Shown piece by piece: positions 1-33,708 of a stretch of 33,708 nt of DNA. The notes under the pieces were generated by a model. That model made no database searches. It worked only from the letters and a program-made list of their open reading frames with translations, and was not told where the DNA came from. A program made the position numbers and the translations under genes. The stretch comes from Methylotenera oryzisoli (GTDB taxonomy: Bacteria; Pseudomonadota; Gammaproteobacteria; Burkholderiales; Methylophilaceae), in the NCBI GenBank assembly GCA_945872425.1, contig CAMBZE010000013.1:1-33708 (forward strand), in the 5' to 3' direction. Within the stretch, counting starts at the first letter, position 1, and every line of letters begins with the position of its first letter.

Positions 1-2477
1 GTGCTTGTCTTGGTGCTCGTTTTTTTAGCGGGGGCCGTCTTTGCCGCTTTTGCGCTTAATAACTCTAATGCTTCTTCCAATGTTAACGTTTCAGGCTCCA
101 CACTTTTTGGGAGCGTCGCCCGAATTTTTCCATGCTGCACGTAAGGTCCGTAACGCCCGGAAAAAACTTCAATCTGACCATCCTCAGTAGGGTGGCCGCC
201 AAGAGAGCATAATGGCGCAGGGCCAGCATTTGCCTGCGCCAGCAGGTTGGTTGCACCCTCAAGGTCTATGGTAAATACATTCAAGCTTTTGGGAATGGAT
301 TTGAATTTTCCATCGTGATTGACGTAAGGACCAAAGCGGCCGATATTTGCCACGATTTTTTTATTCGTTTCCGGATGCAAACCTAAGTCGCGTGGTAGCG
401 ACAATAGCCTGTTGGCAGTTTCTAAATTCACATCCGCGAGTGGAACATCTTTGGGAATGCTGACTCGTTTTGGTTTCTTTTTATCGCCTTCTACAGCCAA
501 TCCCAATTGCAGATATGGGCCATAAGGGCCATTCATCAAATAAATTTCTTTACCGGATTCTTTATCCGTTCCAATGGTTACCGGATCAGTCCCGGCGCTG
601 GCAGCTCCATCCATGCTGCGTTTGTAATCACATTTAGGGGTGTCGTTGTAGCCGGTACAACCAATAAAGCTGCCATAGCGACTTAATTGTTTTTGCAGTG
701 GCTTGCCGCATTTTGGACAAGCTTCGTCTATTAACTCATTACCTGGGCGATCAACATTGGCTTTGATATGAATTTGATGATTAAAATCATGCCAGAACTC
801 ATCCATGAGTGGAATCCACTCGCGCTCGCCTTCGGCTACACTATCCAGCGCATTTTCCAGATTGGCGGTAAAGTCATAATCTACATATTTGGTGAAATGT
901 TCGGTTAAAAACTTGTTGACCACGCGACCAACATCCGTCGGCGTAAAGCGCTTTTTATCCAGCAGCACATATTCGCGGTCTTGTAGCGTACTAATAATAC
1001 TGGCGTAAGTTGAAGGTCGGCCAATGCCATATTCTTCTAATACTTTAACCAGGCTTGCTTCGGAATAACGTGGGGGTGGTTCGGTGAAATGCTGGTCGCC
1101 ATAGATTTTTTCCACGGTTAAAACCTCACCTGTTTCCAGATGCGGCAACTTACTTTCTCCCTCTTCTTCCTCGTCGTCTGAGCTTTCCATATAAACGGCG
1201 ATAAAGCCCGGGAACACCAAGGTTTGACCGGTAGCGCGGAACAGGTTGGCATCACTGCCCACGCTTAAATCAACACTGACCGCGTCAAATTTAGCAGGCG
1301 CCATTTGGCAGGCGAGAGCGCGCTTCCAAATCATTTCATAAAGCTTGAATTGTTCGTCAGTTAAAAATTGACGTACTTTTGCCGGCGTGCGCGTAATGTC
1401 CGTTGGACGTATCGCCTCATGCGCTTCTTGTGCGCTTTTAGACTTGGTTTTGTACATGACAGGCGATTTTGGCAGATAATCGGCATCAAAATTCTTTTTC
1501 ACATAATCACGAATTTGCATGACCGCTTCGGTAGCTAAACTGAATGAGTCGGTACGCATATAGGTGATCAAGCCAACAGTACCACCGCCCACATCCATAC
1601 CCTCGTAAAGTTGCTGCGCTACACGCATCGCACGCGCTGTGGTAAAGCCCAGCTTGCGTACGGCTTCCTGCTGCAAGGTTGAGGTGGTGAAGGGCGCGGC
1701 AGGACTGCGACTACGTTGTTTTTTCTCAACGCGCGACACCGTGGTTTTGCCCGCGCTGGCAAGTAATAATTTGCCGACAATATCGGCTTGCTGGTCATGG
1801 TTGATGACGGTGAATTGCTCGACTTTTTGATTATTCAACTGCACCAGTCTGGCACTAAAGCCATGGCTATGTTTTAAGGCATCTAAATGAATGGTCCAAT
1901 ATTCTTGTGATTTAAAGGCTTCAATTTCAAGTTCGCGCTCAACAATCAAGCGCAGAGCCGGGCTTTGTACACGACCGGCGGAAAGTCCGCGCCGGATTTT
2001 CTTCCAGAGTAATGGGGATAAATTAAAACCAACCAAATAATCCAAGGCACGCCGTGCCTGCTGTGCGTTGACCATGGGCATGGATATGTCACGTGGTTCA
2101 GCGATGGCATGCTCAACAGCACCTTTGGTAATTTCATGAAACACTACGCGTTTCATCAATTTATTTTTGAGCAAGTTCTTGGATTTCAGTATTTCAGCAA
2201 TATGCCATGAAATTGCCTCGCCTTCACGGTCCGGGTCGGTTGCGAGGTAAATGCTATCCGCACTTTTCGCCGCTTTGGCAATGGCATCCACGTGCTTGCT
2301 GTTGCGCTCGATAATGTCGTATTTCATGGCGAACATATTTTCGGTATCTACCGCGCCATTTTTAGGAATTAAATCGCGTACATGCCCATAGGACGCGAGC
2401 ACCTCAAAATCACTGCCGAGGTATTTTTTCAGCGTTTTCGCTTTCGATGGAGATTCAACAATGAGTAGTTTGGACAT
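1..2477 (-). CDS. topA: DNA topoisomerase I (type IA), 3' end beyond the window
   Basis: Type IA topoisomerase that relaxes negative supercoils through a 5'-phosphotyrosyl intermediate. The frame is open from the ATG at 2477 to position 1, about 825 codons, so only a short tail is missing (E. coli TopA has 865). Visible in order: an N-terminal Toprim domain opening MSKLLIVESPSKAK with DPDREGE further on; a GLITYMRTDS active-site motif whose Tyr is residue 306 (codon 1560-1562); one Cys4 zinc ribbon (ACPKCGKP then CTGYNDTPKC, coded around 620-720); and three C-terminal repeats with the G-x-Y/F-GPY signature (NGPYGPY, GRFGPY, GRYGPY). The last visible residues are Lys/Ala/Thr-rich. The protein therefore has one zinc ribbon followed by repeats, unlike the several zinc ribbons of E. 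coli TopA. No strong Shine-Dalgarno site precedes the ATG. The assignment is firm. Confidence 0.97.
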   Translation of the reverse strand, partial: MSKLLIVESPSKAKTLKKYLGSDFEVLASYGHVRDLIPKNGAVDTENMFAMKYDIIERNSKHVDAIAKAAKSADSIYLATDPDREGEAISWHIAEILKSKNLLKNKLMKRVVFHEITKGAVEHAIAEPRDISMPMVNAQQARRALDYLVGFNLSPLLWKKIRRGLSAGRVQSPALRLIVERELEIEAFKSQEYWTIHLDALKHSHGFSARLVQLNNQKVEQFTVINHDQQADIVGKLLLASAGKTTVSRVEKKQRSRSPAAPFTTSTLQQEAVRKLGFTTARAMRVAQQLYEGMDVGGGTVGLITYMRTDSFSLATEAVMQIRDYVKKNFDADYLPKSPVMYKTKSKSAQEAHEAIRPTDITRTPAKVRQFLTDEQFKLYEMIWKRALACQMAPAKFDAVSVDLSVGSDANLFRATGQTLVFPGFIAVYMESSDDEEEEGESKLPHLETGEVLTVEKIYGDQHFTEPPPRYSEASLVKVLEEYGIGRPSTYASIISTLQDREYVLLDKKRFTPTDVGRVVNKFLTEHFTKYVDYDFTANLENALDSVAEGEREWIPLMDEFWHDFNHQIHIKANVDRPGNELIDEACPKCGKPLQKQLSRYGSFIGCTGYNDTPKCDYKRSMDGAASAGTDPVTIGTDKESGKEIYLMNGPYGPYLQLGLAVEGDKKKPKRVSIPKDVPLADVNLETANRLLSLPRDLGLHPETNKKIVANIGRFGPYVNHDGKFKSIPKSLNVFTIDLEGATNLLAQANAGPAPLCSLGGHPTEDGQIEVFSGRYGPYVQHGKIRATLPKSVEPETLTLEEALELLSAKAAKTAPAKKTSTKTS

Positions 2478-2589
2478 GAATGCCTAAATAATAAGGTGAG
2501 AACTTAAGGTGCAGTGTGGATGATAGCAAGGTCAATAGCTAAAATACAATAAGTTATGTTGTTTGCGTGCAAATTTTTAGCGGTCGCAG

Positions 2590-3495
2590 CTATTTATTGC
2601 GAACAAATTCAATTCTTGTGCCATCGCTCTCGGCTAAACTAAGTGCTGCACCCTCATTCGCAATATCACCAAACAGGGGGTCTTCGTCATTCGCCTTGGC
2701 TTGGCTCATGTTTTTGAAGTCGTACAAATTCACATCGGCCAAGTGCGATGGCTCTACATTAGTAATCGCGCGGAAGATATTATTGATGCGCCCAGGCTGC
2801 TCGCGCTCCCAGCTTTGCAGCATGTCTTTTACTTTTTGACGTTGTAAGTTTTCCTGGCTACCACACAGGTCACACGGAATGATAGGAAATTCCATTTGGC
2901 GCGCATAGCTGGCAATGTCTTTTTCACTGCAATAGGCGAGCGGGCGGATCACGATATTTTGCTTATCGTTGGTGGCAAGTTTTGGCGGCATGGCTTTCAT
3001 TTTTGCGCCAAAGAACAAATTCAAAAATAAAGTTTCTACAATGTCATCACGATGATGACCCAATGCAATTTTATTCGCCCCCAGTTCTTTTGCTGTGGTG
3101 TAAATCACCCCACGACGTAGACGCGAGCAAAGCGAGCAAGTGGTTTTACCTTCTGGAATTTTTTCTTTAACGATTGAATAGGTGTCGGCTTCAACAATGC
3201 GATAATCGATGCCTAGTTTTTCAAAATAAGCAGGCAGAATATCTGCAGGAAAACCAGGCTGCTTTTGATCCAGGTTCATGGCAATGAGCTTGAAGTTAAT
3301 CGGCGCACGCTCCTGCAATGCCAGCAATATCATCAGCAAAGCGTGACTATCTTTACCGCCACTCATGCACACCAACACAGTGTCGCCATCTTCAATCATG
3401 TTGTAATCACCGATGGCCTTGCCGGTGGCGCTAATTAAGCTATTACGCAGTTTGATGAAGTTGTTGGAATGGTGATCTGGTAAATGTTTTATCAT
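2590..3495 (-). CDS. ttcA: tRNA 2-thiocytidine(32) synthetase TtcA
   Basis: ATP- and [4Fe-4S]-dependent enzyme that thiolates cytidine 32 in the anticodon loop of some tRNAs. The 301-residue product has the PP-loop SGGKDS at residues 45-50. It has C120-x2-C123 ([10 protein letters not shown]) and a later PCDLCGS with C208/C211. By comparison with E. coli TtcA, C120, C123 and C211 would be the cluster ligands (inference). LGHHRDD near 145-151 is also typical of the family. Length matches the family, and the ATG at 3495 gives a normal N-terminus. It sits in the same direction as the pteridine reductase upstream and topA downstream, with 74 and 112 bp gaps. TtcA and the mechanistically related TilS share the PP-loop, but the two CxxC pairs decide for TtcA. 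Confidence 0.96.
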
Positions 3496-3569
3496 AATGT
3501 TTGAAGCTAGAATTAGAGCTGAAACTTGAATTTTATTGAGGTGAACTCTAGGTTCGTTAAATTAGAGTG

Positions 3570-4319
3570 CTAGAGGTTTAATGACCGCCCACCATCCACT
3601 GCCAGCACATGGCCTGTGACAAACGGTGCATCATAAATTAAAAATTTGACTGCTTTGGCAACGTCTTCAGGTTCACCAACACGTTTGAGTAGCGTTTGGT
3701 TAATGACGCGCTGGCGATAGACTTCATCAAACTGTGGATTATTTTCCGGCCATTGTACCGGGCCGGGGGCGACTGCGTTTACACGTACTTCAGGGCTCAA
3801 CTCCTGTGCCAAAGATTTAGTTAACGTGACTAAGCCCGCTTTGGCTACGCTGTACACAATGTAGCCTTTTTTTGGGCGTTCAATATGCATGTCGGTAATG
3901 TTAATAACGCAGCCATGATTTTTGCGTAGCTCAGATGCGGCAGCTTGCACCAAAAACACGGGGGCTTTAAGGTTGCTGCCTATTAAATCATGCCAGTTAT
4001 CTTCATTGATTTGGCCGAGATCAGTTGGAAAGTAAGTGGAAGCATTGTTGATGAGCGCGTCCAATTTGCCAAAATGTTTCACGGTTTCGCTCACCAAACT
4101 TGGTAACACGGCGACATTCAGCAGGTCACCCTGGATAATAGCGACGGAATTAGCGCGCAGTAAATTAAGTTCAGCCTGTAAAGCGCGCGCTTCGGTCGCA
4201 CTGGTTTTGTAGTGAATCATCAGTTGCGCACCGTGTGCGTGCAACTCACGGCAGATGGCTGCGCCTACGCGCTTTGCGCCACCAGTGATTAAAATAACTT
4301 TATCTTTTGCCATGTTCAC
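3570..4319 (-). CDS. SDR-family pteridine reductase (FolM/PTR1-like)
   Basis: Short-chain dehydrogenase/reductase of about 250 residues, probably an NADPH-dependent reductase of dihydropterins (dihydromonapterin or dihydrofolate). Seen: the Rossmann motif TGGAKRVG at 12-19, NNAS at 91-94, and the catalytic YSVAK with Tyr156 and Lys160. Where ordinary SDRs carry the catalytic Ser, this protein reads ITDMHIERP with Asp143. That Asp is characteristic of PTR1 and E. coli FolM, which is why I favour pteridine reductase over a generic SDR. There are two possible starts: GTG at 4319, with a GAG six bases upstream, or ATG at 4313 with no visible ribosome site. The GTG is used here, and the two differ by two residues. 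It is divergent from the MidA-like methyltransferase with only 38 bp between starts. Confidence 0.85.
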   Translation of the reverse strand: MNMAKDKVILITGGAKRVGAAICRELHAHGAQLMIHYKTSATEARALQAELNLLRANSVAIIQGDLLNVAVLPSLVSETVKHFGKLDALINNASTYFPTDLGQINEDNWHDLIGSNLKAPVFLVQAAASELRKNHGCVINITDMHIERPKKGYIVYSVAKAGLVTLTKSLAQELSPEVRVNAVAPGPVQWPENNPQFDEVYRQRVINQTLLKRVGEPEDVAKAVKFLIYDAPFVTGHVLAVDGGRSLNL

Positions 4320-4321
4320 AG

Positions 4322-4352
4322 TTTACTCATTTTTCGTGCAAAATATTATAAT
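4322..4352 (+). promoter_or_regulatory. Putative sigma70 promoter of the MidA-like gene
   Basis: A perfect TATAAT lies at 4347-4352, and TTTACT at 4322-4327 is a 4/6 match to the -35 box with a long 19-bp spacer. The TATAAT ends only five bases before the ATG at 4358, so a transcript started at the usual distance would begin on or next to the start codon. Prediction only. Confidence 0.4.
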
Positions 4353-4357
4353 GGCTT

Positions 4358-5524
4358 ATGCCAACATTACCTATTTCAGCATTGCCTATTCCTAACCTCG
4401 AGGCGCAGGCGCACAGCCAACAGTTACGCGCGCTAATTCAAACAAAAATCAGCCAAAATGATGGTTGGCTATCATTTGCAGATTTTATGCACCTGGCGCT
4501 ATATACACCGGGCTTAGGTTATTACAGTGGCGGCGCTAAAAAATTCGGGGCAGGCGGCGATTTTGTCACTGCACCTGAAATTTCCCCATTATTTGCACAA
4601 ACTTTGGCTAAGCAGGCGCTGCAAGTGCTGGCAGCAACACAAGGAAATATTTTAGAGCTGGGTGCAGGCACCGGTAGGTTGGCTGCAGATTTATTGCTAA
4701 CACTGCAAGAATCAAATCAACTGCCTGAACGCTATTTTATATTGGAAGTTAGTGCTCACTTGCGTCAAGTGCAGTTGGAAACCCTGCAAAAGAAATTGCC
4801 TGAAAATCTTATGCAACGTGTGGCGTGGCTAGATGTTTTACCTACTCACTTTGTTGGTTTGATACTCGGCAATGAAGTGCTAGACGCAATTCCGGTGCAT
4901 TTAATTTATAACGGTCAGCTTGGCTTATGTGAGCGTGGCATTGCATTCAGTGACGCGTTTGTCTGGCAAGATAAACAACTTACCGCAGGCAATTTATTCA
5001 ATTTTTTGAGAGATTACTCACTACCACATGATTATCTCACTGAAGTTTGCCCTGCCGCAGTTGGTCTGATTCATAGCTTGGCACAGGCGTTAGAACGCGG
5101 GGTAATTCTTATGATTGATTACGGTTTTTCGGCGCGGGAGTATTATCACCCGCAGCGTCATTTGGGTACGCTGATGTGCCATTACCAACATTATGCGCAT
5201 ACTGACCCGTTAATGAATGTTGGCCTCCAGGACATTACGGCGCATGTCGATTTTACGAGTATCGCTCATGCGGGTATGGATCAGGGGTTGGAGTTAAGCG
5301 GTTTTTGCAGCCAGTCACAGTTTTTGATAAATTGCGGTATTTTGGAGGTAATGAGCCAGGTATCACCCAATGATATGGCGTGTTATGCGCCACTTGCTGC
5401 TGCTGCGCAAAAGTTGTTGTCGCCTGCGGAGATGGGGGATTTGTTTAAAGTCGTTGCTTTTAGTAAAAGCATTGATGAACCCTTAATTGGGTTTCTATCA
5501 GGTGATAAATCTCATACACTGTAA
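4358..5524 (+). CDS. SAM-dependent methyltransferase, MidA/NDUFAF7 (DUF185) family
   Basis: The 388-residue product belongs to the family of mitochondrial NDUFAF7/MidA, which methylates an arginine of complex I in eukaryotes; the bacterial substrate is not established. Seen: YSGGAKKFGAGGDFVTAPE around 56-74 (family hallmark), the SAM-binding ILELGAGTGR at 98-107, LGNEVLDAIPVH in the middle, and a C-terminal ending FKVVAFSK. Length is typical. There is no Shine-Dalgarno site before the ATG at 4358, and the next Met lies inside the conserved domain, so the start is accepted. It sits 21-30 bp upstream of trmB, both on the plus strand. The family call is firm; the substrate is unknown. Confidence 0.9.
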   Translation: MPTLPISALPIPNLEAQAHSQQLRALIQTKISQNDGWLSFADFMHLALYTPGLGYYSGGAKKFGAGGDFVTAPEISPLFAQTLAKQALQVLAATQGNILELGAGTGRLAADLLLTLQESNQLPERYFILEVSAHLRQVQLETLQKKLPENLMQRVAWLDVLPTHFVGLILGNEVLDAIPVHLIYNGQLGLCERGIAFSDAFVWQDKQLTAGNLFNFLRDYSLPHDYLTEVCPAAVGLIHSLAQALERGVILMIDYGFSAREYYHPQRHLGTLMCHYQHYAHTDPLMNVGLQDITAHVDFTSIAHAGMDQGLELSGFCSQSQFLINCGILEVMSQVSPNDMACYAPLAAAAQKLLSPAEMGDLFKVVAFSKSIDEPLIGFLSGDKSHTL

Positions 5525-5541
5525 AAGATAATCCCCTACAG

Positions 5542-5547
5542 TATAAT
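5542..5547 (+). promoter_or_regulatory. TATAAT -10-like box directly before trmB
   Basis: An exact TATAAT lies seven bases before the ATG at 5555. The only -35-like sequence at proper spacing is weak (TGTAAA, spacer 16). The arrangement mirrors the one before the upstream methyltransferase gene. Confidence 0.3.
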
Positions 5548-5554
5548 GCGCGCC

Positions 5555-6268
5555 ATGAACGAATTAAATCAAACAGAAGAAATACAAAGTGATGACGCAA
5601 GCCAGCGACGCATACGCAGTTTTGTATTGCGCCAAGGTCGTCTAACTAAAGGGCAGGCGCGCGCGCTGGAAATTGGTTTTCCAAAATTTGGCATTAGTTA
5701 TGCTCCTGAGCTGCTTGATCTCAGCGCTAAATTCAGTCGTGCGGATAGTAAAAAAATCCTTGAAATTGGTTTTGGTATGGGCGAAACCACAGCAAAAATC
5801 GCACAGACATTACCTGGCTGTGATTTTTTAGCGGCTGAAGTGCATACCCCTGGCGTTGGTGCATTGCTTAAGTTAATTGAAGAGTCAGCACTTACTAACA
5901 TTCGTGTTATTCAGCATGATGTTGTAGAGGTATTGCAAAATATGCTGGCAGACGCAAGTCTGGATGGCGTACATATCTTTTTTCCGGACCCCTGGCACAA
6001 AAAGCGCCACCATAAGCGACGCTTGATTCAGGCTGAGTTTGTGAAGCTGTTATGTAGCAAACTTAAAACGGGCGGTTATTTGCATGTGGCGACGGATTGG
6101 CAGGAATACGCAGAGTGGGTATTGGCAGTGTTGAGTGCTGAACCGCAGTTACAGAACACTGCAAAAGACTACGCGGAAAAACCTGGCTACCGTCCTCTCA
6201 CGAAATTTGAGAGTCGTGGTATTAAATTAGGGCATGGCGTTTGGGATCTGGTGTTTATTCGTGGCTAA
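5555..6268 (+). CDS. trmB: tRNA (guanine-N7-)-methyltransferase TrmB
   Basis: Makes m7G46 in the variable loop of tRNAs using SAM. From the ATG at 5555 the protein has 237 residues. It contains the SAM motif ILEIGFGMG at 68-76, and [15 protein letters not shown] at 142-156, the diagnostic TrmB segment with the catalytic Asp and basic RNA-binding residues. The C-terminal [17 protein letters not shown] is also conserved. An in-frame ATG at 5546 would add three residues, but it overlaps the TATAAT box at 5542-5547, so 5555 is preferred. It lies just downstream of the MidA-like gene and is convergent with engB. Confidence 0.96.
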
Positions 6269-6273
6269 TTAAA

Positions 6274-6291
6274 GGGATTTATATAAATCCC
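6274..6291. terminator. 18-bp perfect palindrome after trmB (possible terminator)
   Basis: GGGATTTATATAAATCCC is its own reverse complement and lies five bases after the trmB stop, between convergent genes. As RNA it would form a hairpin on either strand, but no T-tract follows. A classic intrinsic terminator is therefore not proven; it may be a weak bidirectional terminator or mRNA-end stabiliser. Confidence 0.4.
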
Positions 6292-6319
6292 CTAAGTTGG
6301 AAATTAACACTAATTGCAC

Positions 6320-6401
6320 CTGTCACACCGACAAAATGCGGAATCCAGTGTCGTTAAAGCCACTAGATTCTGTGTCAGACCGCGAAAGCACGGAATGACG
6401 A
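6320..6401. repeat. Degenerate dispersed inverted repeat of the GTCATTCC/GGAATGACG type
   Basis: Between the convergent trmB and engB genes. Read on the minus strand it begins CGTCATTCCGTGCTTTCGCG, continues CAGAATCTAGTGG, a CTTTAA centre, then CGACACTGGATTCCGC. The inner arms (GGAATCCAGTG against CACTAGATTCTG) pair imperfectly around 6340-6372. Many bacteria carry families of such intergenic repeats, often as near-perfect hairpins with GGAATGACG ends; this copy looks decayed. No other copy was noticed in this window. Confidence 0.55.
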
Positions 6402-6407
6402 ACGTGA

Positions 6408-7052
6408 TTAGCTCAAATTCTCAATTTCATCTGAAGTCGTCTCATCCGTGAACAGCCACTTGCCAATCACTTTTTCTGCTTCTTCTACGCCCTGTTTCTT
6501 CAGGCTTGAAAATAGCTGTATGGTGCATTCACTGTTGTAATTGTTGCCCCAGGTTTCAATCAATTCTTTACGGACCTTGTTTAGCGTTAAGGCCGCTTCA
6601 CTGCGTGAGAGTTTGTCTGATTTTGTCAGTAATACATGCACCGGTTTTCCACTAGGGCAAAACCAATTCAGCATTTGACGGTCCAGCGGGGTGAGCGGGT
6701 GGCGACTATCCATCACCAACACCAGGCCACCCAGACTTGAGCGTTCACTCAAATAGCGAGCCAGCACATTTTGCCAATGTGCACGCATCGCTTCTGGTAC
6801 TTTGGCGTAGCCGTAACCTGGTAAATCTACAAGATGTCGGTCATTGCCCAGAGTGAAAAAGTTAATCAGTTGCGTGCGCCCTGGTTGCTTACTCACGAAC
6901 GCTAAGCGATTGTGGTTGGCTAAGGTATTAAGTGCACTGGATTTCCCCGCATTTGAGCGACCTGCAAAGGCAACTTCAATGCCACTGGCTGGGGGCAAGT
7001 CGCGCAAGTGATGTGCAGAAATAAAAAATGTGGCATTTTGAAACAAAGGCAT
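6408..7052 (-). CDS. engB: Ribosome biogenesis GTPase EngB (YihA/YsxC)
   Basis: Essential small GTPase acting in assembly of the large ribosomal subunit. The 214-residue product carries all G motifs: G1 GRSNAGKS at 31-38, G2 Thr60 in [11 protein letters not shown]3 [10 protein letters not shown] from 76, and G4 TKSDKLSR from 143. Length fits the family (about 200). The start ATG at 7052 gives the standard N-terminus before the first strand. It is convergent with trmB and divergent from the cytochrome c4 gene across a 311-bp gap, an arrangement also familiar from other Betaproteobacteria, where engB and a c4-type cytochrome are often neighbours. Confidence 0.96.
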
Positions 7053-7363
7053 AAAAATCCGATTCCGGTTGACTGCTTCTTTTAAAAATCAGGGTGGCTT
7101 TCGTTCACGTTCATGGCAATGTTATCGATGGCAAATAACTACACCAGTTTTGATTTGTTAAATGAATTGATGTTATGGTGAAAAATGCTATCACGAATAG
7201 TGGTTTTTCGCTAAAATAGCTCGTTATTTCAATTCTAAAATTGGAAACGTAATCACGTTACCCCTACTTGCCGTACCGCCTGTACTGTCTGCGTCGGAGT
7301 GCCTTGTTCTCGTTCCTAATTTAGAATCTCTCATTGGTTGAATATTTAGATTTAGGAGTGGTA
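7053..7363. other. 311-bp divergent intergenic region between engB and the cytochrome c4 gene
   Basis: No credible coding sequence. Its right half contains a TAAAAT -10-like box at 7212-7217 (no good -35 at standard spacing), followed by a long-range inverted repeat (7232-7327) that would lie in the 5' leader of the cytochrome c4 mRNA. The left half (7053-7180), where the engB promoter must lie, shows no clear box. Confidence 0.6.
7232..7327 (+). repeat. Long-range imperfect inverted repeat in the cytochrome c4 leader
   Basis: The left arm (7232-7249, ATTCTAAAATTGGAAACG) and the reverse complement of the right arm (7311-7327, ATTCTAAATTAGGAACG) agree except for three single-base bulges, giving about 16 base pairs around a 61-nt loop. 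A smaller AACGT/ACGTT pair (7246-7250 with 7255-7259) overlaps the left arm and could form a competing hairpin. The structure ends 36 bases before the ATG at 7364, leaving the ribosome site outside. A function is not known. Confidence 0.5.
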
Positions 7364-7975
7364 ATGCAATTTCGTCATCTAGCATGGGTAATGTCCAGTG
7401 TAATGTTGGTGGTGTCTGCTGAGGCGCTAGCGGAAACGCCGGCAAAAAGAACGGCGGAACAAATTGTGAATACCGTATGTGCAGCATGTCATGCGCCAGA
7501 TGGTAATAGTGCGATTACGCTCAATCCTAAGCTGGCAGGTCAACATCCGGAGTATCTTGAAAAACAACTGGCGGAGTTCAAGTCCAGCAAACGTGCCAAT
7601 GCGGTGATGTCAGGCATGGTAGCGGGCTTGAATGATGAAGAAATGAAAGACTTGGCTACATATTTTGCGGACAAAAAACTTACCTTGGGTCAAGCAAAAA
7701 CCAATGGAGCTGGTTCGCTTGGAGAGAAAATTTATCGTGCGGGTAATGCTACTAGTAGCGTGCCTGCCTGCGCGGCTTGCCATGGTCCGAATGGTGCCGG
7801 TTTGCCAAAACAATTCCCGCGTTTGAGTGGTCAACATGCAGACTACACACTGGCGCAATTAAAGGCTTTTCGTACGGGTGAGCGCACCAATGCGCCCATG
7901 ATGATGGATATTGCTGCAAAAATGTCAGATGCTGAAATGACAGCAGTTGCTGATTACATTCAGGGTTTACGTTAA
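7364..7975 (+). CDS. Cytochrome c4-type dihaem cytochrome c, periplasmic
   Basis: Periplasmic electron carrier, probably passing electrons from the bc1 complex to a terminal oxidase. From the ATG at 7364 it has 203 residues: a signal peptide ending SAEALA (cleavage near residue 23), then two class I cytochrome domains with haem sites CAACH at 39-43 and 136-140. Each domain has a distal Met candidate in the segments VMSGMVAGL and PMMMDIAAKM. The duplicated CxxCH layout and length match cytochrome c4. The start is set by AGGAG at 7354-7358, five bases upstream; an in-frame upstream codon at 7334 lacks a ribosome site. A strong terminator follows. System II haem-attachment genes lie immediately downstream. 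Confidence 0.93.
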   Translation: MQFRHLAWVMSSVMLVVSAEALAETPAKRTAEQIVNTVCAACHAPDGNSAITLNPKLAGQHPEYLEKQLAEFKSSKRANAVMSGMVAGLNDEEMKDLATYFADKKLTLGQAKTNGAGSLGEKIYRAGNATSSVPACAACHGPNGAGLPKQFPRLSGQHADYTLAQLKAFRTGERTNAPMMMDIAAKMSDAEMTAVADYIQGLR

Positions 7976-7990
7976 TTTAGATTGTTGAAA

Positions 7991-8019
7991 TAAGGGTAGC
8001 AATGCTACCCTTATTTTTT
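7991..8019 (+). terminator. Intrinsic terminator after the cytochrome c4 gene
   Basis: Perfect stem AAGGGTAGC (7992-8000), loop AAT, GCTACCCTT (8004-8012), then ATTTTTT. It lies 16 bases after the stop codon and is well formed. Confidence 0.88.
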
Positions 8020-8032
8020 GACATTTTTTAAC

Positions 8033-8088
8033 TTAAATTCCAGAGGGCTGAATTTGGTGTTGCGTTTACTGCAGTCAGCCCGATTTAA
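8033..8088 (+). other. Hairpin-forming segment upstream of resB
   Basis: GGGCTGA (8045-8051) pairs exactly with TCAGCCC (8075-8081) around a 23-nt loop. An outer TTAAAT (8033-8038) can pair with ATTTAA (8083-8088). It is located 66 bases before the resB start. It may be a leader structure if transcription starts upstream; no promoter at correct spacing was identified. Confidence 0.4.
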
Positions 8089-8154
8089 CTAAATTCATAA
8101 GCCATACAAAATCCTTCAATCCGTAACACCCTTATCTCTATAGAGTGCTGTATT

Positions 8155-10119
8155 TTGAATCAAAATTCATCCTTTACTAAAAACCTTTATGACTTGCTAA
8201 GCTCAATGCGCTTTGCAGTAAGTCTTTTAAGTATTTTGGGTATTGCCTCTGTTGTTGGCACCGTACTAAAGCAAAATGAGCCTTATGAAAATTACATCAT
8301 CAAGTTCGGTCAATTCTGGTTTGGTTTGTTTGAGCAACTAGGTCTTTATGATGTTTACCATAGCAGCTGGTTTTTAGTTATTTTGCTGTTTTTGATCGTT
8401 TCTACCAGTCTTTGTGTCTATCGCAACGGCCCACTTATGATTAAAGAGTGGCGCACTTTTAAAGAACATGCGAGTGAGAAATCGCTCAATGCGTTTAGCC
8501 ATCAGGCTACTTTTGATATGACTTCAGGCTTGAATGTCACCAAGCAGCAACTGATGCAGTTCTTACAAGCCAAAGGCTTTCAATATAAGTCAGTAGTGCA
8601 TGCGGATGGTGGCGAACTCATCGCTGCCAAGGCCGGCACACATCAGCGCTGGGGTTATATTTTTACTCATACGGCCATGGTGATTATTTTGCTTGGCGGG
8701 GTCCTTGATGGCAACTTGCCGTTCAAAGTACAAGAAATGTTAGGGCATAAGCGCATTGAAACACTGGATATTCCAGAATCGCAGGTACCAGAAGCGAGCA
8801 GGTTAAGTACTAGCAACCCATCATTTCGCGCCAATATGACGCTGCCAGAGGGCACGAGTGATCATGTGGCTTTTGTTCGCGTTCGCGATGGTTACCTGGT
8901 GCAAGAGCTGCCTTTTACGGTGGCGTTAAAAGATTTTCGTATCGAACATTACGCCACCGGTCAGCCAAAGTCGTTTGAGAGTGACCTCGTGATTATTGAT
9001 CCGGATTTAAAAGAGCCCATTACTAAAACAATTAGTGTTAATCATCCGCTGCTCTACAAAGGCATTGCGATTTACCAGTCAGATTTTCAAGATGGTGGTA
9101 CCGCGCTTGATTTTAATGTGTGGAATTTATTTGCGCCAGATAATCAACCCCAGCCATTAGCAGGTGCCATTTTTGGAAAGGGTACTTTGGGCGAGGGTGA
9201 TGATGCCTTAACGGTTGAATATAATGATTTTCGTAAATTCAATATCATCAATATGTCGCCAGATGGTAAAGGCAAGCCGCATAACGTAGGTCCAAACATC
9301 ACCTATAAATTACGCGATAATAAAGGCCAGGCGATAGAATATGTCACCTATATGCAGCCCATGCAAATAGACGGTAAACATTATTTTGTGGCGGGTATGC
9401 GCCAAACAGTGCAAGATGAGTTTCGTTACTTACGAATCCCGATTGATGACGAGTTGAGCATTAACGGCTTTATGAATTTTAGGGCAATCATGCTGGATGC
9501 TGCTAAATATCCAGAAATTGCCCGAAAAATCGCACGTAACTCGCTAGATGTCGGCAAAGACCCAGCCGTTGTTAAACAGTTTGAAAATAGCGTGGTGCAG
9601 TTATTAACTATTTTTGCCCAAGGTGGTTACAGCCAGGTTGCACAAATTATAGAGAAAAACGTACCAGAAAAAGAGCGTGAAGTCGTTGCAAGCACATACA
9701 TTAAGATGGTTAGAGTGGCTGCTTACGAGGCATATAACATGGGTTTGGCAGCCAATAAAAAACCTTTATTGGTCAGCGACGCTAAAACAGAAGCATTGTT
9801 ACGTGATAGCTTAAACTCATTCAGTGATATGTTTTTTTATGGATCGCCGTATTTTTTACAGCTTGAGCAGTTCGAACATAAAGAGGCGAGCGGTTTGCAG
9901 CTGACAAAGTCACCTGGTCAAAAATGGGTTTATTTAGGTTCTGTTTTGCTGGTGCTGGGGATTTTTTCGATGATGTATATTCGAGAAAGACGTATTTGGT
10001 TATTGTTAAAACCGGATGCTAATCAAGTGCTTTTTGCCATGGCATCGAACCGTAAAAATCTGGATTTTGAGCAAGAGTTTAATGTGTACCGCGAGCAGCT
10101 AAAAGGCTTGCTGACTTAA
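8155..10119 (+). CDS. resB: Cytochrome c biogenesis protein ResB (System II, Ccs1)
   Basis: Inner-membrane component of the System II haem-ligation complex, which with CcsB/ResC moves haem and attaches it to apocytochromes c in the periplasm. The 654 residues show the classic ResB layout. There are N-terminal membrane helices (MRFAVSLLSILGIASVVGTVL; SSWFLVILLFLIVSTSLCVYR), a third helix near 175 (YIFTHTAMVIILLGGVLDG), a large periplasmic domain, and a last helix near 600 (WVYLGSVLLVLGIFSMMYI). The start is TTG at 8155, chosen because the next Met would cut into the conserved N-terminal helix. A TATAGA box at 8139-8144 sits close to this start. ccsB follows within 9 bases, so the two are co-transcribed. 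Confidence 0.93.
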   Translation: MNQNSSFTKNLYDLLSSMRFAVSLLSILGIASVVGTVLKQNEPYENYIIKFGQFWFGLFEQLGLYDVYHSSWFLVILLFLIVSTSLCVYRNGPLMIKEWRTFKEHASEKSLNAFSHQATFDMTSGLNVTKQQLMQFLQAKGFQYKSVVHADGGELIAAKAGTHQRWGYIFTHTAMVIILLGGVLDGNLPFKVQEMLGHKRIETLDIPESQVPEASRLSTSNPSFRANMTLPEGTSDHVAFVRVRDGYLVQELPFTVALKDFRIEHYATGQPKSFESDLVIIDPDLKEPITKTISVNHPLLYKGIAIYQSDFQDGGTALDFNVWNLFAPDNQPQPLAGAIFGKGTLGEGDDALTVEYNDFRKFNIINMSPDGKGKPHNVGPNITYKLRDNKGQAIEYVTYMQPMQIDGKHYFVAGMRQTVQDEFRYLRIPIDDELSINGFMNFRAIMLDAAKYPEIARKIARNSLDVGKDPAVVKQFENSVVQLLTIFAQGGYSQVAQIIEKNVPEKEREVVASTYIKMVRVAAYEAYNMGLAANKKPLLVSDAKTEALLRDSLNSFSDMFFYGSPYFLQLEQFEHKEASGLQLTKSPGQKWVYLGSVLLVLGIFSMMYIRERRIWLLLKPDANQVLFAMASNRKNLDFEQEFNVYREQLKGLLT

Positions 10120-10128
10120 GGAGTGATG

Positions 10129-11274
10129 ATGAATAGCAACTCACCGGACTATCAACAAAAAACATTACTACAACGTCTAAACTGGCAAGATTGGCTATAT
10201 GCGCTTGTGCTGGCGGCGGGCGCAGTGTTTGCTTATACTAGATACGCGCAGTACATGGATATTTATGAGGTTGGTTTTTTGTTTGGTGCGACCGCTGTGT
10301 TTAGCTATTTAGGCTGGCAGTGGAAACGACTTAGCATACTGGTGTTGGGCATAGGTGCGGTCAGTGTGTTTTCAATAAATCTGTATCAAGGTGAGCAAGC
10401 GCGTGCCACGCAGGTTTTTTTGCTGAAATATCTTATTTCTAGCCAATCTGCAATTATGTGGATGAATGTATTGTTTGTGTTGGCGATGGCAACTTATTGG
10501 TTTGCATTATATAAGCGTAGCGAATTTACTGGCAAAGTAGCCACTGCGCTGACATGGAGCGCGACACTGTTTGGCTTTGTCGGGTTAATGGTGCGCTGGT
10601 ACGAATCTTACTTAATCGCACCAGATGTAGGGCACATCCCAATCAGTAATTTGTATGAAGTTTTTGTGTTATTTTGCCTAATTACGGCCCTGCTTTATTT
10701 GCATTACGAACAGCGCCTTAATACCAAGCAACTGGGTGGTTTTGTGTTGCTGGTGGTGAATGCCGCGGTAGGATTTATTCTTTGGTATACTTTTGACCGT
10801 CAGGCACATAATATTCAGCCATTAGTACCTGCACTACAAAGCTACTGGATGAAAATACATGTGCCAGCTAACTTTGTGGGCTATGGTGCATTTTCATTGG
10901 CAGCGATGGTAGCGAGCGCGTATTTATTAGCGAATAAAGGTGTTCTAGCATCACGCTTGCCAGAGTTAGATGTGCTAGATGACTTGATGTATAAATCGAT
11001 TGCTGTTGGCTTTGCATTTTTTACCATCGCTACTATTTTAGGGGCAATGTGGGCGGCTGAGGCGTGGGGCGGTTATTGGAGTTGGGATCCAAAAGAAACT
11101 TGGGCACTTATCGTATGGCTTAACTATGCGGCCTGGCTGCATTTACGGATGGTAAAAGGTTTTCGTGGACCGGTGTTGGCATGGTGGGCGCTCATTGGTT
11201 TAATCGTTACGACCTTCGCTTTTCTAGGCGTGAATATGTTTTTAAGTGGGTTACATTCATACGGCACGCTTTAG
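10129..11274 (+). CDS. ccsB: Cytochrome c biogenesis protein CcsB (CcsA/ResC family)
   Basis: Polytopic partner of ResB that handles haem for cytochrome c maturation. About 381 residues with eight or so hydrophobic segments. Near the C-terminus is the tryptophan-rich WAAEAWGGYWSWDPKETWAL, the periplasmic WWD-type haem-handling motif that defines the family. Conserved histidines flank it (for example in KIHVPANFVGYG and AAWLHLRMVKG). Three in-frame starts lie side by side (10123 GTG, 10126 and 10129 ATG). The last has the best spacing, five bases after AAGGAG at 10118-10123. The gene overlaps the resB control region closely, forming a two-gene operon that would mature the cytochrome c4 and cytochrome c1 encoded in this window. 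Confidence 0.95.
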   Translation: MNSNSPDYQQKTLLQRLNWQDWLYALVLAAGAVFAYTRYAQYMDIYEVGFLFGATAVFSYLGWQWKRLSILVLGIGAVSVFSINLYQGEQARATQVFLLKYLISSQSAIMWMNVLFVLAMATYWFALYKRSEFTGKVATALTWSATLFGFVGLMVRWYESYLIAPDVGHIPISNLYEVFVLFCLITALLYLHYEQRLNTKQLGGFVLLVVNAAVGFILWYTFDRQAHNIQPLVPALQSYWMKIHVPANFVGYGAFSLAAMVASAYLLANKGVLASRLPELDVLDDLMYKSIAVGFAFFTIATILGAMWAAEAWGGYWSWDPKETWALIVWLNYAAWLHLRMVKGFRGPVLAWWALIGLIVTTFAFLGVNMFLSGLHSYGTL

Positions 11275-11447
11275 TCGGTTGAGTGTGGCAAAGTGTTATT
11301 GCATGCCCAAGTTCAAAAATAATCCACGTAAAAATGGCCAGATTTTTAACGTAGATAACCACTTTTTGACAATTTCTTATAGAATGCAAATGAATCTGTT
11401 GCAATGGCACTAAATCGCAGTTGGCATACGCAAGTTCGGGGGGTGAA

Positions 11448-12092
11448 ATGAAAAGCACGCAAGCAGGATTCACGTTAATCGAGTTGGCAATCGTGCTGGT
11501 TATTATTGGCTTGTTACTGGGAGGTGTGCTGAAGGGTCAGGAGCTGATTAACAGCGCTAAAGTTAAAAACATGGCCACTGATTTTAAGAACATACAGGCC
11601 TACATATACGGTTATCAGGATAAATTTAGGGCATTGCCTGGAGATGATAGCAAAGCTGTGCCTCATGTAGCGGGAACATTGGCTACGACGGGAGGCACTC
11701 CTGGTAACGCCATCATTGAAGGGCAGTGGAATTCAACGACGGCAACTGAAGAGTCTGCGTTGTTTTGGCAGCATGCTAGATTGGCAAATCTGGCTACTGG
11801 CACTGCGATTGTTGCTGACGCTAATTATTATCCTACTAATGCGGATGGTGGCCGGATAGGTGTGCAAAGTGTTTCTGGTTTTACTAAAATTACCGGAATG
11901 TCAGGGGTATTCGCCATATGTTCGGATGCAATTTTGGGTAAATTTTCCAAGCAACTGGATACGGCACTCGATGATGGTGAAACATCCACTGGCTCACTCA
12001 GGGCGGTGCTGAGTGCTGCAACTACAGGCGCTGGGGTTGCCTCTGCGTCAATCGTTGACTCGAGTAGTTATACGGCATGTCTAACCTTTTAA
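11448..12092 (+). CDS. Prepilin-like protein with type IV pilin N-terminal signal
   Basis: 214 residues beginning MKSTQAGFTLIEL: a short basic leader, Gly at -1 (residue 7), Phe at +1 and Glu at +5. This is the recognition site for a prepilin peptidase (PilD), followed by a hydrophobic helix (AIVLVIIGLLLGGVL). The remainder is a globular pilin or pseudopilin domain rich in Gly, Ala and Thr. It has Cys158 and Cys211 near the C-terminus, which could form the disulphide-bounded loop seen in type IV pilins (inference). The start is the ATG at 11448 after a GGGGGGTG stretch; a longer in-frame reading from 11421 has no such site. It is alone, with no peptidase, assembly ATPase or other pilin nearby, so its system must be encoded elsewhere. 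The exact role (minor pilin, competence or secretion pseudopilin) is unknown. Confidence 0.85.
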   Translation: MKSTQAGFTLIELAIVLVIIGLLLGGVLKGQELINSAKVKNMATDFKNIQAYIYGYQDKFRALPGDDSKAVPHVAGTLATTGGTPGNAIIEGQWNSTTATEESALFWQHARLANLATGTAIVADANYYPTNADGGRIGVQSVSGFTKITGMSGVFAICSDAILGKFSKQLDTALDDGETSTGSLRAVLSAATTGAGVASASIVDSSSYTACLTF

Positions 12093-12116
12093 AGTAATAA
12101 AAAATCCACACTATCC

Positions 12117-12923
12117 ATGGCATCTAATATCGTAGAAATTAACAATCTTTCCTTTGGTTTTAAGGGTAGGTTGTTGCATCAGGGCATCAACATGACGTTC
12201 CCGCGGGGGAAGGTTGTTGCTATCATGGGCGGTAGCGGTAGCGGTAAAACAACTTTGCTACGTTTAATTGGTGGGCAGCTTAGGCCAAGTAAAGGTGAGG
12301 TGCGTGTAGATGGCAAGGTTGTACACGAGCAGGACCGCGATGGTATCTACCAGCTGCGCCGCACTATGGGGATGTTGTTTCAGCACGGCGCTTTGTTTAC
12401 GGATTTAAGTGTTTTTGACAATGTGGCTTTCCCCATGCGTGAGCTAACAGATTTACCTGAATCAATGATTAGAGATTTGGTGTTGATGAAGCTGAATGCA
12501 GTTGGCTTGCGTGGCGCTCATCAGCTCATGCCGACAGAGCTTTCTGGTGGCATGGCAAGACGTGTGGCTTTGGCGCGGGCAGTGGCGCTAGATCCCAACA
12601 TTATTATGTATGATGAGCCTTTTGCCGGATTGGACCCTATCTCCATGGGTGTAATTTGCGCTTTAATTCGTAGCCTTAATGATGCGTTGGGAGCAACCTC
12701 TATTATCGTCTCGCACGATGTTAAAGAGACCTTCCTGATTGCAGATTATGTGTATTTTGTGGCAAATGGTGAGGTGGCTGCAGAAGGCACCCCGCATGAC
12801 TTAATGCAATCTACATTGCCATTTGTGCATCAGTTTGTACATGGTGAAAAAGATGGCCCGGTGCCATTTCATTATCCGGCTACAAATTATCAATCTGAAT
12901 TACTCAATCAGCGTTTTAATTAA
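12117..12923 (+). CDS. mlaF: Phospholipid transport ABC ATPase MlaF
   Basis: Cytoplasmic ATPase of the Mla inner-membrane complex (MlaFEDB), which moves phospholipids between the inner membrane and the periplasmic carrier MlaC to keep the outer membrane asymmetric. The 268 residues contain Walker A GGSGSGKT at 38-45, a Q-loop in LFQHGALF, signature LSGGM at 142-146, and Walker B IIMYDEP at 162-168, followed by the switch His in IIVSHDVK. The FQHGALFTDLSV segment is typical of MlaF/Mkl ATPases. No strong ribosome site is visible before the ATG at 12117. It is the first gene of a co-directional mlaFEDCB set, 25 bases after the prepilin gene stop. Confidence 0.96.
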   Translation: MASNIVEINNLSFGFKGRLLHQGINMTFPRGKVVAIMGGSGSGKTTLLRLIGGQLRPSKGEVRVDGKVVHEQDRDGIYQLRRTMGMLFQHGALFTDLSVFDNVAFPMRELTDLPESMIRDLVLMKLNAVGLRGAHQLMPTELSGGMARRVALARAVALDPNIIMYDEPFAGLDPISMGVICALIRSLNDALGATSIIVSHDVKETFLIADYVYFVANGEVAAEGTPHDLMQSTLPFVHQFVHGEKDGPVPFHYPATNYQSELLNQRFN

Positions 12924-12946
12924 CAGATAAGCGAATCTTAAGTTTA

Positions 12947-13753
12947 ATGATTAAATCAAATCTATTTGTCGGCATTATGCAGTTACTTGGTGGCATGGGT
13001 CATCGTATGATTGCGCGCGTGTGGAGGTTAGGCGCAGGCGCCAGACTTTTTTTCTTGACAATCACTTATTCAGGCGAAAGCTTTAGACGATTTCATTTGA
13101 CCTTGCGCGAAATTTATTTTACCGGCGTGATGTCGCTACTGATTATTGTTGTATCCGCTTTTTTTGTGGGTATGGTCTTGGCATTGCAAGGCTACAATAC
13201 GTTACAAAAATATGGTTCATCTGAGGCGATAGGCGTGTTAGTGGCGCTTTCACTGGTGCGGGAATTAGGCCCGGTAGTGACGGCGTTACTTTTTGCAGGC
13301 CGCGCCGGGACTGCAATTACCGCTGAAATTGGGCTAATGAAAACAACCGAGCAATTATCTGCAATGGAAATGATGGCGGTTAACCCGATTGCCCGCGTGG
13401 TTGCCCCTCGTTTTTGGGCGGGCGTGATATCCATGCCGATATTGGCAGCGCTGTTCTCTATGGTGGGGGTGCTGGGAGGCTATTTGGTTGCGGTGCCTTT
13501 GATTGGGGTGGATGACGGCGCGTTCTGGTCGCAAATGCAAGCCAATGTAGATGTAAGAGTCGATATTATCAATGGCGTGATTAAGAGCGTGGTGTTCGGT
13601 GTCGCCTGTACCATGATCGCCTTATTCGAAGGGTTCGATGCACCGCCAACGGCAGAAGGCGTGAGCCACGCAACCACTCGTACCGTGGTTATTTCATCGC
13701 TCACAGTGCTTGGTTTGGATTTTGTTTTAACGTCATTTATGCTGGTTGTTTAG
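12947..13753 (+). CDS. mlaE: Phospholipid transport permease MlaE
   Basis: Inner-membrane permease subunit of the Mla complex. The 268-residue protein has the MlaE/YrbE hydrophobic core: VSAFFVGMVLALQGYNTL around 70-87, then the highly conserved LVRELGPVVTALLFAGRAGTAITAEIG, in which the EIG segment contacts the ATPase. LPFD-like loops and C-terminal helices follow (VVFGVACTMIALFEGFD; VLGLDFVLTSFMLVV). Length is normal. It starts 24 bases after mlaF and is followed by mlaD. Confidence 0.96.
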   Translation: MIKSNLFVGIMQLLGGMGHRMIARVWRLGAGARLFFLTITYSGESFRRFHLTLREIYFTGVMSLLIIVVSAFFVGMVLALQGYNTLQKYGSSEAIGVLVALSLVRELGPVVTALLFAGRAGTAITAEIGLMKTTEQLSAMEMMAVNPIARVVAPRFWAGVISMPILAALFSMVGVLGGYLVAVPLIGVDDGAFWSQMQANVDVRVDIINGVIKSVVFGVACTMIALFEGFDAPPTAEGVSHATTRTVVISSLTVLGLDFVLTSFMLVV

Positions 13754-13786
13754 CGCATAAAAACAAAAAATGAGGAGGTAGTTTAA

Positions 13787-14308
13787 GTGGACAGAACAAC
13801 AATAGATCTATGGGTGGGTGTTTTTGTGGCTTTAGGTGTCGCTGCTTTACTTGGTTTAGCCATGAAGGTAGGTAACTTAACCTCAAGTAAAATTGGCGAA
13901 ACCTATAGTGTTAACGCAGCTTTCGAAAATGTGGGCGGCTTAAAACCCAATGCGCCGGTCAAAAGTGCAGGGGTGGTGGTTGGGCGTGTGACGGACATTA
14001 CATTTGATGCTAAAACTTATGAAGCGATTGTGAATCTCAAAATAGACCAACGCTATGCTTTCCCCAAGGACACCTTCGCTAATATCTATACGGCAGGCTT
14101 GTTGGGTGAGCAGTACATAGGGCTTGAGGCCGGAGGAGAAGATGACGTATTGAAGAATGGTGATAAAATTACACAGACACAAGATGCCGTTGTATTGGAA
14201 AAAATGATTAGTCAATTCTTATACAATAAGGCTTCAGAATCAAAATCTGACGCTGATGCAAAACCGTCAGATACCAAACCAGCTGAATTGGGCGATGCAC
14301 CGTTCTGA
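13787..14308 (+). CDS. mlaD: MCE-domain lipid-transfer subunit MlaD
   Basis: Membrane-anchored periplasmic subunit; family members form a hexameric ring through which lipid passes. 173 residues: one N-terminal transmembrane helix (DLWVGVFVALGVAALLGLAMKVG, residues 6-28), one MCE domain (about 38-115, with FENVGGLKPNAPVKSAGVVVG), and a hydrophilic C-terminal tail rich in Lys, Asp and Ser. The start is GTG at 13787, supported by a near-ideal GAGGAGGT at 13772-13779. It is shorter than some MlaD proteins but typical of a single-MCE protein. Confidence 0.95.
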   Translation: MDRTTIDLWVGVFVALGVAALLGLAMKVGNLTSSKIGETYSVNAAFENVGGLKPNAPVKSAGVVVGRVTDITFDAKTYEAIVNLKIDQRYAFPKDTFANIYTAGLLGEQYIGLEAGGEDDVLKNGDKITQTQDAVVLEKMISQFLYNKASESKSDADAKPSDTKPAELGDAPF

Positions 14309-14344
14309 TGCGTGTGCTGGAACAGTAATTATTAAAGGGTTTCA

Positions 14345-14965
14345 ATGAAAACATTTTTAAAATATTTAGCGAGTGCGGCGTTACTTGCGAGCTTGTTTGC
14401 AGGTGTTGGTGTGGCGAATGCCGAGGTTTCGGCAGATGAGCTGGTAAAGCAAACCGCAGATGAAGTATTAACCATTATTAAAAATGATAAAGACATTCAA
14501 GCGGGCGATCAGCAGAAGATATTTGCCTTGGCAGAAGAGAAAATTCTCCCAAATTTTGATTTTGACCGCGTATGTCGCATGGTGCTTGGTAAAAATTGGA
14601 AAGCAGCAACGCCTGAGCAGCAAGCAATTTTTCAAAAAGAGTTTCGTAGTCTCTTATTGCGTACTTATGCGAGCGCACTTGGTAAATATAAAAATCAAGT
14701 GATTGAATACAAGCCCTTGCGTGCTGAGCCAGGTGCGAAAAATGTAAGTGTGAAAACACAGATTTTGCAACCAGGTGGCCCGCCTGTCGCGGTGGATTAC
14801 AGCTTGGTTAAAGTTGAAGGTGGCTGGAAAGTGTACGACATTGTGATTGAAAGTGTGAGTTTGGTTACCAATTATCGCAGTCAGTTCAGCAGTGAAATTC
14901 GCCAAAATGGCATTGATAGTTTGAATAAGAAACTTGCAGATAAAAATAAAGCAGCCGGGGCATGA
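14345..14965 (+). CDS. mlaC: Periplasmic phospholipid carrier MlaC
   Basis: Soluble periplasmic shuttle carrying phospholipids between the outer-membrane MlaA complex and MlaFEDB. 206 residues: a signal peptide with hydrophobic core and cleavage after VGVANA (near residue 27), then the MlaC/Tol-Ttg2 domain with ILPNFDFDRVCRMVLGKNW, FRSLLLRTYASAL and a C-terminal NYRSQFSSEIRQNGIDSLNKKL. The ATG at 14345 follows AAAGGG. Its stop overlaps the start of mlaB by four bases, implying translational coupling. Confidence 0.95.
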   Translation: MKTFLKYLASAALLASLFAGVGVANAEVSADELVKQTADEVLTIIKNDKDIQAGDQQKIFALAEEKILPNFDFDRVCRMVLGKNWKAATPEQQAIFQKEFRSLLLRTYASALGKYKNQVIEYKPLRAEPGAKNVSVKTQILQPGGPPVAVDYSLVKVEGGWKVYDIVIESVSLVTNYRSQFSSEIRQNGIDSLNKKLADKNKAAGA

Positions 14966-15255
14966 TGAACATTACCTTGCAGGATAATCAATGGCACCTT
15001 GCAGGCGAAATCCTGATGGATAATGCCAACGCCTTGTTGACCCAGAGTCTTGCTTTGGCAACGACGGATGATTTGTGTGTTGATTTTTCCGCAGTGACCA
15101 ATATTGATACCGCTGCACTTAGCTTGGTGATGGAGTGGCAACGTCGTGCTGTTGCATCAGGTCGTAAAATAAGTTTCATTCATTTACCCGAGAGTTTGAC
15201 TAGCTTGGCAGCGCTTTATGGCGTTACAGACTTTATCCCGTTAAATGCGGGCTAA
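14962..15255 (+). CDS. mlaB: STAS-domain protein MlaB
   Basis: Small cytoplasmic STAS-domain subunit that binds and stabilises MlaF in the transporter. About 97 residues. The STAS core is visible as LCVDFSAVTNIDTAALSLVMEW around 44-65, with Thr-Ala in the loop that often carries a phosphorylatable Ser in other STAS proteins, and the C-terminal ESLTSLAALYGVTDFI. Two adjacent starts exist (ATGATG at 14962 and 14965); the first overlaps the mlaC stop as ATGA. It is identified mainly from size, fold motif and position at the end of mlaFEDCB. Confidence 0.9.
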   Translation: MMNITLQDNQWHLAGEILMDNANALLTQSLALATTDDLCVDFSAVTNIDTAALSLVMEWQRRAVASGRKISFIHLPESLTSLAALYGVTDFIPLNAG

Positions 15256-15428
15256 AAGCACGCGTCGTGTGTGCCAGGCGGTCCTGGATCGACCATCCTA
15301 TAGCAAACGCATTGTTTTTCGTGCAATCATCGCTATGTAAGCATGGGTGAGTTTTACATTTTTTGCATTGCTTCACAATCTGCGTACTTATCGTCTTAAT
15401 TATTCAACCTAAACTTTGAAAGTTACAT
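15256..15428. other. Non-coding gap between mlaB and yadG (173 bp)
   Basis: No coding potential seen. Contains a small CCAGG-CGGT-CCTGG hairpin at 15274-15287 without a T-tract. The mlaA/vacJ gene sometimes found in betaproteobacterial mla loci is not here. No convincing promoter was found. Confidence 0.5.
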
Positions 15429-16337
15429 TTGAGTCAGCCTGCAATTAAAATCAATGGGGTACACAAGCATTTTGGTGCTCTGCACGCGCTTAAGGGCATT
15501 GATTTGGCAATTGAGCCGGGGGAGTTTTTCGCTTTACTTGGCCCCAATGGCGCGGGCAAATCAACGTTAATTAACATTCTGGCTGGCTTGATTACGCCCA
15601 GTGCGGGCAGCGTATCTGTGATGGGTTTTGATGTAGGCCGCCAATACCAACAAGCACGGCAGTTGCTGGGGGTGGTGCCGCAGGAGTTGGTATTTGATCC
15701 ATTTTTTAATGTGCGTGAAATGTTACGGTTTCAGGCGGGCTATTTTGGGCGTGGCCGTGAAAATGATGGCTGGATAGATGAAGTGCTTGAAGGTTTAGGT
15801 CTGACTGATAAAGCGCACATTAATATGCGTAAGCTTTCCGGCGGCATGAAACGACGTGCGCTCATTGCGCAGGCTTTGGCACACAAGCCGCCAGTCATTG
15901 TGCTGGACGAGCCAACAGCGGGTGTGGATGTCGAACTGCGGCAAATGGTATGGGAGTTTATTAAAAAGCTCAATCGAGATGGACATACCATTATTTTGAC
16001 GACCCATTATTTGGAAGAGGCGGAAACTTTGTGTAGTCGTGTGGGCATGATGAAGCAGGGCGAAATTGTGGCCCTGGATAGCACGACAAATTTGCTGAAT
16101 AAGTTTTCTGGTAAGCATTTGCGTTTAACCTTGGGTGATGTGGTGCTTCCTGCCAACATTCAGGTGCTGGTACGTCATGATGAAAAGGGAGTTTATACCT
16201 TTGCCTTGAGCGATATGACGCAAATTGAGTTTGTGCTCTCAGCCTTGCGATCAGCCAATATCAAGGTGCTTGATATGCAATTGAATGAGGCTGATTTGGA
16301 AGATGTCTTTATGTCATTGGTAGGCAGGTCATCATGA
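15429..16337 (+). CDS. yadG: ABC transporter ATP-binding protein, YadG type
   Basis: ATPase of an ABC-2 type exporter whose substrate is not established. 302 residues with Walker A GPNGAGKS at 38-45, signature LSGGMKRR from 136, Walker B VIVLDEP ending at 162, and switch His in ILTTHYLEEAE. The C-terminal extension after about 220 is typical of this subfamily. The start is TTG at 15429, which gives the normal MSQPAIKINGVHKHFG N-terminus. It overlaps the permease gene by four bases (ATGA). The position after the mla genes and before bolA-murA is common in Betaproteobacteria; a link to envelope lipid handling is inference. Confidence 0.92.
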   Translation: MSQPAIKINGVHKHFGALHALKGIDLAIEPGEFFALLGPNGAGKSTLINILAGLITPSAGSVSVMGFDVGRQYQQARQLLGVVPQELVFDPFFNVREMLRFQAGYFGRGRENDGWIDEVLEGLGLTDKAHINMRKLSGGMKRRALIAQALAHKPPVIVLDEPTAGVDVELRQMVWEFIKKLNRDGHTIILTTHYLEEAETLCSRVGMMKQGEIVALDSTTNLLNKFSGKHLRLTLGDVVLPANIQVLVRHDEKGVYTFALSDMTQIEFVLSALRSANIKVLDMQLNEADLEDVFMSLVGRSS

Positions 16338-17131
16338 GTGCTTTGAAGCTAACTGATCAAGTAAAAGTCGGCTCGTTTAGAGGCCCTTGGACACTATTGA
16401 AAAAAGAGCTGTTGCGCTTTTGGCGGGTGTCGTTTCAGACAGTGGCAGCGCCGGTGATTACTGCCTTGTTGTATTTGTTAATCTTTTCGCACGTCCTAGA
16501 AGGCCATGTGCAAGTGTATGATGGCGTACCCTATACCGCATTTCTGATTCCTGGCCTCATCATGATGTCTGTATTGCAGAACGCTTTTGCTAATAGCTCC
16601 TCTAGTCTTATTCAGTCGAAAGTGATGGGCAACCTTGTATTTATACTCTTAACCCCACTGACGCATTTGCAGTTTTTTCTCGCATTTCTGATTGCTGCGA
16701 TTATTCGTGGTTTGGTCGTGGGGTTGTGTATTTATTTGGTTGCTATGTGGTTTGTGGATTTGAATGTTTCAAATCCTTGGTTGATTATCGCTTTTGCTTT
16801 GCTTGGCAGCGCTTTCTTGGGTACGTTTGGCATTATTGCGGGGATATGGGCAGATCGATTTGATCAGATGGCTGCTTTTCAGAACTTCATTATCATGCCG
16901 CTATCGTTTTTATCGGGGGTGTTTTATTCCATCCATTCTTTGCCACCATTTTGGCAGAAAGTGTCGCAGTTAAACCCATTTTTCTACATGATAGACGGAT
17001 TTAGGTATGGATTCTTTGGCAAAGGGGATGTATCGCCACTGGTAAGCTTGTCTATTGTTGGTGTTTCTTTCTTAGTGTTAGCATGGATTACCCTAAAAAT
17101 GTTAAAATCAGGCTATAAACTCAGATCGTAA
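16334..17131 (+). CDS. yadH: ABC-2 type transporter permease, YadH type
   Basis: Membrane partner of the preceding ATPase. 265 residues with six predicted membrane segments, beginning with an amphipathic coupling region (WTLLKKELLRFWRVSFQTVAAPV). Characteristic ABC-2 features include LIPGLIMMSVLQNAFANSSSS and the conserved PLSFLSGVFYSIHSLPPFWQ followed by NPFFYMIDGFRYGFFG near the C-terminus. Length is typical of YadH. The overlapping start with yadG indicates translational coupling. Confidence 0.93.
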   Translation: MSALKLTDQVKVGSFRGPWTLLKKELLRFWRVSFQTVAAPVITALLYLLIFSHVLEGHVQVYDGVPYTAFLIPGLIMMSVLQNAFANSSSSLIQSKVMGNLVFILLTPLTHLQFFLAFLIAAIIRGLVVGLCIYLVAMWFVDLNVSNPWLIIAFALLGSAFLGTFGIIAGIWADRFDQMAAFQNFIIMPLSFLSGVFYSIHSLPPFWQKVSQLNPFFYMIDGFRYGFFGKGDVSPLVSLSIVGVSFLVLAWITLKMLKSGYKLRS

Positions 17132-17177
17132 TTTAAAGATTGCCGGTAGAGGCAACTACAAGTAAAGGTAATGACAA

Positions 17178-17435
17178 GTGTTGAGCGCGCAGCAGTTAGA
17201 AACGTATATTACGCAGAATTTGGGTTGTGACTACATCAAAGTATCGGGTGACGATGGTACGCATTTCGAGGCACTGATCGTTAGCCCTGTGTTTGTTGGC
17301 AAGTCAATGGTGCAACAGCACCAACTTGTGTACGCGGCATTGGGTGATAGGATGCGCGCGGAAATACATGCGTTATCAATGACAACCTTGACCCCTGAGG
17401 CCTGGTCCTCTAGAAGTTTGGTTGAAATTAAATGA
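17178..17435 (+). CDS. ibaG: BolA-family protein (IbaG/YrbA-like)
   Basis: Small BolA-fold protein; BolA proteins bind [2Fe-2S] clusters together with CGFS monothiol glutaredoxins. About 85 residues with the BolA pattern: an N-terminal helix, a VSGDDGTHFEALIVSPVFVGKSMVQQHQLVY core with the conserved His, and a C-terminal IHALSMTTLTPEAW typical of the short IbaG type. The start is GTG at 17178 (AAAGG about nine bases upstream), with TTG at 17181 possible. Its partner grxD is the next gene, 50 bases downstream. The mlaFEDCB-ibaG-murA context parallels E. coli (yrbFEDCB-ibaG-murA). Confidence 0.9.
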   Translation: MLSAQQLETYITQNLGCDYIKVSGDDGTHFEALIVSPVFVGKSMVQQHQLVYAALGDRMRAEIHALSMTTLTPEAWSSRSLVEIK

Positions 17436-17485
17436 CCAAAAAGTAAATTAGCAAGAATTTTGTAACTTTGACATAGAGAAGAGCA

Positions 17486-17797
17486 ATGGATACACAAGAA
17501 CTTATTAAAAACCAAGTAACGAGCAGTCCGGTTGTCCTTTATATGAAGGGTAATCCAAAGTTTCCACAATGTGGTTTTTCAAACCTGGCCACGCAGATTT
17601 TAGATGCCTGCAACGCGCAGTACATCGCGATTGATGTATTGGCGGATCAGAACATTCGCGAAGGCATCAAGGTTTACGCAAACTGGCCTACCATTCCACA
17701 GTTATATATTAACGGTGAATTTGTGGGTGGCTCAGATATTATGCGCGCCATGTTTGAGAGTGGCGAACTTCAAACATTATTGAATGCGGCTAAATAG
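17486..17797 (+). CDS. grxD: Monothiol glutaredoxin, Grx4 (GrxD) type
   Basis: CGFS glutaredoxin that binds a bridging [2Fe-2S] cluster with glutathione and transfers or traffics clusters, often with BolA proteins. 103 residues: KGNPKFPQCGFS with the active Cys29, the TIPQLYINGEFVGGSDI glutathione-binding region, and a typical length. AGAAGAG precedes the ATG at 17486. The stop at 17795-17797 abuts the murA TTG start with no gap, so the two are translationally linked. Adjacent to its likely partner bolA gene. Confidence 0.95.
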   Translation: MDTQELIKNQVTSSPVVLYMKGNPKFPQCGFSNLATQILDACNAQYIAIDVLADQNIREGIKVYANWPTIPQLYINGEFVGGSDIMRAMFESGELQTLLNAAK

Positions 17798-19063
<1,266 letters not shown>

Positions 19064-19071
19064 ATTTAAAA

Positions 19072-19722
19072 TTGACTAATAAAATGATTACGATAGCACT
19101 TTCAAAAGGCCGCATCTTCGAAGAAACCGCACCATTGTTAGCTGCGGCAGGAATTCATGCGCTTGAGGACCCCGAATCATCACGCAAGCTCATCATCGGG
19201 ACCAATCGTGAAGACGTACGTTTGATTATCGTCCGCGCGACAGATGTGCCAACTTATGTGCAATATGGCGCAGCTGATTTAGGCATTGCCGGTAAGGATG
19301 TGCTGGATGAACATGGCGGCGAAGGTCTGTATCAGCCAATCGATTTGCAGATTGCTAAATGCAAAATGATGGTGGCGGTGCGTGAGGATTTTGATTACTT
19401 TGGCTCAATCCGTAGTGGCGCGCGTTTGAAAGTAGTCACTAAGTACGTCAAAACTGCACGCGAGCATTTTGCAGCAAAAGGTATGCATGTTGATTTAATT
19501 AAACTTTACGGCTCAATGGAGCTGGGTCCGCTGGTTGGTTTGGCTGATGTCATTGTTGACTTGGTGAGTACTGGTGGAACTTTACGTGCCAACAACCTTA
19601 AAGCAGTTGAAGAGGTGGGCGATATTAGCTCTAGACTCATTGTCAACCAAGCGTCACTTAAACTCAATAGAGCGAAATTGCAGCCGATTATGGATGCATT
19701 CTCACGCGTGAAAAAATTATAG
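19072..19722 (+). CDS. hisG: ATP phosphoribosyltransferase, short-form catalytic subunit HisG
   Basis: First step of histidine synthesis: ATP plus PRPP to phosphoribosyl-ATP. 216 residues, the short (HisG-S) type lacking the C-terminal ACT-like regulatory domain of the roughly 300-residue long form. Such enzymes work as a complex with HisZ, which is not encoded in this window. Motifs: [26 protein letters not shown], and the PRPP loop [14 protein letters not shown]. Starts: TTG at 19072 or ATG at 19084 ([10 protein letters not shown]); neither has a clear ribosome site, and the ATG is equally plausible. It begins nine bases after murA. Confidence 0.96.
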
Positions 19723-19732
19723 GTTTAATCGT

Positions 19733-21034
19733 ATGAAAATTAGACGTTTTTCTACTGTAGATAGCGATTTTGACGCTAAGCTAAAGCAATTGCTAGCATT
19801 TGAAACGGCACAGGATGACAGTATTGATGCTGTGGTTGCAAATATTCTAAAAGATGTAAAAACACGCGGTGATGTTGCCGTACTTGAATACACCAATCGA
19901 TTTGATAAAACTAACGCTAATAATCTAAGCGAGCTTGAAGTTAGCAAAGCAGAACTCGTTGCGGCATTAAATGGTCTGCCGGTTGACCAGCGCGAGGCGT
20001 TACAAACTGCTGCAGACCGTGTGCGTGGTTATCATGAAAAGCAATTGATGAGCTCATGGAGTTATACCGAGGCAAATGGAACATTGCTAGGACAGCAAGT
20101 AACATCACTTGACCGCGTGGGTTTGTATGTGCCTGGCGGCAAAGCGGCTTATCCTTCTTCTGTTTTGATGAATGCAATTCCTGCCAAAGTTGCCGGAGTG
20201 CAGGAGCTCATCATGGTGGTGCCAACACCTAACGGTGAAAAGAATCAGTTGGTATTGGCTGCCGCTGCAGTGTGTAAAGTTGACCGTGTATTTTGCATTG
20301 GCGGTGCGCAAGCGGTGGGTGCTATGGCTTACGGCACGCAAACTGTGCCGCAGGTTGATAAAATTGTTGGTCCAGGCAATGCCTATGTGGCCGCCGCCAA
20401 GCGAAGAGTGTTCGGTGTGGTGGGTATTGATATGGTGGCAGGGCCATCCGAAATCCTGGTAATTTGCGATGGAAAAACTAATCCGGATTGGATTGCCATG
20501 GATTTATTCTCTCAAGCCGAGCATGACGAATTGGCGCAATCCATATTGTTGAGTCCTGACGCAGACTTCTTGGATAAAGTCAGTGCAAGTATTCAAAGAT
20601 TAGTTGAAGACATGCCACGTAAAGACATCATTGCCACTTCGCTGACCGACAGAGGCGCGCTGATACATGTGCGCGATTTAGACGAGGCTGCCGAGATTAG
20701 CAATTATATTGCGCCGGAACATTTGGAGTTATCTATTGAAGATCCGTTGGTCTTCAGCAAAAAAATCAAACACGCGGGTGCTATTTTTATGGGCCGTGAT
20801 ACTTGCGAAGCGCTAGGCGACTACTGTGCGGGACCAAATCATGTATTGCCAACTTCACGCACGGCAAGGTTTTCGTCGCCGCTGGGAGTGTATGATTTCC
20901 AGAAACGCTCCAGCTTGATTATGGTGTCTTCAGAGGGCGCGCAAGTGTTAGGTAAAGTGGCTGCGACTTTGGCTTATGGTGAGGGGTTGCAAGCGCACGC
21001 ACGTTCTGCTGAGTATCGTTTAAGAAATGAGTAA
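19733..21034 (+). CDS. hisD: Histidinol dehydrogenase HisD
   Basis: Zinc enzyme for the last two steps of the pathway, histidinol to histidine with two NAD+. 433 residues, standard length. Conserved segments include [62 protein letters not shown], the zinc and catalytic region [11 protein letters not shown], and IAPEHLEL. It begins ten bases after hisG and overlaps hisC by eight bases. Confidence 0.98.
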
Positions 21035-22091
21035 ATTCTGGAGTGGCGTCGTACATAAGCTTACCCCTTATGTGCCGGGTGAGCAGCCAAAGCTAAACAA
21101 TCTGGTGAAGTTGAACACCAACGAAAACCCTTATGGGCCAAGTCCGCAAGTGATAGCGGCGCTTAAGCTGGAGGCTGCTGATACGCTACGTTTGTATCCG
21201 GACCCCAATTCAGACGCCCTAAAAGCGGCTATTGCGCATGAGTATCATCTAAATACTAACCAAGTCTTTGTTGGCAATGGCTCAGATGAAGTATTGGCGC
21301 ATGTGTTTCAAGCTCTATTAAAGCATGATAAGCCTTTGTTATTTCCGGATATTACTTACAGTTTTTACCCGGTATATTGTGGTTTGTATGGCATTAAATA
21401 CCAAACCATCCCGCTTGCAGATGACTTTAGTATCAATATAGCTGATTACAATCAGCCGAATGGCGGCATCATATTTCCTAATCCAAATGCGCCGACAGGC
21501 ATGCCGCTGGCACTAGCGAAGATTGAGACGTTGCTGCAAAACAATACACAATCTGTCGTGGTCATTGATGAAGCGTATGTAGATTTTGGTACTGAATCTG
21601 CGGTAGGTTTAATTAACCAATACCCAAATTTGTTAGTGACGCATACCTTATCTAAAGCACGCTCATTGGCAGGTTTGCGCGTTGGTTATGCCTTGGGCTC
21701 GCCCGACCTGATTGAAGCGCTGATACGCGTGAAAGATAGCTTTAACTCTTACCCGATTGACCGTTTTGCGTCTGCCGGCGCGGTTGCGGCGATGCAGGAT
21801 GTAGCCTATTTTGAAAAAACCTGTCGTCAAGTCATTGCTACGCGTAATGTCTTGATTAAGGACTTAGCGAATTTAGGTTTTGAAGTATTGCCCTCTGGCG
21901 CAAACTTTATTTTTGCCAAACACAAAATGCACGATGGGGCCGAGTTAACGGCAAAATTGCGTGAACACAATATCATCGTACGTCATTTTAAGTCACCGAA
22001 CAGAATTTCTCCTTATTTACGGATTACTATCGGCACTGATTCACAATCAAAAACACTCATCAGCGCTTTGTCAGAAATTTTAGGCGCATAA
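21027..22091 (+). CDS. hisC: Histidinol-phosphate aminotransferase HisC
   Basis: PLP enzyme converting imidazole acetol phosphate and glutamate to histidinol phosphate. 354 residues with [12 protein letters not shown] near the N-terminus, [15 protein letters not shown], the [10 protein letters not shown] Asp region, and the PLP Schiff-base lysine in [16 protein letters not shown] (Lys210). SPYLRITIG near the end is also typical. It overlaps hisD by eight bases and ends the first his block; a 255-bp non-coding interval follows before hps. Confidence 0.96.
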
Positions 22092-22346
22092 TACTTTTTC
22101 TCGTACAAGGGGCCAAAATATAGCAAAGGTCGCTAATATTCTGGTATACAGCCCAATAATGCATAAACTTTAACAAATAAAGTATAAAAAACGTGCAAAA
22201 CAAGCGTGAAAAGTTTGAATTTTCACTCAAAGTGCGGTTATCATAGCGAAATGTGCGTTTTGTGCACAAATAATAATTATTTTCAATTTCGTATTTTTAA
22301 CCTAAGTAAATCATGATTTGATTTATTATTAGTTGGAGGATGTATC
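22092..22346 (+). promoter_or_regulatory. 255-bp non-coding leader/control region of hps
   Basis: AT-rich, no credible coding sequence. It holds three perfect inverted repeats: GTGAAAA-N7-TTTTCAC (22206-22226), the 12-bp palindrome TTTGTGCACAAA (22259-22270) and the 12-bp palindrome AAATCATGATTT (22308-22319). An imperfect hairpin, AATATAGC against GCTAATATT, lies at 22113-22144 just after hisC. A strong ribosome site GGAGG is at 22335-22339. Confidence 0.6.
22215..22244 (+). promoter_or_regulatory. Putative sigma70 promoter for hps
   Basis: TTGAAT (22215-22220) and TATCAT (22239-22244) with an 18-bp spacer. The -35 box lies inside the GTGAAAA-N7-TTTTCAC inverted repeat, so a repressor or activator bound there would directly affect promoter use. 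Predicted start near 22251, giving a leader of roughly 95 nt. Prediction only. Confidence 0.4.
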
Positions 22347-23024
22347 GTGGCACAAACCCAAATGGCATTAGATTCACTAGATTTTGACGCAACCGTTGCT
22401 TTGGCAGCTAAAGTTGCTCCGCACGTAGATATTTTAGAAATTGGTACCCCTTGCATTAAGCATAACGGGATTAAATTACTTCAAACGCTACGCGCTAAAT
22501 TCCCAAATAATAAAATTTTAGTTGACTTGAAAACAATGGATGCAGGTTTCTACGAAGCTGAACCATTCTACAAAGCAGGTGCAGATATTTGTACGGTTTT
22601 GGGTACTGCTGATATTGGTACAATCAAAGGTGTGATTGATGTTGCTAACAAATACGGCAAAAAAGCACAAGTTGACTTGATCAATGTTGCGGACAAAAAA
22701 GCACGCACACAAGAAGTTGCTAAATTGGGCGCGCATATCATTGGTGTTCACACTGGTTTAGATCAACAAGCGGCTGGTCAAACACCATTTGCAGATTTGG
22801 CTTTAGTAGCTAGTTTGAATTTAGGCCTTGAAATTTCAGTTGCTGGCGGCGTTAAAGCTGCTACAGCTGCACAAGTGCGTGATGCGGGCGCAACAATCAT
22901 TGTTGCTGGTGCTGCAATTTACGGTGCAGCTGATCCTGCTGCATCTGCCGCTGAAATCACTGCAATCGCTCATGGCGGTGCATCAGGTGGTTTGTTCGGC
23001 TGGGTTAAAAAATTATTTAGTTAA
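22347..23024 (+). CDS. hxlA: 3-hexulose-6-phosphate synthase (HPS), ribulose monophosphate pathway
   Basis: Aldolase that fixes formaldehyde onto ribulose 5-phosphate, giving 3-hexulose 6-phosphate, the key assimilation step in RuMP methylotrophs. 225 residues of the OMP-decarboxylase superfamily: VDILEIGTPC, the signature VDLKTMDAG (Asp60, Lys62, Asp65; D-x-K-x-x-D), GADICTVLG, GVHTGLDQQA, and the phosphate-binding SVAGGV and TIIVAGAAIYG. The last 17 or so residues (from HGGASGG) extend past the usual core of about 210 residues. KGPDC or OMP decarboxylase are alternatives, but GTPCIKHNG and GLDQQA fit HPS best. The start is GTG at 22347 with GGAGG seven bases upstream. By eye, codons are dominated by AT-ending and GGT/GCT types, consistent with high expression. 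It stands alone between a long leader and a strong terminator, and the isomerase (phi/hxlB) is not adjacent. Confidence 0.93.
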   Translation: MAQTQMALDSLDFDATVALAAKVAPHVDILEIGTPCIKHNGIKLLQTLRAKFPNNKILVDLKTMDAGFYEAEPFYKAGADICTVLGTADIGTIKGVIDVANKYGKKAQVDLINVADKKARTQEVAKLGAHIIGVHTGLDQQAAGQTPFADLALVASLNLGLEISVAGGVKAATAAQVRDAGATIIVAGAAIYGAADPAASAAEITAIAHGGASGGLFGWVKKLFS

Positions 23025-23042
23025 TTTTTGAAGTGTTAAATC

Positions 23043-23074
23043 AAAAACCCCAGCTTTCAAACTGGGGTTTTTTT
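23043..23074 (+). terminator. Strong intrinsic terminator after hps
   Basis: Stem AAAAACCCCAG (23043-23053) with CTGGGGTTTTT (23062-23072), eight-base loop, T-run through 23074. It lies 18 bases after the hps stop. The A-rich 5' side also makes it a plausible bidirectional terminator. Confidence 0.92.
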
Positions 23075-23127
23075 ATTTTGGATTTTAATTTCATCATGTA
23101 ACACTGTGTCACACCCTTTTAATGGGT

Positions 23128-23158
23128 TAAAATGCAGGTTGATAATTTAAAGTATAAC
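23128..23158 (+). promoter_or_regulatory. Candidate -10 boxes for the hisBHAFIE block
   Basis: TAAAAT at 23128-23133 and TATAAC at 23153-23158 both lie between the hps terminator and the hisB ATG (23163). Neither has a good -35 at standard spacing. A promoter is expected somewhere here because the terminator at 23043-23074 should stop most transcription from upstream. Confidence 0.25.
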
Positions 23159-23162
23159 TCTT

Positions 23163-23750
23163 ATGCGTAGTGCAAAAATTACCAGGAATACGCTGGAAAC
23201 TCAAATTACCGCGAGCATCAATTTGGATGGCACGGGAGTTTCTCAATTTAATACAGGCTTGGGATTTTTGGATCACATGCTTGATCAAATCGCTCGTCAC
23301 GGCATGATGGATATAGAAGTGAATGCCAAAGGTGATTTGCACATTGACGCACATCATACGGTGGAAGATATCGGTATTACGTTTGGTCAGGCTTTTGCAC
23401 AAGCGGTGGGCGATAAAAAAGGCATACGCCGTTATGGGCAGGCTTACGTGCCGCTGGACGAAGCTTTATCGCGCGTAGTATTAGATGTTTCAGGACGGCC
23501 AGGGTTGGAGTTTGGCTGCACATTTGTACGTGGCGCGATTGGCGGCTTTGATGTTGATCTTGTGCATGAGTTCTTTCAAGGTTTTGTCAATCACGCCAAC
23601 GTCACCTTGCATATTGATAATTTAAAAGGTCATAACGCACATCACCAAGCCGAAACAATTTTTAAGGCTTTTGGTCGCGCGTTGCGCATGGCGGTTGAGT
23701 TGGATGCGCGTATGGCGGGGATTACGCCATCAACAAAGGGTAGCTTATAA
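23163..23750 (+). CDS. hisB: Imidazoleglycerol-phosphate dehydratase HisB
   Basis: Manganese enzyme converting imidazole glycerol phosphate to imidazole acetol phosphate. 195 residues, the monofunctional type without the histidinol-phosphatase domain of E. coli HisB. The two metal-binding His repeats are clear: [13 protein letters not shown] with [11 protein letters not shown], and VHEFFQGF with [17 protein letters not shown]. The ATG at 23163 has no strong ribosome site. It begins the second his block after the hps unit; hisH follows 62 bp later. Confidence 0.97.
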
Positions 23751-23812
23751 GGGCTTGGTTTTGTTGTGGATGAATTCCATGTGAAAGATACTGGGCAGCA
23801 CTTAAGAATAGT

Positions 23813-24484
23813 ATGAGCAAAATTGATATTGCGGTAGTTGATTATGGCATGGGCAATTTGCGCTCAGTGTCTAAAGCATTGGAACATGTTGCCCCTGGTA
23901 AAAACGTTGCGGTGACAAGTAACCCTGATGAGGTGGCAAGCGCGGAGCGCGTAGTGTTTCCTGGTCAGGGGGCTATGCCTGATTGTATTCGTGAACTGGA
24001 TGCTAGAGGGTTACGTGCTGCCGTCATGGATGCAGCCAAACATAAACCTTTTTTGGGTATTTGTATTGGTCTGCAGATGTTATTTGAGCATTCGGAAGAA
24101 GGTAATGCTGCCGGACTAGGGTTGTTTAAAGGTAATGTAAAACGCTTTGCAGCCGTTGATATGTTTGATAACCAGGGTGGTGACAAGTTAAAGGTGCCGC
24201 ATATGGGCTGGAATCAGGTATATCAAGTCTGTGCTACTGGATCCCAACCTCATGTGTTGTGGCAGGGCATCGAAGATGGCGCCAGATTCTATTACGTACA
24301 TAGCTATTATGTGCAGCCTGAGAATGAAAGTATTATTTCAGGTTATAGCAACTATCCTAAGCGCTTTACTTGTGCGATTGCGAAAGATAACCTATTCGCT
24401 GTGCAGTTTCACCCGGAAAAAAGCGCCAATGCAGGTTTGCAATTATTGAGTAATTTCGTAAACTGGTCGCCTAAATCGCCATAA
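23813..24484 (+). CDS. hisH: Imidazole glycerol phosphate synthase, glutaminase subunit HisH
   Basis: Class I glutamine amidotransferase supplying ammonia to HisF. 223 residues with the triad visible: Cys84 in FLGICIGLQML, and His200 and Glu202 in VQFHPEKS. Also VDYGMGNLRSV at the N-terminus and PHMGWNQV. Length is slightly above the usual 200 or so, with an insert around 112-126 (DMFDNQGGDKLK). Acts as a heterodimer with the product of hisF two genes downstream. Confidence 0.97.
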   Translation: MSKIDIAVVDYGMGNLRSVSKALEHVAPGKNVAVTSNPDEVASAERVVFPGQGAMPDCIRELDARGLRAAVMDAAKHKPFLGICIGLQMLFEHSEEGNAAGLGLFKGNVKRFAAVDMFDNQGGDKLKVPHMGWNQVYQVCATGSQPHVLWQGIEDGARFYYVHSYYVQPENESIISGYSNYPKRFTCAIAKDNLFAVQFHPEKSANAGLQLLSNFVNWSPKSP

Positions 24485-24530
24485 TCTTTTTATTTTCTAA
24501 TTTTTTGTTTATAAAACTTAAATTTTCACT

Positions 24531-25271
24531 ATGTTAATTATCCCAGCAATTGATCTCAAAGATGGCCACTGCGTCAGACTCAAACAAGGTTTGATGGAAG
24601 AATCTACCGTATTTTCAGAAGACCCGGGGGCGATGGCGCGCCACTGGGTAGATCTTGGCGGTAAGCGTTTGCATCTGGTAGATTTGAACGGTGCCTTTGC
24701 AGGCAAGCCTGTGAATGAAGGTGCAATTAAGTCTATCGTCAGTGCTGTGGGGGGTGACATTCCTATTCAGTTAGGTGGCGGCATCAGGGATTTAGAGACC
24801 ATAGAGCGCTATTTGGATAATGGTATTGATTACGTGATTATCGGTACGGCAGCGGTGAAAACCCCGGGATTTCTGCATGAAGCTTGCTATGCCTTTCCCG
24901 GGCAAATTATGGTGGGTCTTGATGCCAAAGACGGCAAAGTTGCAATTGATGGCTGGTCTAAGCTCACGGGCCACGATGTGATTGATTTAGCGAAAAAATT
25001 CGAAGATTATGGCGTTAACTCCATTGTTTATACCGATATTGGCCGCGATGGCATGTTGACCGGTGTTAACATTGAGGCGACGGTTGCTTTGGCAAGCGCT
25101 TTAACTATTCCGGTGATTGCATCTGGTGGTGTCACCAATTTAGATGATGTAAGAAAACTTTGTGCGGTTGCAAGCGAAGGCATCATCGGGACTATTACCG
25201 GACGCGCAATTTATGAAGGCACCTTGGACTTTGCGGCAGCACAAAAACTCGCCGACGAGCTAAGTTTATAG
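24531..25271 (+). CDS. hisA: ProFAR isomerase HisA
   Basis: (beta-alpha)8-barrel isomerase acting on ProFAR in the fourth step of the pathway. 246 residues. [17 protein letters not shown] carries the catalytic Asp (residue 8), [14 protein letters not shown] the second Asp, and QLGGGIRD and ASGGV the two phosphate-binding loops. Length is typical. No ribosome site is evident before the ATG at 24531. Its half-barrel repeat is homologous to that of HisF, the next gene. Confidence 0.97.
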
Positions 25272-25280
25272 GGCTATTCG

Positions 25281-26048
25281 ATGGGATTGGCAAAACGTAT
25301 TATTCCATGCCTAGATGTGACCAATGGTCGCGTAGTAAAGGGCGTTAATTTTCTTGAGCTGCGTGATGCAGGTGATCCGGTAGAAATTGCTAAGCGTTAT
25401 GACGACCAGGGGGCGGATGAACTTACTTTTTTAGATATCACTGCCAGTTCTGATAATCGTGGGTTGATTTTGCATATTATCGAAGAGGTGGCGAGCCAAG
25501 TGTTTATTCCGCTGACAGTTGGCGGTGGCGTGCGCGAAGTAGAAGATGTGCGTCGTTTGCTAAATGCGGGAGCTGATAAAGTGAGCATCAACACAACTGC
25601 GGTGCTAAACCCCAAGGTGGTGCAAGATGCGGCGGCTAGATTCGGCTCCCAGTGTATCGTCGTAGCGATTGATGCTAAAAAGGTGGATAACCAACCCTTT
25701 GAATGGGAGGTGTTTACCCACGGTGGTCGTAAAGCTACCGGGCTGGATGCTGTGAAATGGGCAGAGTACATGGTGAGTCTAGGTGCAGGCGAATTGCTTG
25801 TGACCAGCATGGATAGAGATGGTACTAAAATTGGTTTTAACAATCCGCTCAATAAAGCGATTAGTGATGCCGTTGAAGTGCCGATTATTGCCTCAGGTGG
25901 TGTTGGCAACTTGCAGCACCTGGTTGATGGCGTAAAAGAAGGCGGTGCAGATGCGGTGCTTGCCGCCAGTATATTTCACTATGGTGAATATACGGTTAAG
26001 CAAGCCAAAGAGTACATGGCGCAACATGGCATAGAGGTCAGGTTATGA
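25281..26048 (+). CDS. hisF: Imidazole glycerol phosphate synthase, cyclase subunit HisF
   Basis: Barrel enzyme that uses ammonia from HisH to form imidazole glycerol phosphate and AICAR. 255 residues. [19 protein letters not shown] holds the catalytic Asp11, VVAIDAKKV the second Asp, and VGGGVRE and ASGGVGN the phosphate loops. [15 protein letters not shown] near the C-terminus is conserved. It begins nine bases after hisA and overlaps hisI by four bases. Confidence 0.98.
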
Positions 26049-26422
26049 GCTGGCTGGATGAGGTAACCTGGGACGCAAATGGACTGGTGCCCGTTATTGC
26101 ACAAGAGCATGACACCGGTCGTGTCCTGATGTTTGCGTGGATGAATCGTGAGGCATTGCAGTTGAGCAGTGAGACTAAGCAAGCTGTGTATTGGTCACGA
26201 TCGCGTAATAAATTGTGGCGTAAAGGTGAAGAATCTGGCCATGTACAAAAAATACATGAAATCCGTCTGGATTGTGATGAAGATGTGATTCTGCTAAAGG
26301 TCGAACAAGTTGGCGGTATTGCGTGTCACACTGGACGGCATAACTGTTTTTTCAAAAAACTAGAGCATGAAAAGTGGCTGATTGATCAGCCTGTGATTAA
26401 AGATCCAAAAGATATATATTAG
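26045..26422 (+). CDS. hisI: Phosphoribosyl-AMP cyclohydrolase HisI
   Basis: Zinc and magnesium enzyme opening the purine ring of phosphoribosyl-AMP (third step). 125 residues, a stand-alone cyclohydrolase rather than a HisIE fusion. Motifs: [28 protein letters not shown], the metal site DCDED (Asp76, Cys77, Asp78, Asp80), and the zinc ligands in [11 protein letters not shown] (Cys94, Cys101). Four-base overlap with hisF (ATGA). hisE, the preceding step, is the next gene. Confidence 0.97.
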
Positions 26423-26438
26423 GGCGAAATTTATAAAC

Positions 26439-26759
26439 ATGAATGATGTATTAAGTCGATTGTCCGAGTTGTTGGAACAGCGTAAATCCGCAGATCCAGC
26501 GTCATCTTATGTGGCAAAGCTTTATGCCAAGGGCATGGATAGCATTCTGAAAAAAATAGGCGAAGAAGCGACTGAGACTGTCATTGCGGCCAAAGGTGGC
26601 AACAAGGAAGAAATTATCTATGAAACCGCTGATTTGTGGTTTCATACCTTGATCATGTTGGCAAAGGCAGACTTGAAGCCGCAAGATGTGCTAGATGAAC
26701 TAGCAAGACGCGAAGGCCTTTCTGGCATCGATGAGAAGGCGGCGAGAACAGAAAAATGA
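26439..26759 (+). CDS. hisE: Phosphoribosyl-ATP pyrophosphatase HisE
   Basis: Hydrolyses phosphoribosyl-ATP to phosphoribosyl-AMP (second step). 106 residues of the all-alpha NTP-pyrophosphatase (MazG-like) fold. The metal-binding pattern is [16 protein letters not shown] followed by [16 protein letters not shown]. Length is normal. It lies 16 bases after hisI and overlaps hinT by four bases, so hinT is translationally coupled to the his block. Confidence 0.96.
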
Positions 26760-27094
26760 GCGCAGACTGTATTTTTTGCAGAATAGTGAGTGGCGATATC
26801 CCATCCAAAAAAATCTATGAAGATGTCGATGTGATTGCTTTTCACGATATTCATCCGATTGCTAAAGTACACTTTTTAATTGTGCCTAAATTACATATTG
26901 AAAGCTTGGCCAGTTGTGAAGTGCAGCATCAGTCATTATTAGGTAAGATGTTATTGCTTGCACCTCAGTTAGCCAAAGAGCAAGGCTTAGCAGGTTTCCG
27001 TACCATGATTAATACTGGGCGCGAAGGTGGGCAAGAGGTGTTTCATATTCATACGCACGTGTTCGGTGGTGGCGATACGCTACCAAAAACGTAG
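26756..27094 (+). CDS. hinT: HIT-family purine nucleoside phosphoramidase (HinT-like)
   Basis: Histidine-triad hydrolase acting on nucleoside phosphoramidates and related AMP conjugates. 112 residues with [19 protein letters not shown] at the N-terminus (Cys5 and Cys8) and the triad HIHTHVFGG (His97, His99, His101). Length and motifs match bacterial HinT. The ATGA overlap with hisE and the position before tatABC are shared with many Betaproteobacteria; its metabolic link to histidine synthesis is not established. Confidence 0.94.
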
Positions 27095-27126
27095 TTTATA
27101 TTTGAGTATTTTATTGGGAGATAGCA

Positions 27127-27513
27127 ATGGGAATCGGAGCTTGGTGGCATTGGTTAGTTGTCCTACTTATTGTGGTGCTGATATTTGGCACAAAAAAACT
27201 GCGTAATATCGGCGGCGATGTAGGGGGTGCAGTAAAAAACTTCAAGGAAGCGATGAATGATGGCAAGAGCGGTTCTGATACTGCCAGTTCTGACCAGAAA
27301 GATACCGTCCAAAGTATTGCAAAAACAGAAGTGATTGAAGCGGAATTTGTTGAAGTGCCAGTGAAAAAGGCGGCGCCAAAGAGAAAAGTATCCGCCACCA
27401 AAAAAACGAGCACAACCAAAGCTGCGGCAGCAAAACCTAAGGCAACTGCGGCTAAAAAAGTAACTGCGACTAAGCCTAGAGTTGCTGCTGCCAAGAAAAG
27501 TAATCCTCAGTAA
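27127..27513 (+). CDS. tatA: Twin-arginine translocase subunit TatA with extended Lys/Ala-rich tail
   Basis: Pore-forming subunit of the Tat system, which exports folded proteins. 128 residues: an N-terminal membrane helix ([14 protein letters not shown], residues 7-20), the [24 protein letters not shown] hinge and amphipathic helix at 20-43, then an acidic linker. From residue 80 a tail of 49 residues follows, with 14 Lys and 2 Arg among Ala, Thr, Val and Pro, resembling H1-like histone tails. Ordinary TatA proteins are about 70-90 residues, so the tail is unusual. GGGAG upstream supports the ATG at 27127. First gene of tatABC, 32 bases after hinT. Confidence 0.95.
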
Positions 27514-27548
27514 ATCTTGTATTGAGTGAATAGCCGAGTCTAAGCCAC

Positions 27549-27860
27549 GTGTTTGGTATTGAATTTTCCGAGCTGCTTGTCATTGCAGTTGTTGCGTTGA
27601 TTGTCATTGGTCCAGAGAAATTACCAAAGGTGGCGCGTACTGTAGGCGCGCTCGTCGGGCGCATGCAGAGATATATGGCCCAAGTCAAAGAAGAAGTTAA
27701 TCGCGAAGCACGCTTTGCTGAGCTGCAACAACTTCAGCAGGAGATTCAGGAAGCGGTTAGTAGCGTACAGTCTAACTCGCAAAGCCAAGTCGATAATTTA
27801 ATGCATGATGTCATCGAAGTTGCAAATCAAAATCAAGAGCAAAACAAAGTGCTTAAGTAA
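27549..27860 (+). CDS. tatB: Sec-independent translocase subunit TatB
   Basis: Partner of TatC in the substrate-receptor complex. 103 residues: FGIEFSELLVIAVVALIVIGPEKLPKVARTVG gives the N-terminal helix with the Glu residue and the GPEKLP hinge characteristic of TatB (against FGTKKL in TatA), followed by a long amphipathic helix rich in Gln and Glu. GTG start at 27549. It lies between tatA and tatC. Confidence 0.95.
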   Translation: MFGIEFSELLVIAVVALIVIGPEKLPKVARTVGALVGRMQRYMAQVKEEVNREARFAELQQLQQEIQEAVSSVQSNSQSQVDNLMHDVIEVANQNQEQNKVLK

Positions 27861-27872
27861 AGATCAGGTACA

Positions 27873-28616
27873 GTGGCAACACCTACAGAAAATTTTATTT
27901 CACATTTAATAGAGTTGCGTGACCGCTTGCTACGGATAGTCATCGGCTTACTGCTTGTCTTCGTGGCATTTTTTCCATTTGCAAATGAAATTTATGCATC
28001 GCTGGCAGCGCCGTTATTGAGCAAACTTCCGGCGGGCGGGCAGATGATTGCCACGGCGGTGACTACGCCATTTTTCGTGCCCATGAAAGTGGCGATGATG
28101 GCGGCTTTTGTTGCTGCATTACCCCATACTTTGTATCAAATCTGGGCGTTTGTGGCACCAGGCCTCTACGCGCATGAGAAGAAATTCATGATTCCCATGA
28201 TTTTCGCGAGCAGCCTGCTATTTTTGGCGGGCATGGCATTCGCTTATTTTTTGGTATTTCCAGTGATATTTGGCTTTATCGTAGGAACCGCTCCGCAAGG
28301 GGTCGCGGTGATGACAGACATTGGAAATTATTTGGATTTTGTAATCACATTGTTTTTGGCATTTGGGTTGGCGTTTGAAGTGCCAATCGCTGTGGTAATG
28401 GCTGTGCGTTTTGGCTGGGTAACGACGCAGGCTTTGCAGGAGGCGCGCGGCTATGTGATAGTGGGAGCGTTTGTCATCGGCGCAATATTTACGCCCCCGG
28501 ATATTATTTCTCAGTTTATGTTGGCAGTGCCCATGTGGCTGCTTTATGAGCTTGGTATTGTTGTGGCTAAATTCACGGGGCGTAAATCAGAGTCCACAAT
28601 TATTCCGCCGATTTAA
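27873..28616 (+). CDS. tatC: Twin-arginine translocase subunit TatC
   Basis: Polytopic receptor for twin-arginine signals. 247 residues with six hydrophobic segments. FISHLIELRDRLLRIVIG at the N-terminus is the conserved cytoplasmic recognition region. FVAPGLYAHEKKF and FAFGLAFEVPIAVV follow, and FTPPDIISQFMLAVPMWLLYE is a TatC hallmark. GTG start at 27873, 12 bases after tatB. It ends the long murA-his-hinT-tat run. Confidence 0.97.
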   Translation: MATPTENFISHLIELRDRLLRIVIGLLLVFVAFFPFANEIYASLAAPLLSKLPAGGQMIATAVTTPFFVPMKVAMMAAFVAALPHTLYQIWAFVAPGLYAHEKKFMIPMIFASSLLFLAGMAFAYFLVFPVIFGFIVGTAPQGVAVMTDIGNYLDFVITLFLAFGLAFEVPIAVVMAVRFGWVTTQALQEARGYVIVGAFVIGAIFTPPDIISQFMLAVPMWLLYELGIVVAKFTGRKSESTIIPPI

Positions 28617-28722
28617 TCTGGTGCTATAGCGGGTTTTGGCCGTTTGCCAATCAAGATTGAAATGTTGAGGGTTTGCTCGGCACGTCTTTGGCACCTCTGT
28701 AATTATTTAAGGTCGCGAGCTT

Positions 28723-29472
28723 ATGGTAAAAATCAATGAGTTAGCTCATTACACCCAACAACTGATGCAAGTTGAGAGTTTCAAGGATTACTGCCCCAAT
28801 GGGTTGCAGGTTGAGGGGCGAGCAGAAATACGTAAAATAGTTACCGGGGTGACTGCAAGCATGGCGCTGCTGGAAGCTGCGCACCGAGCTGATGCCGATT
28901 TGATTTTGGTGCATCATGGTTATTTTTGGCGCAATGAAGACGCTAGAATAATTGGCATCAAGCGAAATCGCATTGCCTTTCTATTAAAACATGATTTGAA
29001 TTTAATGGCTTATCATTTGCCTTTAGATGCGCATCCGGAGTTTGGTAATAATGTGCAGTTAGGCAAGGTGTTGGGTATATTGCCTATCAATTACGTTGGT
29101 GAATTTAATCTTGTCGCTTATGGCGAATTAAACCAGGTCAGTACGCTTGGTGATTTTGCAGCGCTAGTGGAAAAATGCCTGCAACGCACACCTTTGGTTA
29201 TCGGTAATCCTCAACAGCTAATTAAGAAAGTGGCTTGGTGCACGGGTGCCGCGCAGGGCTACATAGACTCGGCGATAGAGTTAGGTGCGGACGTGTTTAT
29301 TAGCGGTGAGATTTCTGAGCAGACCACTCACCAGGCACTTGAAACCGGTGTGTCATATATTGCTGCGGGACATCATGCCACCGAGCGTTATGGCATACAG
29401 GCATTGGGTGAGCATTTGGCTGAAAAGTTTAACCTATTACATGAGTTCGTTGATGTTAAAAATCCGGTTTAA
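28723..29472 (+). CDS. NIF3-like dinuclear metal centre protein (YbgI family)
   Basis: Hexameric dimetal protein of the NIF3/YbgI/DUF34 family. The function is debated: proposals include GTP cyclohydrolase-type activity and metal chaperoning. 249 residues. DYCPNGLQVEG at 22-32 is the family opener, LILVHHGYFWRNE provides His64 and His65 metal ligands, AYHLPLDAHPEFGNN a third ligand region, and AGHHATERYG near the C-terminus the remaining His/Glu ligands. Length is typical of the short bacterial form without the inserted domain. It stands between tatC and petA with 106- and 214-bp gaps. In this part of betaproteobacterial genomes NIF3 commonly sits next to petABC. Confidence 0.93.
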   Translation: MVKINELAHYTQQLMQVESFKDYCPNGLQVEGRAEIRKIVTGVTASMALLEAAHRADADLILVHHGYFWRNEDARIIGIKRNRIAFLLKHDLNLMAYHLPLDAHPEFGNNVQLGKVLGILPINYVGEFNLVAYGELNQVSTLGDFAALVEKCLQRTPLVIGNPQQLIKKVAWCTGAAQGYIDSAIELGADVFISGEISEQTTHQALETGVSYIAAGHHATERYGIQALGEHLAEKFNLLHEFVDVKNPV

Positions 29473-29473
29473 T

Positions 29474-29533
29474 GCTTTAATTTCAGTGACTTATTAAATA
29501 AAGCTTTAATTTGACGCTAAAAAAATGTATAAT
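29474..29533 (+). promoter_or_regulatory. Putative promoter region of petABC
   Basis: TATAAT at 29528-29533 is an exact -10 box. The -35 is poor (TTTAAT at 29505-29510, spacer 17), and TTGACG at 29511 is too close to pair with it. An exact 10-bp direct repeat, GCTTTAATTT, occurs at 29474-29483 and 29503-29512, 29 bp apart, possibly a regulator site. The leader to petA would be about 145 nt. Confidence 0.4.
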
Positions 29534-29686
29534 TTCTCGCTTTAAGCCAAGCAAAAATTATTGATGGTTGCGGTTAGATAAATGGCCGCATAATGATTTT
29601 GGCAAGCTGTTAAGCAAATAATGATGCTAGCCGCAAAAAAGGCGAATTTCATTTTCAACCAATTCTTTATAGTGCATGAGGAAAAC

Positions 29687-30325
29687 ATGTCGGACAAGCA
29701 AAATGATCAGTATCAAGCTGGCTCGCAAACTGGTGCTAGCTGCCAACCAAGTCAATCACCGCAAGTAAATTTAGAAAAACGGAACTTTCTAATTGCAACT
29801 TCAGCCGTTGGTGCGATTGGATGTGCGGTTGTCGCGGTACCCTTTGTTAAAAGTATGACGCCGAGCGAGCGTGCGAAAGCAGCGGGTGCGCCTGTGGAGA
29901 TTGATATAAGCAAGCTTCCAGCTGGTGAAATGATGACGGCGGAATGGCGTGGTCAACCTGTGTGGATCATCCATCGTACTGATGAGCAAGTTGCCAAGCT
30001 TGCAAATCATGGCACGCAGTTATCAGACCCTAATTTAGAAGTGCCACAGCAGCCTGATTATTGCAAAAATAAAGAGCGTGCCATTAAACCGAAATATGCG
30101 GTGATGCTAGGCGTATGTACGCACTTGGGTTGTTCGCCAGGTCAAAATTTTGTAGCTACCGCAGATTGGGATGGCGGTTTTATTTGTGCGTGTCATGGCT
30201 CCAAGTTTGATTTATCAGGTCGCGTATTTAAAGGCTCGCCAGCGCCGACGAATTTGGTTATCCCGCCACATAAATATTTGACTGAAACAACGTTGCTTAT
30301 TGGTGAAGATGGGGAGGTTGCATAA
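29687..30325 (+). CDS. petA: Ubiquinol-cytochrome c reductase Rieske iron-sulphur subunit
   Basis: [2Fe-2S] subunit of the bc1 complex, taking electrons from ubiquinol at the Qo site. From the ATG at 29687 it has 212 residues: a polar N-terminal stretch, a signal-anchor with KRNFLIATSAVGAIGCAVVAVPF (31-53), then the Rieske fold with CTHLGCSPG (Cys144, His146, Cys149) and CACHGSKFD (Cys167, Cys169, His170). The start is set by GAGGA at 29678-29682; an in-frame upstream ATG at 29621 lacks a ribosome site. Rieske proteins usually carry a twin-arginine Tat signal; here the pair is Lys-Arg. Its stop overlaps the petB start by one base. Confidence 0.96.
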   Translation: MSDKQNDQYQAGSQTGASCQPSQSPQVNLEKRNFLIATSAVGAIGCAVVAVPFVKSMTPSERAKAAGAPVEIDISKLPAGEMMTAEWRGQPVWIIHRTDEQVAKLANHGTQLSDPNLEVPQQPDYCKNKERAIKPKYAVMLGVCTHLGCSPGQNFVATADWDGGFICACHGSKFDLSGRVFKGSPAPTNLVIPPHKYLTETTLLIGEDGEVA

Positions 30326-31596
30326 TGAATTACTTCACTAAGTTGATTGGTTGGGTGGATGAGCGTTTTCCGCTAACGAGTAATGTTAAAGCGCATCTTA
30401 CTGAGTATTACGCGCCAAAAAATTTCAATTTCTGGTACTTTTTTGGCTCATTAGCACTATTAGTGCTGGTGTTGCAAATAATCACGGGTATATTTTTAAC
30501 TATGCACTATAAGCCAAGTGCTGAATTGGCGTTTGCTTCAGTGGAGTACATTATGCGCGATGTGCCGTGGGGTTGGCTCATTCGCTATATGCATTCTACA
30601 GGGGCGTCATTGTTTTTTGTTGTCGTGTATCTGCACATGTTTCGTGGTTTGTTGTATGGTTCATATCGAAATCCACGCGAGCTCATTTGGCTATTCGGTG
30701 TAGGTATTTTCTTGGCGTTGATGGGTGAAGCGTTTTTTGGCTACCTGTTGCCTTGGGGTCAAATGTCTTACTGGGGTGCGCAAGTGATTACCAACTTGTT
30801 TGCCACAGTACCGTTTATTGGTCCAGATATTGCTGAATGGTTGCGTGGGGATTACTTAATTTCCGATGCAACGCTAAACCGCTTTTTTGCATTCCATGTG
30901 ATTGCCTTGCCTTTAGTGATTCTGGGCTTGGTAGCTGCACACATTATTGCGTTGCATGAAGTGGGTTCAAATAACCCGGATGGCGTTGAAATTAAAAAGC
31001 TTAAAGACAAGAAAACAGGTATTCCGTTAGACGGCATCCCTTTCCACCCTTATTACTCTGTAAAAGATTTGGTGGGCGTGGTGGTGTTTTTAATGGTATT
31101 TGCAGCGATTATCTTTTTCGCGCCAGATATGGGCGGCTATTTCCTTGAGGCAAATAATTTTGTGCCAGCCAATCCGCTGGTAACGCCTGCACATATTGCG
31201 CCTACTTGGTATTTCACTCCTTATTACTCCATTTTGCGCGCTGTGCCGCCGATTGGTATTTCGCAATTTCCAGGCGTGGCGGCAATGGGCTTGTCTGTAA
31301 TGGCGTTTGCGCTGCTGCCGTGGCTGGATAGAAGTCCGGTGAAGTCTATTCGCTACAAAGGCAATTTATATAAAGCCTGGTTAGCTGCATTTGTGATTAG
31401 CTTTTTTATCTTGGGCTATTTAGGCACAATTCCAGCGGATACGTATGGTCAGTTTGGCGCTTGGCTCGGAAAAGCTGACATTGCGACAGTGATTGCACGT
31501 ATATGCTCAGTTGTTTACTTTGCATTTTTTGTTCTTATGCCTTGGTATACCAAAAAAGATAAAACTAAACCAGTGCCAGAAAGAGTGACAGGGTAA
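30325..31596 (+). CDS. petB: Cytochrome b subunit of the bc1 complex
   Basis: Membrane core of ubiquinol-cytochrome c reductase carrying haems bL and bH. 423 residues, the full-length bc1-type protein rather than a split b6/subunit IV pair. The four haem-ligating histidines appear as His90/His104 (HSTGASLFFVVVYLH) and His191/His206 (HVIALPLVILGLVAAH). GYLLPWGQMSYWG is the conserved Qo-side segment. At 293-296 the Qo motif reads PTWY where mitochondrial and alphaproteobacterial proteins have PEWY. ATG at 30325 overlaps the last base of the petA stop. Confidence 0.97.
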   Translation: MNYFTKLIGWVDERFPLTSNVKAHLTEYYAPKNFNFWYFFGSLALLVLVLQIITGIFLTMHYKPSAELAFASVEYIMRDVPWGWLIRYMHSTGASLFFVVVYLHMFRGLLYGSYRNPRELIWLFGVGIFLALMGEAFFGYLLPWGQMSYWGAQVITNLFATVPFIGPDIAEWLRGDYLISDATLNRFFAFHVIALPLVILGLVAAHIIALHEVGSNNPDGVEIKKLKDKKTGIPLDGIPFHPYYSVKDLVGVVVFLMVFAAIIFFAPDMGGYFLEANNFVPANPLVTPAHIAPTWYFTPYYSILRAVPPIGISQFPGVAAMGLSVMAFALLPWLDRSPVKSIRYKGNLYKAWLAAFVISFFILGYLGTIPADTYGQFGAWLGKADIATVIARICSVVYFAFFVLMPWYTKKDKTKPVPERVTG

Positions 31597-31601
31597 TCGC
31601 C

Positions 31602-32312
31602 ATGAAAACTATCAATTATATGAAAAAAGTTTTATTGATTTTATCGCTTTCGCCGTTATTGGCTTTTGCTAGTCAAGATATTCACTTGGATAAGGCGCCA
31701 GTTGATGTGTCGAATCACGAGTCGTTACAACGTGGCGCACGTACTTTTGTAAACTACTGCCTGAATTGTCATAGCGCTAACTATATGCGCTATAACCGTT
31801 TGATGGAAATTGGTCTGACAGAGAAGCAAATTAAAGATAACTTGCTGTTGGCTGGTGGGAAGGTGGGCGACACCATGACCGTGGCTATCAACAAAAAAGA
31901 TGCCATGAAGTGGTTTGGTGCAACACCCCCTGATTTGTCAGTAGAAGTGCGCGCACGCGGTGCGGATTGGGTTTATACCTATATGCGCGGTTTTTATCGC
32001 GACAACACACGCTCTACCGGTTGGAATAATACCGTGTTTGATAAGGTTGGCATGCCGCACGTGTTGTATGAGTTGCAGGGCGAGCAGGAGCTTAATCACG
32101 AAACGCATCAGCTTGAACTTATTAAGCCTGGTCGCTTATCAGTTGAAGAATACGACACTTTAATTGGCGATTTAACTAATTTCATGGCCTATATGGCCGA
32201 ACCCGCTAAACAACAACGTAATCAATTAGGCTGGTTTGTATTGTTGTTTCTAGGCGTGCTACTGGTGCTTGCCTACAAACTTAAAAAAGCTTACTGGAAG
32301 GATATACACTAA
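31602..32312 (+). CDS. petC: Cytochrome c1 subunit of the bc1 complex
   Basis: Membrane-anchored c-type cytochrome passing electrons from the Rieske centre to soluble cytochromes such as the c4 protein encoded earlier in the window. 236 residues: signal peptide (core VLLILSLSPLLAFA), haem site CLNCH at 53-57 followed by YMRYNRL, candidate axial Met151 in GMPHVLYELQG, and a C-terminal anchor helix (LGWFVLLFLGVLLVLAYKL) ending in basic residues. ATG at 31602 follows AGGGT; an ATG at 31620 is a possible shorter start. Six bases separate it from petB. Confidence 0.96.
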   Translation: MKTINYMKKVLLILSLSPLLAFASQDIHLDKAPVDVSNHESLQRGARTFVNYCLNCHSANYMRYNRLMEIGLTEKQIKDNLLLAGGKVGDTMTVAINKKDAMKWFGATPPDLSVEVRARGADWVYTYMRGFYRDNTRSTGWNNTVFDKVGMPHVLYELQGEQELNHETHQLELIKPGRLSVEEYDTLIGDLTNFMAYMAEPAKQQRNQLGWFVLLFLGVLLVLAYKLKKAYWKDIH

Positions 32313-32315
32313 ATT

Positions 32316-32915
32316 ATGATGACCTTATATTCGGGGACGACTGACCCCTATAGCCACCGCTGCCGAATCGTTTTATTTGAAAAGGACATGGATTTTCAGG
32401 TGATTGATGTTGATCTGGCCAACAAGCCTGAAGACTTGGCAGTTATCAATCCGTACAATCAAGTGCCGGTATTGGTGGAGCGTGACTTGGTATTATCAGA
32501 AGCGAATATTATCAATGAATATATTGATGAGCGTTTCCCACATCCACAGTTGATGCCGCCTGATCCAGTGATGCGTGCACGTGCAAGATTGTTTTTGTAT
32601 GGCTTTGAAAAAGATCTTTTTAGTCACATTGCTGACATTGAGTCTGAAGATGCGGAAAAAGCAGATAAAGCACGTGCTATTGTTCGTGATAATTTAACGC
32701 AATTGGTTCCAATATTCTCCAAGCAAAATTATTTGTTAGGCGATGATTATTCAATGCTGGATGTTGCTGTTACGCCGTTGCTTTGGCGTTTGGGGCATTA
32801 TGGTATTGAGCTGCCTAATCAGGCTGCGCCGATTTTGAAATATGCAGAACGGTTGTTCTCCAGACCATTATATGCGGATGCGATGACGCCTTCTGAAAAG
32901 GCAATGCGCAAGTAA
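32316..32915 (+). CDS. sspA: Stringent starvation protein A homologue (GST-like)
   Basis: RNA polymerase-associated protein with a glutathione S-transferase fold. In E. coli SspA supports stationary-phase and acid-stress responses. 199 residues: thioredoxin-like N-terminal domain (MTLYSGTTDPYSHRCRIVLFEK, with NPYNQVPVLVERDLVLSEANIINEYIDERFPHP) and an all-helical C-terminal domain. The VLSEANIINEYIDERFP segment is typical of SspA. Two in-frame ATGs start at 32316. It lies three bases after petC, probably read from the petABC promoter; petABC-sspAB linkage is common in Betaproteobacteria and Gammaproteobacteria. Confidence 0.93.
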   Translation: MMTLYSGTTDPYSHRCRIVLFEKDMDFQVIDVDLANKPEDLAVINPYNQVPVLVERDLVLSEANIINEYIDERFPHPQLMPPDPVMRARARLFLYGFEKDLFSHIADIESEDAEKADKARAIVRDNLTQLVPIFSKQNYLLGDDYSMLDVAVTPLLWRLGHYGIELPNQAAPILKYAERLFSRPLYADAMTPSEKAMRK

Positions 32916-33017
32916 ATTAAAATATCTTGGCATGACATGGCGACGCTATAAAAATATTCCATATTTTATGCCTTGTTTTGCTTGGATAATTAAATTTACC
33001 AGATAGAGGTGCAGCGA

Positions 33018-33443
33018 ATGTCTGAATTAATTTCAACAAAACCTTACATGCTACGTGCTCTTCATGAATGGTGTGTGGATAATAACCTCACGCCACATTT
33101 GATTGTGGTCGTGAATGGTCAAACGCGAGTGCCAATGGCGTATGTAAAAGAAGGTGAAGTAGTTTTAAATATCAATTATGGCGCCACCAAGGATTTGCAT
33201 ATTGATAATGAGTCGGTTGTATTTTCTGCCCGCTTTGGCGGTGTTTCTCAGAATATATACGTGCCGATGAGCGCAGTGAAAGGCATTTTCGCGCGCGAAA
33301 ACGGTCAGGGTATGTTTTTTGAGGTGGAGACTGACGGCGGCAATGTGAATGCCGAAAAGGCGCAGTCAAATGTCAAAAGTGAGCCAGAGAATGTGGTGAA
33401 GAAGGTAAATAATAAAAAGCCTGTATTAACTATCGTAAAATAG
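33018..33443 (+). CDS. sspB: ClpXP adaptor SspB
   Basis: Adaptor that delivers ssrA-tagged and other substrates to ClpXP. From the ATG at 33018 it has 141 residues. It has a folded N-terminal dimer domain (SELISTKPYMLRALHEWCVDNNLTPHLIV, later NINYGATKDLHI and FSARFGGVSQNIYVPMSAVKGIFARENGQGMFF), a disordered linker, and a C-terminal KPVLTIVK that matches the ClpX-binding tail (E. coli SspB ends in PALRVVK). GAGGT seven bases upstream chooses this start over a GTG at 33009. A 102-bp gap separates it from sspA. Confidence 0.95.
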   Translation: MSELISTKPYMLRALHEWCVDNNLTPHLIVVVNGQTRVPMAYVKEGEVVLNINYGATKDLHIDNESVVFSARFGGVSQNIYVPMSAVKGIFARENGQGMFFEVETDGGNVNAEKAQSNVKSEPENVVKKVNNKKPVLTIVK

Positions 33444-33444
33444 C

Positions 33445-33472
33445 TTAACTTTTTTTGAAAGTTCAGTATAAT
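33445..33472 (+). promoter_or_regulatory. Putative promoter of tRNA-Thr
   Basis: TTAACT (33445-33450, 4/6) and an exact TATAAT (33467-33472) with a 16-bp spacer, immediately after the sspB stop. Predicted start near 33479, ten bases before the mature tRNA. Confidence 0.6.
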
Positions 33473-33488
33473 ACGCAACTCACAAAAC

Positions 33489-33564
33489 GCCGGATTAGCT
33501 CAGTTGGTAGAGCAGCGCACTTGTAATGCGAAGGTCGTCAGTTCGATTCCGACATCCGGCACCA
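33489..33564 (+). tRNA. tRNA-Thr, anticodon TGT
   Basis: 76 nt including encoded CCA. Acceptor GCCGGAT pairs with ATCCGGC, the D-arm reads GCTCAGTTGGTAGAGC, the anticodon stem GCGCA/TGCG flanks a loop containing TGT, and the T-arm contains GTTCGATTC. It reads ACN-type threonine codons, chiefly ACA. Confidence 0.97.
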
Positions 33565-33592
33565 AATTCTTAAGCATTTCCCTTTTATACAT

Positions 33593-33621
33593 TTGACAGC
33601 AAGTCAAATTTTCAGCATAAT
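33593..33621 (+). promoter_or_regulatory. Promoter of tRNA-Tyr
   Basis: Exact TTGACA (33593-33598), 17-bp spacer, CATAAT (33616-33621). Predicted start near 33628, eight bases before the tRNA. A strong sigma70 match, suggesting the tyrosine tRNA is not only read through from tRNA-Thr. Confidence 0.8.
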
Positions 33622-33635
33622 CGCGGGTTCGATTA

Positions 33636-33708
33636 GGAGGGGTGGCCGAGTGGTTAAAGGCGACGGACTGTAAATCCGTTCTCTCAGAGTACGAAGGTTC
33701 GAATCCTT
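33636..33708 (+). tRNA. tRNA-Tyr, anticodon GTA, cut by the window end
   Basis: Begins GGAGGGGTGGCCGAG, a class II (long variable arm) tRNA. The anticodon stem ACGGA/TCCGT encloses the loop CTGTAAA with anticodon GTA, followed by a long variable arm and GGTTCGAATCC of the T-arm. The 3' acceptor strand lies beyond the window. Confidence 0.95.

Follow-up and report, generated by a model that had tools for sequence, protein, structure and literature searches.

The window analyzed here, a stretch of 33,708 nucleotides from Methylotenera oryzisoli taken as a whole, carries a gene for 3-hexulose-6-phosphate synthase (HPS) between hisC and hisB, and it raises the question of why an enzyme of formaldehyde fixation is encoded among genes for histidine synthesis and what distinguishes it from other HPS. 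A sequence-only reading of the window had described the his genes as tightly packed and running in one direction, with hps lying between hisC and hisB, and the coordinates confirm this description:

19072-19722, forward strand: hisG, tightly packed with hisD and hisC
19733-21034, forward strand: hisD, tightly packed with hisG and hisC
21027-22091, forward strand: hisC, upstream neighbor of hps, an open reading frame of 354 amino acids
22215-22244, forward strand: promoter-like site of hps, TTGAAT-18-TATCAT, a sigma-70-like match at 9 of 12 positions with conserved TTGA-- and TAT[CG]AT
22250-22346, forward strand: conserved ∼100-nt putative 5' untranslated leader of hps, counted from an inferred transcription start and highly similar in 17 aligned loci
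22335-22339, forward strand: candidate ribosome-binding site GGAGG, 7 nt before the GTG start, recognized by its sequence
22347-23024, forward strand: hps, the his-located isoform of HPS, GTG start, 225 amino acids, assigned by its TIGR03128 score
22986-23021, forward strand: C-terminal amphipathic tail GGLFGWVKKLFS, residues 214 to 225, a proposed membrane-docking helix that the tal/phi copy lacks
23043-23072, forward strand: intrinsic terminator-like hairpin after hps, an 11-pair stem followed by TTATTTT
23163-23750, forward strand: hisB, downstream neighbor of hps, an open reading frame of 195 amino acids

The hps gene is separated from hisC by 255 bp (positions 22092 to 22346) and from hisB by 138 bp.

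Identity of the gene and its paralogue

The encoded protein scores 244 bits against the TIGR03128 (HxlA) profile, above the curated cut-off of 200, and covers profile positions 2 to 203 of 205, consistent with a full-length barrel. Two models for KGPDC gave 117.6 and 102.1 bits against cut-offs of 250 and 294, and the pyrF models, which represent OMPDC, gave at most 42.9 bits (TIGR01740, cut-off 92.3). With a score above the HPS cut-off and scores below those for KGPDC and pyrF, this gene is an HPS and neither a KGPDC nor an OMPDC, two alternatives that the sequence-only reading had raised against its own assignment. The nearest solved chain by sequence is 3ajx, itself an HPS, and the DMKTMD of that chain aligns with a DxKxxD motif in the window protein (D60-L-K62-T-M-D65), which we take to be catalytic. 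An AlphaFold model of the window HPS has a mean pLDDT of 88.7.

Contig C8 of the same genome carries another hps, flanked by tal and phi, and the genome also has a pyrF gene; a second hps and phi had both been proposed as things to look for, and both were found there. The two HPS cores are 90% identical as proteins within this genome. This much is already in print: passages of an earlier study describe HPS and its duplication in Methylophilaceae, with two hps copies at conserved places, one in the his cluster and one beside tal and phi in an H4MPT cluster with HPI and transaldolase, ∼90% identical within a genome (PMC4109929). These are the same two loci that we find in the genome of the window. 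What sets the his-located HPS apart from its tal/phi paralogue is, on comparison of the two sequences, a C-terminal tail; the his-located protein ends in GGASGGLFGWVKKLFS, and in the tal/phi copy nothing follows the barrel. This tail is the main feature of the his-located gene, and it was absent from the sequence-only reading.

Distribution, forms, and evolution of the C-terminal tail

Among the matches listed, 217 loci from the family yielded 173 distinct hps genes (named and unnamed records of a single genome being counted as one only if they carried the identical gene), and although likeness to the tailed protein guided the first choice of loci and so favors tailed genes, the tail follows the locus: all 115 his-located genes carry it, 52 in an amphipathic and 63 in a transmembrane (TM)-like form, against 0 of 50 tal/phi-located copies. 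The other 8 genes comprise one between tal and hisB (tailed), four with neither a his nor a tal neighbor (tailed), and three fragments, two of them tailed. Sixty of the family stretches were hand-picked afterwards from unread places among the matches listed, a list limited by score, and these added 38 tailed his copies and 12 untailed tal copies, with no exceptions; second matches in some genomes (e.g., G092 of the small-genome genus g15) lay outside the stretches read. Wherever the sequence ahead of a his-located hps was read, a hisC homologue precedes the gene.

Several loci depart from the two-locus pattern in their details. The tailed gene between tal and hisB (L018/L102) belongs to a metagenome bin and could reflect either recombination between the two loci or an assembly chimera. 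Four loci (L056, L058, L059, and L060) have two tandem untailed hps between tal and phi, with tal outside the stretch in L060, and one hps of each pair is only 62 to 66% identical to that of the window. In one tal-hps-phi locus (L003), phi adjoins a gene for a HisA/HisF-related protein (positions 2862 to 3578, reverse strand; TIGR00734, under its cut-off).

We considered whether HPS in general carries such a tail and rejected this, as 60 loci outside the family (among the matches listed, 30 in another order of the class and 30 in another of its families) contain 58 untailed HPS and 2 fusions of HPS to PHI. None of these 60 loci has hisB or hisC next to hps, and 11 further loci outside Methylophilaceae, HPS-PHI fusions apart, also lack such a tail.

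The tail takes one of two forms, a 12-residue amphipathic peptide or a TM-like helix followed by a stretch rich in Ala, Pro, and Glu. The four common amphipathic tails have hydrophobic moments of 0.61 to 0.68, against a mean of 0.31 for the C-termini of tal copies, a modest signal in that 2 to 3% of same-letter shuffles match it and the peptide is only 11 or 12 residues long. AlphaFold models residues 216 to 224 of the window HPS as a helix, with pLDDT under 50. The TM-like class was defined by a Kyte-Doolittle mean over 1.6 rather than by a dedicated TM predictor, and no longer tail falls outside it; in 34 such genes the best 19-residue mean is 1.79 to 2.58, compared with at most 1.77 in their cores. 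Mostly a lysine or two precede the segment, and 29 to 110 residues follow it that are Ala-rich and mostly contain Pro together with Glu or Asp. In the model of a TM form, that of Methylophilaceae bacterium 11, residues 221 to 237 form a separate helix, with block means of 73 and 68. On a quick, midpoint-rooted tree of hisB from 72 loci the distribution of tail types requires 2 changes, and the amphipathic tail is probably the older form, because the outer lineages of this tree carry it.

Substitution patterns in 42 amphipathic his copies (33 distinct DNA versions) show the amphipathic tail to be under purifying selection, as estimated from a pN/pS of 0.143 over its 11 codons against 0.125 in the core, with a pS of 0.75. 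Four tail positions, occupied by G, G, K, and L, are invariant in all 42 genes. The cores tell a different history from the tails. To explain which cores are tailed, the core tree requires 11 changes, and holding the 81 tailed cores together as one inherited clade is rejected (AU p 4.7e-7), on a tree that was quick, carries SH-aLRT support only, includes some rows of uneven base composition, and is one in which two long outgroup branches meet. Where both copies of a genome could be paired, the his core lies closest to the untailed paralogue of the same genome in 4 of 20 cases and to another his copy in the remaining 16. From the trees and the identity between copies, it appears that catalytic cores have recombined between the hps paralogues while the tails stayed in place, which is expected if the end of the protein defines the role of each copy.

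The mixing of cores also shows in L049 (genome G021), where two hps lie in tandem between hisC and hisB (reverse-strand positions 607 to 1506 and 1727 to 2401). They are identical over their first ∼620 bases and end in one TM tail and one amphipathic tail; the differing DNA upstream of the two copies argues against an assembly copy.

Two alternative anchors with different sequences would be expected to have the same effect, and for this reason we propose that Methylophilaceae have two HPS isoforms, of which the his-located one is docked to the membrane. We hold this to be probable, if well short of certain, with the docking, its orientation, and the trapping of formaldehyde being what we infer from the sequences. 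A different role for the tail would be to dock a partner protein, whether a membrane carrier, a C1 enzyme, or a partner in self-assembly, so that HPS would sit in a complex and not on lipid. The tail is short and linear and keeps G, G, K, and L throughout, which a peptide motif of this kind could explain as well as an amphipathic helix. We nevertheless regard partner docking as unlikely, since the tail alternates with an unlike hydrophobic segment of TM length and an acidic tail, an exchange that would preserve attachment to a membrane but no peptide motif.

Expression signals and the histidine cluster

Membrane docking, our preferred reading, concerns the protein; the gene also has features of its own. 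The ∼130 nt leading up to the start codon closely resemble one another in 17 hand-chosen loci (that of the window and 16 amphipathic-tailed relatives), and the DNA between this block and hisC has diverged. All 17 leaders keep TTGA--, TAT[CG]AT, and GGAGGATGTATCGTG, and the GGAGG at its distance of 7 nt is likewise invariant in 17 of 17, in agreement with the 255-bp leader and strong ribosome site described in the sequence-only reading. Scans of this region alone were weak, finding 7 promoter-like sites over the two strands where shuffles gave 3.8 ± 1.9 and 1 terminator-like site where they gave 1.2 ± 1.2, and it is conservation across the 17 leaders that supports the promoter-like site. When a leader profile was searched against 157 loci, it matched at E<1e-5 only before his-located copies, including copies of the same genus with the other tail type; in the same 157 loci it did not match before tal/phi copies and did not carry over to distant genera. 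The promoter-like site and leader (positions 22215 to 22346) also contain repeats such as GTGCG..GTGCAC. We looked for a known RNA element in the leader, and Rfam gave no match at gathering score in positions 21000 to 24500; the sub-threshold matches lay downstream of the gene body.

The terminator had been called excellent. An 11-pair hairpin with a T run is indeed present, but the scan for such sites does not rise above shuffles, and the stem is narrowly kept: its CCCCAG is found behind hps in 15 of 16 same-genus amphipathic loci and in 0 of 5 same-genus loci with a TM tail, one of which has a different hairpin. Some hairpin follows 43 of 75 his-located hps genes, and by these counts the terminator-like hairpin is less widely kept than the leader. 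The conserved leader together with the hairpin that follows the gene supports the view that the his-located hps has expression signals of its own, namely, a promoter-like site, a ribosome site, and a terminator-like hairpin.

Such signals, unmatched before the tal/phi copies, might instead belong to a second hps that is kept for additional or differently controlled HPS, with the tail incidental, and the 90% identity of the two cores fits that explanation. We think gene dosage or regulation a poor candidate, less probable still than partner docking, in that it leaves purifying selection on the tail unexplained, along with the absence of the tail from all of the tal/phi copies despite the mixing of cores.

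The placement of hps among his genes is, in the genomes and loci read, confined to one family. The HPS cut-off is passed by 15 of 399 genomes of the window's order, all 15 of them Methylophilaceae, and of 15 hisB loci examined in the order's other families none has hps in the stretch and 9 show a hisC-like gene directly before hisB. The search for hisB covered 27 genomes, 2 of them without a match. In the small-genome genera g13 and g15, hisC adjoins hisB without hps in 9 of 9 genomes with hisB loci read, across gaps of about 56 to 150 nt. One further locus, L158 (genome G024), has hisC followed by hisB without hps, and a tailed hps fragment lies on another contig of the same genome. Conversely, three tailed genes (L068 to L070) have no his neighbor in the stretch read, and in L138 (positions 1092 to 5466) a tailed hps lies beside one or more formate dehydrogenase-like genes followed, as judged by eye, by a REP-associated transposase-like gene; the tail stays with hps at all of these places.

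The presence of hps in the his cluster is therefore not constant, and because intact his clusters occur without it and tailed hps is found elsewhere, the his cluster is, from these gene neighborhoods, an inherited seat of the tailed gene and not a needed partner. The sequence-only reading had offered two explanations, simple inheritance of the location within Methylophilaceae or a coupling of C1 assimilation to PRPP and histidine synthesis, and our survey of the family agrees with the first, as do the conserved locations reported in passages of PMC4109929. The second would have hps balance the use of ribulose 5-phosphate against that of PRPP, and it draws on the fact that 115 of the 173 hps genes read, nearly all of the tailed copies, sit in the his cluster. 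We consider it very improbable, given that his clusters lacking hps are intact, that the tailed gene also occurs elsewhere, and that hps has its own conserved leader. Least likely of all is that the tail governs turnover of the isoform as a signal for its stability or degradation, for although hydrophobic C-termini can serve as protease signals, a TM form with 29 to 110 residues beyond its hydrophobic segment looks unlike one.

A proposed membrane-docked isoform and known systems

The membrane-docking reading may be set out as follows. The copy between tal and phi would be the soluble enzyme of the RuMP cycle, and the his-located copy would consist of the same barrel, a short linker, and then the basic amphipathic helix GGLFGWVKKLFS, which would sit in the inner membrane's cytoplasmic face in a manner similar to the C-terminal targeting helix of MinD. 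Known HPS structures are dimers, so that two tail helices would act together. In part of the family a TM-like segment with an Ala/Pro/Glu-rich tail would replace the helix. Methanol dehydrogenase is periplasmic and formaldehyde is made there, and it is on this pathway knowledge that the proposed purpose rests: an HPS held at the inner membrane would capture incoming formaldehyde by fixing it on ribulose 5-phosphate, ahead of any reaction with protein or DNA. All 12 Methylophilaceae genomes searched have a match above the cut-off to the PQQ-dependent alcohol (methanol) dehydrogenase family TIGR03075, and the member in the genome of the window has, by eye, a signal-peptide-like start.

The tailed isoform does not appear to be essential to methylotrophy, as g13 and g15 encode a TIGR03075 dehydrogenase in 4 of 4 genomes searched yet lack an hps between hisC and hisB in all 9 genomes whose loci were read, and other users of HPS do without a tail, none being present in the 60 and 11 loci from outside the family. 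More tentatively, and with slightly more doubt than confidence, we suggest that the two HPS are divided by place into a soluble assimilatory enzyme and a formaldehyde gate at the inner membrane, whose interchanged anchors have been protected from the gene conversion that homogenizes the cores.

How formaldehyde made in the periplasm reaches assimilation in the cytoplasm without harm to the cell is, in our judgment, a standing question in methylotrophy, and a membrane-held HPS, if real, would give a simple and testable answer to it, place the entry to the RuMP cycle at the membrane, and offer an anchored enzyme for use in synthetic methylotrophs. A particulate HPS was reportedly described from Methylococcus capsulatus in a study of 1974. 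We found no tail or membrane anchor on HPS in titles and openings of abstracts, a search that left most subscription journals outside its coverage, nor any HPS tail or membrane association in passages of PMC4109929, PMC517821, PMC8879981, and PMC6158289.

Compared with known systems, the his-located HPS shares the two-copy arrangement described in PMC4109929, whose main text, on a word search, uses no words on transmembrane, C-terminal, membrane, or amphipathic features in connection with HPS; the tail reported here would give a distinct role to the second copy, which appears there as a closely related duplicate. It retains the entire catalytic barrel of solved HPS and of TIGR03128, with DLKTMD in place of the DMKTMD of 3ajx, and differs in adding a conserved membrane-type tail that is absent from its paralogue and from the HPS genes read outside Methylophilaceae. 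HPS-PHI fusions (L183 and L184) resemble it as HPS with a C-terminal addition, but what is added in them is the enzyme of the following pathway step. The letters of the tail presumably resemble the targeting helix of MinD, a likeness drawn from the literature, since no protein of this genome matched MinD over the cut-off. In published accounts, MinD binds the membrane through a C-terminal helix and dimerization raises its affinity for the membrane (PMC6158289). Both would be dimer-forming enzymes with a short C-terminal amphipathic helix, which in HPS is predicted. Unlike MinD, the his-located HPS is a metabolic enzyme with no ATP switch, and its relatives exchange the helix for a TM-like one.
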